A stretch of 64,000 nt of DNA from Claveliimonas bilis. Its GTDB lineage: Bacteria; Bacillota; Clostridia; Lachnospirales; Lachnospiraceae. The notes under the pieces are model-generated. The model saw only the letters and a program-made list of their open reading frames with translations. It did no database searches and was not told the origin of the DNA. Shown one piece after another: positions 1-64,000 of this stretch. Numbering within the stretch: position 1 is the stretch's first letter; every line of letters starts with the position of its first letter. The position numbers were made by a program, and so were the translations under genes. Where the stretch lies: contig NZ_AP027742.1 of the NCBI RefSeq assembly GCF_030296775.1, positions 744,001 to 808,000 on the forward strand, given 5' to 3'.

Positions 1-91
1 CTTAACAGAGGTTCAGTTGTGGACGTTACCCATGTTTGATATGATGGAATCAGCAAAGGCCGATGCAAATCAAAACAAGGGAGATGTTCAT

Positions 92-1126
92 ATGTCATTA
101 GGAAAAGTGATCAGGAAATACAGAAAGATCAGAAATCTGACACAGGAAGAAATGGCAGGGCGGTTGGGAGTGACAGCACCGGCAGTCAATAAGTGGGAGA
201 ATGAAAATTCTTATCCGGATATTACCCTCCTGGCGCCCATCGCCAGACTGCTGGGAATCTCGCTGGATACATTGCTGTCCTTCCGTGAAGAATTGACCGC
301 AGAGGAGATAACAGGAATGATTCGTGAAGCAGATCAAAAATTAAAAAATGAACCATATGAGGAAGTACTTCAGTGGGCAAAGAAAAAACTGGAAGAATAT
401 CCAAATTGTGAGGAGTTAATTCTGAATTTTGCAGTGATCTTTGATGCACAGCGCCTTGTACGGGAAATTCCGAAAGAAGCGGAATATGATGACTATTTCT
501 GCTCTTTGTATACTCGTGTGTTAAACAGCGCTGATGAAACAATCCGGATCAGGGCGGCGGATGCGCTGGTAGGATTTTACATGCGGAAAAAGCAGTATGA
601 TATGGCGGAAAAATATCTGGAGTATTTTTCGATTCAAAATCCGGAACGGAAAAGGAAACAGGCACAGATTTATGCTGAAACGGATCGGATAGAAGAAGCT
701 TATAAAGCATATGAGGAACTTTTATTTTCAGATTTTCAAAGAGCCAGTATGGAGCTGCATGGAATGTATATGCTTGCAATACAGGACGATGACAAAAAAA
801 GAGCGCATATGCTGGTAGAGAAGCAAAGGGAATTGGCAAAATGTTTTGAAATGGGGAAATATTATGAGGTTTCAAGCGGCCTTGATCTTGCGGTATTGGA
901 AAAAGATGCAGACACGGTGATAGATATAATGGAACAAATCCTTTCCTGTGTGGAACAAATAGGAAGTTTCAGAAAAGCCCCTCTTTATGAGCATATGAAA
1001 TTTAAGGAAGTAGAAGAAGATTTTATTGTAGAAATGAAGAAAAATCTATTGAAATCTTTCCGGGATGAGGAAAGTTATGGATTTTTAAAAGATGATGAAA
1101 GATGGCAGAGACTGGTAAAACAGTAA
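92..1126 (+). CDS. XRE-family transcriptional regulator with helical C-terminal domain
   Basis: A 344-residue cytoplasmic regulator. Residues about 5-60 form a Cro/CI-type helix-turn-helix, with the recognition-helix stretch TAPAVNKWENE followed by the usual YPDITLLAPIARLLG segment. The remaining ~280 residues are Glu/Lys-rich amphipathic helices resembling TPR-like repeats, as in many Firmicute XRE regulators that sense a peptide or protein partner. I chose the ATG at 92 because AAGGGAG lies about 8 nt upstream; the frame stays open upstream to 17, but those 25 extra residues are not HTH-like. The gene ends at a bidirectional terminator shared with the convergent nucleoside phosphorylase gene. 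The target genes cannot be read from the sequence. Confidence 0.85.
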   Translation: MSLGKVIRKYRKIRNLTQEEMAGRLGVTAPAVNKWENENSYPDITLLAPIARLLGISLDTLLSFREELTAEEITGMIREADQKLKNEPYEEVLQWAKKKLEEYPNCEELILNFAVIFDAQRLVREIPKEAEYDDYFCSLYTRVLNSADETIRIRAADALVGFYMRKKQYDMAEKYLEYFSIQNPERKRKQAQIYAETDRIEEAYKAYEELLFSDFQRASMELHGMYMLAIQDDDKKRAHMLVEKQRELAKCFEMGKYYEVSSGLDLAVLEKDADTVIDIMEQILSCVEQIGSFRKAPLYEHMKFKEVEEDFIVEMKKNLLKSFRDEESYGFLKDDERWQRLVKQ

Positions 1127-1163
1127 CCGGATATTTACAGTATTTTGTACAGAGAGGATAATG

Positions 1164-1207
1164 TAAAAACAGACCTTAAAAGATTCGTCCTTTGAGGTCT
1201 GTTTTTT
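1164..1207. terminator. Bidirectional rho-independent terminator
   Basis: AAACAGACCT pairs with AGGTCTGTTT around a short loop. It is preceded by an A tract and followed by a T tract, so it can end both the XRE gene (+) and the nucleoside phosphorylase gene (-). Confidence 0.8.
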
Positions 1208-1222
1208 ATCCAATAGGAAAAT

Positions 1223-2005
1223 CTACAAAGCCAGTCCGCATTCAAAAGCCAGGACCATGTATTTTTCCGCATTGGTAAGGCCATACAGATTAAGATCCCG
1301 GATTTCCCATTTATCAGAACTAAGATTGTCCGCTCCATATAAAAACTGGATAAATGGGATCTGCCGGTATTTTGAGACTGCCAGCATGGAAGCGCATTCC
1401 ATTTCCGCTGCAAGACAGCCTTCCCTACGGCGCTCCTGAATGGTGGGAATCGTTTCTCTGTAAATGGCATCTGAAGTCCATGTTTTGCCTTTTACATAGG
1501 GGTAACCGCAGTTTTTCAGGACGTTTTCTAATATCTGAATGGAATGGGAATCAGCTTCAATTTCCGGAGAAGGAGCCACATAGTGATAGCTTGTTCCTTC
1601 ATCACGAACGGCGGAAACGGGAACGATGATCCGATCCTTCACTTTGTCGTCATCCAATACGCCGCAGGAGCCAAACAGAACAAATTTTTTTGCGCCCATG
1701 GCAACAACTTCTTCAAAACCAACGACGCATGCAGGCGCGCCGACTCTGGACAGATAAAAAGCAATCTCTGTATCCTTATAGCGGATTTTGTAGACCGGGA
1801 TCATGCCGTTTGCGGTATAAAGTTCAGCTATTTTTACAGCAGTATTTAAGGAAGAAAATTTTTGAATGATTGCTTCAGAAAATGTGGAGACACATATTTC
1901 GGGAAAATTTTCTATCCTTTTTGTGGTATCGGACGGGCTGAATAAAGCTGGTTCAGAAATTTCGGTTTTTTCAAATACAGTGACAGTTTTTTTCGTGTGT
2001 TCCAT
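1223..2005 (-). CDS. Nucleoside phosphorylase (PNP/UDP family)
   Basis: A 260-residue soluble enzyme of the PNP_UDP_1 family, which cleaves a ribonucleoside with phosphate to give the free base and ribose-1-phosphate. The family glycine motif FGSCGVL is at 111-117, RDEGTSYHY at about 134-142 fits a base/ribose pocket, and the diagnostic EMECASM motif that binds ribose hydroxyls is at 201-207. A strong AAGGGGG site precedes the ATG. The N-terminal ~45 residues are longer than in E. coli Udp or DeoD, as in many clostridial homologues annotated as uridine phosphorylases. It lies downstream of the DUF3795 gene on the same strand, probably cotranscribed. Substrate (uridine versus purine) is not settled by the motifs. 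Confidence 0.88.
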   Translation of the reverse strand: MEHTKKTVTVFEKTEISEPALFSPSDTTKRIENFPEICVSTFSEAIIQKFSSLNTAVKIAELYTANGMIPVYKIRYKDTEIAFYLSRVGAPACVVGFEEVVAMGAKKFVLFGSCGVLDDDKVKDRIIVPVSAVRDEGTSYHYVAPSPEIEADSHSIQILENVLKNCGYPYVKGKTWTSDAIYRETIPTIQERRREGCLAAEMECASMLAVSKYRQIPFIQFLYGADNLSSDKWEIRDLNLYGLTNAEKYMVLAFECGLAL

Positions 2006-2067
2006 TTCTTATTCCCCCTTAGATAGTATAAAATCAGATAGATACAGTTACCTTTTCTTGCGAAGCT

Positions 2068-2250
2068 TTAAGGATATATCTTCCCGTGCTGCAGACTGCA
2101 TTTTGCTATGGCACAGGTCTGGTTACCATCTTCGCAGCCACAGCCGGAACAATAATGGTTCAGATTCATAGGGCATAAGCCGCAGTTTAGTCCACAGAGG
2201 GAAAATAATAAATTTTTCCGGTGAAAATTTTTCATGGACAGACCTCCCAT
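2068..2250 (-). CDS. DUF3795-like Cys-rich protein, C-terminally short
   Basis: About 60 residues with the pattern CGLNCGLCPM...CSGCGC...C..AKC, which is the N-terminal half of DUF3795, a small presumed metal-binding family. Members usually run on after 'CSLxHG' with another Cys pair of the type YCxQCxxYPC. Here the frame stops (TAA) right after CSLQHGKIYP, so the last Cys pair is missing. Two starts are plausible: ATG at 2250 (GGAGGA 7 nt upstream, chosen) and ATG at 2235 (GGGAGG 7 nt upstream). Because the stop is TAA, selenocysteine read-through cannot explain the shortening. It may be a remnant. It precedes the nucleoside phosphorylase gene. Confidence 0.6.
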   Translation of the reverse strand: MGGLSMKNFHRKNLLFSLCGLNCGLCPMNLNHYCSGCGCEDGNQTCAIAKCSLQHGKIYP

Positions 2251-2406
2251 ATATTCTTCCTCCAATCGGACAGACCGGTAAATCATAGCTATGTCTGTAT
2301 TCTACCACATTTATGACAGTGCACAAGCAAAACCGTAAACACGGATCAAAGATGTTATAAGCTGGAAATCGTTATAGATTGACGACCAATATTATGGTAA
2401 ACTCAG

Positions 2407-2525
2407 GATACAAAGATAAAAACGCAACGCAGGAGAATTTCTCCTGCAGAGCCGGTAGGTAGCCCGGCCGCATCGTAAGGTGTAAGTAACCCTCCCTCCT
2501 TAGGGTCGTCCGTTCTTTGTGTATC
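2407..2525 (+). ncRNA. yjdF-type riboswitch leader (azaaromatic-sensing RNA candidate)
   Basis: About 120 nt immediately upstream of a DUF2992/YjdF reading frame. A closing stem pairs GATACAAAGA (2407-2416) with TCTTTGTGTATC (2514-2525, 2-nt bulge). Inside are GCAGGAG-CTCCTGC, GCCGG-CCGGC and CCCT-AGGG hairpins. The position directly above yjdF and the multi-stem architecture fit the yjdF RNA motif, which is known to bind azaaromatic compounds and typically controls this gene. Assignment rests on gene context and visible stems, not on a covariance-model hit. The ribosome binding site AAGGAGG follows at about 2536-2542. Confidence 0.75.
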
Positions 2526-2549
2526 ACAATTATTTAAGGAGGATTTGTC

Positions 2550-2965
2550 ATGGACAAAGTATCAGACAGGCTGACCGTATTTTTTGAGGAACCATTTTGG
2601 GTAGGTGTTTTGAGCGAAGCTCAGAGGGAAAACTATCGGCGTGTAAGGTTACGTTTGGAGCGGAGCCGAGAGATTATGAGATCTACGAGTTTGTTCTGAA
2701 AAATTATGTTCATCTGCGATTTAGTCCGGCTGTGGCAACTGATGTAAGAAAAGCCGGCCGTAATCCGAAACGGTTGCAGCGAGAGGTGCGAAAAGAGATG
2801 CAGAATGAAGGAATAGGCACAAAATCGCAGCAGGCTTTGAAATTACAGCAGGAGCAGTTGAAAACGGAACGTAAGACTGTGAGCAGGGAAAGGCGGGAAG
2901 CAGAGAAAGTACGTAAGTTTGAACTGAAACAGCAGAAAAAGAAAGAAAAGCACAGGGGCAGATGA
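2550..2965 (+). pseudogene. yjdF: yjdF (DUF2992), frameshifted
   Basis: The start ATG at 2550 has AAGGAGG 8 nt upstream and reads MDKVSDRLTVFFEEPFWVGV, the canonical YjdF start. It then falls out of frame at the T4 run 2608-2611 and meets a TGA. A second frame from about 2612 continues the same protein: FERSSEGKL, then KVTFGAEPRDYEIYEFVL and a Lys/Glu/Gln-rich helical tail ending in KHRGR. One extra T in the run would restore a ~138-residue YjdF. This is either a true frameshift or a homopolymer sequencing error. YjdF function is unknown, but its riboswitch leader links it to toxic azaaromatic compounds. Confidence 0.82.
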
Positions 2966-2987
2966 TGTCTGTCCCTGTGCTTCTTTT
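2949..2987. terminator. Bidirectional terminator between yjdF and the UGA-containing gene
   Basis: GCACAGGGGCAGA pairs with TCTGTCCCTGTGC (13 bp with one wobble) around a 5-nt loop. An A-rich side lies upstream and TTCTTTT downstream, so it serves the convergent genes on both strands. Confidence 0.8.
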
Positions 2988-2992
2988 GGTAT

Positions 2993-3289
2993 CTATGCCG
3001 AATAAATACCTTCTACTGTAATCTGTTTGAAAAATCTGGAGAGCCCTAATCTGACGGTTTCGTCTGCCTGCATCGGGGTTCGGCGGATCAGGACTTCTCC
3101 AAATTCGTGAGGGAAGCTGAGGAAGTTTTGCTCTTTCAGAGCATCTGTCTGTTTTGAATCGACAAACCTTGCCGATATGCTTAAGCGGGGGCCGCCTCAT
3201 GTGCGGCACATGGACGGGGTGATCAGGATGTTCTGGCGGTCGTTTTGTTTCATATGTTCAACTAATCGTTCGTTAAGATGAAATTTCAT
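2993..3289 (-). CDS. Candidate small selenoprotein (in-frame UGA = Sec31)
   Basis: A 98-residue protein if the TGA at 3199-3197 is read as selenocysteine. The start ATG at 3289 has AAGGAGG about 8 nt upstream. Sec31 sits in the motif CRTUGGP (Cys28, Sec31), a redox-like CxxU pair. Coding sense continues after the UGA for 67 residues to TAG. From 20 nt after the UGA, a stem ATCGGC/GTCGAT (3176-3158) carries an apical AGGTT loop. This fits the bacterial SECIS layout and resembles the element behind the selD UGA in this window. The N-terminal half (ITPSMCRTUGGP) recalls small HesB-like or CC/Se-motif selenoproteins, but I cannot assign a family. SelA, SelB and SelD are encoded at 60-64 kb. Alternative: a pseudogene with a nonsense mutation. 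Confidence 0.7.
3158..3176 (-). promoter_or_regulatory. Candidate bacterial SECIS element
   Basis: On the minus strand, 20 nt after the UGA, ATCGGC pairs with GTCGAT. One further A-U pair closes a 5-nt AGGTT loop, with the loop guanines about 28 nt from the UGA. Bacterial SECIS elements have a short apical loop with G in the first two positions at 16-37 nt from the UGA. Confidence 0.6.
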
Positions 3290-3398
3290 AGTGGATTCCT
3301 CCTTTTCTTTTGGTATCTACATTATTGCAGATTGATGCGTAAAGTTCTGTGACGAAGTTACGAAGACAAACGAAACCTAATTATTCTTTGGACGAATT

Positions 3399-3978
3399 AT
3401 GAAAGAGCACACTTTGTTCCTTCAGGCGGCTTTTCCGGCAGGGGAGCGGGAGTGCAGAAACAAGGCCAGTTGGTACCGGGAAGAATTTGAAAAAATACTG
3501 TGGCAGACAGTGCGGCTTTCAGACGGAATGGCAGGAAAAGATGTGCTGTGTTCCGGAGAAGTTTTCACAGAATTTACAATGAGAGCGGAACAGCAGACAG
3601 AGCGGCTCACGCAGATTCCTATTGATTCACGGATCACACAGGCAGAGGAGAAACTGCGCCCTGGCTGTCCCGGCGACATAGATGAAAGAATGATATGGCA
3701 GATATGCCAGCTGAATCAGCGTGTTCTGCAGCTGTTGAGCGGCCTCATTATGTTTAAAAAGCAGATACTGAGGGAGGTGACTTCCTGCAGGATGTATGCC
3801 GCTGGATAATATCCGGGAGACGGAACTGTTCTGGAATCAGATCATGATGGAGCATGCCCTGTTTATACGCGTCCTTCTTGACCCTACAGAGTGCGAACTT
3901 TTGGAAATGGCAGATACGTTTGCGGGGGATTACTGCCGGCTTCTGGGGAAGCTTTCGTGTGCTGAAGCAGTCTATTAG
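3399..3978 (+). pseudogene. DUF2935 family gene, frameshifted and truncated
   Basis: Two overlapping frames together spell a DUF2935 protein, a helical family built of two repeats starting FWxxIMxEHALFI. Frame 1 (3399-3809) holds MKEHTLFLQAAFPAGE, a helical body and LSGLIMFKKQIL. Frame 2 (3796-3978) restarts with ETELFWNQIMMEHALFIRVLLDPTE, the second repeat signature. The change of frame is at about 3790-3800. The N-terminal repeat lacks its usual beginning: an in-frame TAA precedes FFGRIMKEH. The C-terminus stops early at TAG after KLSCAEAVY, about 80 residues short of a normal family end. No convincing ribosome binding site precedes the ATG at 3399. The combination of an upstream stop, a frameshift and a truncation argues for decay rather than sequencing error. 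Confidence 0.75.
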
Positions 3979-4102
3979 GTGCAGATGCAGGGAAATGTGC
4001 GGAAGGATCTTTAAAGGCAGAAGGTAGTTATCGTTTTATTATTTTTTCTTTCTTCCATTATCACATATAGATAAAACATATAAGAGTATAAAAAATATCA
4101 AT

Positions 4103-4131
4103 TTGATTTTTTTTGCTCTGTCAGATAACAT
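4103..4131 (+). promoter_or_regulatory. Possible promoter of the peptide ABC importer
   Basis: TTGATT (4103-4108), a 17-nt spacer and TAACAT (4126-4131) lie 42 nt upstream of the importer start codon in an AT-rich gap (3979-4172) that otherwise shows no gene. The match to the sigma-A consensus is moderate. Confidence 0.35.
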
Positions 4132-4172
4132 AAATGACACATGATAAAAATGTATGTTAAAGGAGGAAACAC

Positions 4173-5753
4173 ATGAAAAAGCAAAGAAAAATGTGGTCAA
4201 GAGCTGCAGCGTTGACTATGAGCATGGCTCTTCTCTTGTCCGGATGCGGCGGATCAGGCTCTGATGGGGAAGATGCAGGGGAAAGCGCATCTGGAGCAAA
4301 GAAGGAGGAGCTGCATATAGCGATTTCTGCCAATCCGCCTTCTCTGGATCCACAGTCTATTAACTCTAACATTGTAGGAGGCATTGGAGCCCATGTATAT
4401 GAGCCATTATTTGCAATGAATGCAGATTTTGAACCTACACCGGTGCTGGCAGAATCCTATGAGATGAGTGAGGATGGTATGGTCTACACCATTAAGCTCC
4501 GTGAAGGAGTAAAATTCCATAATGGGGAAGAGATGACCGCGGATGATGTTGTGGCTTCTATGAACCGTTGGCTGGAGGTATCTGCCAAAGCAAATACATT
4601 AATTGGAGGATCCAGCTTTGAGAAAGTAGACGATTACACGGTTGACTTGAATGTAAATCAGGCTTCATCAGACATTATTATGATTCTGGCAAGTCCGATT
4701 CAGGCAGCGGCAATTTATCCGGCTGAAGTTGTGGAGACTGCAACAGCAGAGGGCATTGATGAGTATATCGGTACAGGTCCCTATAAGGTTTCCGAGTGGA
4801 AACAAGATCAATATGTAAAGCTGGAGGCTTATGAGGATTATCAGCCGTCAGAGGGTGAGGGAAGCGGACTTGCAGGAGAAAAGCAGGCGGCTACAGGCAC
4901 ACTTTATTTTGACGTGGTGACAGACGCTTCCACTCGTATTGCAGGTGTGCAGAGCGGTGAATATGATATTGCAGAGGAAATCCCTGTTGACAATTATGAA
5001 GAACTGTCTGCTGACAGCAATCTGACCCTGAATGTAGATAAGGGAGGTACCTTGAATCTTTTCCTTGATACGACAGAGGGGGTAATGGCAAATCAGACGT
5101 TGCGGCAGGCAATCCTGGCAGCGCTGAACTGTGATGATATTATGATGGCAGCTTACGGTAATGCTGATCTCTATGAGATTAATGCAGGATGGTCCGATCC
5201 GGCAGATACACAGTGGGGAACAGATGCAGGCAGTGAATATTACAATCAGAATAATATAGAAAAGGCGAAAGAACTTCTTGAGGAAGCCGGATATAATAAC
5301 GAAAAACTTGTTCTTGTGACAACACAGGATTATCCGGAGATGTACAACGCTACACTTGTCGTACAGGAAAATCTGAAGCAGGCAGGTATTAATGCGGAAG
5401 TGGAGACATATGATTTCAGCACTTTTATGGAGCACCGTGCAGACCCGAATCAGTTTGATATGTTTATTACAAGCAACTCCTACAATATGCTTCCGATCCA
5501 GCTCTCTGTTCTTGACAGCGGATGGGCAGGTTTGAATGCTCCGGAAGTAGCAGAAGGGATTCAGAAAATTCGCTCTGCAGCGTCAGATGAAGAGGCGGCA
5601 TCAGCATGGGCAGATCTGCAGACATTCCTCTATGAGTATGGGGCTGCTACAGTACTTGGACATTACACAGGTGTAATTGCGATGAACAAAGATGTGACAG
5701 GATATAATTATCTTCGTTTCCCAATTTACTGGGGAGTAACAGCTACAGAATAG
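4173..5753 (+). CDS. Peptide/nickel ABC transporter substrate-binding lipoprotein
   Basis: A 526-residue extracytoplasmic solute-binding protein of family 5 (OppA/DppA/NikA). The signal peptide ends in the lipobox LLSGC with Cys25 as lipid attachment site, followed by a Gly/Ser/Glu linker. The mature part begins LHIAISANPPSLDPQ and contains VYEPLF, the EMSEDGMVYTIKLREGVKFHNGE signature (about residues 107-130) and YIGTGPYKVSEW. A strong AAAGGAGG lies 7 nt before ATG. It heads a five-gene cluster with two permeases and two ATPases. The ligand could be oligopeptides, dipeptides or a nickel chelate; the sequence does not decide. Expected location: outer face of the membrane. Confidence 0.92.
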   Translation: MKKQRKMWSRAAALTMSMALLLSGCGGSGSDGEDAGESASGAKKEELHIAISANPPSLDPQSINSNIVGGIGAHVYEPLFAMNADFEPTPVLAESYEMSEDGMVYTIKLREGVKFHNGEEMTADDVVASMNRWLEVSAKANTLIGGSSFEKVDDYTVDLNVNQASSDIIMILASPIQAAAIYPAEVVETATAEGIDEYIGTGPYKVSEWKQDQYVKLEAYEDYQPSEGEGSGLAGEKQAATGTLYFDVVTDASTRIAGVQSGEYDIAEEIPVDNYEELSADSNLTLNVDKGGTLNLFLDTTEGVMANQTLRQAILAALNCDDIMMAAYGNADLYEINAGWSDPADTQWGTDAGSEYYNQNNIEKAKELLEEAGYNNEKLVLVTTQDYPEMYNATLVVQENLKQAGINAEVETYDFSTFMEHRADPNQFDMFITSNSYNMLPIQLSVLDSGWAGLNAPEVAEGIQKIRSAASDEEAASAWADLQTFLYEYGAATVLGHYTGVIAMNKDVTGYNYLRFPIYWGVTATE

Positions 5754-5887
5754 CAAATATAAAAATAGCAGGCAGCGGGGTGCGTTTACGCAGTCCGCTG
5801 CTGTTGGTGTATTCAGGAGGATACACACTCTGAAAAAAGCTGCGGCAGATAGGTGAAAGAAGCCGGCGGCGGAAAGGAGCAGCGGAT

Positions 5888-6838
5888 ATGCTGTCTTATA
5901 TTTTGAAAAGAATTTTATCACTGATCCCGGTATTGTTTGTCGTTTCCTGTGTGATTTTTCTTGTAGTATATATGATACCGGGAGGTCCGGCAACGGCTCT
6001 TCTTGGGATGGAGGCAACGCCGGATCAGATTAATGAATTGAATGCAGAGCTGGGGTTTGACAGGCCCTTTCTTGTGCAGTATATCGATTGGTTTACAAAT
6101 GTTTTAAGAGGAGACTGGGGGACATCTTATTTTCTCCACCAGTCAGTGACGGAGGCAATCGGCGAATATTTTCTGCCGACCCTTAGCCTGGCTGTACTGG
6201 CGCAGATCATTGCCCTGATTTTATCTGTTCCTCTTGGTATCTTGGCGGCATACAAAAGAGGAACGGCCCTTGATGTGACCTGCGTATCGGCATCCCTTCT
6301 TGGGGCGGCCCTTCCGGGGTTCCTGCTTAGTATGTTTCTAATGCTGTTTTTCGGTGTTTATCTGCAATGGTTTCCGGTCGCCGGGTATGCGGCGCTTTCT
6401 GAAGGGCTTGGAGAACATTTAAGGTATATTTTTCTTCCGGCTCTTTCGCTTGGAATCGTTCAGGCGGCATATCTGACAAGAATGACCCGCTCTTCGATTT
6501 TGGAAGTGCTGTATAGAAATTATATTCAGACTGCAAGAGCAAAGGGACTAAAAGAGAGCCGTGTGGTTTTGCGCTATGCACTGAAGAACGGGGCTCCGGT
6601 GATCCTTACAGCGGTAGGGCAGTCCTTTGGCAGTCTGATTACAGGGACCATAGTAACGGAGACTCTTTTTAACATTCCCGGCCTTGGAATGCTGACGCTG
6701 ACCTCTATTAACAGAAGGGATGTTTTTGTTATCCAGGGGGTTGTTCTTTTTGTAACTTTGCTGTATGTGCTGGTGAATCTGATTGTGGATATTCTTTACG
6801 GTTTTGTGGATCCGCGGCTCCAGCCCGGCCGGAAGTAG
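5888..6838 (+). CDS. ABC transporter permease, DppB/OppB type
   Basis: A 316-residue integral membrane protein with about six transmembrane helices. The N-terminus MLSYILKRILSLIPVLFVVS is typical of DppB, followed by the periplasmic stretch with LGFDRPFLVQYIDW. The cytoplasmic EAA loop that contacts the ATPase reads NYIQTARAKGLKESRV (about residues 209-224), and the end GFVDPRLQPG is family-typical. Ribosome binding site GGAAAGGAG lies before ATG. A 134-nt gap separates it from the binding-protein gene and contains a GC-rich repeat (GCAGCGG) but no clear terminator. It pairs with the next gene as the translocation pore. Confidence 0.93.
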   Translation: MLSYILKRILSLIPVLFVVSCVIFLVVYMIPGGPATALLGMEATPDQINELNAELGFDRPFLVQYIDWFTNVLRGDWGTSYFLHQSVTEAIGEYFLPTLSLAVLAQIIALILSVPLGILAAYKRGTALDVTCVSASLLGAALPGFLLSMFLMLFFGVYLQWFPVAGYAALSEGLGEHLRYIFLPALSLGIVQAAYLTRMTRSSILEVLYRNYIQTARAKGLKESRVVLRYALKNGAPVILTAVGQSFGSLITGTIVTETLFNIPGLGMLTLTSINRRDVFVIQGVVLFVTLLYVLVNLIVDILYGFVDPRLQPGRK

Positions 6839-6849
6839 GAGGGGAAAGA

Positions 6850-7746
6850 ATGATATTGACAAGAAAAAGTATATCCAAAGCCAGTGAGGCTATTTTGAGA
6901 GAACAGCGCCAGCTTAGGAAGGAGAGACTTTTGGCCAGTCCGGCTCTCATTATCGGAGCCTGCGGCTTTGTCATAATTCTTCTTCTGGCAATTTTGGTTC
7001 CCTTTTTTCATCCGGTAGATCCGGACGCTATGGATGTGGTTAATAGGCTGAAGCCTCCAGGGGGAGAGTATCTGCTTGGGACAGATGAATTTGGAAGGGA
7101 TCTTTTTATACGAGTGATGTATGGTGCCAGAGTGTCGTTGTGGGTAGGGGGCTGTGTGGCAGTTTTTTCCTGTGTGCTGGGCATTATTATTGGAATTTAT
7201 GCCAGCTATTTTAAAGTGCTGGATCAGATACTCATGAGGATCTGTGATGGGCTGATAGCGATCCCGGGCATTCTTTTGGCAATTGCTCTGATCGCGGCAT
7301 TGGGTACCTCAAGCTGGAATGTCATTGTAGCGCTCACGGTTGTTTACAGTCCCAGTGTGGCGAGAACTGTGAGGGCAAGCGCTCTTGTCATAAAAGAGCA
7401 GACCTATGTGGAAGCAGCAAAAGTGCAGGGCTATTCCAGTTTCCGCATTTTGTGGAAGATGATTTTACCGGGAGTGATTTCACCTCTTACTGTGCAGGCG
7501 TCATTCATTTTTGCACAGGCAATTATTTCAGAAGCTTCTTTGAGTTTCCTTGGGGCAGGAATCCCCGCCCCGGCAGCCAGTTGGGGAAATATGCTGGAGG
7601 CAAGTAAAATGGTATTTTCCAGAGCGCCCTGGACGATGATCTGCCCGGGAGCGGCAGTCATACTATGTGTGCTTAGTCTCAATCTTCTCGGAGACGGCCT
7701 GCGAGATTTCCTCGATCCGAGAGTGAAAGGAGGAAAGAAGAAGTGA
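6850..7746 (+). CDS. ABC transporter permease, DppC/OppC type
   Basis: A 298-residue membrane protein with an N-terminal cytoplasmic tail, TM1 at about 35-55, and the DppC signature HPVDPDAMDVVNRLKPP, LGTDEFGRDLFIRVMYGARVSL. The EAA loop is TYVEAAKVQGYSSFRILWK (about 179-197). The last helix carries LGDGLRDFLDPR, the classical C-terminus of the family. It starts 11 nt after the DppB-type gene with GGAGGGG-type spacing and overlaps the following ATPase gene at TGATG, so translation is probably coupled. Confidence 0.93.
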   Translation: MILTRKSISKASEAILREQRQLRKERLLASPALIIGACGFVIILLLAILVPFFHPVDPDAMDVVNRLKPPGGEYLLGTDEFGRDLFIRVMYGARVSLWVGGCVAVFSCVLGIIIGIYASYFKVLDQILMRICDGLIAIPGILLAIALIAALGTSSWNVIVALTVVYSPSVARTVRASALVIKEQTYVEAAKVQGYSSFRILWKMILPGVISPLTVQASFIFAQAIISEASLSFLGAGIPAPAASWGNMLEASKMVFSRAPWTMICPGAAVILCVLSLNLLGDGLRDFLDPRVKGGKKK

Positions 7747-8756
7747 TGGAACAAAAGAAAACAGACAAGAAAAAAAGAATACTTGAAATACGTAATCTGC
7801 GCGTTCTGTTTCCGGTACACAAAAGATGGCTTCCGGCTGTAGATGGAGTATCCCTTTGTATCAATCCCGGCGAGATTACCGGAGTGGTTGGAGAGTCAGG
7901 GTCTGGAAAGAGTGTTATGTCGCAGTCAGTTCTTCGTCTGCGGGATCACGACACAGCAGTGCGCTATGAAGGAGAAATCCTTTTCCATGAGGAAGATCTG
8001 TTAAAAAAGCCTCTAAGAGAAATGCAGGATATCAGAGGAAACAGTATTTCTGTTATTTTCCAGGATCCGCTTAATTCCTTAAGTCCTGTGCACACAGTAG
8101 GAAGTCAGCTTGAGGAAGTGCTTCTTCTTCATAAAAAGATAAGCAGGGAGGAAGCCAGGAAGAAAGCCGTTCAGATGCTGGGGCTGACAGGGATACCTGA
8201 TCCTGCGACCAATATGAAAAAGTATCCGTTTGAGCTATCCGGAGGAATGCAGCAGCGTGTTATGATTGCTATGGCGCTGGCCTGTGAGCCGGAACTTCTG
8301 ATTGCAGATGAACCGACGACAGCGCTGGATGTGACAATTCAGGAACAAATTCTTCATCTGATCAAAGAACTGAATGACAGGCTGGGAATGTCTGTCCTGT
8401 TTATTACTCATGATATGGGAGCAGTATCCAGGCTCTGTCATAGTGTGAAAGTGATGTATTTGGGACAGGTTGTGGAAGACATAAGGACAGAAGAGTTGTT
8501 TCGGAATCCTCTTCATCCTTATACACAGGGGTTGCTTGCCTGTATCCCTCATCTTCATGTGAAGCGGGGGATAAAGCTGCCAACTATACAGGGGACGGTT
8601 CCATCTCTTTCCAACATTCCGGAGGGATGTCATTTCTGCACCAGATGTGCATATGCGGATGAAAAGTGCCGAAAATTAGCGCCTCCGCCTGTAGAAGCAG
8701 CACCCGGACATATAGTCCGATGCTGGAAATATACCGAAAAAGAGAGGAGGGCATGA
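7746..8756 (+). CDS. Peptide ABC transporter ATPase, DppD/OppD type
   Basis: A 336-residue cytoplasmic ATPase. Walker A is GESGSGKS (about 49-56), Q-loop FQDPLNSLSP, signature LSGGMQQR, Walker B LLIADEPT, D-loop ALD, and switch His in ITHD. The C-terminal oligopeptide-family extension contains HFCTRCAYADEKC, a Cys-rich segment that in this family can bind an Fe-S cluster. The ATG at 7746 overlaps the upstream stop (TGATG); a GTG one codon earlier is an alternative start. GGAGG lies at 7729-7733. It works with the next gene as the ATPase heterodimer. Confidence 0.93.
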   Translation: MEQKKTDKKKRILEIRNLRVLFPVHKRWLPAVDGVSLCINPGEITGVVGESGSGKSVMSQSVLRLRDHDTAVRYEGEILFHEEDLLKKPLREMQDIRGNSISVIFQDPLNSLSPVHTVGSQLEEVLLLHKKISREEARKKAVQMLGLTGIPDPATNMKKYPFELSGGMQQRVMIAMALACEPELLIADEPTTALDVTIQEQILHLIKELNDRLGMSVLFITHDMGAVSRLCHSVKVMYLGQVVEDIRTEELFRNPLHPYTQGLLACIPHLHVKRGIKLPTIQGTVPSLSNIPEGCHFCTRCAYADEKCRKLAPPPVEAAPGHIVRCWKYTEKERRA

Positions 8757-9733
8757 AAATGAATCCACATTTTCTGGAAATAAAAGATTTGAAAAAGACC
8801 TATCCTCTGCGGGGAAAAAAGACAAAGCTGTTTGCAGCAAAAGAACGCATGTGTGCGGTAGATCATTTGTCTTTGTACATGGAAGAAGGGGAGACCTATG
8901 GACTGGTAGGTGAGTCTGGATGCGGAAAATCTACGATTGGTCGTACGATCGTGGGACTTGAAAAAGCAGACAGTGGATCCATCCTGTGTGAAGGGAAGGA
9001 ATTATGTGGTCTAAGTGAGCGGGAGTTCCGCCCTTACAGAAAAGACCTTCAGATGGTATTTCAAAATTCTCTTTCAGCTATGAATCCCAGGAGCCGCGTA
9101 GGAGATATATTAGATGAGATTCTTGCAGTTCATGGAGAAAAAGACAATGGGAAAAGGCGGGAGAAGGTGCTGTCGATCCTGCAAAAAGTAGGACTTTCGG
9201 AGGAACATTACTTTCGGTTTCCCCATGAATTATCCGGAGGCCAGGTCCAGCGGCTTGGAATAGCCGGAGCTCTTATAACACAGCCCAGGTTGATTGTTTG
9301 TGATGAACCGGTTTCGGCTTTGGATGTATCTATCCAGGCCCAGATTTTAAACATGCTCGTGGAACTGAAAAAAGAGCTTCATTTGAGTCTGCTGTTCATT
9401 TCGCATGATATTGGTGTCATTCGGTTTATTTCAGACCGGATCGGAGTTATGTATTTGGGGAGACTGGTGGAGGAAACAACAGCAGAACGGCTGTTTGAAC
9501 ATCCGCTTCATCCCTATACAAAGACACTTCTTGCGGCGGTGCCGGACCCCTATATTACAGGGAGAAAGTTTCAGGCTCTTGATGGGGAACAGCCGGTGCG
9601 GACCGAAGGGTTTCAGGGATGTGCATTCCGTAGCAGATGTCCCTATGCCACAAAGAAGTGTGCAGAAGAGGCACCGCAGTTTTGTGAAGTGGAGTCAGGG
9701 CATAAGGCAGCCTGCCACTATATAAAAGAATAA
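8753..9733 (+). CDS. Peptide ABC transporter ATPase, DppF/OppF type
   Basis: A 326-residue partner ATPase. Walker A GESGCGKS is at about 53-60, followed by the Q-loop FQNSLSAMNPR characteristic of DppF/OppF, signature LSGGQVQR, Walker B LIVCDEPVSALD and ISHDIGV. The C-terminal extension has GCAFRSRCPYATKKC. The ATG at 8753 overlaps the DppD stop (ATGA) and has GAGGAGG 5 nt upstream; an open frame to 8666 is just overlap with the upstream gene. This is the last gene of the importer cluster. About 60 nt further on lies the convergent AAA ATPase gene, with an imperfect hairpin (about 9748-9775) between. Confidence 0.93.
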   Translation: MKMNPHFLEIKDLKKTYPLRGKKTKLFAAKERMCAVDHLSLYMEEGETYGLVGESGCGKSTIGRTIVGLEKADSGSILCEGKELCGLSEREFRPYRKDLQMVFQNSLSAMNPRSRVGDILDEILAVHGEKDNGKRREKVLSILQKVGLSEEHYFRFPHELSGGQVQRLGIAGALITQPRLIVCDEPVSALDVSIQAQILNMLVELKKELHLSLLFISHDIGVIRFISDRIGVMYLGRLVEETTAERLFEHPLHPYTKTLLAAVPDPYITGRKFQALDGEQPVRTEGFQGCAFRSRCPYATKKCAEEAPQFCEVESGHKAACHYIKE

Positions 9734-9791
9734 ATGACAGCGCCGGCTTACAGAGAAGCGCTTTTTGCGCCCTCTGCAGACCGGTGCATTT

Positions 9792-11282
9792 TTATGCCAG
9801 CAGTTCTCCCAGCATCTTTTCGTCAAAGACGACTTCAGATACATGATCCACTTCGATCTGATATAATGCATTTGCAGCCAGATGTTCTGCGGTCTGTTCC
9901 AGATCACGGATGCCGGAGGTCGTTACATATTTATTGACAAGGGCGTCAAGAGCCTCTTCAGTTATGGTGCACTCGTGTTCCGCTAGGCCCATACGTTTCA
10001 GAACCTTTGGAAGGGCGTACCTGGAGAAGATGATCTTCTTTTCCTCCGGAGTATAGTCCGGTATGTCAATGACAGCGAAACGGGACATGAGAGGCGCGCT
10101 GATCTGACTTTTATCATTTGCAGTAGCGATGGGATACACTCCTACTGTCGGGATCATACATTCAATGTAGTTGTCGGTAAATCCAAGGTTATCAAGAAGG
10201 GTAAGGAGCACATCGGCAGGATTTCCGTTCCCTTTCCCGGACGCCGCCTTATCCAGCTCATTGATAATAAAAACAAGATTGGACTCCCTCGCAGCAGAGA
10301 AAGCCTCCATGATGATTCCCGGTTTTGCGTTGGCGTAGATACGGGAACTTCCGGTCAGCTGTTCCGGGTCATTGATGGAACTCATGTCCAGTGTTGTCCA
10401 CGGTAATTTTAAAATACGTGCAACTGCGTAGGCGATCTGGGATTTCCCTGTACCTGCCGGTCCTACCAGCAAAAGGCCGTAGGCCGGAAGCGTATGAGTG
10501 CGGTTGATCTGTATGATCGTTTCAATAATTCTTTGTTTTACGCGCTCCATTCCGTAGAGTTCTTCATCCAGGATCCGGCGGGCCTCCACCGGGTCAATGG
10601 ACTCAAAATAATTGGTTTTCCATTTGATATTTAAAACAATAGAAAGGGCTCTTTGAGCATGGCGGCGTTCCTCCAGAGTAACCTCATGGGAACGGGCGAC
10701 GGCAAGATTTCTTCTGGCCCACAAAAGGATAGTGTCCGGCAGCGTTTTGCCGGCACAGGTCATAAAATCCGTAATGCTCTGCAGGCTTGTCAGTTTCATG
10801 TCATCGCCGGTTTCATCCGGCTCTTCCTCTGCACCGTCTTCTTCGGGTTCCGGTGCGTCGCTGGAGAGCAGTCTTTCAATAATAAACTGAAGAAATCCAT
10901 CCTCAGCGGAAAGTTTGGTTCCTTTTCCGAAAGCGATCTCGCGGATCTTATAGACAGCATATCCGTCTGCCAGATTTTTCCCGGAGAGCCTTACGTGGAT
11001 GCGGTTTTCTCCCAGCCAACGGAGGAGGGGGACAAAACGGGCGTCTATTTTTAAAATGTTGGCGCTGGCGGTTCCGTCCTCTTCGTCAAATTCAAATGCG
11101 GTGCGCTTGTCCGGATTAGTGAAAACGCCGCAGGAGTGATGTTTCCAGTCCTTCTGCCGGTTGTCCAGTATAAGAATAGGAGCTTCAGGCGTAGGCAGCG
11201 ATTCGCTGGAATAAAATATGGAGTAGGTACATTCGGAAATGTCTGCACCCTGGGGTTCGTTGCGAAAATCAAATACAGGCAT
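9792..11282 (-). CDS. Lon-like AAA ATPase without protease domain
   Basis: A 496-residue cytoplasmic protein. The N-terminal ~130 residues are a beta-rich domain of unknown family, followed by an acidic linker (about 142-160: EPEEDGAEEEPDE). The helical segment ending in DEELYGMERVKQRI leads into an AAA domain like that of Lon: Walker A GPAGTGKS (274-281), Walker B VFIINELDK (337-345), sensor-1 ATAND and the arginine-finger region LMSRF. No Ser-Lys Lon protease domain follows. Walker B has Asn where Asp is usual (NE instead of DE). AAAGGAG precedes the ATG. It is transcribed alone. Function is unknown; an ATP-driven remodeller is the inference. Confidence 0.8.
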   Translation of the reverse strand: MPVFDFRNEPQGADISECTYSIFYSSESLPTPEAPILILDNRQKDWKHHSCGVFTNPDKRTAFEFDEEDGTASANILKIDARFVPLLRWLGENRIHVRLSGKNLADGYAVYKIREIAFGKGTKLSAEDGFLQFIIERLLSSDAPEPEEDGAEEEPDETGDDMKLTSLQSITDFMTCAGKTLPDTILLWARRNLAVARSHEVTLEERRHAQRALSIVLNIKWKTNYFESIDPVEARRILDEELYGMERVKQRIIETIIQINRTHTLPAYGLLLVGPAGTGKSQIAYAVARILKLPWTTLDMSSINDPEQLTGSSRIYANAKPGIIMEAFSAARESNLVFIINELDKAASGKGNGNPADVLLTLLDNLGFTDNYIECMIPTVGVYPIATANDKSQISAPLMSRFAVIDIPDYTPEEKKIIFSRYALPKVLKRMGLAEHECTITEEALDALVNKYVTTSGIRDLEQTAEHLAANALYQIEVDHVSEVVFDEKMLGELLA

Positions 11283-11497
11283 ACTTGTATCTCCTTTAGA
11301 TGATAGTTTTTCTGACTGCTATCTTAACACATTTCCGCCTGTTCGTAAATTGACAGTGTTATAAAACAAAGGTGAGATAACAAACAAAAAGGCAAATAAA
11401 AAAATAAATCGAAAAAGACAGAAAAATGTGATAAACTTTAAATAGATTCGCAATTTGGCAAACAGCAATTCAATAAAAAGTAGAAAGGAAGAGAAAA

Positions 11498-11860
11498 ATG
11501 GAAAAGAACGTATTAGATTATGTAGTAGAGAAAACAAAGGAACTGATCGCAGCTCCATCCTGCAGCCAAGAGGCAAAGGAAGCAGCCCAGGCGTGGCTGG
11601 ATGCGGTAGGGACAGAAAAAGAGGCGGAAGAAACAAAAAAATATATCGCAGAATTAGAAGAAGATATTGTGACAGTAGATGGTCTGATCGCTTTTGCACA
11701 GTCAGAGGCCGGAGCTAAAGTATTCGGCGGAGAGGAAGCGGCAAAAGGGGTGGCTGCTCATGGACAGGATCTGAAAAAAGCAGGGGCAAAATACTGCGAC
11801 TGTCCGGCATGTGCGGCGGTGGAAGCAATTCTGGCGAAGAAAGACAGGATTCTTTTATAG
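11498..11860 (+). CDS. Small conserved protein with C-terminal CxCPAC motif
   Basis: A 120-residue, mostly helical, Ala/Glu/Lys-rich protein ending in KYCDCPACAAVEAILAKKD. Cys also occurs near residue 22 (SCSQEAKEAAQAW). The Cys cluster could bind metal or be redox active. I recall similar small proteins in Lachnospiraceae being auto-labelled 'molecular chaperone Hsp90', but nothing here resembles the Hsp90 ATPase, so that name should not be transferred. AAAGGAAGAG precedes ATG. The 215-nt gap upstream is AT-rich and separates it from the divergent AAA ATPase gene; it contains a TTGACA at about 11349 but no convincing -10 at the right distance. The wall-protease gene follows 34 nt downstream. 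Confidence 0.7.
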   Translation: MEKNVLDYVVEKTKELIAAPSCSQEAKEAAQAWLDAVGTEKEAEETKKYIAELEEDIVTVDGLIAFAQSEAGAKVFGGEEAAKGVAAHGQDLKKAGAKYCDCPACAAVEAILAKKDRILL

Positions 11861-11894
11861 AAAACACGAATGATCTGAAAAGGGGGGGAAAGGA

Positions 11895-14800
11895 GTGAAG
11901 AAAAAGGCGACGGCATCAGTTTTAGCAGCGGTACTGGCAATTTCTGTGATTCCGGTGACAGCCCCGGCAAAGGAAGTATCGGCTGAGAATACGGAACAGA
12001 GGGAATACGGAGTGCCGGGAGAAGACTATGTGGATGGGCAGGTAATCGTACGCCTGCGGGAAGAGCCGGAGGCAATGAAGAGGGAAAAGAGAAGTGGAAG
12101 TGTTCTGGAACAGTATGAGACAGAATCCCTCATTGACCTGGAAAACATCACAGCTTCTCGTCAGACATCAGCGTCAGCTTCGGCAAGGAGCCGGACTGGC
12201 ATATCAGCAGATGAGATCGTGCTGGTAACAGGCGACAATACAGAAGAAATGATCCGGGAGCTGGAAGAGGATCCCAGGGTAGTATATGCAGAGCCTAATT
12301 ACATTATGGAGCCTTATGATGTTCCGTCAGACCCGGGCTATGAATATCAGTGGGGACTTAAAAATACATTGAATGATGCGTCCCATGCAACAGACATTCC
12401 GGCGGTGGATATGAATGTCGAAGAGGCATGGTCAAATGCCGGAAGCAGTTCTGATACGCCTGTTGTTGCTGTGATAGACAGCGGTGTAGACTACAATCAT
12501 CCTGATCTGAAGGACGTAATGTGGAAGGACGGATTGAACTATCCGGAGCTGACAGCTCTTGGAGGAGGGGCGTATGGTGTAAATTATTCAGGTGCAGGAC
12601 CGACGGATGATCCAATGGATTTTCTGATGGGGCATGGAACACACTGTGCTTCAATAATCGCTGCCCAATGGAATAACGGCCAGGGAACGGCGGGAGTAAG
12701 CTCTTCAGCCCGGATCATGGCGCTCGATTTCCTTACAGGAAACTCTGCTACCAGCAATGCGATTCTGTGTTACCGCTATCTGATCACAGCAAAGAAAGCC
12801 GGGGTTAATGTAGCGGTTGTAAATAATTCCTGGGGGCCCGGCACTTATGACGGATATATGCTCCAGAGTGTTTCTGATGTGGTGACGGAAGCAGGAATGG
12901 AAGGGATTTTATCCTGTTTTGCAGCCGGAAATAACTATGCAGATAATGACAGAAATACAGGGAGCATAATAAACAGTCCCTATGTTGTAACGGTAGGAGC
13001 GATGGACAGTGAGGGATACCGGGCCGGTTTTTCTAATTACGGAAGGCAGACCGTAGATGTGTTTGCGCCAGGTACACAGATTTTAGCTTCTACAACTACA
13101 GATACCTCCATGTATTCAATGGAAAACCATGAAATGCCTGTACAATATCTGCCATGGATACAGGACAGGGAAGACAGCTATTTTTATGAAGATTTTGAGG
13201 ATGCGGATGACAGAGTAGAATTAAGACTTTTGGATGAAGGAGAGAAAGAAGCCGAAAGAGCAGTTCCGTCCCGGGGATATTCCAGCAGCAGAGGGCTGGA
13301 AGTTTCTTTGGACAGCATTGAAGAAGGGGAGGAGTTTACGCTGGAAATTGAATTTTCAGCAGAAGACCTTGCGGCTGTTGATCCATTAAAGGAATTGCAT
13401 CTGGCGTTTGCAGGATCTTTTGACGGAGCAATGAAAGAAGAGGTTGTACGGTTTGCGCAAAATACCGGGGAAAAATGGGATCTCCTGTACTCGACTCAAA
13501 CAGTAAACGGGGGATTCTATCCGGCTTACTTGGCGGTGAGGGACAGTAACTGGAATATTTCCAGTACCTGCCTTTCCAGCAGAGAGTTTTTGACAGATGC
13601 GGATGGAGATGGGAGCATTGCGATCAGAATGAGGGGGACCATGACCGGAAAAACAGAGGGGGCGGCGTTTCACCTTGATAATGTGGGATTTGGAAAAAAG
13701 GCCAGCGACTATTATTATTCGGACGGGACTTCCATGGCAGCGCCGGCAGTATCGGGAGTAGCGGCTTTGGCAGCGATGGTATATGGTGCAGATAACGGTG
13801 ACGATGCAGGAGAGATTCGAGCGCGCATAATCGGTGCAGTGAACCGGGAGGATGGAATAGATTTAGAGGACAAGTCAGTGTCCGGAGGTTTTCTGGATGC
13901 AGGGGCCGTTTTCGATGATTCCAGACTTGTTCCGGTAGTGAATGAGCTGAAGCAGCAGGATAAGACAGCGGAACTTTGCGGCTATTTCTTTGGAGAGGAG
14001 CCGGGGACAGTGACGGTAGGAGGCGTGCAGGCTGAGGTGACGTCATGGTCACCGGAGAGTATTACAATTGTCTTACCGGATGGATCAGCAGGAAATCAGC
14101 AGATTGTTGTTTATACGGCAGGTGGAAAATACGGACAGAATTTTTTGGATATTGGAGCGACATCTGTAGGATTTCAGGAGCTTGCAGCTCCGGATTTGGA
14201 TTACGGAGAACTAAGTGGCGTTGATCTTACAAGTCGCAATGGGCTATGGCTGCATATGGCAGGGGCAGGCGGCAAGATCCTCTGCCTTGCAGCAATGGAG
14301 GAAACGGGCAGCATTTATATGGAACAATATAGTATTCAAGATAATACATGGAAAAAAGTCAGTCTTCCGAAAGATGATATCATAGTGTCCCCCTATAAGG
14401 AATATTATTCCATGGCTGCAGGAAAAGATAAAATTTATATGATATATTTCAATGCTCAGGGTCAGATGGAACTTGGGACTTATGACACAAAGACAGAAAC
14501 ATGGGATGTTGCAGCGGTAGATATGAGTACTGGTTTTGGGCAGCTGGCAGTCTATCAGGATCAGCTTCTTGTCATAGGAGGTGAAGGAGAGAATTGTGAA
14601 AATACTGCAGTAATTTATGCTCTTGATCCGGTGACAGGAAAAGTATCGGATTCTGAAATTCCAGATCTTCCGGAAGGGAGAAGTGGAGCTATGGTTTCCG
14701 TATCCGGTAATAATCTGATCGTATGTGGAGGATATGATTCTTTTGTAGAATATATACAGGGTCAAAATGAGACTGTATATGGGAATATAATGATTTATGA

Positions 14801-15401
14801 CGGAAAGAGATGGAAGGTAAGCGGGGCGGATTTTTTCCGCGATGCAAACGGGCAGTTTGATTCTCTTCAAACACTGGATTTTGCTTTGTCAGCTACTGAT
14901 GACGGTATGATCGTGACAGGGCCGGTATCTGGTCTTGGGACAGAGCAGATGAGGGATACATGGAAATATGATCCTGATGCAGATGTTTGGAGCAGTGACG
15001 GTAATCTTCGTTTTCATGGGACGAAGACAACGGAAAACGTCGGCACAGCGGTAGACGGTCTGTTTTATGTACTGGCAAGAACGGATTCAGGGGCTCTGGT
15101 GTTCCGGTCAACTCCGGTGAACTATACAGGAGCAGCAGCAAATCCGGGAGAAAAGCCCCAGGAAGAACCCGGAGGGAACCCGGGAGACAAGCCGGGTGAG
15201 AATCCGGAAGATCCGTCTGGAACCGGAGAACAGGATCAGACAGATCCCGATAAAAATGCAGAAGAGAAAATAGAAAAGACAAAGGCTGAAAAAGCAGTAA
15301 AAACAGGAGATGAAACACAGGCAGCCATTTGGCTGTTATGTGTTCTGGCTTCCGGTACTGTGATCATCCTGCAAAGAAGAAAAAAATGCAATAGAAAGTA
15401 A
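11895..15401 (+). CDS. Cell-wall-anchored S8 (subtilisin-like) protease
   Basis: 1168 residues with a GTG start after GGGGGGAAAGGAG. A Sec signal peptide (about 1-30) is followed by an inhibitor-I9-like propeptide (VIVRLREEPE ... VVYAEPNY, to about 138). The S8 triad is Asp195 (VIDSG), His247 (GHGTHC) and Ser613 (DGTSMAAP), with oxyanion Asn346 (AAGN). A ~195-residue jelly-roll-like insertion (about 408-603) separates the Asn and Ser blocks. Next come an IPT/TIG-like segment (about 680-760) and Kelch-like repeats (about 780-1080). A Pro/Gly/Glu wall-spanning tail, VKTGD (about 1135), a hydrophobic helix and RRKKCNRK form a sortase-type sorting signal. It probably cleaves extracellular proteins at the cell surface. 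Confidence 0.9.
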   Translation: MKKKATASVLAAVLAISVIPVTAPAKEVSAENTEQREYGVPGEDYVDGQVIVRLREEPEAMKREKRSGSVLEQYETESLIDLENITASRQTSASASARSRTGISADEIVLVTGDNTEEMIRELEEDPRVVYAEPNYIMEPYDVPSDPGYEYQWGLKNTLNDASHATDIPAVDMNVEEAWSNAGSSSDTPVVAVIDSGVDYNHPDLKDVMWKDGLNYPELTALGGGAYGVNYSGAGPTDDPMDFLMGHGTHCASIIAAQWNNGQGTAGVSSSARIMALDFLTGNSATSNAILCYRYLITAKKAGVNVAVVNNSWGPGTYDGYMLQSVSDVVTEAGMEGILSCFAAGNNYADNDRNTGSIINSPYVVTVGAMDSEGYRAGFSNYGRQTVDVFAPGTQILASTTTDTSMYSMENHEMPVQYLPWIQDREDSYFYEDFEDADDRVELRLLDEGEKEAERAVPSRGYSSSRGLEVSLDSIEEGEEFTLEIEFSAEDLAAVDPLKELHLAFAGSFDGAMKEEVVRFAQNTGEKWDLLYSTQTVNGGFYPAYLAVRDSNWNISSTCLSSREFLTDADGDGSIAIRMRGTMTGKTEGAAFHLDNVGFGKKASDYYYSDGTSMAAPAVSGVAALAAMVYGADNGDDAGEIRARIIGAVNREDGIDLEDKSVSGGFLDAGAVFDDSRLVPVVNELKQQDKTAELCGYFFGEEPGTVTVGGVQAEVTSWSPESITIVLPDGSAGNQQIVVYTAGGKYGQNFLDIGATSVGFQELAAPDLDYGELSGVDLTSRNGLWLHMAGAGGKILCLAAMEETGSIYMEQYSIQDNTWKKVSLPKDDIIVSPYKEYYSMAAGKDKIYMIYFNAQGQMELGTYDTKTETWDVAAVDMSTGFGQLAVYQDQLLVIGGEGENCENTAVIYALDPVTGKVSDSEIPDLPEGRSGAMVSVSGNNLIVCGGYDSFVEYIQGQNETVYGNIMIYDGKRWKVSGADFFRDANGQFDSLQTLDFALSATDDGMIVTGPVSGLGTEQMRDTWKYDPDADVWSSDGNLRFHGTKTTENVGTAVDGLFYVLARTDSGALVFRSTPVNYTGAAANPGEKPQEEPGGNPGDKPGENPEDPSGTGEQDQTDPDKNAEEKIEKTKAEKAVKTGDETQAAIWLLCVLASGTVIILQRRKKCNRK

Positions 15402-15407
15402 AGAAAT

Positions 15408-16112
15408 ATGAAGAAAGAATATATATTTCGCGGAATATTTTATATTGCCGGTCTGGTGGTACTGGCTCTCGGACTTGTCCTGAATACAGAGACAGGTCTG
15501 GGGGCCTCGCCGATTGTCTCCGTGTCCTACAGTGTCTCTGTTTCCTTTGAACAAAACTTTGGCGATATGACCTTTATTTTGTACTCTCTTTTTGTTCTGG
15601 TGGAAATGGTTCTGCATACATACAGGATAAAAAGAGAAGGAGGAAATCTGAAAAAGATTCTTTTTATGGATTTTTTGCAGATTCCGTTAAGTTTGATTTT
15701 TACACGCTTTATGAATCTTTTTACGGCTCTGATTCCGGATCTTTATACAGAAGGAAAAAGTTCTCCGGGAGAATTTACTGTCCGTATCCTGTTGTTGATC
15801 CTTGCGGTTATCCTGACCGGGATCGGAGCGGCCATGTCTCTTAATATGCGTTTGATCCCCAATTCAGGGGATGGGATCGTTCAGGCGATCGCTGACCATG
15901 TACACAAAGGGGTAGGGTTGGTAAAAAACTGTTTTGATCTCGGATGTGTCACAGTTACTGTGTGCATTAGTCTGATTTTTTCCGGACATCTGATCGGCCT
16001 TGGTATCGGCACTGTTCTGGCAATGATCGGTGTGGGAAGGACGATGGCGGTATTTAATTATTTTCTCTATGAGAAAATGAACCGGATTGCCGGAATGCAG
16101 GATACAATATAG
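15408..16112 (+). CDS. YczE/YitT-like integral membrane protein
   Basis: A 234-residue protein with about five hydrophobic helices: GIFYIAGLVVLALGLVLN, the stretch around FILYSLFVLVEMV, ILLLILAVILTGIGAAMSLN, VTVCISLIFSGHLIGLGIGTV and FNYFLYEKM. The motif GLGASPIVSVSYSVS in the first third and the NSGDGIVQAIA stretch match the YczE / DUF6198 group, whose biochemical role is unknown. It starts 6 nt after the protease stop and ends at a clear terminator hairpin, so it may be cotranscribed with the protease. Confidence 0.7.
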   Translation: MKKEYIFRGIFYIAGLVVLALGLVLNTETGLGASPIVSVSYSVSVSFEQNFGDMTFILYSLFVLVEMVLHTYRIKREGGNLKKILFMDFLQIPLSLIFTRFMNLFTALIPDLYTEGKSSPGEFTVRILLLILAVILTGIGAAMSLNMRLIPNSGDGIVQAIADHVHKGVGLVKNCFDLGCVTVTVCISLIFSGHLIGLGIGTVLAMIGVGRTMAVFNYFLYEKMNRIAGMQDTI

Positions 16113-16157
16113 AACTAAAATCTTGTGTGGATTTTTCTGGTCTTATGACTATTTTTC

Positions 16158-16196
16158 GCCACACGGCTGTGAAAATGCAGCTGTGTGGCATTTTCC
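16158..16196 (+). terminator. Rho-independent terminator
   Basis: GCCACACGGCTG pairs with CAGCTGTGTGGC (12 bp, one wobble) around an 8-nt loop, then ATTTT. It ends the YczE-like gene and excludes translation starts of the MATE gene upstream of it. Confidence 0.8.
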
Positions 16197-16243
16197 TTGA
16201 TACAGGATTTTATGATATATACTTTAGAATAGGAGAGGAAATG

Positions 16244-17593
16244 ATGAATGAGACTTTTATGAAAGAAAGGCCGGTTCTGCCTTTGATTTTTTCCATGGCT
16301 CTCCCCATGGTCGTTTCTATGCTGGTAAATTCTCTTTATAATATTGTAGACAGTTTTTTTGTGGCGCAGATCAGTGAAGATGCGATGACTGCGCTGTCTC
16401 TTGTATTCCCTGTGCAGAATTTCATCAATGCGGTCGCCATCGGATTCGGGGTGGGGATCAATGCAGCCATTGCTTTTCATCTGGGAGCGCAGGATAAGGA
16501 AAAGGCGGACAGGGCGGGCACCAGAGGTATGCTTCTGGCCGGAGTGCACGGCGTGATCATGACTGTAGTGTGCATCGCGGCAATCCGTCCGTTCCTTCGG
16601 ATGTTTACCGAGGCAGAGCAGGTTGTGGAGCTTGGAGTCAGATATGCAGTCATCGCCTTTTCCTTTGCGGTGATTATTGCGGAAAGCCTGGCATTTGAAA
16701 AAATTTTTCAGGCAGTGGGAAGAATGAAAGTTACGATGCTCAGCCTTTTGTGCGGCTGCATTGCTAATATTATTCTGGATCCGATTTTAATCTTTGGTCT
16801 GGGCCCCTTCCCGGAGATGGGGATGGAAGGAGCGGCATTAGCTACAGGGATCGGTCAGGTTCTGCCACTGGCGATCTACATTGCAGTATATTTTATTTCG
16901 CCGATTCCGGTTAAAATCAGGAGAAGTGCCATGAAAGCTGATCGGAAGATAGACCGGCAGCTTTATACGGTAGGGATACCGGCAATCCTGAATATAGCAT
17001 TGCCTTCTTTGATGATTTCCGCATTAAATACGATTTTATCCGTCTATTCTCAGAGTTACATTGTCATTTTGGGCATTTACTATAAACTGCAGACCTTTCT
17101 TTATCTTCCGGCCAACGGGATCATTCAGGGAATGCGTCCGGTGATCGGTTATAATTACGGAGCCGGAGAGGGAGAAAGAGTGTCGAAGATTTACAAAGTT
17201 ACATTGGGAATGACGGCGGTGATCATGGCAGTGGGAATGGTAATCTGCCTTATGGTGCCGGAGGGGCTGATAGGAATGTTTACAGAAAACAGCCAGACTG
17301 TGGAAGCGGGCGGAAGGGCGCTGCGGATCATCAGCGCCGGTTTCGTCATTTCTGCTGTTTCTGTTACGTCTTCAGGAGCGCTGGAAGGTATTGGAAAAGG
17401 CATTCCGTCCCTTGTAATTTCTGTTTTCCGCTATGTGGCAGTTATTATTCCGGTAGCATTTCTCCTTAGCCGAAGTATGGGAGCGGACGGCGTGTGGCAT
17501 GCGTTCTGGATAACAGAAGTGCTCACAGCGGCAGCGGCTTTTACTGTTTTCCGTAAATCAGCAGCTGAAGTTTGTATTCCAGGAAGAAAGTGA
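16244..17593 (+). CDS. MATE family multidrug/Na+ exporter
   Basis: About 449 residues with 12 predicted transmembrane helices. The MATE N-terminus reads ERPVLPLIFSMALPMVVSMLV followed by LYNIVDSFFVAQISEDAMTALSLVFP. The two-fold repeat restarts at about residue 240 (GIPAILNIALPSLMISALNTIL) with NGIIQGMRPVIGYNYGAGE. These are standard NorM/DinF-like features for cation-coupled export of organic compounds. AGGAGAGG at 16231-16238 fits ATG 16244 (or 16241). The longer open frame from 16127 runs through a terminator hairpin and is rejected. Substrate unknown. Transcribed alone. Confidence 0.9.
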   Translation: MNETFMKERPVLPLIFSMALPMVVSMLVNSLYNIVDSFFVAQISEDAMTALSLVFPVQNFINAVAIGFGVGINAAIAFHLGAQDKEKADRAGTRGMLLAGVHGVIMTVVCIAAIRPFLRMFTEAEQVVELGVRYAVIAFSFAVIIAESLAFEKIFQAVGRMKVTMLSLLCGCIANIILDPILIFGLGPFPEMGMEGAALATGIGQVLPLAIYIAVYFISPIPVKIRRSAMKADRKIDRQLYTVGIPAILNIALPSLMISALNTILSVYSQSYIVILGIYYKLQTFLYLPANGIIQGMRPVIGYNYGAGEGERVSKIYKVTLGMTAVIMAVGMVICLMVPEGLIGMFTENSQTVEAGGRALRIISAGFVISAVSVTSSGALEGIGKGIPSLVISVFRYVAVIIPVAFLLSRSMGADGVWHAFWITEVLTAAAAFTVFRKSAAEVCIPGRK

Positions 17594-17682
17594 CAACAGC
17601 TTTTACGGTTTATTTTTCTTCCTGTACACTGTGGAAAATATCAGTTAAAATAAAATAAGTACAAAAAAAGGAGTGGTTCAAA

Positions 17683-18714
17683 ATGAGTCGATGGAACAAT
17701 GACTATAATCATGGGGCGCATCCGGCTGTTCTGGAGGCGTTTATAAAAACAAACCAGGAAAGCTATGGCGGGTATGGGCTGGACGAATGGTGCGAAAGGG
17801 CGGCAGAGAAGATCAAGACTCATCTGGGAAGTACTGACGCTGACATTCATTTTATGGTAGGAGGAACGCAGGTAAACTATACCGTTATTGCGGCAGCTCT
17901 TCGTCCCTATCAGGGAGTGATCAGTGCGGACAGCGGACATATCCACGTCCACGAGACAGGGGCGGTGGAGCATACAGGACACAAGATCCATGTTGTAAAA
18001 GGAGAAAACGGAAAGCTGTCGGCAGCGTCTGTTGAAGCAGAAGCGGAAAATTACAGGACAAGCGGAGTGAAGGAACATATTACACAGCCTAAGATGGTAT
18101 ATATTTCCTTCCCTACAGAGTACGGCACCCTTTATTCCAAAAAAGAGCTTGAGGAAATATCTGCTGTCTGCAGAAAGTACGGTCTGTATCTCATGATAGA
18201 TGGAGCGAGAATGGGTTACGGGCTTGGAGCCAAGGTAAATGACCTGAAGCTTTCTGATCTTGCGGCGCTTGCCGATGTCTTCTACATAGGGGGTACGAAA
18301 TGCGGAGCTATGATGGGAGAAGCAGTAGTTATTACAAACAATGAGCTCAAAGATAATTTCCGCAGCTATATGAAGCAGAACGGAGGAATGCTGGCAAAAG
18401 GCTGGACGCTGGGCCTGCAGTTCTATACGCTCTTTGAGAACGATCTGTATTTTGAAATTACAGGCCGGGCGGACAAGTACGCCATGGAGATCCGGGAAGC
18501 TTTTGAGAAAAAAGGGATTGATTTCTATATTGACAGTCCGACGAATCAGCAGTTTGTTCTGTTAAGTGAAGAGCAGATGAGGAAACTGGAGAAAAAGCAT
18601 ATTTTTGAATACCAGTTTCCGGAGGGGGACAGACACTGCGTGCGGTTTTGCACAAGCTGGAGTACAAAGCCGGAAGATGTAGAGGAACTGAAAGCAGATA
18701 TTCTGGCGCTGTAG
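17683..18714 (+). CDS. Threonine aldolase family PLP enzyme
   Basis: 343 residues of fold-type I, beta-eliminating lyase / low-specificity L-threonine aldolase family, which converts threonine or allo-threonine to glycine and acetaldehyde. The N-terminal NDYNHGAHPAVLEA corresponds to the family SDNxxxxHPxV motif. GGTQVNYTVI is at about 65-74, the cofactor Asp is in MIDGARMGYG (about 169-178), and the PLP lysine is Lys206 in GGTKCG. AAAAAGGAG lies 11 nt before ATG. YaaA follows 21 nt downstream in the same direction, suggesting cotranscription. Confidence 0.88.
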   Translation: MSRWNNDYNHGAHPAVLEAFIKTNQESYGGYGLDEWCERAAEKIKTHLGSTDADIHFMVGGTQVNYTVIAAALRPYQGVISADSGHIHVHETGAVEHTGHKIHVVKGENGKLSAASVEAEAENYRTSGVKEHITQPKMVYISFPTEYGTLYSKKELEEISAVCRKYGLYLMIDGARMGYGLGAKVNDLKLSDLAALADVFYIGGTKCGAMMGEAVVITNNELKDNFRSYMKQNGGMLAKGWTLGLQFYTLFENDLYFEITGRADKYAMEIREAFEKKGIDFYIDSPTNQQFVLLSEEQMRKLEKKHIFEYQFPEGDRHCVRFCTSWSTKPEDVEELKADILAL

Positions 18715-18735
18715 ACAAAAGAAGAGAGGACTGAT

Positions 18736-19476
18736 ATGAAGATTATAATTTCTCCGGCGAAGAAAATGAATACAAATCCGGACCTTGCAGAGTTTCATGA
18801 TCTCCCGGCATTTATCGAGGATGCCGGGAGCATTCTTGAATGGGTGAGATCCCTCACCTATGAGGAAGCAAAGAAACTGTGGAAGTGCAATGATAAAATT
18901 GCATCATTGAACTACGATAGAATGAAACATATGGATCTGAAGAAAAACCTGACTCCTGCTGTCCTTTCCTATGAAGGAATCCAGTATCAGTATATGGCTC
19001 CGGCAGTTTTCGAAGAAAACGCCATGCAGTATATACAGGACCACCTTAGGATACTGTCCGGATTTTATGGAGTACTTTGCCCCTTTGACGGTGTGACGCC
19101 ATACCGACTTGAGATGCAGGCGGCGGCAAAAGTGGAGGGAACAGAAAATCTCTATGAGTTCTGGAATAATAAGCTGTACAGAGAGGTTATGGATGAGGAC
19201 AGGACGATCCTGAATCTTGCCTCGAAGGAATATTCCCGGTGTATTGAAGTATACCTTCGCCCCGGTGACAGATTTCTCACCTGTGTGTTCGGGGAATGGA
19301 ACGACGGAAAAGTGAAACAGAAAGGAACCCTTGCCAAGATGGCCAGAGGAGAGATGGTACGCTATATGGCAGAACACAATATTTCAGATCTGAAGGAAAT
19401 CCGCTGGTTTGACAGGCTGGGATATAAGTTCAGTGAAGAGCTGTCCACGGAAGAGCAATACATATTTCTGAAATAA
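18736..19476 (+). CDS. yaaA: Peroxide stress protein YaaA
   Basis: 246 residues starting with the family hallmark MKIIISPAKKMN. It also contains ALNYDRM-like LNYDRMKHMDL, the central GVLxPFDGVTPYRLEM block (about 114-129) and the end RWFDRLGYKFSEE. YaaA proteins lower free intracellular iron under peroxide stress in E. coli and have a DNA-binding fold. Full length for the family. GAAGAGAGG precedes the ATG. Confidence 0.93.
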   Translation: MKIIISPAKKMNTNPDLAEFHDLPAFIEDAGSILEWVRSLTYEEAKKLWKCNDKIASLNYDRMKHMDLKKNLTPAVLSYEGIQYQYMAPAVFEENAMQYIQDHLRILSGFYGVLCPFDGVTPYRLEMQAAAKVEGTENLYEFWNNKLYREVMDEDRTILNLASKEYSRCIEVYLRPGDRFLTCVFGEWNDGKVKQKGTLAKMARGEMVRYMAEHNISDLKEIRWFDRLGYKFSEELSTEEQYIFLK

Positions 19477-19621
19477 GAGACATAGCTTTTGGGGACTCGG
19501 GTACAAAAAGAAAAAACAAACTTGTGTTCGCGTGTGCGGTATGGTAAAGTAAAACACAGTAAAAGAAACGGATGGCGCCGGTTATGGAGGTTGCCGACGA
19601 AAAAGTTACAGGAGTGCAGGC

Positions 19622-20482
19622 ATGAGGAAAAAAGCAGAGCAAAAGACAGATATGAGTAAAGTAATAAACAGGCTTTTTGAGGGGGACTGTCTGGAATATA
19701 TGGAGAAGATCCCTGACGGGAGCGTGGATATGATCCTGTGTGATCTTCCTTACGGGATGACACAGAATCAGTGGGACTGCTATATTCCTCTTGAGGAACT
19801 CTGGAAGCAGTACAAACGGGTCATCAAGCAGAACGGGGCGATCGTGCTCACTTCAAACGGTGTATTTACAGCAAAGCTGATCTTAAGCCAGCCTGGTATT
19901 TTCAAATATAAATGGGTGTGGGAGAAGTCAAAGCCCACCAATTTTTTAAATGCAAAAAAACAGCCTCTGCGCAAGTACGAGGATGTCTGTGTCTTTTATA
20001 AAAAGCAGCCGACTTATCATCCGCAGATGACGCCCGGCGAACCTTATGACAAAGGGGTGAGAAAGGATCAGCTGTGCGGAAATTACGGAGACTTTGATCC
20101 GGTCCATGTGGCAAGCAAAGGGGAGAGGTATCCTACAGATATTATTTATATAAAAACGGCAGAAAGTGAAGGTGCAGTTTACCATCCTACCCAGAAACCG
20201 GTAGAGCTTGGCAGATATATGGTTCGGACCTACACCAATCCGGGGGATGTCGTACTGGACAATACGTTCGGCAGCGGTTCTTTCCTTGTGGCGGCTCTGA
20301 TGGAGGGCCGGAATTTTATTGGAATAGAGAAAAATGAGAATGTAGCTCTCTTTAAGAGAGAAGAAATAGACTATATCGAGGTGGCAAAAAAAAGGCTGAA
20401 GGAAGCGTGGGACGGCCTGGATAAAAAAAGCAGGAAACATATAGAAGTGGAGAATCTGATCAAAGAGTTCGAAGAAAGGTAA
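19622..20482 (+). CDS. DNA methyltransferase, beta class (N6-A/N4-C)
   Basis: 286 residues. Catalytic motif IV is DLPYG (about 41-45), followed by the type TQNQWDCYIPLEELWKQY. The AdoMet-binding FGSGS motif lies near residue 216 (DNTFGSGSFLVAA), so the motif order IV-to-I marks the beta class. HPTQKPVEL is the conserved segment before motif I. It methylates adenine N6 (or cytosine N4) in duplex DNA. An alternative start is ATG 19652 (MSKVINRLFEGD). It lies 8 nt before the type IIG-like gene and probably protects a half-site or the second strand of its target. DLPYG instead of DPPY is a common variant in phage-type enzymes. Confidence 0.9.
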   Translation: MRKKAEQKTDMSKVINRLFEGDCLEYMEKIPDGSVDMILCDLPYGMTQNQWDCYIPLEELWKQYKRVIKQNGAIVLTSNGVFTAKLILSQPGIFKYKWVWEKSKPTNFLNAKKQPLRKYEDVCVFYKKQPTYHPQMTPGEPYDKGVRKDQLCGNYGDFDPVHVASKGERYPTDIIYIKTAESEGAVYHPTQKPVELGRYMVRTYTNPGDVVLDNTFGSGSFLVAALMEGRNFIGIEKNENVALFKREEIDYIEVAKKRLKEAWDGLDKKSRKHIEVENLIKEFEER

Positions 20483-20490
20483 GTGATGCC

Positions 20491-23241
20491 ATGGGAACAG
20501 TTGTAAGGCGCAATGAAAGAAGCTGGGCAATTGAGATTATCTCCCAGATCAACGGAATGCTGAAGAGGCTCAATATCCGCATCCGCAAGGCAGGCGGAGA
20601 AAGCACGCTGTCTGTCAATAAAAAAAGTATGTTCCCTGATGTGCTTCTGTACGCTGATGAGGCACAGATGAAGATCCTACAGGGCTGGGAGCTGAAAATG
20701 CCGGATGTACTTATTACAGATGAAGCGTTTATCAAAGATGCGGCCCGAAAGGCGGAAGCGCTTGGCCTTAACAGTTTCGTACTCTGGAATTTTACCTACG
20801 GGAAACTTTATACACGAGATGAAGATGGAGAATTTACGGAAAAAAAGACCTGGGATGCCACAAGTTATATCCGGACAAGGGAGGATGTCTACACTTTCCG
20901 GCAGGAATGGCTTTTCGTGCTGGAGGAGATCATCCTGACGGTAAACGAGTACCTTGTAAGCGGGGATATTTCGGCGGTATCCATTACAGAAGTCCTTTCC
21001 GATAATCTGATCACCCGTCTGATCCGGAGAAACAAAGCCATGACGGCGGAGTATATGGAGGACAGCGCCCGGCGCGATATGAAGATGGAAGTTCAGCTGA
21101 AGCTGTGGTGGAACGCCTTCCGGGAAGAGTATGACAACGATGAGAAGGATATGTACCAGGCGTATGCCAAGACAGTCCTTCTGAACTGGGCAAACCGTAT
21201 TCTCTTTGCCAATCTGATCCGGCGGTATCACAACTGTGCTGATCTGATCGGCAGTATCGACGAGACTTCTGTTCCGGAGGAAGGAAATGCGATTATTCGA
21301 AGCATTACGGAGCAGGGAGATTTTTATAATGTATTCCGCCAGATGGAATACAATGACCGGATTCCGGAGGATACATGGATCGATCTTGTGGACTATAATC
21401 AGTTTCTTTACACCAACCGGATCGAGCGCATTGACCAGAGCGTCCTTCAGAACGTGCTGGAGCACACGGTCCATGTGGCAAAAAGGGAGATAAGAGGACA
21501 GTATGCAACTCCTTATTCATTGGCGGATCTTCTGTGTCAGATCACGGTGCGTAACTGGATGGCGCCGTGCGCCGATCTGTGCGCGGGGACGGGAACCATT
21601 GCAAAAGCTGTCATTCAAAATAAACTGAAAAGGAATCCTGATCCGAAAGTAGCGCTGGATACTACATGGATTTCGGATAAATATGCCTATCCGCTGCAGA
21701 TTGCCAATATAGCCCTCACCAGCATTGAAATGCTGGATACGCCCATTAATCTGTTTCAGAAAAATGTATTTGAACTTAAGACAGGCGATGATGTCGTGCT
21801 GAAAAGTCCGACGGACGGGTCTGACATTATAAGGCAGCTCCCTCCTTTTCATGCGGTTGTGTCGAACCTGCCTTTTGTAAAATACAATAAGCGTGCGCTG
21901 GATGAAGAGGAATATATTCAGAAGATACGGCAGTCCGTGTGGAATCATACAGGGATCACCTTTACGTCAGGAAAGGAAGATCTGTATATTTATATGCCCT
22001 TCCAGTTGTATGGACTTCTGGAGCAAAACGGGCGTCTGGGAATTATTTTATCTAATTCCTGGCTGGGGACAGACGTAGGAAACCGGTTTTTTCACGCGCT
22101 GCTCCATTATTACCATATGGAAACAGTGGTGCTTAGCAACAGCGGAAAGTGGTTTGAAAATGCAGAGGTAGTCGCCACGATGGTTGTGCTGCAAAAGAAA
22201 GAGATCGCGCCGCCTTCTTCTGATGAGAGGATCCGCTTCTGTCTTCTTAACAGGGAGGTCCGAAAGCTTAGCGCGGAAGAGATGGAAACGGTTGTGGCAA
22301 GTATTGTTGTAGGGCGTGAACTGGAAAAGAATCTTCTGAGTATGACAGAATACGGTCTGGAAGAGATCGAGATGATCCAGAGCAGCGGGATTACCTTAAA
22401 CGCTCTGTTCCATCAGCTGACATGGCTTGGAGAACTCCGCAGGCATCTGATCCCGGTAAAAGAACTTCTGGAAGTGAAAAGAGGAGAGCGCCGGGGATGG
22501 AATGACCTGTTTTATCCGAAAGATATTGAGAAAGTGGAAGAAGAATACCGAAGACCGGTATTGAAAAGGCCGGCTTCTTTAAAGTCTTATATGGCATATG
22601 CAGATACCGGGGCCTTTTGCTGTCACAGGTCCAAAGAAGAGTTAAGGCAGATGGGGCACAGTGGAGCTCTCAAGTGGATAGAAAAATTTGAAAATATCAG
22701 AAACGGCACAGGAAAGCTGCTTCCTGATGCACTGAAGCGGCCCGGCGGGTTCTGGTATGAAATGGAAGATGATACGAAGGCGGAGTTTGTAACAGCTCTT
22801 AATCCGGATAAAAGGCTGTTTGTAGCCAGGTTCCCGGAGGAAACCTTCGTGGACCAGCGTTTTACAAGGATGATCCGCCGAAGGGAAGGGGTGTCGGCAG
22901 ATCTGATCCATGCCCTGCTGAATTCGGTGTACGGTATGTTTGCCATAGAGGCGATCGGATTCGGCAGAGGACTTGGTGTGCTGGATGCAAGCAGCACAAG
23001 GCTGAAACAGATGTATATGATAGATCCGGCGGATATAAGCGCGGAAGACGAGAAGGAGATCATCCGGCTTTTTGAGCGGATCCGTGACAGAGATGTGCTG
23101 GATACAAAAGAAGAGCTGCAGGACCCCGGACGCAGGGAATTTGACAGGAAGGTACTGGAGTCCATCGGATGCGGACATCTCTATGACAAGATCAGAGAGT
23201 CCCTTTTGTCCATGCAGAGAACCCGTCATACAGTGTTGTAA
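20491..23241 (+). CDS. Type IIG-like fused restriction nuclease / N6-adenine methyltransferase
   Basis: 916 residues. N-terminus: PD at 49-50 (MFPDVLLY) and ELK at 67-69 (GWELKMP) form a PD-(D/E)xK nuclease signature in one ~90-residue domain. A helical linker leads to a gamma-class methyltransferase: GQYATP, motif I DLCAGTGTIAKA at about 361-372, motif IV NLPF at about 459-462 (VVSNLPFVKY). The rest (about 640-880) resembles a target-recognition domain, with VKRGERRGWNDLFYP near its start as in Eco57I-like enzymes. A single chain can thus recognise, methylate and cut. Motif IV has Leu for the first Pro of NPPF, which may lower or alter activity. It follows the beta-class methyltransferase gene closely, and the HAD-ATL gene follows 17 nt downstream. 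Confidence 0.85.
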   Translation: MGTVVRRNERSWAIEIISQINGMLKRLNIRIRKAGGESTLSVNKKSMFPDVLLYADEAQMKILQGWELKMPDVLITDEAFIKDAARKAEALGLNSFVLWNFTYGKLYTRDEDGEFTEKKTWDATSYIRTREDVYTFRQEWLFVLEEIILTVNEYLVSGDISAVSITEVLSDNLITRLIRRNKAMTAEYMEDSARRDMKMEVQLKLWWNAFREEYDNDEKDMYQAYAKTVLLNWANRILFANLIRRYHNCADLIGSIDETSVPEEGNAIIRSITEQGDFYNVFRQMEYNDRIPEDTWIDLVDYNQFLYTNRIERIDQSVLQNVLEHTVHVAKREIRGQYATPYSLADLLCQITVRNWMAPCADLCAGTGTIAKAVIQNKLKRNPDPKVALDTTWISDKYAYPLQIANIALTSIEMLDTPINLFQKNVFELKTGDDVVLKSPTDGSDIIRQLPPFHAVVSNLPFVKYNKRALDEEEYIQKIRQSVWNHTGITFTSGKEDLYIYMPFQLYGLLEQNGRLGIILSNSWLGTDVGNRFFHALLHYYHMETVVLSNSGKWFENAEVVATMVVLQKKEIAPPSSDERIRFCLLNREVRKLSAEEMETVVASIVVGRELEKNLLSMTEYGLEEIEMIQSSGITLNALFHQLTWLGELRRHLIPVKELLEVKRGERRGWNDLFYPKDIEKVEEEYRRPVLKRPASLKSYMAYADTGAFCCHRSKEELRQMGHSGALKWIEKFENIRNGTGKLLPDALKRPGGFWYEMEDDTKAEFVTALNPDKRLFVARFPEETFVDQRFTRMIRRREGVSADLIHALLNSVYGMFAIEAIGFGRGLGVLDASSTRLKQMYMIDPADISAEDEKEIIRLFERIRDRDVLDTKEELQDPGRREFDRKVLESIGCGHLYDKIRESLLSMQRTRHTVL

Positions 23242-23258
23242 AGAGGTATGAAAGCAAG

Positions 23259-24452
23259 ATGAAGATAAAGTGTATTGCCCTTGATCTGGACGGTACGGTT
23301 CTGGATGGAAGGGGCGAGCTAAGTCAGGGGAATAAAGAGGCGCTGGAAGAGGCAGCGGCCCGGGGAATAGAGGTCGTCGTCGCAAGCGGCAGGTCCCTTC
23401 ATTCTCTTCCGGAAGAGATCACGGCGCTTTTGCAGATCCGATATGCAATCACATCCAATGGCGCTGCCGTTTATGATCTGAAGACAGGGGAATGTCTTAA
23501 GAAATGCTATTTGACGCCGGAGTCTGTGGAAAGGATCCTTCGCTGTACGGAAGGGGAGCCGGTTGTGTTTGAGGCATTTATCGATGGGAAGCCCTATGCA
23601 CAGAGAGAATACACGGAAGAGCCGATGCGCTTCGGCGCTTCCAGCCATGCAGTTTCTTATATACAGAGGACACGGATCCCTGTGGAGGATATGCGGGCGT
23701 TTTTAAAAGAGCATGAAACCAAGCTGGAGAGTATTGATATTGTTGTCCGGGAAAAGGCCCTGAAACATCAAATGTGGAAAATGCTGGAGGAGAAGGTGGA
23801 AAATGTGTATATTACTTCGTCCGTTCCTCAGCTTCTTGAGATTTCCCACCTGGATTCCGGAAAGGAGAAGGCGGCCGGCTTTCTCCTGGAATATCTGGGC
23901 CTTAAAAGAGAGGAGCTTGCCGCTTTTGGAGACGGGGATAACGACAGTGCTCTCCTGGAATTTGCCGGTGTTGGAATTGCCATGGCAAATGCTTCCGAAA
24001 CATGCCGGGAAAAGGCGGACCGGCTTACGTTGTCTAATGATGAGGATGGAGTGGCGGTGGGAATCCGCAGAATTTTTTCTTCTGGTTTTGATTTTTATGA
24101 AAGAGCCGGGATTGTCTGCAGAAGTATCCCTTATGGAAAAGCAGCGACTTATGGCCAGATCGCTCTCCTTTGCGGGAAGCCGGGAAACGCCCGGCAGGTT
24201 GGTTATGCCCTGAACAAAGGCAGGCTGGGGGAGGATATTCCGGCTCACCGGGTAGTAAACAGCAAAGGGATACTAAGCGGTGCGGCGGCTTTTGATACTT
24301 TTGACATGCAGAAGATGCTTCTTCAGGGAGAAGGAGTAAAAGTCGAAAGAACAGAAGACGGCTGGAAGATCGATCTGAAAAAGTACGGCTGGAAAACGAC
24401 GCTGGAGGATGCAAAGCGGTTTCGGCAGATATTTGAGGAGAAGGGAATCTGA
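23259..24452 (+). CDS. HAD-IIB (Cof-type) phosphatase fused to alkyltransferase-like (ATL) domain
   Basis: 397 residues. The first ~268 are a Cof-type HAD phosphatase: DLDGTV (about 9-14), ASGR, and GDGDNDSALLEFAGVGIAMANA, the Mg-binding motif IV. After a short linker, residues about 277-397 match the C-terminal DNA-binding fold of O6-alkylguanine transferases (IPYGKAATYGQIA, GNARQVGYAL, PAHRVVNSKGILSG). The acceptor motif PCHRV is PAHRV (328-332), so Cys is replaced by Ala. That is the hallmark of non-enzymatic ATL proteins that flag O6-alkylguanine for nucleotide excision repair. There is no stop or restart signal between the two parts. Its position behind the restriction-modification genes is suggestive, but no functional link is shown. 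Confidence 0.85.
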   Translation: MKIKCIALDLDGTVLDGRGELSQGNKEALEEAAARGIEVVVASGRSLHSLPEEITALLQIRYAITSNGAAVYDLKTGECLKKCYLTPESVERILRCTEGEPVVFEAFIDGKPYAQREYTEEPMRFGASSHAVSYIQRTRIPVEDMRAFLKEHETKLESIDIVVREKALKHQMWKMLEEKVENVYITSSVPQLLEISHLDSGKEKAAGFLLEYLGLKREELAAFGDGDNDSALLEFAGVGIAMANASETCREKADRLTLSNDEDGVAVGIRRIFSSGFDFYERAGIVCRSIPYGKAATYGQIALLCGKPGNARQVGYALNKGRLGEDIPAHRVVNSKGILSGAAAFDTFDMQKMLLQGEGVKVERTEDGWKIDLKKYGWKTTLEDAKRFRQIFEEKGI

Positions 24453-24475
24453 TTTGAGAAAATCAGATTTTTTTC
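24446..24475 (+). terminator. Terminator after the DNA-modification block
   Basis: AATCTGATTT pairs with AAATCAGATT around a 3-4 nt loop, followed by TTTTTT. It overlaps the stop codon of the HAD-ATL gene and ends the transcript that began at the methyltransferase genes. Confidence 0.85.
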
Positions 24476-24630
24476 TTGCATTTAAAAGGGAAATATGTTA
24501 ACTTATTAGTCACAGAAAGCAGTTCTGCTGTTCTAAATGATCATTTTTATTTTCAGTCAGGCGTTTCGCCAAATGATACCAGATGTGAGAGAAATTTTGA
24601 GACAGGATCTTAGAAAAAGGAGGAAAGATA

Positions 24631-27600
24631 TTGTCAGGGAAAGGGAAAAGAATATTGTTTTTGGGAGCGCTGGCTATGGCGGCGCTTCTGTTTCCGGCTG
24701 TGACCGATACAGTCCCCGAAATGCAGGCGGCCGGTATGGGAGACACTTATACAGTGACTGCCAGTGATTTCCGCTATAATACCAGGGAAATGCCGGTGGG
24801 ATATTTTGAACTCAGCAATGGGAAAATGGCGTTCTGCGCCTGTCATGAGGCGAAACCGCCTTCCAAGGGAACAGCGATGACTGTGACCGCTGTTTATACT
24901 GCCGAAAACAAAGGAAATGAGCTTTTGAGAAAGGTTTATTACTATGGATTTAAAGGCCCCGGCGACGTGGGAGCATCCTATGGCGAGACTTCGCTTGCAG
25001 GCTCTGTGGCTAACGGACACATGGATGTGGACGATACCGGCGAGAGCGATGTGGGACATGGAAAGGCGTTCATCAGCCGGATTTCCAATTTAAGTCCGGC
25101 GCCCAAAGGTTTTAATGTGTACAAGATCAGCACGGGAAACAGCGCTTATCAGGATCTGACCTTCTGGGATTACCGTCCGGAAGGGAAACTGACTTTGATG
25201 AAAACATCAGGCAACAGGGGAATTTCCGGGACGGGAAGCGCCTACAGTCTGAAAGGCGCAGTATACGGAGTCTATACAGATGAGGCCTGTACCAAAAAGG
25301 CAGGAGAGCTGCAGACAGATGAGGAAGGAAAGAGCAATACACTGACGCTGGCTGCAGGGACATATTATGTGAAAGAACTGAAAGCGTCTCCGGGCTATGG
25401 ACTGGATAAGCGTATCTATAAGGTTCAGGTGACATCTCAGGGAAACGAATCCCTGCAGGTGGAAGAACAGCCCCAGTACCAGAAGATGGATCTTCTGGCG
25501 GTAAAATACGACAGTGAAAAGGAGCTGGAAAAAGAAGGAGGCTGGGAAATCGGCACGCCCCAGGGGGCAGCAAGCCTTGGCGGAGCGGAATTTACCTGCA
25601 GATTTTACGGCGGATTTTATGATACGCTGCAGGAGCTGCAGGGGAAAAGTCCGCTGAAAACCTGGGTATTTCGAAGCGGGGAGGACGGCAGAGTTTATTT
25701 CAGGGAAGAAGATCTGATAAGAGGAGACTCCTTCTGGAGCGATGCAAAGGGGAACCCCATCCTGCCTCTTGGAACAGTGACAATTGAGGAAACGGCGGCG
25801 CCGGAAGGATATAACAGAAACGAGGAGATTTTTATACGGAAGATCACATCGGAAGGAAGCGGGGAAACCGTGCAGACATACCAAAGAACGGAAGTGCCGG
25901 AAGACATCATAAGGGGCGACCTGGAACTGATCAAGGTATATCAGCCGGAAGATGAAAAGGAAGACACCCTGCAGGGAATTGAAGGAGTGGTCTTTTCTAT
26001 CACATCAAAAACAACGGGAAAAGAGGTTATGCGCATCCGGACAGATGAAAAGGGCCGGGCAGATACAAAAAGCAAAGACCACCCCAGAGGAGGACTTGTC
26101 TATGATACCTATATTGTGAAAGAAGTGAAAACGCCGGAAGGATATAATGCAGTCAGGCCTTTTGAAGTGACGATACAGCAGGAAAATACGGTGGTTGGCG
26201 GTGTCTATAAACAGGATACCCTGATCAGCAGCGCTATACAGGTTCAGAAGATCGACAGAGGAACAGGAAAGGTTATACCAAGAGCCGGAGCTAAGTTTCA
26301 GCTGCTGGATGAAAAGAAACAGAAAATTACCATGACGACCTATTATCCTTCAGTGCGGGAATATGATACCTTTACTACGGATGAGGACGGAAGATTTACA
26401 TTTCCGTCAAAGCTGGGTTATGGTACTTACTATCTGAGAGAAGTGAAAGCGCCGGAAGGCTATCTTCTGAACAAAGAGGATATAAAATTTACTGTTTCAG
26501 AGGATCTGGACTGGGGAAAACCTCTTATCATCTCCTGTGCAGATGACAACGCCATGGGAAGGATCAGTCTGAAAAAATACGAGAAAGATACGAAAGAATA
26601 TTTGGAGGGAGCGGTATATGAAGTGAGAGCGGCGGAGGATATCGCGACGCCTGACGGGACCAGACGCTTCCAAAAAGGAGAACTGGCAGATACCATTACC
26701 ACATCAAAAGAGGGTCCTGTGTTCAGTAAAAATCTCTGGCTGGGCGAGTATATTTTAAAGGAGATAAAGCAGCCGGAGGGCTATGTGCTGGATCCCAAGG
26801 AATATAAGGTCAGCCTGAAATACAAAGATCAGGAAACGGCGGTAGTTACAGAAGAAAAAACGGTGTACGATGTCCCGTCCACATTGATCATAGAAAAATA
26901 TAAAAAAGGGGAGGAAGATATAAAGCTTCCGGAAGTAAGCTTCCAGATATGGCCTGAAAATAGGCCCCAGGAGAAGGCAACTTATACGACGGATCAGGAA
27001 GGCAGGATCACCGTAAAATATATGATGCCGGATACGGTATATTGCATTCAGGAGATAAAGCCGCTGCCGGGATATCTTCCGGATGAGAAGATCCATACGG
27101 TAAAAACGGACAGGAAAGGGCAGGTGGAAGGAGGAGAGATTTATACGCTCCGTCTGGAAAATGACTGTACAAAATACAAGATCAGCAAGCAGGACATTAC
27201 TACCGGGCAGGAGATCAAAGGAGCGAAAATGACCCTCTATCTGCTGGAGGAGGACGGAAGCCGGACAGAAACTGAAAGCTGGACTTCCGGGGATGAACCA
27301 TATTATATTGAGGAACTGATCGTGGGCCGGACATATGTATTGGAGGAAACGGTGGCGCCGGACGGGTATCTCCAGGCACAGGAGATCACATTTACGGTTC
27401 CTGAAAGCGGCGAGATACAGACAGTAATTATGAAAGATGAAAATGCTATGGGAAAAATCTCCATCAGTAAGCTGGAGGCAGGAGAAGAAGAGATTTTCCT
27501 GTCGGACACCGTTTTTGAGATCCGGGCAGCAGAGGACATTATAACACCGGAAGGAACGGTACGGCTGAAGGAAGGCGAGCTTGCGGATACCATTACAACG

Positions 27601-28164
27601 GAAGGAGAAGCGGCGCAGTCCAGGGAATTATTTCTGGGAAAATATACGGTAAAGGAAGTAAAGCAGACGCCGGGCTATGTGCTGGATGACAGGGAATATG
27701 AAGCCAGCCTTACATACAAAGACCAGCATACGGCCCTTGTGACGGAAAACCTGGAAATTTTCAATGAGCCGACGAAGCTCCATATCTGTAAAAAAGATGC
27801 CGGCAGCGGAAAAATGCTGGAAGGCGCCAGACTTAAGCTGGAAAAGAGAAAGGAGGATGGAAGCCGAAGCACAATTGCACAGTGGATATCCGGAAAGGTG
27901 CCACAGGAATTTGAACGGCTGGTTCCGGGACAGTATATTCTGACGGAAGAGGAGGCGCCGAACGGATATGAAATTGCCGAAGAAATTGTCTTTACTCTGG
28001 AAGAAACCGCAGAAGTACAGACTGTGGATATGCTGGATCAAAAGCGGGCAGAGACAGTCAAGACAGGAGATAATTCTCTGATCGTAAGCAGGGCTTTGCT
28101 GCTTGCGTTGGCGGCGCTGCTGGCAGGCTGGGTGCTGTGGAGAAGAGACAGAGAGGAAGAGTAA
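24631..28164 (+). CDS. SpaA/Cna-B repeat surface protein with VKTGD sorting signal
   Basis: 1177 residues with a TTG start after AAAAAGGAGGAAAGATA. A Sec signal peptide (about 1-33) is followed by a domain (about 36-180) resembling the thioester-domain fold: FCACH and YYYGFKGPGD, but TSLA where the thioester glutamine motif TQxA would be. Nine SpaA/Cna-B modules follow, each with the E-box at its end (EVKAPEGY, EIKQPEGY, EETAAPEGY, EEEAPNGY), which normally closes a Lys-Asn isopeptide bond. Modules 5 and 8 are near-duplicates (RAAEDI..GELADTITT). The end is VKTGD, a hydrophobic helix and RRDREEE. It is probably an adhesin or pilin-like wall protein. No sortase gene is in the window. Confidence 0.88.
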   Translation: MSGKGKRILFLGALAMAALLFPAVTDTVPEMQAAGMGDTYTVTASDFRYNTREMPVGYFELSNGKMAFCACHEAKPPSKGTAMTVTAVYTAENKGNELLRKVYYYGFKGPGDVGASYGETSLAGSVANGHMDVDDTGESDVGHGKAFISRISNLSPAPKGFNVYKISTGNSAYQDLTFWDYRPEGKLTLMKTSGNRGISGTGSAYSLKGAVYGVYTDEACTKKAGELQTDEEGKSNTLTLAAGTYYVKELKASPGYGLDKRIYKVQVTSQGNESLQVEEQPQYQKMDLLAVKYDSEKELEKEGGWEIGTPQGAASLGGAEFTCRFYGGFYDTLQELQGKSPLKTWVFRSGEDGRVYFREEDLIRGDSFWSDAKGNPILPLGTVTIEETAAPEGYNRNEEIFIRKITSEGSGETVQTYQRTEVPEDIIRGDLELIKVYQPEDEKEDTLQGIEGVVFSITSKTTGKEVMRIRTDEKGRADTKSKDHPRGGLVYDTYIVKEVKTPEGYNAVRPFEVTIQQENTVVGGVYKQDTLISSAIQVQKIDRGTGKVIPRAGAKFQLLDEKKQKITMTTYYPSVREYDTFTTDEDGRFTFPSKLGYGTYYLREVKAPEGYLLNKEDIKFTVSEDLDWGKPLIISCADDNAMGRISLKKYEKDTKEYLEGAVYEVRAAEDIATPDGTRRFQKGELADTITTSKEGPVFSKNLWLGEYILKEIKQPEGYVLDPKEYKVSLKYKDQETAVVTEEKTVYDVPSTLIIEKYKKGEEDIKLPEVSFQIWPENRPQEKATYTTDQEGRITVKYMMPDTVYCIQEIKPLPGYLPDEKIHTVKTDRKGQVEGGEIYTLRLENDCTKYKISKQDITTGQEIKGAKMTLYLLEEDGSRTETESWTSGDEPYYIEELIVGRTYVLEETVAPDGYLQAQEITFTVPESGEIQTVIMKDENAMGKISISKLEAGEEEIFLSDTVFEIRAAEDIITPEGTVRLKEGELADTITTEGEAAQSRELFLGKYTVKEVKQTPGYVLDDREYEASLTYKDQHTALVTENLEIFNEPTKLHICKKDAGSGKMLEGARLKLEKRKEDGSRSTIAQWISGKVPQEFERLVPGQYILTEEEAPNGYEIAEEIVFTLEETAEVQTVDMLDQKRAETVKTGDNSLIVSRALLLALAALLAGWVLWRRDREEE

Positions 28165-28182
28165 AAAGAAAGATCGACGGTG

Positions 28183-28221
28183 AAAAAGGGAGGACTCTGA
28201 TACAAAGAGTTCTCTCTTTTT
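28183..28221 (+). terminator. Terminator after surface-protein gene
   Basis: AAAAAGGGAGGACTCT pairs with AGAGTTCTCTCTTTTT (two wobbles) around a 7-nt loop, with the T-rich arm on the 3' side. Confidence 0.75.
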
Positions 28222-28346
28222 GTGCGATACACCCGGATGGTGACCGCTGTCCCTGACCGATCGGAGGGGAATATAACAAAAACAAACAAAATATGAAAAT
28301 AGATACATTGCGAAGAAAAAACAGGGAGAATAAAATCAGGATAACA

Positions 28347-28360
28347 TGACATCATGATGT
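28347..28360. promoter_or_regulatory. 14-bp perfect palindrome over the GntR start codon
   Basis: GACATCATGATGTC is self-complementary and contains the ATG start of the GntR-type regulator. GntR-family dimers bind short palindromes, so this may be an autoregulatory operator. That is inference from position and symmetry only. Confidence 0.35.
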
Positions 28361-29112
28361 CGCAAAACTTGAAAGTAAGGAGCAGAGCCTTGGGAAGAGA
28401 GAAGCCATATTATCAGCAGGTGAGAGATGATATCAGAGAAAAAATTAAACAGGGCCATTACCGGCAGGGGCAATATCTTCCCTGTGAACAGAAGCTGGAA
28501 AAGGAGTACGGAGTCAGCAGGACAACAGTGAGAAGCGCCATCAGCGAGTTGGTGCAGGACGGTTATTTGTATATTGTCAGAGGGAAGGGGACCAAGGTGG
28601 CATATTCCAAACTGATGGACAATAACCCCAGTCTCCTAAGTTTTACTGAGATTTTGAAAAGTCACGGGTACGAGTCGCAGATGATAGAAAGAACAATAGA
28701 TGTCATAAAAGCGGATGACAATCTTTCCGGGAAACTGGGGCTGCAGCAGGGGGAAGAGATTATCCATATCTATCGTGTGAGAGGGACAGACAATGAACCG
28801 ATTTCTGTTAACCACTCTTATTTTCCTAAAAAACTGTTCCGGGGAAAAGAGATTCCGCTGCTTCTTGAAGGGGATTCCATGTATGAAAATCTGCAAAAAT
28901 ATTTCCACATTGTTATTACAGAGATTCGTGAGGAAATATGGGCTATATCGGCAGGAAAAAAGTACGCGGAAATACTGGATGTAAGCAGGCAGGCTCCGCT
29001 GCTTGCTTTTGAGAGAGAATCCTTTGACCAGGAAGGAAATCTGATAGAGTACAGTGAGGTGGTGTATCGGTCTGACAGATACAAACATGCAGTCGCAATG
29101 AGAAAAAAATAA
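28354..29112 (+). CDS. GntR-family (HutC/UTRA) transcriptional regulator
   Basis: 252 residues. The N-terminal winged helix (about 18-80) reads PYYQQVRDDIREKIKQGHYRQG, LPCEQKLEKEYGVSRTTVRSAISELVQDGYL. The C-terminal UTRA ligand-binding domain (about 100-245) contains IYRVRGTDNEPISVNHSYFP, LLAFERESFDQEGNLIEYSEVVYRSDRY, characteristic of the HutC/NagR subfamily that binds sugar phosphates or related small ligands. It stands first in front of the PfkB kinase and SIS genes and is the likely local regulator. Translation signals at ATG 28354 are weak; in-frame alternatives are close by (ATG 28357). Confidence 0.88.
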   Translation: MMSQNLKVRSRALGREKPYYQQVRDDIREKIKQGHYRQGQYLPCEQKLEKEYGVSRTTVRSAISELVQDGYLYIVRGKGTKVAYSKLMDNNPSLLSFTEILKSHGYESQMIERTIDVIKADDNLSGKLGLQQGEEIIHIYRVRGTDNEPISVNHSYFPKKLFRGKEIPLLLEGDSMYENLQKYFHIVITEIREEIWAISAGKKYAEILDVSRQAPLLAFERESFDQEGNLIEYSEVVYRSDRYKHAVAMRKK

Positions 29113-29146
29113 AGAAAAAATAATGAAAGGCGAGGAGTGAAGATGT

Positions 29147-30073
29147 ATGAAAAAGGCAAAAAGAGCGGTTGTCATAGGAGATGTCTTTGTCGATATGATT
29201 TCCGAAATTGAGGGGTTTCCAGAGCGGGGCGGAAGGACATATGGAGTTCCCTTTGGAAGAAGCGAAGGCGGAACGGCAGGGAATATAGCCGCCGGGCTGT
29301 CAGCTCTTGGAATGGATACGGCAATTATAGCCGGTATAGGGGAAGACGAGTCGGGAGAATTTCTCTTAAAGGGCCTGGAACAAATCGGAGTAGATGTAAG
29401 CTGGATCCGGCCAAAATCGGGACTGCATTCAGGGACTACTGCGATTTTTACGGACCTTCAGGGTGAAAGGGATATTTATATGCTGGTAAGAGGATCGGCA
29501 TTTGAAAAACTGGAGACAGAAGATTTTGCCTGTCTGGAAGAAATACAGCCGGATATCCTGTGCCTGACAGGAGTTCTTGCGGGAATCTGTCCGGCACAGG
29601 AGGCTGTTGTGGAAGCAGCACGGAAATGGAAGGGAAAAGCAGAACTGTACTTTGATCCCAACTTATGCTATCCGGCAGACAAGGTTCCTCCAAAAGTAAA
29701 AGAAGGCACCTGTCAGATAGCGGATCTGTGCGATGTTGTACTGACTGGTGAAACGGAAATGAAAGCACTTGGCCTGACCCCGAAAGAAGGACAGTCTTAT
29801 GTGATCAAATGCGGAGGACAAGGCTCCAGGCTGATGAACGACCGGCAGGAAATCGTTTTTCAAATTCCGGCAACACGTCATAGACCGGTGGATACAACAG
29901 GAGCGGGAGATACTTATATGGCTGCTTTCGTGGCGGCGCGGGCACAGGGGAAAACTATGGAAGACGCTATGAAATATGCATCGGTAGCAGCAGGAATCTC
30001 TGTAACAAAAAAAGGAGCCAGAAATATGCCTTCGTTATCTGAGATTGAAAAGGGTATAGAGGAATATAAGTAA
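29147..30073 (+). CDS. PfkB-family carbohydrate kinase
   Basis: 308 residues, ribokinase fold. The N-terminal VIGDVFVDMISEIEGFPERGG is followed by GGTAGNIAAGLSALG (first PfkB signature, about 41-55). The second signature DTTGAGDTYMAAF is at about 248-260 and contains the catalytic base Asp in GAGD. It phosphorylates a sugar or nucleoside hydroxyl with ATP. GGCGAGGAG precedes the ATG. It is followed after 37 nt by the SIS gene and lies behind the GntR gene, as in catabolic modules for amino sugars or unusual sugars. Substrate not assignable. Confidence 0.88.
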   Translation: MKKAKRAVVIGDVFVDMISEIEGFPERGGRTYGVPFGRSEGGTAGNIAAGLSALGMDTAIIAGIGEDESGEFLLKGLEQIGVDVSWIRPKSGLHSGTTAIFTDLQGERDIYMLVRGSAFEKLETEDFACLEEIQPDILCLTGVLAGICPAQEAVVEAARKWKGKAELYFDPNLCYPADKVPPKVKEGTCQIADLCDVVLTGETEMKALGLTPKEGQSYVIKCGGQGSRLMNDRQEIVFQIPATRHRPVDTTGAGDTYMAAFVAARAQGKTMEDAMKYASVAAGISVTKKGARNMPSLSEIEKGIEEYK

Positions 30074-30110
30074 TCAGGAAAAACATGCAGCAGACAAAGG
30101 AGGAAGAATT

Positions 30111-31232
30111 ATGAAAGACTGGAACACCTATTTTTTCCCGCAGGAGGTAATGGAACAGGCGGAAGCGATCAGAAACTGTACAGAGGAGCTGAAAGGACAG
30201 ATTGAGCATATTGCAGACATCTGTCGGAATGTACGGAAGATCCATATTGTGGGATCCGGGGACTGTTATTTTATCAGCCTGGCGGCTGCAGAGGCGTTTC
30301 GCCAGCTGACCGGGACAGAAGCTATGGGATATGAGGCCTATGACTATTTTCTGGAAAAACCCGAGGTAAATCCCGAGACGATGGTGATCTTATTCAGTTC
30401 TTCGGGGAAATCGCTCTATGTACGCAAGGCACTGGATTATGTAAAAGAATGTCAGGGAATCTCAGTAGGAGTAACAAATCATAAGGAAAGTCCGCTGGGA
30501 ATGGAAAGCAGTGAGGTACTTCTTACAGCAGCGATCGGAGTGTCCAGAACATTTCCTACCAAAACAACAACAAGCTCTCTTGCGCTGATGTATTCCCTGG
30601 CTTTTGAGCTGGCAAAAGAAAAGGGAAAGATTACGGAGGAGGAAAGGGCGAACCTGCAAAGGGAGATCAGAGAAGCAGTGCCCCGGATGATAGAAAGAAT
30701 ATACACAGAAGAGAAAGAGAAAATACAACAATCTGCTCAGAGTTTTCTGGAAGCACGGTGTTATACTTATGTAGGGAGCGGTCCTGCCAGAAGCACTGCC
30801 ATGATCGGGGCAGCCAAAATCGTGGAGACTTCCAGAGGTCATGTGACATTCTGCAATGCAGAGGAATATATGCATCTCCATGGATTTTCGGTCAAAAGTC
30901 CGGATGCGGTTATTGTGATCGGAAACAATATTCTTGATCACAGAGAAAGACAGGTTGTGGAATATGCCTGCGACCAGAAGGCGAGAGTTCTGATCGTGGG
31001 GGCGGTTGCCAAAGAACAGAATTCTGAAAATGCGGTATATCTTGCGCCGTGGCTGGGAGAATTATCTCCATGGGGAGGCAGTATATGCGCAATGACGGTC
31101 CTTCATTTATTTGCCTGCGAGTTGTCGCGGCTTTCCTATAAGGATCCGGATCAGCCCCATGATGTAAATCTGAAAAAGGTAATCGACCTGTTGTACACAG
31201 GGCCGGTAGCCGGATGGCAGGCAGAGGAATAA
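30111..31232 (+). CDS. SIS-domain sugar isomerase/deglycase-like protein
   Basis: 373 residues with two SIS domains, as in the isomerase half of GlmS and in FrlB/AgaS proteins. The first contains KIHIVGSGDCYFISLAAAEAF (about 43-63) and ILFSSSGKSLYVRKAL (about 93-108). The second contains YVGSGPARSTAMIGAAKIVE, FCNAEEYMHLHGFS and the serine-rich phosphosugar loop. There is no glutaminase domain. It probably isomerises or deglycates a phosphorylated amino sugar. GGAGGAAG lies 6-7 nt before ATG. Downstream, an IS110 element lies between it and the BtpA-like gene. Confidence 0.85.
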   Translation: MKDWNTYFFPQEVMEQAEAIRNCTEELKGQIEHIADICRNVRKIHIVGSGDCYFISLAAAEAFRQLTGTEAMGYEAYDYFLEKPEVNPETMVILFSSSGKSLYVRKALDYVKECQGISVGVTNHKESPLGMESSEVLLTAAIGVSRTFPTKTTTSSLALMYSLAFELAKEKGKITEEERANLQREIREAVPRMIERIYTEEKEKIQQSAQSFLEARCYTYVGSGPARSTAMIGAAKIVETSRGHVTFCNAEEYMHLHGFSVKSPDAVIVIGNNILDHRERQVVEYACDQKARVLIVGAVAKEQNSENAVYLAPWLGELSPWGGSICAMTVLHLFACELSRLSYKDPDQPHDVNLKKVIDLLYTGPVAGWQAEE

Positions 31233-31367
31233 GCATTTTGAAAAAGTCTGCAAATAAAGAGTCAAGCAGAAATTGATGAACTTTGAAAATTTTATACAGG
31301 TTGAAAAAAGAGTATCACAACAAGACCACCGCAGTGCGCTGGCCTGGAACAAAGTATGGGATTGAAA

Positions 31368-32585
31368 TCAGCTTTCTTTGGATTCTTCCAGAGAAGCAAG
31401 GTATTCCCTTACCCGTCCGTAATAAATGCGGAGAAACTTATTGGCTCCGGCAGTCATATAGACGTAATAAGGCTTGCCTTCGGATCGTTTTTTATCCATG
31501 AAGGCATAGACCGGATCATCTATCGGAGAGCGTTTGATCAAGCCGTCCATGATCTGAAACAGTGTTTTGCGCAGGCTTGGAGAGCCTTTCTTTGAAGTGC
31601 GTACACTTTTCTGGTTACGTTTGCCGGAATCGTTCTTACCCGGATCGACACCGGCGAAAGCGGTAAGCGCTTCTCTGTGAGTGAAACGGGTAACGTCTCC
31701 AATCTCAGCCATAAGCTGGGGGCCAAGTGAGGGACCGACACCGTTCATTGCCATAATAACCGGATATTCCGGGAGCGTGGCGGCAGTCTGATCCATCTTA
31801 AGGCGGAGAGCCTCCACTGTCTGAGAAGCCGTGTTCAGCATCGTGACAGCCTGCCGTATCAGCGTTTTTGTGCTGTCATCTTTCGGAAATACGGCGATCA
31901 GGTCAGAAGAGCTCTGATAGATCTTTTCTGCCTTTGAGGCACTGAAGTTATAACCGTTGCGTTTGCACCACTTCTGGTAATGCTCCGTAAAGGCTTGCAG
32001 AGACTTGCAGCGTACACAATCCACATGCCAGTAGGTGTAGACAAAGTCCACCCATTTCTGGGAGCCGTCACTGCGGGCAGGGCTGTCAAAGAAGTCATTG
32101 GCACCGGGATAGGTTTGATCCAGAAGGGAAATGAGATTGTTTTTCATAGCAGTTTTCTGGTCTATATAAAAACCAAACTGCCGATTCATTGTTTTGAGTT
32201 GATTGCGTGTTTTATCCATACTTCCATATTGCTTCAGTTTTGCCCAGCGGTCAAGAGCATAACGGGCGATTTTTTTAGAATCCGCTTTGTCTGTCTTTGG
32301 AGCACGGAGAGAGTCATCCCCGAAATCCCTGATCAGGATGGGATTGACAGTGCTGACAAAGATGCCTGCGTCAGAGAGCCAGTTAGCGACCGGTTCATAG
32401 TATCTTCCGGTGTGTTCCATGCAGGCTTTGGTTTCGCCATCAAGGTTTTTGATCTGCTCAATAAGAGCGTTGATAGCGGACTGGGTGTGTGGAATATCGC
32501 AGGGTGGCATAAGGACCACATCTCCGGGCCTGCGGATGGTGACAGTACTTTTACCTTTGGAAACATCGATACCAACAGCGTTCAT
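31368..32585 (-). CDS. IS110-family transposase (RuvC-like DEDD + Tnp_20)
   Basis: 405 residues. The N-terminal RuvC-like DEDD domain holds GIDVSKGK (first Asp, about residue 6), CMEHTGRYYE and KTDKADSKKIA. A coiled linker leads to the C-terminal Transposase_20 domain: MNGVGPSLGPQLMAEIGDVTRF, TAFAGVDPG and KKGSPSLRK, which supplies the catalytic serine. These serine/DEDD recombinases use a bridge RNA encoded at the element end. The ATG at 32585 follows AAAGGAG; an upstream M at 32615 lacks such a site. The gene is intact and oriented against the surrounding operon. Confidence 0.93.
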   Translation of the reverse strand: MNAVGIDVSKGKSTVTIRRPGDVVLMPPCDIPHTQSAINALIEQIKNLDGETKACMEHTGRYYEPVANWLSDAGIFVSTVNPILIRDFGDDSLRAPKTDKADSKKIARYALDRWAKLKQYGSMDKTRNQLKTMNRQFGFYIDQKTAMKNNLISLLDQTYPGANDFFDSPARSDGSQKWVDFVYTYWHVDCVRCKSLQAFTEHYQKWCKRNGYNFSASKAEKIYQSSSDLIAVFPKDDSTKTLIRQAVTMLNTASQTVEALRLKMDQTAATLPEYPVIMAMNGVGPSLGPQLMAEIGDVTRFTHREALTAFAGVDPGKNDSGKRNQKSVRTSKKGSPSLRKTLFQIMDGLIKRSPIDDPVYAFMDKKRSEGKPYYVYMTAGANKFLRIYYGRVREYLASLEESKES

Positions 32586-32840
32586 GATAAAGACTCCTTT
32601 GAAATGAATTAGCAATGGTCAATACCAGATTTACTCATTGCCCATTCAATCTACTGGGGATATCACACGAACGAGAAAGTTCAACCTGCGTAAAACGAAT
32701 GCTGCGAATGAGTGCTGGTTGGCTGACTTTTTTACGGACGTTAAGTCCTAGGAGGTAGTGGCCAGACCCATTGCCATACTCATTCTAACAGCTTAAGCAA
32801 CAAGATGGATAATTCCTTACTGGATGTAAGGGGTATTAAC
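32586..32840 (-). ncRNA. Candidate IS110 bridge-RNA region
   Basis: This noncoding stretch lies upstream of the transposase start, where IS110-type elements encode the bridge RNA. It contains several short complementary segments, for example CCTTACTGGATGTAAGG (about 32816-32832) and a TTTACGGACGTTAAGTCC stretch. The exact RNA and its target/donor loops cannot be derived by eye. No protein-coding frame is visible. Confidence 0.45.
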
Positions 32841-32868
32841 CATAAATATATTGTAGTAGGAGGAAGAA

Positions 32869-33669
32869 ATGTTTCGAAAAATATTTCAAAATAAAAAACC
32901 GGTAATCGGAATGGTGCATTTAAAGGCACTGCCGGGAACTCCGGCCTGCAGTCTAAGCTGGGAGAAGATTCTGGATCTGGCGCTGCATGATGTAGAAGAG
33001 CTGTGTGCGGGAGGAGTGGACGGAATACAGGTTGAGAATCAATTTGACCGGCCGTTTCTGAAACCAGAGGATATGGGGCCGGAGACAGCAGCGTTTCTTA
33101 CAGCGGCAGGATGCGCTATCAGGCAGCGTTTTCCCGAGATTCCTATGGGGATGAATGTTCATTTAAACGGTGGCATGCATGCGTTGGCGGCAGCGAAAGC
33201 ATCAGGAGCCTCCTGGGTCAGAGTCTTTAATCTGGCCAACGGTTATATTTCAAACAGCGGTTATGTGGATGCGGCAGGACCGAAGATCATGCGTTACCGG
33301 CGTCTGATCGATGCACAGGATATTATGATATTCGGAGATTTTCAGGTGAAACACGGAAGCCATGCGATTACTTCGGACCGTACACTGGAAGAAAAGGCGA
33401 AAGATATAGAAGAAAGCATGGCGGATGCCGCGGTGATCACAGGAAGCAGGACCGGAAAAGCGCCGGATAAAGAGAGCATTCTGCAGGTAAAGCGGACAAT
33501 TCATATTCCGCTTTTGGCAGGAAGTGGATTAAATGTCAAAAATGTAGCTGAACTTTGGGGGATGCTGGACGGTGCAATTGTTGGAAGCAGTTTTAAAAAG
33601 GACGGTGATCTGTCAGCTCCTGTGGAACGGGAACTGGTAGAAGAATTTGTCAAAGAAATCCCGTCTTGA
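32869..33669 (+). CDS. BtpA/SgcQ family protein
   Basis: 266 residues, predicted TIM-barrel. The start KKPVIGMVHLKALPGTP and the segment GGVDGIQVENQFDRPF, with later GMNVHLNGG, SWVRVFN, ADAAVITGSRTGKAP and PLLAGSGLNVKNV, define the BtpA family (PF03437). Relatives are SgcQ of the E. coli sgc sugar locus and cyanobacterial BtpA, which is involved in photosystem I stability. The enzymatic role is unknown, but clustering with kinases and ABC importers points to sugar or nucleoside metabolism. TAGGAGGAAGAA precedes the ATG. The IS110 element separates it from the SIS gene. Confidence 0.88.
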   Translation: MFRKIFQNKKPVIGMVHLKALPGTPACSLSWEKILDLALHDVEELCAGGVDGIQVENQFDRPFLKPEDMGPETAAFLTAAGCAIRQRFPEIPMGMNVHLNGGMHALAAAKASGASWVRVFNLANGYISNSGYVDAAGPKIMRYRRLIDAQDIMIFGDFQVKHGSHAITSDRTLEEKAKDIEESMADAAVITGSRTGKAPDKESILQVKRTIHIPLLAGSGLNVKNVAELWGMLDGAIVGSSFKKDGDLSAPVERELVEEFVKEIPS

Positions 33670-33706
33670 CAAGAAAGACATAAAACATCAAAAGGGGCGA
33701 AAAACG

Positions 33707-35269
33707 ATGAAAAAAATACCGGTTATGATTGTGGATGATGAGAAATTGGTATTGGAAGACTTAAGGACACTGGTTGATTGGGACGCCCTGGGATTTGAGA
33801 TTATTGCCACGGCGTTTAATGGCAAGCAGGCATGGGTGAAATATAATCAATATCATCCAAGAGTTATATTTACAGATGTCAAAATGCCTTTTATGAATGG
33901 TCTTGAATTGATCAGGAAACTGCGAGAGACAGACAACGAAGTGTATATTTTTTTGCTGACGGCATACGAAGATTTTTCTTATGCGAAAACAGCCATTCAG
34001 TATGGGGTAAGAGACTATGTGATAAAGAGTACTCTGGATGAAAAGACATTTACAGAACTTCTGAAAAAGCTGTATCGGACGATAGAGGATCAGGGAAAAT
34101 GGAAGGATATTGTAAAAGAAAAAGCGATATCCGAGTTTTTGGAAGTGCCTGATCTTCAGGAAGCGGATCTTCCTAAGGTTCTCAAAGGAAAGGCGTATGG
34201 ATATCTGCTGGTAGAGCAGGATATGCCGATCCGTCTGCCGGGGGATCCATTGGAAGACAGCCTTATGTGTTCCCGAAAAGAGATTGCCTCTGCCATCCTC
34301 AAAGAAGAAACAGCAGAGTATGAGCTGATCGTCAGCTATTCACCGGATAACCGGATTCTGGCTGTTATGGATATTCCGGCTCTGTCACAGAAAAATGTGA
34401 CAGAAATACTTTATAAATATGCAAAACAGATTCAGGACAGGCTGAAGGAAACGTTTCACTGCTCCTTTACGATTTACGTAGTGGATTATAAAATGAGCCT
34501 TCCTGAATTAAAAAGATGTGAAGAAAAATATCAGTCTGTGTTCCGGAAAAAATATTTTACAGGATGCGGGCAGATTATTCATCTGACAGATACAAAGGTG
34601 CGGACAAATGAAAAAACGATGCCTGTGATCGTAGAAACCGAATATTTTCAGGATATGATCAACAGAAGGAATGCAGAAGAGGTGAGGAAATATCTACAGG
34701 AGATTTTCCGGAAAATCTGTGAGGCAGAAGACGATAGAAGCCTAAAAAGTGTTTCGAGAGATTTCTATGAAATCCTGAGAAGAAATAACAGGCAGCTTCC
34801 GGACTACATGGAACGTCAGGACATAGGAACAGAGAAAAACTGGGACAGATGGCTGGACGGCATACGTCTGGAAGAGTGGTTTGAAGTTTCCTTCCTTCTG
34901 CTTATCCACGCAAGAGAAAAGGTTCACTTCAATGAATATTCCCGTCCGGTAGTGAAGGTAATGGAATACATTTCAAAATACTACGGGAAACATGATCTGA
35001 CGATACGGGAAATTGCAGAAACAGTACATTTGAGTTCCGGTCATTTATGCAGTCTTTTTAAAAGAGAAACCGGGAAAACTCTGAACAGTTACATTACGGA
35101 AATAAGGATTGAAAAGGCAAAGAGACTATTGGAGGAAGGAGACATGAGAGTGTATGAAGTATCGGCAGCAGTAGGATATCAGTCCAGTCAATATTTCAGC
35201 CAGATTTTTTTCAAACTTGTAGGTACTTATCCGACAAACTATCAAAAGGAAAAAGGGAGGCTGTCATAG
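33707..35269 (+). CDS. Response regulator, YesN/AraC type
   Basis: 520 residues. The N-terminal receiver domain has VDDEK (acidic pocket, about 9-13), phospho-acceptor Asp57 in FTDVKMPFMNG and a Lys in DYVIKS (about residue 106). A ~280-residue middle region leads to a C-terminal AraC-type double HTH (about 415-518: ISKYYGKHDLTIREIAE, SSGHLCSLFKRETGKT, YEVSAAVGYQSSQYFSQIFFKLVGTYP). The start is ATG 33707 after AAGGGGCG; the open frame further upstream overlaps the BtpA gene. It forms a pair with the sensor kinase immediately after it and probably activates the importer operon. Confidence 0.9.
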   Translation: MKKIPVMIVDDEKLVLEDLRTLVDWDALGFEIIATAFNGKQAWVKYNQYHPRVIFTDVKMPFMNGLELIRKLRETDNEVYIFLLTAYEDFSYAKTAIQYGVRDYVIKSTLDEKTFTELLKKLYRTIEDQGKWKDIVKEKAISEFLEVPDLQEADLPKVLKGKAYGYLLVEQDMPIRLPGDPLEDSLMCSRKEIASAILKEETAEYELIVSYSPDNRILAVMDIPALSQKNVTEILYKYAKQIQDRLKETFHCSFTIYVVDYKMSLPELKRCEEKYQSVFRKKYFTGCGQIIHLTDTKVRTNEKTMPVIVETEYFQDMINRRNAEEVRKYLQEIFRKICEAEDDRSLKSVSRDFYEILRRNNRQLPDYMERQDIGTEKNWDRWLDGIRLEEWFEVSFLLLIHAREKVHFNEYSRPVVKVMEYISKYYGKHDLTIREIAETVHLSSGHLCSLFKRETGKTLNSYITEIRIEKAKRLLEEGDMRVYEVSAAVGYQSSQYFSQIFFKLVGTYPTNYQKEKGRLS

Positions 35270-36997
35270 GTGGAGAAAACAATCAGAGAAAAGATTTCCA
35301 ATAGAATTATTGTGATCGGAATTGCGATGGGAGTTCTCTCCTGTGTAGTTTTTTATGCTTTATTTGTCCCGGGGCTGGAACAGGATGCGATCGAACGTGC
35401 GGAAAATACGAATACAGAAGTAATTTCACAAGTAGATACTCTTGTCTCCTTTGTCCAGGATTATACGGAAAATCTTGCTCTTTCGGTAGCGCAGAATGAG
35501 GAAATTCTGCGCTATTTTTCTGACCCGGAAGAGCAGAATCGAAATATTGCTTCACTGAATTTAAACAATCTGATCAGTTATGAGGGGTCTATCCGATGTG
35601 TTATGATTTCCAGCCAGAATGTACCGGTACTGGATTCTTTAAGTGAAGTAGATGAAGCGGACAGAGAACTGATTGAGACAAGCTGGTATAAAAATCTGGA
35701 AAAAGCGGAATATGGAAGAGGTGTTTCGGGAGTATACAAAGTAACAATTAATAATGCGGAAAAATATACAGCAGCATATCTGAAAAATTTTTATCATGGG
35801 AATCAGAAATATACCTACGTTGTTTTTATGGAGCTGAATGACCTGATACGAACGTTTCGTGTGCTGACAGATCACACACTGGACTATGCGGAACTGGTGG
35901 ATGGAAACGGAGATGTCATTTGCTCCCAGGGAAACGAAAGATGGCAGGAAAAAGCACATGAAAATGTAGAGGGAAATCAGCAGACTGTCAGTGAAAAAGG
36001 AAACAATGGGATTCAGTTTATTGACACATCCCTGACCAGCAAATGGCAGGTGGCGTCCTATGTGGCTGACCGGACTATTTTTATGACGTTTGCCTATTAT
36101 ATCATTGGAGCTATGGTTGTCTTGTGCCTGTTTGTACTCGTGACTCTGGCAGTGCTTTCTAAAGTGATCGGGAAAATTATTGAGCCTATCAGTATATTAT
36201 CAGCAGGAATGAAGGAAGTGGCGAAGGGAAATCTGGACTGTAGGATAGAAGAGATCCCGGATGATGAAATCGGCCTTTTGAGTGATTCTTTTAATAAAAT
36301 GGCAGAGGAATTAAAAGATAGTCTCGATGTGATCGCCAGGAAGGAAAAAGAAGAGCAGCAGACAAGATTCAGCCTGCTGATCAGTCAGATCGATCCCCAC
36401 TTCATCTATAATACCATCAACAGTATTAATTATCTGGCGAGGCGGGAAAGATGCAAAGATATCATTAAAGTTAATTCCGCTTTGATTTTTATTCTTCAGG
36501 ACAGACTGCGGATCAATAATATAGAGTTTACAGATACCATTGAAAATGAAAAAAAGGTCATTGAGCAGTATATTGTGATCGAGCGCTATATGTACGATGG
36601 AAATCTGGAACTTATCTGGGAAATAGAAGAGGGTCTTTCCCAGGAGCAGATTCCAAAAAACATGCTCCAGCCTCTGGTGGAAAACGCTTTGTTCCATGGC
36701 TTGATCGATGAAGAAAGCGGAGAGCTGAATGGTAAAATTGTTATTCATATATCTAAAAAGGAAGAAGAGATCATTGCCAAGGTGGAGGATAACGGCATGG
36801 GAATGGATGAAGAACAGTTAAGTAAAGTGAGGCGGGAATTATACGGAAAAGCAGAAAGAGGAAAGAGCATCGGGCTTTCCAATATCAGAAAAAGACTGGA
36901 ATATCTGTATGGAAGTACAGAAAGTATCAAAATTGAAAGTGAAAAGGGAAAAGGAACGTGCATTACGCTGATTTTTAAAAGCAGATACTTCATCTGA
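35270..36997 (+). CDS. Sensor histidine kinase, YesM/LytS type
   Basis: 575 residues, GTG start right after the response-regulator stop (TAGGTG) with AGGGAGG upstream. TM1 is at about 12-32, followed by a ~240-residue extracytoplasmic sensor (Cache-like) and TM2 at about 268-292. HAMP segment: IGKIIEPISILSAGMKEVAKGNLD. The histidine-kinase core has the phospho-His377 in QIDPHFIYNTINSINYLAR, then the HATPase with LQPLVENALFHG, DNGMGMD and GIGL-like SIGLSNIRKRL. The extracellular sensor suggests it detects a sugar, perhaps with the neighbouring binding protein. Confidence 0.9.
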   Translation: MEKTIREKISNRIIVIGIAMGVLSCVVFYALFVPGLEQDAIERAENTNTEVISQVDTLVSFVQDYTENLALSVAQNEEILRYFSDPEEQNRNIASLNLNNLISYEGSIRCVMISSQNVPVLDSLSEVDEADRELIETSWYKNLEKAEYGRGVSGVYKVTINNAEKYTAAYLKNFYHGNQKYTYVVFMELNDLIRTFRVLTDHTLDYAELVDGNGDVICSQGNERWQEKAHENVEGNQQTVSEKGNNGIQFIDTSLTSKWQVASYVADRTIFMTFAYYIIGAMVVLCLFVLVTLAVLSKVIGKIIEPISILSAGMKEVAKGNLDCRIEEIPDDEIGLLSDSFNKMAEELKDSLDVIARKEKEEQQTRFSLLISQIDPHFIYNTINSINYLARRERCKDIIKVNSALIFILQDRLRINNIEFTDTIENEKKVIEQYIVIERYMYDGNLELIWEIEEGLSQEQIPKNMLQPLVENALFHGLIDEESGELNGKIVIHISKKEEEIIAKVEDNGMGMDEEQLSKVRRELYGKAERGKSIGLSNIRKRLEYLYGSTESIKIESEKGKGTCITLIFKSRYFI

Positions 36998-37108
36998 AAA
37001 TAAAAAATGCATAATAAAATCTCTGAAATGCCCAAAAAAGTATACAAAATATTCAAATATCAAACAAAAAATGAAATTTGTATTAGTGTGCAATTTTTTC
37101 TGATTTCC

Positions 37109-37114
37109 TATAAT
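37109..37114 (+). promoter_or_regulatory. Likely -10 box of the sugar/nucleoside ABC operon
   Basis: A perfect TATAAT lies 36 nt before the ATPase start. The -35 region (about 37086-37091, GTGTGC) is poor, as expected for an activator-dependent promoter. The preceding AT-rich ~80 nt holds repeated CAAA/ATATTCAAATAT stretches that could bind the AraC-type regulator; this is inference. Confidence 0.45.
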
Positions 37115-37149
37115 AGAGGCATCAAAAAGAAGAGGTGTAAGAGACGGGT

Positions 37150-38646
37150 ATGAAAAACGATTATTTATTTAAAGGAGAAGATATCTGCAAATCTTTTGGA
37201 AGCACCCAGGCTTTAAAGAATGTAACAATTACGATCAGCAGAGGAGAGATCCATGGATTAATCGGTGAGAACGGGTCTGGAAAATCTACATTTTCTTCTA
37301 TCTGTGCCGGTATACAGAAGGCTGACAGTGGGAAATTGTATTTAGATGGAAAAGAATACATTCCATCCGGGACAGTAGATGCCATGGATAAAGGAGTAAG
37401 TATGGTGGTCCAGGAGCAGGGCACAGTAGGAAAGATCAGTGCCTCTGCCAATATATTTTTCGGAAAAGAGGCGATGTTTGTAAAAGGCGGAGTGCTGAAT
37501 GTCCGGAAAATGAATCAGGAAGCTTCCAGAGTACTAAATGATATGGGGATTACTCATATTGATCCTCAGGTAATGATTGATACGCTTACATTTGAGGACA
37601 GAAAACTGATCGAGCTTGCCAGAGCACTTTATACTTCCCCGAAACTCTGGATTGTAGACGAGACAACAACCGCACTGACTGTAAATGGGCGTGATATCCT
37701 TTACAGTCTCATGAACAGGATAAAGGAGGAGGGCGGCTCCGTACTGTTTATTTCTCATGATATTGACGAGATCATGAATATGTGCGACGCGCTTACGATC
37801 TTAAGAGACGGTGTCATGACAGCGACATTGGAAAAAAGTGAGTTTGAAGAAGACAAGATCAAACAGCTGATGATCGGAAGAGAGATGTCAGGCCATTATT
37901 ACAGGGAGGACACCGAGGAAAGTATCGGGGAAGAGGTGGTTCTGGAAGCACAGAATATTACAGGCGGAGTACTGAAAAACGTGTCCGTGTCTCTGCACCG
38001 GGGAGAAATCCTGGGGGTAGGAGGCTTAAGCGACTGCGGAATGCATGACCTTGGAAGAGTCATGTTTGGTCTGACAAAGCCGGATATCGGAAAGGTGCAG
38101 AAAGGAAAAGGAGAAAAAGTAAAAAATGCGAAATGGGCTGTCGAGCATGGCATTGCCTATATTTCCAAAAACCGGGACAGAGAGGCAATGATGACTTTAT
38201 GCGGCATTAAAGATAATATTTGTCTGCCGTCATTAAAACAGCTGGCAAAAGGTGGATTCATTCTGAAGAAAAGTGAAAGAAACCTTTCGTCTAAGTGGGC
38301 AGAAAATATGGAGGTAAAGGCAAATTCTGTAGAGCAGTTCTGCAATACCTTAAGCGGTGGAAACAAGCAGAAAGTCGTACTGGCTAAATGGCTTGCAAAA
38401 GGCTCCGATATTATGATCATGGACTGCCCTACCAGAGGGATCGATATTGGTACAAAGGCATCGATCTATCAGCTGATCGAACAGCTGAAGAAAGAAGGAA
38501 AATCAATCCTGCTTATTTCGGAAGAACTGCCGGAACTGATTGGTATGAGTGACAGAATCGTGATCCTGAAAGACGGTGTACTCTCGGGAGAGTTTTACCG
38601 GTCAGAGGGACTCACAGAAGCAAAGCTGATTCAGAAAATGATTTAG
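37150..38646 (+). CDS. Ribose-type sugar ABC transporter ATPase
   Basis: 498 residues with two ABC cassettes, as in RbsA/MglA/YufO. The first has Walker A GENGSGKS (about 38-45), followed by the variant signature LTFEDRKLIELARAL and IVDETTTALT. The second has the degenerate nucleotide site typical of the family (GVGGLSDCGMHDL), signature LSGGNKQKVVLAKWLA, Walker B IMIMDCPTRGIDIG and LLISEELPEL. The first signature lacks the classical LSGGQ, a known feature in this family. GTAAGAGACGG precedes ATG. It energises the two permeases encoded downstream. Confidence 0.9.
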   Translation: MKNDYLFKGEDICKSFGSTQALKNVTITISRGEIHGLIGENGSGKSTFSSICAGIQKADSGKLYLDGKEYIPSGTVDAMDKGVSMVVQEQGTVGKISASANIFFGKEAMFVKGGVLNVRKMNQEASRVLNDMGITHIDPQVMIDTLTFEDRKLIELARALYTSPKLWIVDETTTALTVNGRDILYSLMNRIKEEGGSVLFISHDIDEIMNMCDALTILRDGVMTATLEKSEFEEDKIKQLMIGREMSGHYYREDTEESIGEEVVLEAQNITGGVLKNVSVSLHRGEILGVGGLSDCGMHDLGRVMFGLTKPDIGKVQKGKGEKVKNAKWAVEHGIAYISKNRDREAMMTLCGIKDNICLPSLKQLAKGGFILKKSERNLSSKWAENMEVKANSVEQFCNTLSGGNKQKVVLAKWLAKGSDIMIMDCPTRGIDIGTKASIYQLIEQLKKEGKSILLISEELPELIGMSDRIVILKDGVLSGEFYRSEGLTEAKLIQKMI

Positions 38647-38662
38647 GGGAAGGCAGAGGATT

Positions 38663-39604
38663 ATGAAAAGTATAAGTGCAAAAATGCAGGGAAAAGATTT
38701 TATTCGTAACTATTTTTCGTTTATCGGACTGATACTGGTTGTAATAGTTTTTCATGTGCTGACAGAGGGAAGCCTGATCAGTTCGAGAAATATGATGAAC
38801 ATTTTTAATAATTTCTTCAGCATCGGTCTTGGAGCCATCGGTGTCATGTTCCTTATGTCCCTTGGAGAGCTGGATTTATCAGTGGGGGCAATTATGGGAT
38901 TTGCTTCGGCCATGGGAGCATTTTCAGCCCAGGTTCATGTGGCGCTTATCATTCCTGTGTGTCTTTTGACAGGACTGGCGATCGGAGCGCTGAATGGAGT
39001 TATGATTTCCAGGCTGAAGGTAGAATCTTTTATCGGAACGCTGGCGATGTCTTTTATTGCAAGGGGACTGACTACATATTTTTTGAACGGAACAGTGGGA
39101 ATCCCTCTGACACAGCGCATGTTCGATCAAAGCTATGTGAAGATCGCTGTATTTCTTGTTGTGGCAATTGTATTCTATCTGTTGTTTGAATACAGGGCTT
39201 ACGGAAAACAGTGCAGGGCGATCGGAGCATCGGCGGAAGCGGCAAGACAGTCCGGCGTCAATGTAGAACGGGTCAGATTTCTGGCATTTGCAATATCCGG
39301 ATTACTGTGTGGGCTGGCAGGATTTTTCAGCCTGGTCAGAACCTGTACCGCTTCTTCCAGTACGGGAGAGGCCTTCGAATTTGAAGTGCTGCTGGCAGTA
39401 CTTTTCGGAGGAATGCCATTGTCCGGAGGATGGTCTGTAAAATTCCGGGCAGCTATTGTGGGAAGTATCGCAATGGCAGTTATGCAGAACGGAATGTCAT
39501 TGATGGGCATTGACGGACTGACACAGCAGATCGTGGAAGGCGTTATTCTGATCATCGTTGTAGTGATTTCCTTTGACAGGAGAAATACAGTTGTTATTAA
39601 GTAA
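38663..39604 (+). CDS. Ribose-type ABC transporter permease (first)
   Basis: 313 residues of BPD_transp_2 type with about 8-10 transmembrane helices. GAIGVMFLMSLGELDLSVGAIMGFASAMG is the RbsC hallmark (about 53-81), followed by GALNGVMISRLKVESFIGTLAMSFIARGL and GASAEAARQSGVNVERVRFLAF, the ATPase contact loop. It starts 16 nt after the ATPase gene. A second, different permease (40874-41833) in the same operon suggests a heterodimeric pore. Confidence 0.9.
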   Translation: MKSISAKMQGKDFIRNYFSFIGLILVVIVFHVLTEGSLISSRNMMNIFNNFFSIGLGAIGVMFLMSLGELDLSVGAIMGFASAMGAFSAQVHVALIIPVCLLTGLAIGALNGVMISRLKVESFIGTLAMSFIARGLTTYFLNGTVGIPLTQRMFDQSYVKIAVFLVVAIVFYLLFEYRAYGKQCRAIGASAEAARQSGVNVERVRFLAFAISGLLCGLAGFFSLVRTCTASSSTGEAFEFEVLLAVLFGGMPLSGGWSVKFRAAIVGSIAMAVMQNGMSLMGIDGLTQQIVEGVILIIVVVISFDRRNTVVIK

Positions 39605-39667
39605 AGCAGATGAATTTTACAGGGGCGCTTCCCCTGTGAAAATAAAAAAAGAAAAGGAGAGAAAGAT

Positions 39668-40861
39668 ATGAAAAAGTTACTATCCGTGAAAAAAGTAGTA
39701 TCCATGCTTCTTGTCCTTGTTATGGTTATGGGACTGGCAGTTGGATGCGGCAGCAGCTCATCAGAGAGTGAGGAGGACACAAGTTCCGGAGGCGGAGACA
39801 ATCCGGAAGCATTTACGATTGGTTTTCCGTGGCAGACCTCTTCTACAGACCCCACATTTGTATCAATTGAAAATAATGTAAAGGCTGCAGTTGAGGCAGC
39901 AGGCGGGGAGCTAGTAGTTGTAGAAAGCGATCTGACAGCAGATGATCTGATTAATAATGTTTCTGACCTTATCAGCCGGGGCGTGGACGGAATTATTTTC
40001 ATGCCTGCCTCAGACTCTATGCTGGCGACGGTAAATCAGATGTGTACAGAGGCACAGGTATATTATGCTACCATGTTCCGTACCATTAATGATGAGTCCA
40101 TCAAGGAAGAAGTTTACTCCTCTGACTATTTTGCAGGAGGCTGCAATGAGGAAGATGAGACGGCGGCTTATGACATTGTAAATTCTATGGTAGAGCAGGG
40201 TGTAGAAAATCTCTGCGTTATCAACATTGCAAAAGGTGACACTTCTTCTGACCTTCGTGATCAGGGCGTGGAAAAAGCAGTAGAAGAAACAGGCATCAAT
40301 CTTTTGAATACAACATATAACATTACTGCTCAGACTGATATGACAAAGACAATAGAAAGCTATATTGCCGCATATCCGGAGCTGGATGGCATTCTGCTGG
40401 CAGGAACATACTGTGATGCAGCACTTCCGACAATTGAAAAAGCGCTTTCCGATCATGGAATGGATGGAGAAATTATTGTAGGGCGTATTGACTTTGACTT
40501 TACAATGGGTGAATATCTGGAAGCTGGTTCATTCCACGTATCTTACGGCGGACAGCAGCAGATCGATCCACTGCTGTCAACAGTGATCCTTGTAAACAAA
40601 GTTATCGGTACACCGATCGTAGAGGATGGACCTTTTGTTCAGGTTTGCAACTATCTGGAGCTGACATCCAGTGAAGAAGCACAGGAATATCTGACCTATT
40701 TCCTGGGGGACAATGCAGTATTTACACCAGATGAAATTAAAGAAAGCATGATCAAATTCTATGATGACAGCATTAATGCAGATACTTATCAGGAAATCGT
40801 AGACAACTTCTCTGTAGCAGATGTGGCACAGAGACACGAAGGCATGGAGAGCGAGGAATAA
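39668..40861 (+). CDS. Sugar-binding lipoprotein (Peripla_BP_4 family)
   Basis: 397 residues. The signal peptide ends in LAVGC (lipobox, Cys near residue 27), followed by a Ser/Glu-rich linker. The mature part begins FTIGFPWQTSSTDPTFVSIENNVKAA, then LISRGVDGIIFMPASDSM, NIAKGDTSSDLRDQGVEKAVEE and YPELDGILLAG, typical of ribose/galactose-type binding proteins that deliver sugar to MglC/RbsC permeases. AAAAGGAGAG precedes the ATG. It lies between the two permease genes. Ligand not assignable; the neighbouring nucleoside hydrolase suggests a nucleoside or pentoside. Confidence 0.9.
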   Translation: MKKLLSVKKVVSMLLVLVMVMGLAVGCGSSSSESEEDTSSGGGDNPEAFTIGFPWQTSSTDPTFVSIENNVKAAVEAAGGELVVVESDLTADDLINNVSDLISRGVDGIIFMPASDSMLATVNQMCTEAQVYYATMFRTINDESIKEEVYSSDYFAGGCNEEDETAAYDIVNSMVEQGVENLCVINIAKGDTSSDLRDQGVEKAVEETGINLLNTTYNITAQTDMTKTIESYIAAYPELDGILLAGTYCDAALPTIEKALSDHGMDGEIIVGRIDFDFTMGEYLEAGSFHVSYGGQQQIDPLLSTVILVNKVIGTPIVEDGPFVQVCNYLELTSSEEAQEYLTYFLGDNAVFTPDEIKESMIKFYDDSINADTYQEIVDNFSVADVAQRHEGMESEE

Positions 40862-40873
40862 GCAGAGACAACT

Positions 40874-41833
40874 ATGAAAAAGTGGATAAAGAAAATCGGA
40901 ATGACACTGGCTCTTCCGGTGATCGTATATGGAATTTTTCTGATCATATGTTTTGACCGGTTCAGTAATCTGAACTGTGTATCAACAATTTTTCTTCAGT
41001 CTATTGTATCTGTTATTACAGCTTATGCTTATGCGTTTATTTACATGAGCGGACTGTTTGACTTTACGATAGGATCCAGAATTATTATAAGCGGACTGGT
41101 AGGAGGCATAGCCTCCTCCCAGTTCGGTATGGCAGGGCTCCTGCTTGGTTCGTTAATTGCAAGCGTGGCTGTGGCAGCACTTACAGGAGCCCTGAATTGG
41201 ATCTGTAAGATACCGTCCCTGATCCTGACAATGGCTCTGACGATGGTATTTGAGATCGAGGGGAAAAATATTGCCGGAAGATTCAGTTTTGTAAGCATTG
41301 ACTATCAATATGCAGTATTGGGATCTGTTCCGTGGATTGTGGTTGTGTTGATCGCCTGTGGACTTTTGTTTTACTTTATTTTCAATTTTACGAAATTCAG
41401 CTACCATATGAGAGCGATTGGAAGTAATGAGGCAGTATCAAAGAATGCAGGTATTCGTGTACAGTGGATAAAATTCCTCTGCTTCGTGGTAGGAAGCATT
41501 TTTGCTGCTGTGGCAGCGGTACTGACGATCAGCCAGTCAGGCTCTATGGGGGCACAGACGAATCTGGGAAGTGCAACGCTCCTTTTCCAGCCATTGATGG
41601 CAATTATTATTGCAGTTGTACTTCAGCCGGCATGCAATATGGCTATTGGAATTTTTGTAAGCCAGTTTACATTGAATACAATTTTTATTGGTCTGATCGC
41701 GGCAGGATTTCCGGATACTTTCCAGAACATTTTCCTGGGAGTCTTCCTTCTCATTGTTATGATCATTACAAACAATGTAGAAACTTTGAAAGAATATCTG
41801 CATAAACGCCGGCTTGCTGCAAAAGTAGCTTAA
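40874..41833 (+). CDS. Ribose-type ABC transporter permease (second)
   Basis: 319 residues, BPD_transp_2 fold but clearly different from the first permease. It reads YMSGLFDFTIGSRIIISGLVGG in place of LGELDLSVGA. Otherwise it follows the same plan: LTGALNWICKIPSLILTMALTMVFE, FHMRAIGSNEAVSKNAGIRVQWIKFLCF-type contact loop (about 176-202), and hydrophobic helices to the end. It begins 12 nt after the binding-protein gene. It probably pairs with the first permease as a heterodimer, as described for nucleoside or AI-2-type importers. Confidence 0.88.
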   Translation: MKKWIKKIGMTLALPVIVYGIFLIICFDRFSNLNCVSTIFLQSIVSVITAYAYAFIYMSGLFDFTIGSRIIISGLVGGIASSQFGMAGLLLGSLIASVAVAALTGALNWICKIPSLILTMALTMVFEIEGKNIAGRFSFVSIDYQYAVLGSVPWIVVVLIACGLLFYFIFNFTKFSYHMRAIGSNEAVSKNAGIRVQWIKFLCFVVGSIFAAVAAVLTISQSGSMGAQTNLGSATLLFQPLMAIIIAVVLQPACNMAIGIFVSQFTLNTIFIGLIAAGFPDTFQNIFLGVFLLIVMIITNNVETLKEYLHKRRLAAKVA

Positions 41834-41871
41834 AATGAGAAATACAAAGAACGAGAAAAGGAGGAAGAATC

Positions 41872-42933
41872 ATGAATTTTCCTAAAATTTCAGAAGAGGA
41901 GAGAAGAAAGATGCTGGCACCTCCGGCAGGAAAGGTGAGGATGGTGCTGGATACAGATACATACAACGAAATAGATGACCAGTTTGCCCTTTCCTATGCA
42001 CTGATGTCTCCGGAGCGCCTTCAGGTGGAAGCAGTTTATGCCGCTCCTTTTTCTTCCGGATTTTTTGACAGGCTGCTTGCCAAAAAGACGGATCAGGTAA
42101 CCGTCCCAATGACAAGTGATCTGAAAGAAGGATTGGAGCAGAGTTATCAGGAGATCATTAAAATCTTTGGCATGCTGGAAATGGATCCGGCGGGAAAAGT
42201 ATTCCGCGGATCAGAACATTATATGACAGAAAAGGATGTACCGGTAGAGTCTGACGCTGCGAGAGATCTTATCAAACGCGTGAAAGAAAGCGATGAAACT
42301 TTGTATGTCGTAGCGATCGGAGAGATTACAAATATTGCGTCGGCTATTTTGATGGAACCGGAGATCATAAAAAAGATCGTTATTGTATGGCTGGGCGGCC
42401 AGCCTCTGTACTGGCCTCATACATTGGAATTTAATCTGGGACAGGACATATTGGCTTCGCAGGTCATTTTTGACAGCGGTGTCCCGCTGGTACTGGTTCC
42501 GTGTATGACAGTGGCGTCCCATCTGACGACAACAGAGGCAGAACTGGCGGCAAAGCTGAAGGGAAAAAGTAAGGTTGGAACCTATCTGGCGGATATGGTG
42601 ATCAGCCAGTTAAGCCCGGAAGCGGCAGATAATATGCTTTCTTTATTCCGGCTTACCTATTTACAGGAAGTAGATGACTATGATAAATTTATGAAAGAGG
42701 ATATTCCATTTCACGGAATGGCTCCTTCCAGAATTATCTGGGACATATCAACGATAGGATATATGATCAATCCCCATTGGTGTCCATCTACTCTTGTAGA
42801 AGCGCCTTATCTCACAGATGATGTGAGGTGGAAAGCAGGTGAAAAGAGGCATTCGATACGGGTATGCAACTTTGTTTACCGGGATGGCATTTTCGGTGAT
42901 ATGTTTGAGAAGTTGGGGCGTGCGCCTAAATAA
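41872..42933 (+). CDS. Nucleoside hydrolase (IUNH family)
   Basis: 353 residues. The N-terminal calcium-site motif reads DTDTYNEIDDQFAL (about 24-37). Compared with the classical DxDxxxDDxxAL this has two extra residues between the Asp pairs, a variant that recurs in Firmicute homologues. Further family features are VVAIGEITNIASAIL (about 144-158), the TNxA-type loop, and FNLGQDILASQVIFDSGVPLVLVPCMT, which supplies the second half of the active site. It hydrolyses the N-glycosidic bond of a ribonucleoside to base and ribose. AAAAGGAGGAAG lies before the ATG. The ribokinase gene follows, consistent with ribose being phosphorylated next. Confidence 0.9.
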   Translation: MNFPKISEEERRKMLAPPAGKVRMVLDTDTYNEIDDQFALSYALMSPERLQVEAVYAAPFSSGFFDRLLAKKTDQVTVPMTSDLKEGLEQSYQEIIKIFGMLEMDPAGKVFRGSEHYMTEKDVPVESDAARDLIKRVKESDETLYVVAIGEITNIASAILMEPEIIKKIVIVWLGGQPLYWPHTLEFNLGQDILASQVIFDSGVPLVLVPCMTVASHLTTTEAELAAKLKGKSKVGTYLADMVISQLSPEAADNMLSLFRLTYLQEVDDYDKFMKEDIPFHGMAPSRIIWDISTIGYMINPHWCPSTLVEAPYLTDDVRWKAGEKRHSIRVCNFVYRDGIFGDMFEKLGRAPK

Positions 42934-43001
42934 AGGTATAAAAAGCGCCGGAGTGGAAACAGATTTTCTGCTCCGGCGTTTTGTGATAAGGAGGCATACA
43001 G

Positions 43002-43892
43002 GTGAAAGTTTTAAATTTTGGATCACTGAACATTGATTATACGTATCAGGTGGAGCACATTGTAAATCCCAAGGAAACGATTTCCTCTCTTGGGCTGGAA
43101 GTTTTCCCGGGAGGAAAGGGGCTTAATCAGTCCATTGCTCTTGCAAAGGCAGGAGCGGAAGTATATCATGCAGGCCTGATCGGCGAGGACGGCCTGTTCT
43201 TGAAAGAAGTGTGCAGCAGCAATCATGTGCACACAGATTATATAAAAGAATCAGATACGCGGACCGGAAATGCGATCATTCAGGTGAGCAGCGCCGGAGA
43301 AAACAGCATTATCTTGTTTCCCGGGGCAAACCGGCAGAATACGAAGGCATATGTGGATGAGGTGCTGGGACATTTTGAGGAAGGAGATATTCTGCTTCTG
43401 CAAAATGAGATAAATGAAGTGGATTATCTGATCGAAAAAGGAAAAGAAAAGGGCATGACCGTTGCCTTTAACCCTTCTCCTTTTGACGATTATGTAAGAA
43501 AATGCGATCTGACAAAGGTAGATCTGTTTTTTGTCAATGAAGTAGAAGGAGAGCAGATTACAGGGGAAAAGCTGCCGGAAAACATCATTGCATGTATGAG
43601 AGAACAGTTCCCGGAGGCGGAAATTGTTTTGACCCTGGGTGAAAACGGCGCCATCTGGAGTGGAAAAAACGAGAATATTGCAGTGCCTGCAGTCCCGGCG
43701 GAAGCAGTGGATACTACTGCGGCTGGAGATACATTCACCGGATATTTTCTTGCAGCTGTCATAGAGGGACGAAACAAGAGACAGGCATTGGAAAGGGCGG
43801 CTATGGCATCGGCAATGGCAGTTGCCAAAAAGGGAGCGTCCATTTCTATTCCATGGAAGGAAGAAGTAGATCAAAAAATAGGGAGTGAATAA
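43002..43892 (+). CDS. Ribokinase (PfkB family)
   Basis: 296 residues, GTG start with AAGGAGG 8 nt upstream. The ribokinase N-terminus reads VLNFGSLNIDYTYQVEHIVNPKETISS, FPGGKGLNQSIALAKAGAEVYHAGLIGEDG (PfkB signature 1). ENSIILFPGANRQN is typical of ribokinases, and the catalytic DTTAAGDTFTGYFLAA (about 242-257) has GAGD replaced by AAGD. It phosphorylates ribose at O5 after nucleoside hydrolysis. Overlap or near-contact with the YbaK-type gene suggests one transcript. A closely related family member is encoded at 29147. Confidence 0.85.
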   Translation: MKVLNFGSLNIDYTYQVEHIVNPKETISSLGLEVFPGGKGLNQSIALAKAGAEVYHAGLIGEDGLFLKEVCSSNHVHTDYIKESDTRTGNAIIQVSSAGENSIILFPGANRQNTKAYVDEVLGHFEEGDILLLQNEINEVDYLIEKGKEKGMTVAFNPSPFDDYVRKCDLTKVDLFFVNEVEGEQITGEKLPENIIACMREQFPEAEIVLTLGENGAIWSGKNENIAVPAVPAEAVDTTAAGDTFTGYFLAAVIEGRNKRQALERAAMASAMAVAKKGASISIPWKEEVDQKIGSE

Positions 43893-43893
43893 G

Positions 43894-44430
43894 ATGAACG
43901 TATATGAGGGAAGACCGGAGGATTTTGAGTGCCGGAAGGAAAAGGAACAGAAAGTATATGAAATTTTGGACAGCCTTGGTATCAGATATCAGCGGGTAGA
44001 CCACGAACCGGTAGCTACTATTGAAGCCTGCCGGGAAGTGGATGAGGCTCTCGGGATTGAAATATGCAAAAATCTGTTCCTGTGTAACAGGCAGAAAACA
44101 AAATACTATCTGCTTGTAATGCCGGGAAGCAAGAACCTGCAGACAAAGGAGCTTTCGCCCCAGATTCCGTCCTCCAGACTTTCCTTTGCATCCGGGGAGG
44201 ATATGGAGAGGCTGCTGAATGTGTCGCCGGGATCGGCAACGATCATGAGCTTGATTTATGATTGTGACAATCAGGTGCAGCTTCTTGTTGACGAGGAAGT
44301 GCTCGCCGAGGAAACATTCGGATGCCATCCCTGTGTCAATACATCCAGTATGAAACTTCAGGCAGCGGATGTATTCGGGCCTTTCCTGAAGGCAGTTCAT
44401 CATGATTATATTAAAGTAAAACTTAGTTAA
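43894..44430 (+). CDS. YbaK/ProX-type aminoacyl-tRNA deacylase domain protein
   Basis: 178 residues of the YbaK/prolyl-tRNA editing (INS) family: KVYEILDSLGIRYQRVDHEPVATIEACREVDEALG, NLFLCNRQKTKYYLLVMPG, SSRLSFASGEDMERLLNVSPGSATIMSLIYD and HPCVNTSSMKL. Such free-standing editing domains hydrolyse mischarged tRNA (for example Ala- or Cys-tRNAPro). I start at ATG 43894, just after the ribokinase stop, with GGGAG 8-9 nt upstream; a GTG at 43885 is in frame. Its presence at the end of a sugar operon is probably incidental. A terminator follows. Confidence 0.85.
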   Translation: MNVYEGRPEDFECRKEKEQKVYEILDSLGIRYQRVDHEPVATIEACREVDEALGIEICKNLFLCNRQKTKYYLLVMPGSKNLQTKELSPQIPSSRLSFASGEDMERLLNVSPGSATIMSLIYDCDNQVQLLVDEEVLAEETFGCHPCVNTSSMKLQAADVFGPFLKAVHHDYIKVKLS

Positions 44431-44433
44431 AAT

Positions 44434-44487
44434 AATAACGGGGGACGTAACAAAATGCAGGTTTACTACGTGTCCCGTTATTTTTTT
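44434..44487 (+). terminator. Terminator of the sugar/nucleoside operon
   Basis: AATAACGGGGGACGTA pairs with TACGTGTCCCGTTATT (one mismatch), the loop is about 17 nt, followed by T7. Confidence 0.85.
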
Positions 44488-44561
44488 AACTTATAGCGTA
44501 TAAACCTTTTCCATTTTGCATAAACTAATGAAAGCCCGGAAAATCCACAATCAGAAGGAGC

Positions 44562-44750
44562 ATGAATGCAGTGAAAAGCATGGAAAGGTATAGCATGAAA
44601 GTTCCAGGGAAACAGGAGCGGTGCATCATTTGCGGACAAGTGACAGATATGGAGAAGGACTGGCCTGTTGCAATGCGAAAGCATTATGTGGAGGGGGCCG
44701 GTCAGCTTTGCAGAAAGTGTTATCTTGAAATTTATTCCGATGGAAATTAG
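44562..44750 (+). CDS. Small zinc-ribbon-like protein
   Basis: A protein of up to 62 residues with two CxxC pairs (CIICGQV and CRKCYLEIY), spaced 29 residues apart, as in small zinc-ribbon proteins. The ATG at 44562 is only 1-2 nt from AAGGAG (44555-44560), so the GTG at 44571 (about 10 nt away) may be the true start. It lies between two terminators and so is transcribed alone. Function unknown. Confidence 0.6.
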   Translation: MNAVKSMERYSMKVPGKQERCIICGQVTDMEKDWPVAMRKHYVEGAGQLCRKCYLEIYSDGN

Positions 44751-44756
44751 CAGTAA

Positions 44757-44802
44757 GGGACAGGAATTTTGCCGTTTCAGGCGGTGAAAATCCTGTCCCT
44801 TA
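44757..44802 (+). terminator. Terminator after the zinc-ribbon gene
   Basis: AGGGACAGGAATTTT pairs with AAAATCCTGTCCCT around a loop holding a GCC/GGC hairpin. TTATT follows directly and merges into the next promoter. Confidence 0.75.
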
Positions 44803-44831
44803 TTGACATGTAAAAGGATGGATGCTATTAT
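44803..44831 (+). promoter_or_regulatory. Sigma-A promoter of the SPFH gene
   Basis: TTGACA (44803-44808), a 17-nt spacer and TATTAT (44826-44831), 47 nt before the SPFH start. A TATAAT is also present at 44829-44834. Both hexamers match the consensus well. Confidence 0.75.
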
Positions 44832-44833
44832 AA

Positions 44834-44852
44834 TGATATCAAAATGATATCA
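44834..44852. repeat. Tandem TGATATCA palindromes (possible operator)
   Basis: Two perfect 8-bp palindromes TGATATCA (44834-44841 and 44845-44852) repeat with an 11-bp period, immediately behind the -10 box. One-helical-turn spacing is what ribbon-helix-helix repressors use. The second gene of the transcript encodes such a small protein, so autoregulation is a plausible inference. Confidence 0.5.
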
Positions 44853-44877
44853 ATTTAAAACGAAGGGGGAAAGAAAG

Positions 44878-45867
44878 ATGAGTAAGGAAAAAATTCAGGA
44901 AGAAAAGATTCTTCACCCGGCAAGCGGATATGCTATGATGTTTATAGGAATTGTGGGAATGCTTCTGGGTATTGCCCTTATGGTTTTAGGACCGATATTT
45001 GGAAGTTTGTCCGGAAGCGGTTTTTTGATCGGCGTCGGTATTACACTTGGCATTATCGTTGAGACAGCAGCGATCATTCTGCTCTGTGGGCTTAAGGTAC
45101 TCAATCCTAATGAAGCTTATGTGTTTACTGTTTTCGGAAAGTATTACGGCACATTGAAGAAACCTGGATTTTTCTGGGTAAATCCTTTCTGCAGCGCTAT
45201 TAATCCTATTATAAAAGGGGCGCCGATTGTCACATCTAATGGAGGCCGTAATGTATCTATTTCTACAGGGGGAAGAGAAAAGAAAGTTTCTTTGAAGGCC
45301 ATGACGCTTGACAATAAGCTTCAGAAAGTTAATGATCAGCTTGGAAATCCCGTAGAGATCGGTGCAGTGGTAATCTGGCGGGTAGTAAACCCTACAAAAG
45401 CAGTGATCAATGTGGAAAACTATAAGAATTATCTTTCCATTCAGTGCGACTCTATTATTCGGAATACGGCAAGACAGTATCCTTACGATACAAGCGAGGA
45501 CGGAGATGAGAAGTCTCTCCGCGGCAGCAGTCAGGAAATTGCAGACATCATGGGACGTGAACTGCAGCAGAAAGTAGAAGAAGCAGGCATTAAAATACAG
45601 GAAGTGCGCATCACTCATCTTGCCTATGCTCCGGAAATCGCATCCGCTATGCTTCAGAGGCAGCAGGCAGCCGCTATCATTGATGCCAGACAGAAGATCG
45701 TAGAGGGAGCTGTCGGCATGGTGGAAATGGCGCTTAATAAGCTCAATGAAAATGACATTGTGGAGCTGGATGAGGAGAGAAAGGCAGCCATGGTGAGCAA
45801 TCTGCTTGTTGTCCTGTGCGGAAATAAGGATGCACAGCCGATCGTTAACAGCGGAAGCCTTTATTAA
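44878..45867 (+). CDS. SPFH/band-7 membrane protein
   Basis: 329 residues. Two N-terminal transmembrane helices (about 20-42 and 48-72) are followed by an SPFH domain ([63 protein letters not shown]) and a coiled-coil region with Ala/Gln/Arg-rich [21 protein letters not shown]. It resembles flotillin-like or stomatin-like scaffold proteins in membrane microdomains. AAGGGGGAAAG lies before the ATG. The small RHH-like gene follows 53 nt downstream, an arrangement I recall in other Firmicutes. Confidence 0.9.
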
Positions 45868-45919
45868 AACTGCTTTTTATTAAATTGTTGAAAAGGCAGG
45901 AACGGGAGGGGGAAAGCTT

Positions 45920-46108
45920 TTGGAAAAAGAAAAGAAAGCATCGGACAAAACCAAAGCGAAGAAACAGGTTCCCCTTCGGCTGTCTCCCAAATTATATGAG
46001 GAGATTGCACAGTGGGCGGAAGATGATTTCCGGTCAATGAATGGGCAGATAGAATATCTTTTGACAGAGTGTGTGAAACGCCGGAAAGGAAAGAAGGATA
46101 CCATATAG
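45920..46108 (+). CDS. Small Arc/ribbon-helix-helix-like protein
   Basis: 62 residues with TTG start after GGGAGGGGGAAAG. A Lys-rich N-terminus is followed by QVPLRLSPKLYEEIAQWAEDDFRSMNGQIEYLLTECVKR, which has the Arc/MetJ pattern: a beta strand with alternating hydrophilic residues (VPLRLS), helix, and a G-Q-I-E-Y-L-L helix. It is probably a DNA-binding dimer, but some SPFH partners of this kind have no known DNA target. It may bind the tandem palindromes upstream of the SPFH gene. A strong terminator follows. Confidence 0.72.
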   Translation: MEKEKKASDKTKAKKQVPLRLSPKLYEEIAQWAEDDFRSMNGQIEYLLTECVKRRKGKKDTI

Positions 46109-46119
46109 AGGGAAAACAG

Positions 46120-46163
46120 AAGGCAGGAGGAAACTCGGGCAACCCGTTTCCTCCTGCCTTTGG
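46120..46163 (+). terminator. Terminator after the SPFH transcript
   Basis: AAGGCAGGAGGAAAC pairs with GTTTCCTCCTGCCTT with a GGG/CCC inner hairpin and a TTTGG tail. Confidence 0.8.
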
Positions 46164-46227
46164 TTGTGCTTTTTGGCCTTTCATATTATAATAAGTGGCA
46201 GAGCAAAAGCGGAAAGAAGGAATCTTT

Positions 46228-49200
46228 ATGTACATAGCAGATCTGCACATCCACTCCAGATATTCCCGCGCTACCAGCAAAGACTGCACGCCGGAATATC
46301 TGAATCTGTGGGCGAGAAGAAAAGGAATCCATATTGTAGGGACAGGGGATTTTACTCACCCGGCCTGGAGAGAAGAGCTGAAGGAAAAGCTGGAACCGGC
46401 AGAGGGCGGCCTGTATGTATTGAAAAAGGAATATCGGATTCCTGATCCGGCCGGAGAAGGGGCAGCAGATCCACGGTTTGTTGTCACGGGAGAAATCAGC
46501 TCCATTTATAAAAAGGGCGGAAAGGTACGAAAAGTCCACAGTCTGATCCTTCTTCCGGGCCTGGAGGAAGCGGAAAATATTGCGCGCCGGCTGGAGGCAA
46601 TTGGAAATATACATTCCGACGGGAGACCTATTCTGGGAGTGCCCTGCCGGGATCTTCTGGAGATCGTTCTGGAAGCCGCCCCGGAGGGTATCTATGTACC
46701 GGCTCATATCTGGACTCCTCACTTTTCCCTGTTTGGAGCATTTTCGGGATTTGATACGGCAGAAGAGTGCTTTGAAGATCTGACGCCCTACATCCATGCC
46801 GTAGAGACGGGGCTTTCTTCTGATCCGACTATGAACTGGAGAGTGTCAGCTCTGGACCGCTTTCATCTGATTTCCAATTCCGACGCCCATTCCCCTGCAA
46901 AGCTTGGGCGGGAGGCTAACCTTCTGGATATAGAGTTGTCCTATCAGGGGATCTATCGGGCGATCCAGGAAGGAAAAGGACTGAAAGGAACCATTGAGTT
47001 TTTCCCGGAAGAAGGGAAATATCACATGGACGGACATAGAAAATGCGGCCTTTGTCTGACGCCGGAAGAAACGAACAAATTTGACGGCATTTGTCCGGTG
47101 TGCGGCAAAAAGATTACTATAGGAGTATCTCACCGGGTAGAGGAACTGGCAGACCGGGCGGAAGGATACCGGCCGGAGAAGGCGGCGGACTTTGAAAGTC
47201 TTGTTCCCCTTCCGGAGGTGATCGGATCCGCATACGGATGTTCGGCTGCCAGCAAGAAAGTGGTCAGAGAATATGAAAGTATGCTGCAGCGCCTTGGACC
47301 GGAATTTGAGATACTAAGAAAGATTCCTCTGGAAGAAATACAAGCGGTATCAGGTCATCGGATGGCGGAAGGGATAGCGAGACTCCGGGAGGGGAAAGCA
47401 GAAAGGATCCCGGGCTTTGACGGTGAATATGGAACGATCCGGCTTTTCCGTCCGGAAGAGGTCCGCGAAACAGAAGGGCAGCTGGATTTCTTTGCTCTTC
47501 TTGGAAGGACGGAAACCGGAAATCAGGACGGGTTACGGTGTAAAAATCAGGAAGAGCTTTTAAAAGAAAAAGAGATTTCGAGTGAAAAAGAGAACGGGCA
47601 GCAGGAGAGAAAAGAAGAGCTGAATCCGCAGCAGCTTCAGGCTGTACAGTGTGCGGGAAGGATTGTGGCTGTTCTTGCAGGTCCGGGAACCGGCAAAACA
47701 AAGACGCTGATCGCGAAGATTTTGTATCTGATGGAACACCGGAAAATAAAAGCCGGTGATATCATGGCAGTGACATTTACCAACCAGGCTGCCAGGGAGA
47801 TGACGGAACGTCTGGAATCGGCTCTTGGCGGGAAAAGGCGTCTTGCAAAAATCCGGATCGGGACATTCCATGCCCTTTGTCTGTCCTTTTTAAAGGGACA
47901 GGGAAGGGAAGTCATGCTGACAGCGGAGCTGGAGCGAAAAGAGATGGCGGAACAGGCAGTGGATGAGAGCCGGATCGCCATGAAGACAGAGGAATTTCTG
48001 GAAGAATTGTCACGGCAGAAGGCAGGAATGGAGCCGCCGGAGCGTACGGAAGAGGAAAAGAGGCTCTGGGAAGAAGCGGTACAAAAGTATGAAGAAGAGA
48101 AAAGGAACAATTCTTTGTTAGATTTTGATGATCTTCTTCTGGAGACTTTGGAACTTTTAGAAAACGGCGCGAAAGGGAAAAACTTCGGAACCCCTTCCTA
48201 CATTCTGGTAGATGAGTTCCAGGATATTAATCCGCTTCAGTACCGTCTGATCCAGGCGTGGAACAGGGAGGCAAAAGAATTGTTTGTCATTGGCGACGCC
48301 GATCAGTCCATCTACGGATTCCGAGGCGCGTCCGCTGCATGTTTTGAATCCCTGAAAGCAGATATACCGGATCTGGAAATCATCCGGCTGACGGAAAATT
48401 ACCGTTCTTCCCCGCAGATCCTGCAGGCGGCGGAAACGGTTTTGGATGGAGCACTTGGCTCAAGGCTCCACCCCAATTGCCCGGATCAGGATCCGGTGCG
48501 GCTTTATCAGGCAGGGAGCAGGATGGGAGAAGCGATCTTTATTGCCAAAGAGATCGGGAGGATGGCAGGTGGAATCGGTATGCTGGAAGCCCAGGCTCTT
48601 TCCGGGAAGGAGTATGACAGAAAAGTCCGCTCTTTTGATGAGATTGCCGTACTTTGCCGTACCCACAGGCAGGCGGCGCTGCTGGAGAAGTGCTTCAGGC
48701 AGGAAGGGATTCCCTATGTGACAGCAGGAAGGGAGAGCTTCCTGGAGGAAGAAAAAGTGCAGGGAAGCTTCTGCTTTTTCCGCTGCCTTGAACATACCGA
48801 TGATATGTCCGCAAAGAGGCAGAGTGCAAAGATTTTGTGGAAACTTTCCTGGAATCCGGTAACAGAGCAGATCCTGGATGAACAGATACAGAAATATCAG
48901 CCCCTTTACCGGAAGAAAAAGCCGCTGGATTTTCTGAAGATCTGGCTTGAAGATATGCAGCTTCAGGAAAACGAAGCAATGAAAATGCTGGTTTCATCTT
49001 CTGTATTTTATAAGGCGATGCCGGAGTTTCTCCGGAACTTTGAGCTGGGCGTGGAAAGCGATCTGAGGCGATGCGGGGATAGAAACTATACAGCAGGGGC
49101 AGTCAGGATCATGACGCTCCATGGTTCCAAAGGGCTGGAATTTCCTGTTGTGATGATCTGCGGAACAGAGAAAGGGTGCATCCCGCTGGAGAGCGAGAGC

Positions 49201-49404
49201 TATTCTGTTGATATCAGTGAAGAAAAACGTCTTTTGTATGTGGGAATGACACGTGCCAAAGAAGAGCTGATCCTGACGTTTTCAGGAGAGGAATCGCCTT
49301 TTCTTGCAGAGATCGGAGAGTCTGTGATTCAAAGAGAACAGGGACGGATCCGCAGCAGAGAAGAGAATTACCATCAGATGACCTTATTTGAAGAAGGATT
49401 ATAG
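46228..49404 (+). CDS. EndoQ-like PHP nuclease domain fused to UvrD-type helicase
   Basis: 1058 residues. Residues about 1-370 match the PHP-fold EndoQ/TIGR00375 group: DLHIHSRYSRATSKDCTPEYL (metal-binding His7 and His9), GTGDFTHP, HIWTPHFSLFG, SNSDAHSPAKLGREAN. A zinc-binding CGLC/CPVC segment lies at about 273-295. EndoQ homologues nick DNA at deaminated bases. After a linker, the UvrD/Rep superfamily 1 helicase begins: Walker A AGPGTGKT (about 484-491), DEFQDINPLQ, GDADQSIYGFRG, LTENYRSS, TLHGSKGLEF and LYVGMTRAKEEL. ATG 46228 has a GAAAGAAGG site; the upstream GTG at 46195 is weaker. It suggests coupled incision and unwinding in base-damage repair. Confidence 0.88.
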   Translation: MYIADLHIHSRYSRATSKDCTPEYLNLWARRKGIHIVGTGDFTHPAWREELKEKLEPAEGGLYVLKKEYRIPDPAGEGAADPRFVVTGEISSIYKKGGKVRKVHSLILLPGLEEAENIARRLEAIGNIHSDGRPILGVPCRDLLEIVLEAAPEGIYVPAHIWTPHFSLFGAFSGFDTAEECFEDLTPYIHAVETGLSSDPTMNWRVSALDRFHLISNSDAHSPAKLGREANLLDIELSYQGIYRAIQEGKGLKGTIEFFPEEGKYHMDGHRKCGLCLTPEETNKFDGICPVCGKKITIGVSHRVEELADRAEGYRPEKAADFESLVPLPEVIGSAYGCSAASKKVVREYESMLQRLGPEFEILRKIPLEEIQAVSGHRMAEGIARLREGKAERIPGFDGEYGTIRLFRPEEVRETEGQLDFFALLGRTETGNQDGLRCKNQEELLKEKEISSEKENGQQERKEELNPQQLQAVQCAGRIVAVLAGPGTGKTKTLIAKILYLMEHRKIKAGDIMAVTFTNQAAREMTERLESALGGKRRLAKIRIGTFHALCLSFLKGQGREVMLTAELERKEMAEQAVDESRIAMKTEEFLEELSRQKAGMEPPERTEEEKRLWEEAVQKYEEEKRNNSLLDFDDLLLETLELLENGAKGKNFGTPSYILVDEFQDINPLQYRLIQAWNREAKELFVIGDADQSIYGFRGASAACFESLKADIPDLEIIRLTENYRSSPQILQAAETVLDGALGSRLHPNCPDQDPVRLYQAGSRMGEAIFIAKEIGRMAGGIGMLEAQALSGKEYDRKVRSFDEIAVLCRTHRQAALLEKCFRQEGIPYVTAGRESFLEEEKVQGSFCFFRCLEHTDDMSAKRQSAKILWKLSWNPVTEQILDEQIQKYQPLYRKKKPLDFLKIWLEDMQLQENEAMKMLVSSSVFYKAMPEFLRNFELGVESDLRRCGDRNYTAGAVRIMTLHGSKGLEFPVVMICGTEKGCIPLESESYSVDISEEKRLLYVGMTRAKEELILTFSGEESPFLAEIGESVIQREQGRIRSREENYHQMTLFEEGL

Positions 49405-49435
49405 ATAGATACCATAGTGGAGAGTGTGAAAATTT

Positions 49436-50098
49436 ATGATAAGAAATATAGAACTTTCGGAGATTTCCGACGGCAGCCTTTACACATCGGCAGACATGGC
49501 AAAAGCCGACTGCCGGGGCTGTGAAGGATGCTTTGCCTGCTGCCGCGGCATGGGAAGATCCATTGTCCTGGATCCCTGGGATATTGCACAGATGACGGAA
49601 GGAACAGAAAGAACTTTTGCAGAATTGATGGAAGGGGTCATTGAGCTGAATGTGGTGGACGGTATGATTCTGCCGAATCTTCGTATGGATGAAAAGACAG
49701 AGAAATGCACATTTCTTGATCAGGAAGGCCGTTGCAGCATTCACAGATTCCGTCCGGGAATCTGCAGGATGTTTCCGCTGGGAAGATATTATGAAGAAAA
49801 CGGATTCCGATATTTTCTGCAGATACATGAGTGCCAAAAGAAGGACAGGAGCAAAGTTAAGATCAAGAAGTGGCTGGACATTGCAAACTTAAAAGCATAC
49901 GAAGCTTATATCTGGGACTGGCACCAGTTTCTTGCACTTTGCCGGAGAGAGTCAGCCCAGCTTGAAGAGGCGCAGATAAAGATACTGCAGACATATCTGC
50001 TTCGCACATTTTATCAGACGCCCTACGGTTCTGAAGATTTTTACAAAACATTTTATGAACGTATGGCAGCGGTAAAGGAGACACTTGGATTATGCTAG
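49436..50098 (+). CDS. YkgJ-type cysteine-cluster protein
   Basis: 220 residues with CRGCEGCFACCRGMG (about 26-40) and a later CTFLDQEGRCSIHRFRPGICRMFPLGRY. This eight-Cys pattern is the zinc- or iron-chelating cluster of the YkgJ/CxxCxxCC family (PF03692), whose function is unknown. The next gene overlaps by 7 bp, so the two are translated together. Confidence 0.85.
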   Translation: MIRNIELSEISDGSLYTSADMAKADCRGCEGCFACCRGMGRSIVLDPWDIAQMTEGTERTFAELMEGVIELNVVDGMILPNLRMDEKTEKCTFLDQEGRCSIHRFRPGICRMFPLGRYYEENGFRYFLQIHECQKKDRSKVKIKKWLDIANLKAYEAYIWDWHQFLALCRRESAQLEEAQIKILQTYLLRTFYQTPYGSEDFYKTFYERMAAVKETLGLC

Positions 50099-51189
50099 AA
50101 CATTACGAAGAGAGGAAAAAATTTCTTCCCGGTCTGGGAAAAGATATGCCGGAGACTTACGGAAAGCTGGCGGAGATTTTCCAGTACCAGGTTTTTGAAC
50201 TTTACGAAGAGGTGATCGGGCCAAGAAACAGCAGTTATTATATTCCCTATATGATGAACGATGCTCTGGAATGTTATCTTGTACTGAAGGATGCCAGAAT
50301 AACAGGAGAATACTTGCAGCTGGATCCGGAGGAATTTCCCCTGCAGGCCCAGATTGCACAAAGAGACGGACAGACGGCTCTGATCGTCAAGCAGGGGAGC
50401 GAGAACATTTTTACGATCTGGTTCCGGGAAATAGAGGAATCGTTCCAGTGCTATCAATATCACAGGATCGGACATTTCTGGGTGGAAGGGCAGGAACACT
50501 GGCGTCAGCTGGTGTATATGACAGGAACGATTTATGATAAGTATGAATATATGAAGGAAAAGGCATGCAGCGATCTGGAGATGGAGCTTATGCACCTGGT
50601 CGAGTTTCCGCCTTTTCGCTTTTGGTCGCCGGTGGAGGAATCTCTGGAGGAAAGATATCCATCAAGTCCCAGGGGGGCGGCATGTATGAAAAAGTTTGCC
50701 AAAGAAGCCGGGGATGGGATGTACGCTTTTTTGACCGGAATTTATGAAAAATTTCCGGCAGAATTTTTGGAAAAGAGGCTGGCGTCCATGCTTTGCAGTC
50801 CTGCAAGGGAACCTTTGTATGAAATGATTTACGAAAAAATCCGAAAGGCGTCTCTTGCATACCCGAAGAGGGATTACGGAGAACCCTTAAATACAGAGAT
50901 TCTGAAAAAGAGAAAGGCTGTAAACCGCCGGCTGAAAAAGGCAGGATTTGAAGGGAGATATCCTTTTTACAGGAAAGACGACCTTCAGATCGTTGCAACA
51001 GAGGAACATCCCTTTACCTGCATGGAATCAAGGGACTTTGTTTTCCGCATACAGTTTATGGTGTCAAAATGCCGGAAAGCATGCGGGAGAAACGGAGGTT
51101 TTTTCAGGTCGAGGGACAGGAAAAGCTGGATTTTGGAAGATCTGGATCCTGTTTTGTCCGGAGGTCTTGAGAGGAAGAGCACAGGTTAA
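50092..51189 (+). CDS. Uncharacterised protein (possibly DUF3878)
   Basis: 365 residues, soluble, rich in aromatic residues and Glu/Lys, with no signal peptide or transmembrane helix. I do not recognise it firmly; the length, composition and Clostridia-type neighbourhood fit DUF3878. Notable segments: FELYEEVIGPRNSSYYIPYMM, RFWSPVEESLEERYPSSPRGAACMKKFAKEAGDGMY, and a basic C-terminus ending RSRDRKSWILEDLDPVLSGGLERKSTG. It overlaps the YkgJ-type gene, has GGAGA inside that gene as its ribosome binding site, and precedes nth by 51 nt. Confidence 0.65.
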   Translation: MLEHYEERKKFLPGLGKDMPETYGKLAEIFQYQVFELYEEVIGPRNSSYYIPYMMNDALECYLVLKDARITGEYLQLDPEEFPLQAQIAQRDGQTALIVKQGSENIFTIWFREIEESFQCYQYHRIGHFWVEGQEHWRQLVYMTGTIYDKYEYMKEKACSDLEMELMHLVEFPPFRFWSPVEESLEERYPSSPRGAACMKKFAKEAGDGMYAFLTGIYEKFPAEFLEKRLASMLCSPAREPLYEMIYEKIRKASLAYPKRDYGEPLNTEILKKRKAVNRRLKKAGFEGRYPFYRKDDLQIVATEEHPFTCMESRDFVFRIQFMVSKCRKACGRNGGFFRSRDRKSWILEDLDPVLSGGLERKSTG

Positions 51190-51240
51190 AGAAACACATA
51201 AAAAAGTATAAAATAAAAAGTACAAAGAGAGGAAGGAAAA

Positions 51241-51876
51241 ATGACAAAAAAGCAGCTGGCATTAGAAGTGATCGAAAGATTGAAAAGAGAATATCCGGAT
51301 GCAGGATGTACCCTGGATTACGATCAGGCCTGGAAGCTTCTTGTAAGTGTGCGTCTGGCAGCACAGTGTACAGATGAAAGAGTCAATAAGATTGTAGAAG
51401 TTCTATATGACAAATATCCGGATGTAAATGCTCTTGCAGAGGCGGATGTAGAAGATATTGAAAATATTGTCAGACCCTGCGGGCTTGGCAAGAGCAAAGC
51501 GAGAGATATCAGCGCATGTATGAAGATATTGAAGGAGGAATATGACGGGAAGGTTCCGGATGATTTCGACGCTCTCTTAAAGCTTCCGGGAGTGGGGAGA
51601 AAGAGCGCTAATCTGATCATGGGGGATGTGTTTGGCAAGCCTGCCATTGTCACCGATACCCATTGTATCAGGCTGACAAACCGGATCGGTCTGGTGGATG
51701 GCATCAAGGAACCAAAGAAAGTAGAGATGGCTCTTTGGAAGATCATTCCTCCGGAAGAAGGAAGTGATTTCTGTCACCGCCTTGTCTACCATGGCCGGGA
51801 TGTGTGTACAGCAAGGACAAAACCGTATTGCGATAAATGCTGCCTTAATGATATCTGTAAGAAAAAAGGAATATAG
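51241..51876 (+). CDS. nth: Endonuclease III (Nth)
   Basis: 211 residues, DNA glycosylase/AP lyase for oxidised pyrimidines. The helix-hairpin-helix LLKLPGVGRKSANLIMGDVFG (catalytic Lys in GVGRKSAN, about residue 120) is followed by the invariant Asp in VTDTHC (Asp139 region) and a C-terminal [4Fe-4S] loop CTARTKPYCDKCCLNDIC. The loop has one residue more between the first two Cys than E. coli Nth. AGAGAGGAAGG precedes ATG. Confidence 0.95.
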   Translation: MTKKQLALEVIERLKREYPDAGCTLDYDQAWKLLVSVRLAAQCTDERVNKIVEVLYDKYPDVNALAEADVEDIENIVRPCGLGKSKARDISACMKILKEEYDGKVPDDFDALLKLPGVGRKSANLIMGDVFGKPAIVTDTHCIRLTNRIGLVDGIKEPKKVEMALWKIIPPEEGSDFCHRLVYHGRDVCTARTKPYCDKCCLNDICKKKGI

Positions 51877-51885
51877 ATAAAAGAA

Positions 51886-51912
51886 GGGCGGTCCCGGTAA
51901 GGGGCCGCCCGA
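51886..51912 (-). terminator. Terminator between nth and hsp20
   Basis: GGGCGGTCCC pairs with GGGGCCGCCC around GGTAA. On the minus strand the hairpin is followed by TTCTTTT, so it mainly ends hsp20 transcription. Confidence 0.75.
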
Positions 51913-51930
51913 AAGCGAGGGGGAGAAAGT

Positions 51931-52392
51931 TTATCCTTCAATTGCAATATAGCTCTTATTTTCTACTGCTTTAGCATCCTTTTTCGGAATAGCAAGTTTC
52001 AGGATTCCATCTTCATATTTTGCCTTGATATCTTCCTGTGTAACGGCATCGCCTACATAGAAGCTTCGGCTCATAGCACCGGCATAACGCTCCTTGCGGA
52101 TGTATTTGCCTTTTTTATCTTTCTCATCTTTGTCAAGGCCTTTGGCAGCGGAAATGGTAAGATATCCGTTTTCAAGCTTTGCATTGATCTCATCTTTCTT
52201 AAAACCTGGGAGATCAATGTCTACTTCATAGCTGCTGTCAGTTTCTTTTACATCGGTTTTCATCATATTTTTTGCATGTTTTCCGTATAACGGATTTTTC
52301 TTTCCAAAGAAATATTTGTCAAAATCATCATTGAATGGGAAGTCCATCCAGTCATCAAATAAGTTTTCTCCAAAAATACTAGGCATCATCAT
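51931..52392 (-). CDS. Hsp20/alpha-crystallin small heat-shock protein
   Basis: 153 residues. N-terminus MMMPSIFGENLFDDWMDFPF, then the alpha-crystallin domain (about 45-140): DVKETDSSYEVDIDLPGFKKDEINAKLENGYLTISAAK, RSFYVGD, IKAKYEDGILKLAIPKK (the conserved GxLxxxxP variant). C-terminal tail ENKSYIAIEG. It acts as an ATP-independent holdase, like Hsp18 of clostridia. AGGAGATATG is the start region. The gene has a ~120-nt leader behind a promoter that overlaps a CIRCE-like operator. Confidence 0.93.
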   Translation of the reverse strand: MMMPSIFGENLFDDWMDFPFNDDFDKYFFGKKNPLYGKHAKNMMKTDVKETDSSYEVDIDLPGFKKDEINAKLENGYLTISAAKGLDKDEKDKKGKYIRKERYAGAMSRSFYVGDAVTQEDIKAKYEDGILKLAIPKKDAKAVENKSYIAIEG

Positions 52393-52521
52393 AAGTCATA
52401 TCTCCTTTCAAAAGATATATATTAAATTGTTTTTAGCACTGTCGGAGAAATCCGAGGTGTAGAGTTTCGGGAACATGGAAGAGAAAGCTCTTTTTTGTAT
52501 CTCTTCCTTTGTTCTAGTTGT

Positions 52522-52564
52522 AATATAACACTTATTATTAGAGCTGTCAATAGTTGAGTGCTAA
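52522..52564 (-). promoter_or_regulatory. hsp20 promoter with overlapping CIRCE-like HrcA operator
   Basis: On the minus strand, TTGACA (52550-52545), a 17-nt spacer and TATATT (52527-52522). Overlapping the -35 is TTAGCACTC-N9-CAGCTCTAA (52564-52538). The left CIRCE half is perfect and the right half matches 6 of 9, with the standard 9-bp gap. This predicts HrcA repression and heat induction, perhaps with lower affinity. The intergenic stretch 52393-52706 otherwise holds the IS30 left end. Confidence 0.75.
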
Positions 52565-52706
52565 TTTTTTTGAAAAATTTTTTATCCCGTTAATTGAAAA
52601 AGTTATTTCTGATTTTTTTCCTTTTTTGCTTCTCTATAAATCAGGGGTGGATTTTACCTTTGCAATCGTGTTATCCTGTACTCCCCGGAGCGGATTGGAG
52701 GTCATC

Positions 52707-54026
52707 ATGGCAACTCATCATATTGGTAACTTTAAGCATCTTACTCTTTCTGATCGTGCAGAGATTGAAATCATGATCGAAAAAGGCTTCTCTTTTTCTC
52801 AAATGGCCAGGGCTCTTTCCAAAGACTCCTCTACCATCTCTAAAGAAATCCGGCGGCATCGTTTCCTTGTTCCACACTATCGGGACGAGAACAGCCGCAG
52901 ACGCTCGGAATGCGCTCATTTTTCTTCCTGTACCAGGCAGCACCTGTGCGGACGCACTTCCTGTCTCTCCCTTTGCTCCAAATGCCGCAGCAAGCGCTGT
53001 TCTTTTTACTGTCCGGACTTTTCTCCCTTGATCTGTCCACGGCTCTTAAAGCCTCCTTACGTTTGCAACAGCTGTCCTAAACTGCGTACTTGTTCCCATG
53101 ACTTCTATTTTTATCGGGCAAAATACGCAGAAGATTCCTATCAGGAGGTCAAATCTTCTTCCAGATCCGGGATCAATCAGTCTCCGGAATCCCTGGAAAA
53201 ACTGGACAAGCTCATCTCTCCTCTTTTGAAGCAAGGGCAGCCTCTGTCCCATATTTATCTCACCCACAGGGAGGAGATCAACTGTTCCCAGCGGACTCTT
53301 TACAACTATATCGATCTCCGTTGTTTCTCTGCAGTAAATCTGGATCTCCCCAGAAAAGTTTCTTATAAACCCAGGAAAAAACGGCGGTCTGAACCAGAAA
53401 TTCCCGGCTATCGTATGGGGCGCACATATCTGGACTTTGAGCAGTACATAGCCGCTCATCCAGACTGTTCCATTGTGGAAATGGATGTGGTGGAAGGCGC
53501 CGGCGGCAAAAGCTCTCCTGTCCTCCTTACTCTTTTCTTTCGCAGCTGTTCCTTTATGCTCCTTTTTCTCATGGAGAGCGACTGCAGAGCTTCTGTCAGG
53601 GATGTTTTTGACTTCCTATATGCCTCCCTGGGACCTGCCCGGTATTCTAGGCTTTTTTCCGTGATCCTGACGGATAATGGTTCCTCTTTTAAAGATCCTT
53701 CCGTCTTTGAACGAAATAATGGCCATGGTTCTCATACTCTCATTTTCTACTGTGACCCGATGGCTTCCTGGCAAAAGGGAAGGTTGGAAAAGAACCATGA
53801 ATTTATCCGCTATGTTCTTCCCAAGGGAAAAACTTTCTCCGGGTTGACACAGGCACAGGCCACGCTCATAGCTAATCATATCAATAGTACGGCAAGAGCC
53901 AGTCTAAACGGCTGCACCCCGTTTGAACTGGCTCTTCTCCTATTGGACAGAAAACTGCTGGAGCTCTGCCATATGGCATGGATCCCGGCTGATCAGGTCA
54001 CACTGAAACCTACGCTTTTAAAGTAA
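52707..54026 (+). CDS. IS30-family transposase
   Basis: 439 residues. N-terminal HTH (about 8-50): HLTLSDRAEIEIMIEKGFSFSQMARALSKDSSTISKEIRRH. A Cys-rich middle part (CSKCRSKRCSFYCPDF, CNSCPKLRTC) may bind zinc. The DDE integrase core is: first Asp in IVEMDVVEG, second Asp in ILTDNGSSF (with the phage-integrase-like FKDPSVFE), and Glu in KGRLEKNHEFIRYVLPKG. It is intact. ATG 52707 is preceded by GGATTGGAGG; an open frame starting at 52554 overlaps the CIRCE site and is rejected. Confidence 0.92.
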   Translation: MATHHIGNFKHLTLSDRAEIEIMIEKGFSFSQMARALSKDSSTISKEIRRHRFLVPHYRDENSRRRSECAHFSSCTRQHLCGRTSCLSLCSKCRSKRCSFYCPDFSPLICPRLLKPPYVCNSCPKLRTCSHDFYFYRAKYAEDSYQEVKSSSRSGINQSPESLEKLDKLISPLLKQGQPLSHIYLTHREEINCSQRTLYNYIDLRCFSAVNLDLPRKVSYKPRKKRRSEPEIPGYRMGRTYLDFEQYIAAHPDCSIVEMDVVEGAGGKSSPVLLTLFFRSCSFMLLFLMESDCRASVRDVFDFLYASLGPARYSRLFSVILTDNGSSFKDPSVFERNNGHGSHTLIFYCDPMASWQKGRLEKNHEFIRYVLPKGKTFSGLTQAQATLIANHINSTARASLNGCTPFELALLLLDRKLLELCHMAWIPADQVTLKPTLLK

Positions 54027-54100
54027 ATTTTTTCAACAACCTAAAATACAGAAAGCTCCGGGCCAATGACAGGATTTCATACAAACCATACAGAAAAACC

Positions 54101-54290
54101 GGTGGAAGTTAGTTTTTCAAAAACACTTCCTGCGGTCTTTTTTGAATGTCATAAAATACACATCCAGCTGCTTTTCTCCTTTTCATTATAAAGAAAATGT
54201 CTCTTAAAATCTATGGAAATCCAGAAATAAGTTTTTCTAAAATCCTTTATTTATCGATAAGATCCGATGGTGGAAATTAGTTTTTCATTT
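54101..54290 (+). repeat. Three copies of the IS30 terminal motif
   Basis: Three similar ~20-bp blocks in the same orientation: GGTGGAAGTTAGTTTTTCAA (54101-54120), CCAGAAATAAGTTTTTCTAA (54221-54240) and GGTGGAAATTAGTTTTTCAT (54269-54288). The last is the right inverted repeat. The region 54027-54423 (about 400 bp) contains no gene. The inner copies may be extra transposase-binding sites or remnants of earlier ends. Confidence 0.6.
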
Positions 54291-54423
54291 AACCAAAATT
54301 TTTTATCGGGTTTTTATTTTTGCATAAATATTTCTCAATCAATCACTCCTATCTTAAATATAAGTATAGAAAAAGCGGTTGATCTCCAAAGGAGTAACCG
54401 CTTTGTGTGGGATATGAAATTGT

Positions 54424-54753
54424 TTATTGCTTTGTATGGACGCTTAACTGTTCTTCAATGTTGCGTCCGCTGTACATAACACGAAGAATTGTTACCACCT
54501 GTTCTTCCGCATCTGGAAGATAAAACACGATATAGTTATCTACCGCAACAAAACGTAAACCTCGGCTATGCCACGGTTCTTTCCCATATCTCGGAAAGCG
54601 TTCCGGCATTTCATTTAAACTTAATATCTGTTTTTCCAAACGTTCCAGTTGCTTTCCTGCATTTTCTGGTGACAAAAGTTCAAAAGCGATATACTCAAAT
54701 ATCCCTCGAAAATCTTCCTCAGCCTGCATTGACGTGACTACGTTAAAAATCAT
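54424..54753 (-). CDS. RelE/ParE-family toxin
   Basis: 109 residues of the RelE/ParE fold (plasmid_stabil). It contains FNVVTSMQAEEDFRGIFEYIAFELLSPENAGKQLERLEKQI, then RYGKEPWHSRGLRFVAVDNYIVFYLPDAEEQVVTILRVMYSGRNIEEQL, the ParE-like ending with R-x-M-Y-x-G-R. It may inhibit translation or gyrase. It starts 4 bp inside the antitoxin gene, so the two are translationally coupled. The partner overlap and the antitoxin DinJ-like family support a genuine module. Confidence 0.87.
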   Translation of the reverse strand: MIFNVVTSMQAEEDFRGIFEYIAFELLSPENAGKQLERLEKQILSLNEMPERFPRYGKEPWHSRGLRFVAVDNYIVFYLPDAEEQVVTILRVMYSGRNIEEQLSVHTKQ

Positions 54754-55055
54754 AAGCCATAATCTTTGCGAATATCAGCAAAAACCGTCTTTGCATCTTT
54801 GGTTCGACCTGCTTTCATATCCGCATATCCTTTCTCCAGCTCTGCGTGCAGTTCTTCTGTTCCCAGCATACTTATATCTGTAGGCGTTCTGTCTGGGATT
54901 TTTACTTCAAAGGGAAGTCCTCGATGTAAGATAATCTGTTTATAAAACATATTGATAGCATTAGAAGCAGGAATACCCAGTGTGGAGAGGATTTTTTCAG
55001 CCTGCTCTTTGATTTCAGGCTCTATTCTCGCATATAAATTTGCTGACTTTGCCAT
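54750..55055 (-). CDS. RelB/DinJ-family antitoxin
   Basis: 101 residues. N-terminal ribbon-helix-helix: AKSANLYARIEPEIKEQAEKILSTLGIPASNAINMFYKQIILHRGLPFEVKIP, the DinJ/RelB signature. The C-terminal half (ADMKAGRTKDAKTVFADIRKDYGL) should wrap the toxin. GAAAGGAG lies 7 nt before the ATG. It probably represses its own promoter. Confidence 0.88.
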   Translation of the reverse strand: MAKSANLYARIEPEIKEQAEKILSTLGIPASNAINMFYKQIILHRGLPFEVKIPDRTPTDISMLGTEELHAELEKGYADMKAGRTKDAKTVFADIRKDYGL

Positions 55056-55093
55056 AATAACAACGCTCCTTTCTCGTGCATATCTTTTTCTTT

Positions 55094-55122
55094 ATCATAC
55101 ACAAATGTCCGTACAATAGCAA
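55094..55122 (-). promoter_or_regulatory. Putative promoter of the toxin-antitoxin operon
   Basis: Minus strand: TTGCTA (55122-55117), 17-nt spacer, TATGAT (55099-55094), 39 nt before the antitoxin start. Confidence 0.5.
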
Positions 55123-55213
55123 TACATTATTACTTGCATTCCACTGATACGGTTGAACAGATTTAACGTTCTGTCCGAAATGGTTCGTTTTTCGCGTCTC
55201 CGTCTCTCTTTTT

Positions 55214-55912
55214 TTATTCAGGCGCATTCAACCATTTCTGCGTATAAGGGCAAACAGCAAAACAAAGGCCGCACAGATCAGCTTCAATGCCAGTGGATTC
55301 TTTCATACGCTGAAGCTGTGTGCTGTAACAGATTTCCCGGTGGAAGAGCTCTTCCCGTTTTGTTTCGGGGTTCCATAAATGCCCGGTCAGAGCCTTTGCC
55401 GGACAGCTTTTCACACAGATGTCGCAGGTGCCGCATTGACTCTTGGTGACTGGAAAATCAAAAGGAAGAGGAGCGTCCGTAACGAGGCTGGACAGCCGGA
55501 TAGCACTTCCATATTCTTTTGTGACAAGCAGACAGCTTTTTCCGATCCAGCCAAGTCCTGCTCTGGTTGCTACGGTTTTGTGGGGGAGCGGCGTCCGCCA
55601 TTCCTCATTTTGTTTTACTGTTTTTGTTGTATTGGCATATGCGTTAAAACCATTTTTTATCAGAAATTCGGCTCCGCATGAAACAATTTCATCCAATCTG
55701 GCGTTCAGGGAATGATAGGCATCATAATATTCCTTTGTAGGAGCTGTTTTCAGATCCTGAACAATGTGTCTTGGTACGGGGACAGCTACAGAAACGCCTG
55801 TTTTCATATTCCCATCAACGACTCCGGATAAATCGGCGACTCCTGTCAGTTTTGCCCCTTTTTCTTTCAGAAGAGTAAATAATTCCTTTTTTAGTAAAGA
55901 GATGTCACTCAT
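55214..55912 (-). CDS. QueG-like (epoxyqueuosine reductase-related) Fe-S protein
   Basis: 232 residues. The N-terminal part contains AVPVPRHIVQDL and PLPHKTVATRAGLGWIGKSCLLVTKEYGSAIRLSSLVTDAPL, the signature of the QueG/4Fe-4S double-cluster family. The C-terminal ferredoxin-type clusters are CGTCDICVKSCPAKAL and LCGLCFAVCPYT. It lacks the HEAT-repeat C-terminus of true QueG, so a role in tRNA queuosine synthesis is uncertain. It resembles the short homologues common in clostridia. Transcribed alone. Confidence 0.82.
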   Translation of the reverse strand: MSDISLLKKELFTLLKEKGAKLTGVADLSGVVDGNMKTGVSVAVPVPRHIVQDLKTAPTKEYYDAYHSLNARLDEIVSCGAEFLIKNGFNAYANTTKTVKQNEEWRTPLPHKTVATRAGLGWIGKSCLLVTKEYGSAIRLSSLVTDAPLPFDFPVTKSQCGTCDICVKSCPAKALTGHLWNPETKREELFHREICYSTQLQRMKESTGIEADLCGLCFAVCPYTQKWLNAPE

Positions 55913-56064
55913 GTTGCGTCCCCCTTTTTGTTAATGTCAAAATTATAGTTATATTATATCAGAAATTTATCTATATTTAAAAGAAAATACAGATAAAATA
56001 TTGACTAATATCTAAAATGGAACTACAATTATTCATATAATAAAGAAGAAAGGAGTGCTGTATT

Positions 56065-56409
56065 ATGACGGCAGAAGTATTATCTATTTTAGTATTTGCG
56101 GTTGTTCTGGTTGTTGTTTGCTGGATGTTTGCAGAATACTGGATTAGCGTCAGAAGCAGAGGAACCGGAGAGGACGTTGGTAAACTTCGTTTTGGAAGCC
56201 GTACAGCGTTTGCGCTGACCCATTTCTGGAAAGCGGTGGATGATGCAGGAGACATTCCTAAGGAGAAGTTAAGAAAAGAAATGAGTCTTGTAAATCAGCC
56301 GGGGGCAGACCGCAGTTTCAGAGAAGTGCAATGCAGCACAGGACGCATGGCCGATACGAAAGAAGTGGAAGTGACAAGGAAGAAATACAAAATGAAGGAG
56401 AATATGTAA
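56065..56409 (+). CDS. Small membrane-anchored protein of unknown function
   Basis: 114 residues. An N-terminal transmembrane helix (about 6-26: LSILVFAVVLVVVCWMFAEYW) is followed by a basic, hydrophilic domain ending KKYKMKENM. AAAGGAG precedes the ATG. No family recognised. A strong terminator follows. Confidence 0.6.
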   Translation: MTAEVLSILVFAVVLVVVCWMFAEYWISVRSRGTGEDVGKLRFGSRTAFALTHFWKAVDDAGDIPKEKLRKEMSLVNQPGADRSFREVQCSTGRMADTKEVEVTRKKYKMKENM

Positions 56410-56444
56410 TTCATGGAAAAAGGAATATCCAGATCCGGACGATG

Positions 56445-56483
56445 AATGCGGTCATTCTGATCAAAAAGGAATGACCGCATTTG
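56445..56483 (+). terminator. Terminator after the small membrane protein gene
   Basis: AATGCGGTCATTC pairs with GAATGACCGCATT around an 11-nt loop. Confidence 0.8.
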
Positions 56484-56588
56484 CTTTCCGAAACTGGACA
56501 AGGCAGACGTTGTGGATTAAAATAAATATATAGAAACAGCCTGGCTGCCGCCGGACTTGGCGGTCAGAACAATGAGGAGGGAATTGTT

Positions 56589-56750
56589 ATGACAGAAGAA
56601 CTGATCAGAGAATTAAAACATGTAAAAAATGCTCTTGTAAATAAAGAATTATCGGGTGACGAATGGGAAGAAAAGCAGGAAATGGTAAAAAAACTGGAGG
56701 ATGTGACTTCGTATTTAAAAGATGCCCTGGGGCAGGGGATTGAGTTTTAG
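56589..56750 (+). CDS. Small helical protein, 53 residues
   Basis: The frame reads MTEELIRELKHVKNAL, a Glu/Lys-rich helical body (NKELSGDEWEEKQEMVKKLEDV) and ends in ALGQGIEF. GAGGAGGG lies 7 nt upstream of the ATG, which makes it a credible gene although too short for most gene finders. It lies 25 nt upstream of the HAD phosphatase gene. Unknown function. Confidence 0.6.
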   Translation: MTEELIRELKHVKNALVNKELSGDEWEEKQEMVKKLEDVTSYLKDALGQGIEF

Positions 56751-56775
56751 AAAGGATACCTGGAGACGTTAATAA

Positions 56776-57429
56776 ATGATAGAGACATTGATTTTTGACA
56801 TGGATGGCCTTTTGTTTGATTCAGAGCGGGTAGTGCAAAGGTCTTGGAATATAGCAGGCAATGAGTTGGGATTCGGATTGGTTGGCGAGAATATTTACAA
56901 TACGCTGGGAATGAATCTGAAAAGCCGGACAGACTATTTCAAAAGAGTCTATGGTGCGGACTTTCCGATGGATCGTTTTGCAGAAAGAACAAGAGAAATT
57001 TACTATGAAATAGCCAGGGAGGAGGGAGTTCCTCTGAAACCGGGAGTAAGAGCTCTTCTGGAGTATGGAAAACAGCATGGATACAAGATGGGGGTTGCTA
57101 CATCATCCCGCCAGGAGCATGCAGTAAATGCAATGAAGGAAAAAGGAATATACGACTATTTTAATAATTGTGTATTTGGGGATATGGTTGAAAACGCCAA
57201 GCCGGATCCTGAAATTTATGAAACAGCATGTAAAAGGCTTGGAACCGAGCCTGAAAATGCAATGGCCCTGGAGGATGCGCCTAATGGAATATACTCTGCC
57301 AGCCGGGCTGGAATGTATGCGGTGATGATACCGGACCTGGTACAGCCGGACGAGGTTATGAAAAGGACAGCCTATCGGATATGCAGGGATTTGTATGAAG
57401 TGATAGACTTGTTGGAACATATGAAATGA
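56776..57429 (+). CDS. HAD-superfamily phosphatase (beta-PGM-like)
   Basis: 217 residues. Motif I DMDGLLFDSE (about 8-17, nucleophile Asp8 and acid Asp10), motif II VATSSR (Ser), motif III Lys in NAKPDPEIYETACKRLG, and motif IV ALEDAPNGIYSASRAGM. It has a C1-type helical cap. It could be a beta-phosphoglucomutase-like or broad-specificity sugar-phosphate phosphatase. It lies behind the small helical gene and ends at a strong bidirectional terminator. Confidence 0.88.
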   Translation: MIETLIFDMDGLLFDSERVVQRSWNIAGNELGFGLVGENIYNTLGMNLKSRTDYFKRVYGADFPMDRFAERTREIYYEIAREEGVPLKPGVRALLEYGKQHGYKMGVATSSRQEHAVNAMKEKGIYDYFNNCVFGDMVENAKPDPEIYETACKRLGTEPENAMALEDAPNGIYSASRAGMYAVMIPDLVQPDEVMKRTAYRICRDLYEVIDLLEHMK

Positions 57430-57438
57430 TAAAAAATA

Positions 57439-57488
57439 GCGGGAGCCGCAGCAAACTTACATTTTGCTGCGGCTCCCGTTGTTTTTTT
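57439..57488. terminator. Bidirectional terminator between HAD gene and nagB
   Basis: CGGGAGCCGCAGCAAA pairs perfectly with TTTGCTGCGGCTCCCG around a 7-8 nt loop, with an A tract before and T7 after. Confidence 0.9.
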
Positions 57489-58215
57489 AATCAATCTTGG
57501 ATAATGCTGCTTCGTCAGCTACCAGTGTTACATCCGGATGAAGCTGAAGGATGGATGCCGGTACCTTTGGAGTGATCGGTCCGAAAAATGCTTCCTTTAC
57601 AGTATCCGCCTTGTCGGCGCCGCTGACCACAATAAGGATTTTTTTTGCCCTCATAATGGTACCGATCCCCATAGTGTAAGCCTGACGGGGAACTTCGTCG
57701 GCGGATGCGAAGAATCGTTTGTTTGCTTCGATCGTGCGTTCCTGCAGATTGACACAGTGAGTATCATCAGGGAAGATATCATCTGGTTCATTGAACCCGA
57801 TGTGTCCATTGTGTCCCAGACCAAGAAGCTGCAGATCTACTCCGCCAAGAGACTGGATCAGCTCTTCATACTGTCTGCATTCCTGATCGCTGTCCTCTTT
57901 TGTACCGTCCGGCAGATGTGTACGGCCGTCTGGAATGTTGACATGATCAAAAAGATGATGGTGCATAAAGTAATAGTAGCTCTGGTCATTGTCCCGTGGA
58001 AGCCCTTTGTATTCGTCCAGGTTCACTGTTGTGATTCCGGAAAAATCCAAATCTCCATCTTCATACCACTTCACCAGATTTTCATAGGTTCCGATCGGCG
58101 TGGAGCCGGTGGCAAGACCGAGAACGCTGTCAGGTTTTAAAGTAACCTGTGCAGAGATGATGTGCGCCGCTTTACGGCTCATTTCTTCGTAATTTTTTGT
58201 TTTGTAGATTTTCAT
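57487..58215 (-). CDS. nagB: Glucosamine-6-phosphate deaminase
   Basis: 242 residues. It converts glucosamine-6-phosphate to fructose-6-phosphate and ammonia. Features: LGLATGSTPIGTYENLV (phosphate loop, about 33-49), TVNLDEYKGLPRDNDQSYYYFMHHHLFDHVNI (catalytic Asp in NLDEY), GLGHNGHIGFNEPDD with the catalytic His, and SGADKADTVKEAFFGPITPKVPAS. Full length for the bacterial enzyme. GGAGGATATA precedes the ATG. Its neighbour on the same strand is the CBM9-like gene upstream. It feeds amino sugars into glycolysis. Confidence 0.95.
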   Translation of the reverse strand: MKIYKTKNYEEMSRKAAHIISAQVTLKPDSVLGLATGSTPIGTYENLVKWYEDGDLDFSGITTVNLDEYKGLPRDNDQSYYYFMHHHLFDHVNIPDGRTHLPDGTKEDSDQECRQYEELIQSLGGVDLQLLGLGHNGHIGFNEPDDIFPDDTHCVNLQERTIEANKRFFASADEVPRQAYTMGIGTIMRAKKILIVVSGADKADTVKEAFFGPITPKVPASILQLHPDVTLVADEAALSKID

Positions 58216-58239
58216 AGAAATATATCCTCCTGATACAAA

Positions 58240-58836
58240 TTATTCCAATATTGCAGAAGCAAAATATTCCGGCAGATGGAAAGACGGAGTGGAAGAAAGA
58301 ATCGGTGCATACGCTGCATAATGTTCCACGTCTTTTGTCTCGGAAATTTTGTAAAAGTTGCAGGAGATGGTATCTCCGGCTTTGAATGAAAGTGCCCCGT
58401 AAATGTGCTCCAGTACGGAGAGGGGAATGCGGATAGAAGCAGTCCACCGGTCTTCCTCGATTTCGGTCCGGCACTGGAACATTGCCATGTCCTCTTTGGA
58501 AAAATAGGAACGGTACACTCTGGATGGGCCGTAAGCGGCAAGGAGGGCGCCGTTGGCGTTCACTTCGAAATTAAGATAGACTTCCTGTTCCGGAATGAAC
58601 TGAAAAAACGCTTCCATGGCACTGTCCCGGTAAACGGGGTCAAAATCTTCCGTGTAGGTGCGTAAGGGGTCCTTTTCTTCGCATACCATACGCACATAAA
58701 ATCCATCCTCTGGAATAAAACCAATATAAAAGTAAGTACGGGGGATGGATTTTGTACCCCACAGGAGATGAGTGATTTCCAGTGGGGCAAGATTATTTAA
58801 TTCGTCTTTGTTTTTCAGTATTTTAATTTTCATCAT
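58240..58836 (-). CDS. CBM9-like carbohydrate-binding domain protein
   Basis: 198 residues: THLLWGTKSIPRTYFYIGFIPEDGFYVRMVCEEKDPLRTYTEDFDPVYRDSAMEAFFQF with later RWTASIRIPLSVL and FKAGDTISCNFYKISE. The pattern (CxVEIFL-like DSxxE-FF, FNFYK) matches the CBM9_2/DOMON-like fold found in carbohydrate- or heme-binding modules. There is no signal peptide, so it is cytoplasmic. Its place upstream of nagB may be fortuitous. Confidence 0.65.
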   Translation of the reverse strand: MMKIKILKNKDELNNLAPLEITHLLWGTKSIPRTYFYIGFIPEDGFYVRMVCEEKDPLRTYTEDFDPVYRDSAMEAFFQFIPEQEVYLNFEVNANGALLAAYGPSRVYRSYFSKEDMAMFQCRTEIEEDRWTASIRIPLSVLEHIYGALSFKAGDTISCNFYKISETKDVEHYAAYAPILSSTPSFHLPEYFASAILE

Positions 58837-58931
58837 AAGTTCAATTTACCAGACAAAAGAGGGAAATACAATACGGAGAAGCATAATAGCAAAGAATGTA
58901 CAAAAAAAAGCATAAATTGTGCTTATCCGGA

Positions 58932-59789
58932 CTATTTTTCCCATCTTCCGGATGCTCCGCAGGGGAGATAAAGGCCTGTACTGGTAACCGGAAGGGCAAT
59001 CTCCTGAGATTCTACATGTCCGTGGTATTTTTTCAGCTCTGTACTGAGCATATAAGTAAGGACGGCAGGCGCCAGTCCGGTTGTATAAGAGTTTACAAGG
59101 AAGAACAGGGGATCATCCGACAAAATCTTTGTACACAGATGAATAAAGGGATGTATGGATTCTTCGATTTTCCAGATTTCCCCTTTGGGGCCTCTTCCGT
59201 ATGACGGAGGGTCCATGATAATGGCGTCATAATGATTTCCCCGGCGTATCTCCCGTTCCACGAATTTGACGCAGTCATCTACAAGCCAGCGGATGGGTGC
59301 CTCTTTCAGTCCCGATGAAACGGCGTTTTCCTTGGCCCATGTCACCATTCCCTTGGAAGCGTCCACATGGGTAACGGAAGCTCCCGCGGCAGCGGCGGCA
59401 AGAGTAGCGCCACCTGTGTAGGCGAAAAGGTTCAGAACTTTAACCGGCCGCCCGGCGTTTTTAATTTTTTCGGAAAACCAGTCCCAGTTAGCGGCCTGTT
59501 CGGGAAACAGTCCTGTGTGCTTGAAATTAAAGGGCTTCAGGTTAAAAGTCAGATCCCGGTAATGGATGGACCATTGCTGCGGGAGATCGAAAAATTCCCA
59601 TTCGCCGCCGCCTTTTTTGCTTCGGTGATAATGGGCGTTTCTTGACTTCCATCCGGGGAGTTTTCTGGGAGTATTCCAGATGACCTGAGGGTCCGGGCGG
59701 ACCAGAAGGTATTTGCCCCAGCGTTCCAGCTTTTCTCCGTTGCTGCAGTCCAGTACTTCATAATCTTTCCATTTATCTGCAATCCACAT
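58932..59789 (-). CDS. Class I SAM-dependent methyltransferase, RlmI/RlmK-like
   Basis: 285 residues. AdoMet motif I VLNLFAYTGGATLAAAAAGA (about 117-136), motif II VDASKGMVTWAKENA, and catalytic MDPPSYGRGPKGE (about 192-204), the signature of the Methyltrans_SAM family (rRNA m5C or m2G enzymes). It lacks the N-terminal PUA domain of E. coli RlmI, so the target may differ. GGATTTTACAGATT lies upstream of the ATG without a clear SD. Confidence 0.82.
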   Translation of the reverse strand: MWIADKWKDYEVLDCSNGEKLERWGKYLLVRPDPQVIWNTPRKLPGWKSRNAHYHRSKKGGGEWEFFDLPQQWSIHYRDLTFNLKPFNFKHTGLFPEQAANWDWFSEKIKNAGRPVKVLNLFAYTGGATLAAAAAGASVTHVDASKGMVTWAKENAVSSGLKEAPIRWLVDDCVKFVEREIRRGNHYDAIIMDPPSYGRGPKGEIWKIEESIHPFIHLCTKILSDDPLFFLVNSYTTGLAPAVLTYMLSTELKKYHGHVESQEIALPVTSTGLYLPCGASGRWEK

Positions 59790-59956
59790 AATCTGTAAAA
59801 TCCTCTCTATAATAAATAATATTCATAGTCGCTGACATTATTTTAGCCCGTGACGAGCGCGAAATCAATATTTTTCTTTACCTTTTGCATTATCAGTGAT
59901 AGACTGAATCTATAAGTGGATAAAGAGCCACAAATCCGTAAAAAGGGGGAAGAAAA

Positions 59957-60997
59957 ATGAAATCAGATGTAAGACTGACAACATTAAGCAAAACATCCGG
60001 ATGAGCGGCTAAAATTGGTCCGGAGACCCTTGCTCAGGTTCTGGGCAAGCTGCCGAAATTCCAGGATGATAATCTGCTGGTTGGAATCGAGACTTCCGAC
60101 GATGCAGCAATATATAAGGTAACAGACGATATAGCTATGATTCAGACAGTAGACTTTTTTACGCCGATTGTAGATGATCCTTATATGTTCGGACAGATTG
60201 CAGCGGCCAATTCTTTGAGCGATGTGTGGGCCATGGGAGGAGAACCGGCAGTTGCGCTGAATATTGTCGGATTTCCTAATTGTCTGGACCCGGCGATCCT
60301 GGGAGATATCCTTGCAGGGGGCGCAGACAAAGTAAAAGAAGCAGGTGCGGTCCTTGTAGGAGGGCATTCCGTGCAGGATGACGAGCCGAAATACGGGCTG
60401 TGTGTGTCCGGTTTTGTACATCCGGATAAGATTTTCAAAAATTACGGATGCAGGCCGGGAGATGTGCTGGTATTGACAAAGCAGATCGGAAGCGGCGTCA
60501 TTAATACTGCCATCAAGGCAGAGATGGCTTCTCCGTCCGCAGTGAAAGAAGCGCAGATGGTTATGGCATCCTTGAACAGGATTGCAAAGCGGGTGACAGA
60601 ACGGTATCATGTATCCGCATGTACCGACATTACCGGTTTTGGTCTTCTCGGCCATTGTGTGGAGATGGCTGAGGCAAGCGATGTAACCTTTGAGCTTAAA
60701 GTAAAGGATATTGCCTATATGGCAGATGCCATTGATTATGCCAAAATGGGACTTGTCCCGGCAGGGACTTATAAAAACAGGGGATACTCCATTGGCAAGG
60801 TGGAGACAGGATCTATTGAAGAGTGTTATGTAGATCTTCTGTATGATCCGCAGACATCCGGAGGACTGCTGCTGAGCGTTTCCCCGGATGATGTAGAGGG
60901 AATGATGCGTGACTTTGAACATGCCGGTATGGAGACAACTGTATCCATAATCGGAAAAGTGGCGCCAAAAAGCGACAAACTGATCCGCTTATTCTAA
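59957..60997 (+). CDS. selD: Selenide, water dikinase, Sec-containing
   Basis: 346 residues when the TGA at 60002-60004 is read as Sec16. It uses ATP to turn selenide into selenophosphate, the Se donor for Sec-tRNA. N-terminus MKSDVRLTTLSKTSGUAAKIGP: Sec16 and Lys19 correspond to the catalytic Cys17/Lys20 of E. coli. Later DDAAIYKV, QTVDFFTPIVDDPYMFGQIAAANSLSDVWAMGG, GGHSVQDDEPKYGL and TDITGFGLLGH are family motifs. ATG 59957 has AAAAAGGGGG upstream. A naive gene finder would begin at the internal ATG 60137 and lose the active site. selA and selB follow. Confidence 0.93.
60029..60049 (+). promoter_or_regulatory. SECIS element of selD
   Basis: Starting 24 nt after the UGA, CTTGCTCA pairs with TGGGCAAG (8 bp, one wobble) around the 5-nt loop GGTTC. 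The loop begins 32 nt behind the UGA. This matches the bacterial SECIS plan and makes SelB-dependent Sec insertion credible. Confidence 0.75.
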
Positions 60998-61019
60998 ATC
61001 CCTCTGTAAGATCAGAAAT

Positions 61020-61037
61020 GCTGACAAAAATGTCAGC
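61020..61037 (+). other. Small hairpin in the selD-selA gap
   Basis: GCTGACA-AAAA-TGTCAGC sits in the 60-nt space between selD and selA with no T tail, so it is not a standard terminator. It may stabilise or partly attenuate the selD/selAB transcript. Confidence 0.35.
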
Positions 61038-61057
61038 GGCAACGAGAGGAAAGAAAA

Positions 61058-62464
61058 ATGGATAAAAAAAGTTTATACCGCAGCATACCCAAAGTGGATG
61101 TGCTGCTTGCAGATGAGCAGATACAGGGACTGATTGAAACTTACAGCCGTGATACAGTCATGGAGGCAGTGCGTACCCAGACAGACCGTCTGCGCGCCTT
61201 TATCGGGACATGCACAGACGAGGGAGAGGCACTCGGTAAGATCAATGCTCTTAAAGATGATGTGGCCCGGGCTGTGAAGTCTCTTCACACGCCCAATATG
61301 CGCAAGGTGATAAACGGAACCGGAACGGTTCTTCACACCAATCTGGGAAGGGCGCCGATCTGCGAAGAACATATGAAAAAAGCAGCGGAACTTGTAACAG
61401 GATATTCCAATCTGGAATACAATCTGGAAGAAGGGAAGAGGGGAGAGAGATATTCTCATTTTGAAGAGCTTCTCTGCCGTCTGACCGGAGCGGAAGCAGC
61501 TATGGCTGTCAACAATAATGCGGCGGCGGTTATGCTGATCTTAAGTTCTCTGGCAAAGGGAGGCGAAGTGATCGTCTCCAGAGGAGAGCTGGTAGAGATT
61601 GGCGGAAAATTCCGGATTCCGGATGTGATGGAACAAAGCGGGGCGTCTCTTGTAGAGGTGGGAACAACAAACAAGACGCACTACAGTGACTATGAAGAAG
61701 CTGTGACTGAGGAAACAAAAGCTCTTCTGAAAGTTCATACAAGCAATTACCGGATTGTGGGATTTACGGATTCTGTCACTATGGAAGAGCTGCTGCCTTT
61801 AGCTAAAGAGCATCATATCCCGCTCATTGAAGATTTGGGAAGCGGCGTTCTGATCGATTTAAGCAAATACGGGCTCACCTATGAGCCTACTGTACAGGAT
61901 TCCATCGCAAAAGGAGCAGATGTGGTCTGCTTCAGCGGGGACAAGCTTCTTGGAGGCCCGCAGGCAGGCATTATCATCGGGAAAAAGGAATATATCAGCA
62001 AGATGAAAAAAAATCAGCTGACAAGAGCGCTTCGGATCGATAAATTTACAGCTGCAGCCCTGGAACTTGTGCTGCAGGAATATTTGTCCGAAGAAAAAGC
62101 GCTGCAGCATATCCCGGTGCTGTCCATGATCACACGGAAGCCGGAAGAAGTGAAAAAGGATGCCTCTGCTTTGGTGCGGAAACTGAAAAGGGCACATCTT
62201 CCTGCCAGGGTGGAGCTCATATCCTGTCAGTCACAGATCGGGGGAGGTTCTCTTCCGATGGAGAGACTTTCAAGCTATGGGGCAGCGATCCACCCGGAGA
62301 AGATCAGTGTGCCGGTATTGGAAGAGAGGATGAGGCATCTGGAAGTTCCGATCATTCCACGGGTTGTAAATGATACCATTCTCATTGACGCCAGAACACT
62401 TCAGAAAGGCGACGGTGACCTTCTTGTCCGTCAGCTGAAGGAACAGGAGGTGTTGGAACCGTGA
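61058..62464 (+). CDS. selA: L-seryl-tRNA(Sec) selenium transferase
   Basis: 468 residues, PLP enzyme of fold type I that converts Ser-tRNA(Sec) to Sec-tRNA(Sec) with selenophosphate. Features: RKVINGTGTVLHTNLGRAP (about 82-100), SNLEYNLEEGKRGERYSH, VNNNAAAVMLIL, and the PLP lysine in CFSGDKLLGGPQAGII (about 290-305). Full length for SelA. CGAGAGGAAAG precedes ATG. The stop overlaps the GTG start of selB by 4 bp. Confidence 0.96.
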   Translation: MDKKSLYRSIPKVDVLLADEQIQGLIETYSRDTVMEAVRTQTDRLRAFIGTCTDEGEALGKINALKDDVARAVKSLHTPNMRKVINGTGTVLHTNLGRAPICEEHMKKAAELVTGYSNLEYNLEEGKRGERYSHFEELLCRLTGAEAAMAVNNNAAAVMLILSSLAKGGEVIVSRGELVEIGGKFRIPDVMEQSGASLVEVGTTNKTHYSDYEEAVTEETKALLKVHTSNYRIVGFTDSVTMEELLPLAKEHHIPLIEDLGSGVLIDLSKYGLTYEPTVQDSIAKGADVVCFSGDKLLGGPQAGIIIGKKEYISKMKKNQLTRALRIDKFTAAALELVLQEYLSEEKALQHIPVLSMITRKPEEVKKDASALVRKLKRAHLPARVELISCQSQIGGGSLPMERLSSYGAAIHPEKISVPVLEERMRHLEVPIIPRVVNDTILIDARTLQKGDGDLLVRQLKEQEVLEP

Positions 62465-64000
62465 AGCACATTATCATAGGAACAGCCGGACATATCGATC
62501 ACGGGAAAACGACTCTGATCAAGGCTCTGACCGGAAGAAACACAGACCGGTGGGAAGAAGAGCAGAGACGGGGAATCACCATAGACCTGGGATTTACATG
62601 GTTTGACCTGCCGGGAGGAGACCGGGCGGGAATTATTGATGTGCCCGGACATGAACGGTTCATCAACAACATGGTTGCCGGTGTTGTGGGGATGGATATG
62701 GTTCTCCTTGTAGTTGCGGCAGATGAAGGGATCATGCCCCAGACAAGAGAACACATGGATATCCTAAGTCTTCTTGGCATTGAAAAAAGTATTATTGTTC
62801 TGAATAAATGCGACCTTGTAGACGAAGAGTGGACAGAGCTGGTGGAAGAAGAAATTCGGGAAGAACTGGCAGGAAGCTTTTTGGAAAAAGCGCCGATTGT
62901 CCGGGTTTCAGCCGCTACGGGAGCAGGTTTAAAAGAGCTGGTGGATATCATTGAAAAAATAGCGGAGGAAGAGGTGGTGGAAAAGGATACGGCTACCATT
63001 CCCCGCCTTCCCATAGACAGGGCTTTTTCCCTGTCCGGTTTCGGGACAATTATCACCGGAACTCTTCTGTCCGGAACGATCACAAAAGAAGATGTCTTGG
63101 AAATGTATCCCATCGGGAAGACAAGCAAGATACGAAGCATTCAGGTGCACGGTCAGGATGTGGACAAATGCTATGCCGGTCAGCGGGTTGCCATCAACCT
63201 TTCCAATATCAAAAAAAGAGAAATCGGAAGGGGCTGTGTCCTGGCGCCTCCGGGAAGTATGAAAAATACAGACCTTCTGGATGTGAAGATGAATATTCTG
63301 GATTCTTCTATGCGGGTGCTGACAAACCATACCAGACTGCATCTTTTTACCGGAACAAGTGAGATCCTTTGTCGTGCCGTCCTTCTGGACAAGGAAGAAA
63401 TCGGACCGGGCGAGAGCGGCTATGTGCAGCTTAGGCTGGAAGAGGAAATCGCCCTTCGGCGCGGAGATAAGTTTGTTGTACGTTTTTATTCTCCTATGGA
63501 AACAATCGGCGGAGGAGTGGTTCTTGAGCCTAATCCTTCCATTCACAGGCGCTTCCAGGAGCCGGTGATCGAAGATCTCAAAAGAAAGGAATCCGGATCC
63601 ACTGCAGACGTCATTGAAATGCATGTGAAGAATTATAAAGACACGATGATAACCCTGTCAGATCTGGCACGCCTGACAGCTCTCTCCCCGGAAGAAGTGG
63701 AGCAGGATATTGAAGAACTGAAAGAACAGGGGCTTATCCGGACATATGCTTTGAAAAAAGATACTTATGTATGGCATGCAGGAGCGGCAAAGGAAGCAGA
63801 AGAGATACTTCTGAATGCGCTGAAAAAGTATGAGGCGTCGTATCCTTACCGCTATGGCATGAAAAAGGCGGAGATACATACAAATTATTTCCGCAAGATC
63901 AAGCCTAATGTGTTCGATCTCTATATCGGAAGCCTGACGGAAGAAGGGATTCTTGAGAGGGTGGATGAATTTTTATGTACGCCCGGTTATCAGGTAAGAA
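62461..64000 (+). CDS. selB: Selenocysteine-specific elongation factor (partial at window end)
   Basis: GTG start overlapping the selA stop (GTGA). More than 510 residues are visible; the frame runs off the window edge, so the C-terminus is missing. GTPase motifs: [17 protein letters not shown] (P-loop, about 7-23), RGITIDLGF (switch I), [12 protein letters not shown] (G3) and NKCD (G4), then EF-Tu-like beta-barrel domains II/III and the start of the winged-helix repeats ([20 protein letters not shown]). SelB carries Sec-tRNA to the ribosome and binds the SECIS hairpin with its last winged helices. Confidence 0.95.

Follow-up and report, generated by a model that had tools for sequence, protein, structure and literature searches.

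The window analysed here, a stretch of 64,000 nt from Claveliimonas bilis, carries a minus-strand reading frame of 98 codons that contains one in-frame TGA and is, judging from the sequence, very probably (about 0.95) a genuine selenoprotein gene. Genes for selenocysteine (Sec) synthesis and insertion are found in the same window. The features are as follows.

2993–3289, minus strand: probable selenoprotein gene, 98 codons, with ATG at 3289–3287, UGA at codon 31 and TAG at 2995–2993
3197–3199, minus strand: UGA codon 31, presumably read as selenocysteine; in frame in the CxTU-type homologues
3206–3208, minus strand: codon of Cys28, the CxxU partner, from the sequence
3298–3304, minus strand: ribosome-binding site AAGGAGG, 8 nt upstream of the ATG, from the sequence
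3158–3176, minus strand: SECIS-type hairpin, 8-bp stem, GGT loop at 3168–3166, 28 nt after the UGA
2948–2982, no strand assigned: terminator-like stem, common to the selenoprotein gene and the convergent DUF2992 (yjdF-like) gene
59957–60997, plus strand: selD (TIGR00476, 398 bits, cut-off 125)
61058–62464, plus strand: selA (TIGR00474, 616 bits)
62461–64000, plus strand: selB, truncated by the window end, open frame (TIGR00475, 348 bits)

The gene and its second copy

The frame, its coordinates, the lone TGA at codon 31, the CRTUGGP motif around it, the AAGGAGG sequence and the terminal TAG were all re-read from the DNA just as an earlier, sequence-only reading had given them. The predicted product is MKFHLNERLVEHMKQNDRQNILITPSMCRTUGGPRLSISARFVDSKQTDALKEQNFLSFPHEFGEVLIRRTPMQADETVRLGLSRFFKQITVEGIYSA (98 residues), with one Cys (28), one Sec (31) and none near the C-terminus. 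The gene is identical in the window genome and in a second genome of the same species, G343. It forms a single-gene unit, with a divergent DUF2935 gene on one side and the convergent DUF2992 gene on the other. A two-way terminator had been proposed here, and this is partly borne out: a pattern scan calls a terminator on the plus strand only, while the minus strand folds into a strong stem with a T-rich stretch behind it. The DUF2992 gene (nt 2597–2965) is preceded by an azaaromatic (yjdF) riboswitch (RF01764, nt 2406–2529, plus strand, 61 bits).

The window genome carries two copies of the clade, of differing layouts. The second lies outside the window (locus L065, G000:C1:1642835-1643122, plus strand), displays a vicinal Sec-Cys motif, TSUCAPP, and has a 6-bp hairpin with a GTT loop after its UGA. 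This paralogue was missed by the single-sequence search of the window genome. Genes of the same type (UC type) also occur in G192, G202, G210, G376 and G785.

Conservation past the UGA and selenocysteine decoding

The sequence-only reading had proposed a search for homologues with an aligned in-frame UGA, and full-length examples were found at 57–73% identity. One with a single in-frame TGA aligns to residues 1–97 (E 3.4e-34). Among 98 relatives, eight genomes match, including the window genome itself; four of the others have full-length copies with one TGA inside (57–59% identity), and the remaining three comprise G003, with a copy split at contig ends, G050, with a weak UGA-less match, and G042, taken as chance. 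Two further UGA-bearing homologues, L011 and L016, share 72–73% identity. A search across 84,980 species, each represented by a single genome, produced 73 pattern matches, of which five loci were confirmed, while four pattern matches in viral contigs yielded none, and phage and plasmid records were searched without a match.

Three overlapping genome sets were sampled at higher ranks. In the family sample (397 genomes) 18 match, 14 with TGA-bearing copies (the window genome included) and four without a TGA; the figure of 14 is a lower bound, because UC-type copies were later found in G202 and G376 (both with SelA), and the profile had missed these as well as the second copy in the window genome. 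The class sample (391 genomes) has 13 matches, namely the window genome, one UC-type gene from another family, ten proteins resembling the CC/Se motif family (NF041239, see below) and a chance match in G630. The order sample (392 genomes) has eight, including two more UC-type genes and three UGA-less genes. The matches L008 (G042) and L063 (G630) were discarded as chance by judgement.

Two copies are incomplete. The G003 gene is in two pieces: the first part sits at a contig end (L006, C60), and a C-terminal part close to where a different contig ends (L009, C69). In G132, the match to the UGA-bearing L024 (G132:C1:3123186-3123344) stops at codon 53, and a second copy, L030, lies elsewhere in that genome. 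L006, L009 and L024 were excluded from the 22-member clade alignment, from profile alignments A6 and A7, and from the tree; L006 contributed its hairpin and, for one dN/dS pair, the 25 codons that directly follow its UGA, and L024 its hairpin only.

Homologues that end at codon 30, or that lack conservation after it, would have spoken against a selenoprotein. Instead, conserved residues run past the UGA to the end of the protein in homologues from several genera. After the UGA, dN is lower than dS in five usable pairs (0.02/0.24, 0.05/0.52, 0.17/1.42, 0.26/0.91 and 0.35/1.81), which share sequences and so are not independent, and of which the second covers 25 codons only. Three of the eight pairs were left unused, two with saturated dS after the UGA and one, L011–L017, being out of register.

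The hairpin after the UGA is formed by ATCGGCAA/TTGTCGAT, 8 bp closing a 3-nt GGT loop. A SECIS-like hairpin had been claimed here, and it is present, but this description fits better than the ATCGGC/GTCGAT stem with an AGGTT loop given originally. The bSECIS model of PMC13188914 has a loop of 3–9 nt with a G within its first two positions, an upper stem of 4–16 bp, 16–37 nt from UGA to loop, and a minimum free energy of at most -7.5 kcal/mol. Against the model as it is given there, the window hairpin agrees in loop (3 nt, GGT), stem (8 bp) and spacing (28 nt), and the bare 25-nt hairpin, at -7.0 kcal/mol, is borderline. The 54 nt after the UGA fold at -12.4 kcal/mol, a second stem included.

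Comparable hairpins, with a stem of at most 8 counted bp and a 3-nt loop starting with G, occur in 21 UGA-bearing sequences, 18 of them distinct over 29 nt; the UC-type L053, L065, L089 and L090 do not figure in this count. The loop lies 25, 28 or 31 nt from the UGA, and the spacing shifts in threes because of in-frame indels. Across the 18 distinct sequences 95.8% of 144 cells are paired, and two-sided changes occur at six of the eight pairs (17 cells). The covariation looked for in the stem was thus found: none of 500 column shuffles reached the percentage paired, the number of two-sided pairs or cells, or the covariation score, and only the number of pair types was unremarkable (90 of 500 shuffles as high). 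Kinship can inflate such a shuffle result, but a control that slides the partner arm by 1–3 columns retains kinship, and there pairing falls to 13–47%. All 21 UGA-bearing hairpins keep six to eight of the eight pairs, against 5, 2, 5 and 4 in the four UGA-less homologues tested. Where the loop codon specifies Arg, UGA-bearing genes use AGG or AGA, whereas three of the four UGA-less genes have CGN.

SelD, SelA and SelB had been reported for the window, and all three were recovered by profile match, selB being cut at the window end. The selD gene has a UGA codon of its own (nt 60002–60004) with a hairpin 33 nt later. The earlier description of its loop as GGTTC came near: a hairpin does follow the UGA, and folding predicts a GTT loop with a G-C closing pair inside CAGGTTCTG.

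Presence of the gene tracks this machinery. SelA is above cut-off in 62 of 397 family genomes. Of the 14 whose copy bears a UGA, 13 have it, against 49 of the 383 others; the four with a UGA-less copy only all lack it. A Fisher test of 13/14 against 49/383 gives p of about 1e-10, a value that ignores shared ancestry and assumes that the SelA and gene counts come from the same draw of 397 genomes (the genome handles agree). SelB is above cut-off in 17 of 22 genomes checked, the other five being the four UGA-less genomes and G151. Among 33 genomes with copies of the window protein's clade or of CC/Se, the 26 with UGA-bearing copies have a tRNA-Sec of at least 61.9 bits in 25 cases (18/18 in the family, 7/8 in the class), and the seven with UGA-less copies in none. 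The exceptional values lie close to the gathering score of 47, at 46.7 bits in G711 (CC/Se-like, UGA-bearing) and 47.3 bits in G556 (UGA-less).

One UGA-bearing genome, G151 (L037, L067), lacks a SelA match and a SelB above cut-off, and neither gene lies near its tRNA-Sec. That tRNA-Sec is strong, and a frame next to it passes the cut-off of the model for glycine/betaine/sarcosine reductase selenoprotein B (TIGR01918, 520 bits). The absent genes could sit in an assembly gap (96% completeness), or the genome may represent an unusual state.

Two other accounts of the UGA were considered, and each is given only a few chances in a hundred. UGA is a normal stop codon elsewhere, and were it a plain stop here the locus would hold a 30-residue peptide or a decaying gene; either half alone is indeed short, but residues conserved up to the C-terminus, dN below dS in the five usable pairs of eight, and a covarying hairpin all run counter to this. 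Decoding of the UGA as Trp or Cys, or by leaky read-through, is equally hard to credit. The inserted residue is not readable from the sequence and one relative has a Cys at the site, yet gene presence follows SelA, SelB and tRNA-Sec, and the hairpin not only matches the bacterial SECIS pattern in its loop, stem and distance from the UGA but has decayed in those UGA-less homologues that were tested. With a conserved UGA, coding sequence on both sides of it, a covarying hairpin and the Sec machinery, the proposal of a small selenoprotein holds up well. In selenocysteine insertion as we picture it, SelB would bind the hairpin and bring Sec-tRNA-Sec to the UGA, and the outcome would be a protein of 98 residues with one Cys and one Sec in a CxxU arrangement.

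Relatives of the protein and its predicted fold

Single-sequence scans of the window protein against Pfam, NCBIfam and PHROGs gave nothing significant, and no match to NF041239 was obtained up to E 10. None of the clade members scanned is shown as passing a Pfam or NCBIfam cut-off; for NF041239 (cut-off 40 bits), L005 scores 16.5 and L018 15.6, and such sub-threshold hits of relatives extend over the whole protein. Five of the 22 members of the clade alignment are matched by this model, the best at E 1.4e-6, which is below the cut-off on a scale where 37.7 bits corresponds to about 1.6e-9. A search of the 98 relatives with NF041239 found no match, and likewise none in 14 controls, and so says nothing either way. 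Of the ten CC/Se-like proteins aligned from the class sample, seven were scanned, and six pass the cut-off while one reaches 37.7 bits.

Profile comparison links these groups over nearly their whole length. The clade against the ten CC/Se-like proteins gives 98.3% over 87 columns (hhalign), and the clade against four UC-type proteins 98.6%; profile alignments A6 and A7 are not independent, because A7 was found with a profile containing A6. In a midpoint-rooted tree, 24 clade rows are parted from ten CC/Se rows by a branch with support 100/99. The two families have in common a size of about 91–98 residues, the order of elements, the Sec/Cys region and a C-terminal V-x-G, as well as the CxxU motif published for CC/Se (NF041239, Moor_selen_rel). 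What sets the window clade apart is an RF motif that follows the Sec, a separate branch in the tree, and UGA-less members that carry Ser or, in one case, Cys. From these sequence comparisons, it is probably a sister of the CC/Se motif family, apart from it.

According to Table 1 of PMC13188914, NF041239 is a hypothetical protein with a CxxU motif, predicted in Moorella thermoacetica, and the HesB-like family TIGR01911 has a UxGP motif. Among the families in that table (119 by the paper's own count), only these two fit the clade when judged by name and motif. A literature search on the genus yielded selenium papers of a general kind, and none of the 10 listed mentions Claveliimonas. The protein had been called undescribed, and this suits the clade in so far as no scanned member is shown over a Pfam or NCBIfam cut-off, yet the CC/Se motif family, to which it is distantly related, has already been described.

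Similarity to the HesB-like selenoproteins (TIGR01911; IscA_HesB_Se, NF038090) consists of a UxGP-type motif (UGGP here) and a predicted IscA/HesB-like fold, and the Sec columns of the two groups coincide in the alignment. The window genome has no match to either TIGR01911 (cut-off 66.35 bits) or NF038090. Direct profile comparison of the clade with the HesB-like selenoproteins aligns an 11-column motif only, at 6.6%; CC/Se compared with the same proteins gives 94.3% (hhalign). One CC/Se member has a sub-threshold match to PF01521, Fe-S_biosyn (18.3 against 26.3 bits). A sequence search of the PDB found nothing significant, the best CC/Se match being 2qgo, a putative Fe-S biosynthesis protein, at E 0.51.

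AlphaFold2, run on a five-row alignment, predicted a structure with pLDDT 79.9 and pTM 0.71; of its five models, two came near a pLDDT of 80 and the others had 55–64. The first five Foldseek matches are SufA, IscA, AQ_1857, IscA and IscA (E 3e-3 to 6.5e-3, query TM 0.49–0.57). Among the first eight (query TM 0.46–0.57, identity 8–16%), six are SufA or IscA, and the remaining two, AQ_1857 and a model with YneR, are HesB-like. The probability reaches 1.00, but the best E is 3e-3 and the best TM 0.57; no match has E as low as 0.001. The best structural matches are not thioredoxin-like. Together with the weak profile links, this model of moderate confidence makes an IscA/HesB-like fold likely, and the joint proposition of a selenoprotein whose clade is sister to CC/Se and has a HesB-like fold is considered likely.

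IscA/SufA A-type carriers (PF01521) have three ligand cysteines, two of them in a C-terminal CxC. They supply the top structural matches of the predicted model, and the Sec presumably falls in the loop where IscA has its first ligand Cys. Unlike these carriers, the window protein has one Cys and one Sec and no C-terminal CxC, and therefore probably does not serve as an ordinary scaffold for Fe-S assembly.

Variation at the selenocysteine site and possible roles

Seven clade members are UGA-less (L007, L025, L026, L029, L088, L091 and L092), and in these the Sec column holds Ser in six cases and Cys in one (four placed in the alignment, three aligned by eye), the Sec region being replaced by a conserved [SC]-[DE]-x-[DE]-[VI]-x-E stretch. 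A strong tRNA-Sec was sought in the genomes of L007, L025, L026 and L029, and none was found. The four UGA-less members from the family sample form a single branch (support 100/97) within the UGA-bearing ones in the midpoint-rooted tree, which may reflect a single loss of Sec; with this one branch to go by, the joint disappearance of UGA and machinery may represent a single event. Cys-for-Sec orthologues had been named as a check. In the clade itself only one UGA-less member of seven answers to this, and none of the homologues found is a CxTU-type orthologue with a plain Cys in place of Sec, but Cys forms do exist in the sister CC/Se family.

Where Sec is kept, three layouts can be distinguished, CxxU, UC and a lone U. 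The Cys partner stands three residues before the Sec (CxxU), directly after it (UC, as in TSUC), or off the motif, as in L030, with its sole Cys close to the C-terminus, and L031, without any Cys; both retain Sec. Sec varies less than its Cys partner, which tips the balance slightly towards a selenol that binds a metal or cluster and away from an obligate Cys–Sec redox pair.

The gene neighbourhood shows no conserved operon, the larger clusters consisting of common families at varying positions. In L011 a gene with a CobW domain ends 145 nt upstream of the start, and a similar frame precedes the gene in G397. In G431 a sub-threshold AhpC/TSA frame (24.8 against 26 bits) begins 295 nt past the match start, and G132 has a similar frame. 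These small-group neighbours, CobW-domain on the one side and AhpC/TSA-like on the other, point both ways, to metal and to redox readings.

The full-length profile similarity, and the five of 22 members matched by NF041239, would speak for counting the protein within the described CC/Se family. Against membership stand the missing match of the window protein, the scores of L005 and L018 far under 40 bits, and the 100/99 branch between the two sets (although the CC/Se rows are few, 10), and this assignment is regarded as unlikely. As to function, the customary reading of a CxxU motif is redox (PMC13188914), and one Cys and one Sec at this spacing, together with the AhpC/TSA-like neighbours in G431 and G132, would suit a thiol–selenol pair of a small oxidoreductase. 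The Cys is shifted or absent in parts of the clade (TSUC; L030, L031) while Sec is retained, the structural matches are not thioredoxin-like, and the redoxin-like neighbour is confined to one genus, so that such a pair can be entertained as a possibility, short of an even chance.

On the sequence evidence we tentatively prefer a role in which Sec would act as a selenolate binding a soft metal or cluster in a dimer. A reversible Se–S redox switch may serve instead and is ranked closely after it; other chemistry makes up the remainder. A wider proposal, put forward with some reserve, is that the clade may be an IscA-like selenoprotein branch, mainly of Lachnospiraceae in the present material, with the selenol as a metal or cluster ligand and the UGA-less Ser form in another role. 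If so, Sec would stay while its Cys partner moves or vanishes, and after loss of Sec decoding the Ser protein would survive in a different capacity. A clade with a roaming Cys partner and a Sec-to-Ser branch provides a clear test case for the use of selenium in redox chemistry as against metal binding.

The present results add a clade of small selenoproteins unnamed by the models scanned. Selenoproteins are readily overlooked because their genes look broken, and the clade alignments suffice for a family model usable by annotation pipelines. One neighbour of a UC-type gene may also be recorded: in G192, a PpiC-type peptidyl-prolyl isomerase gene (L048:8602-9339, minus strand) ends 12 nt before the matched start.
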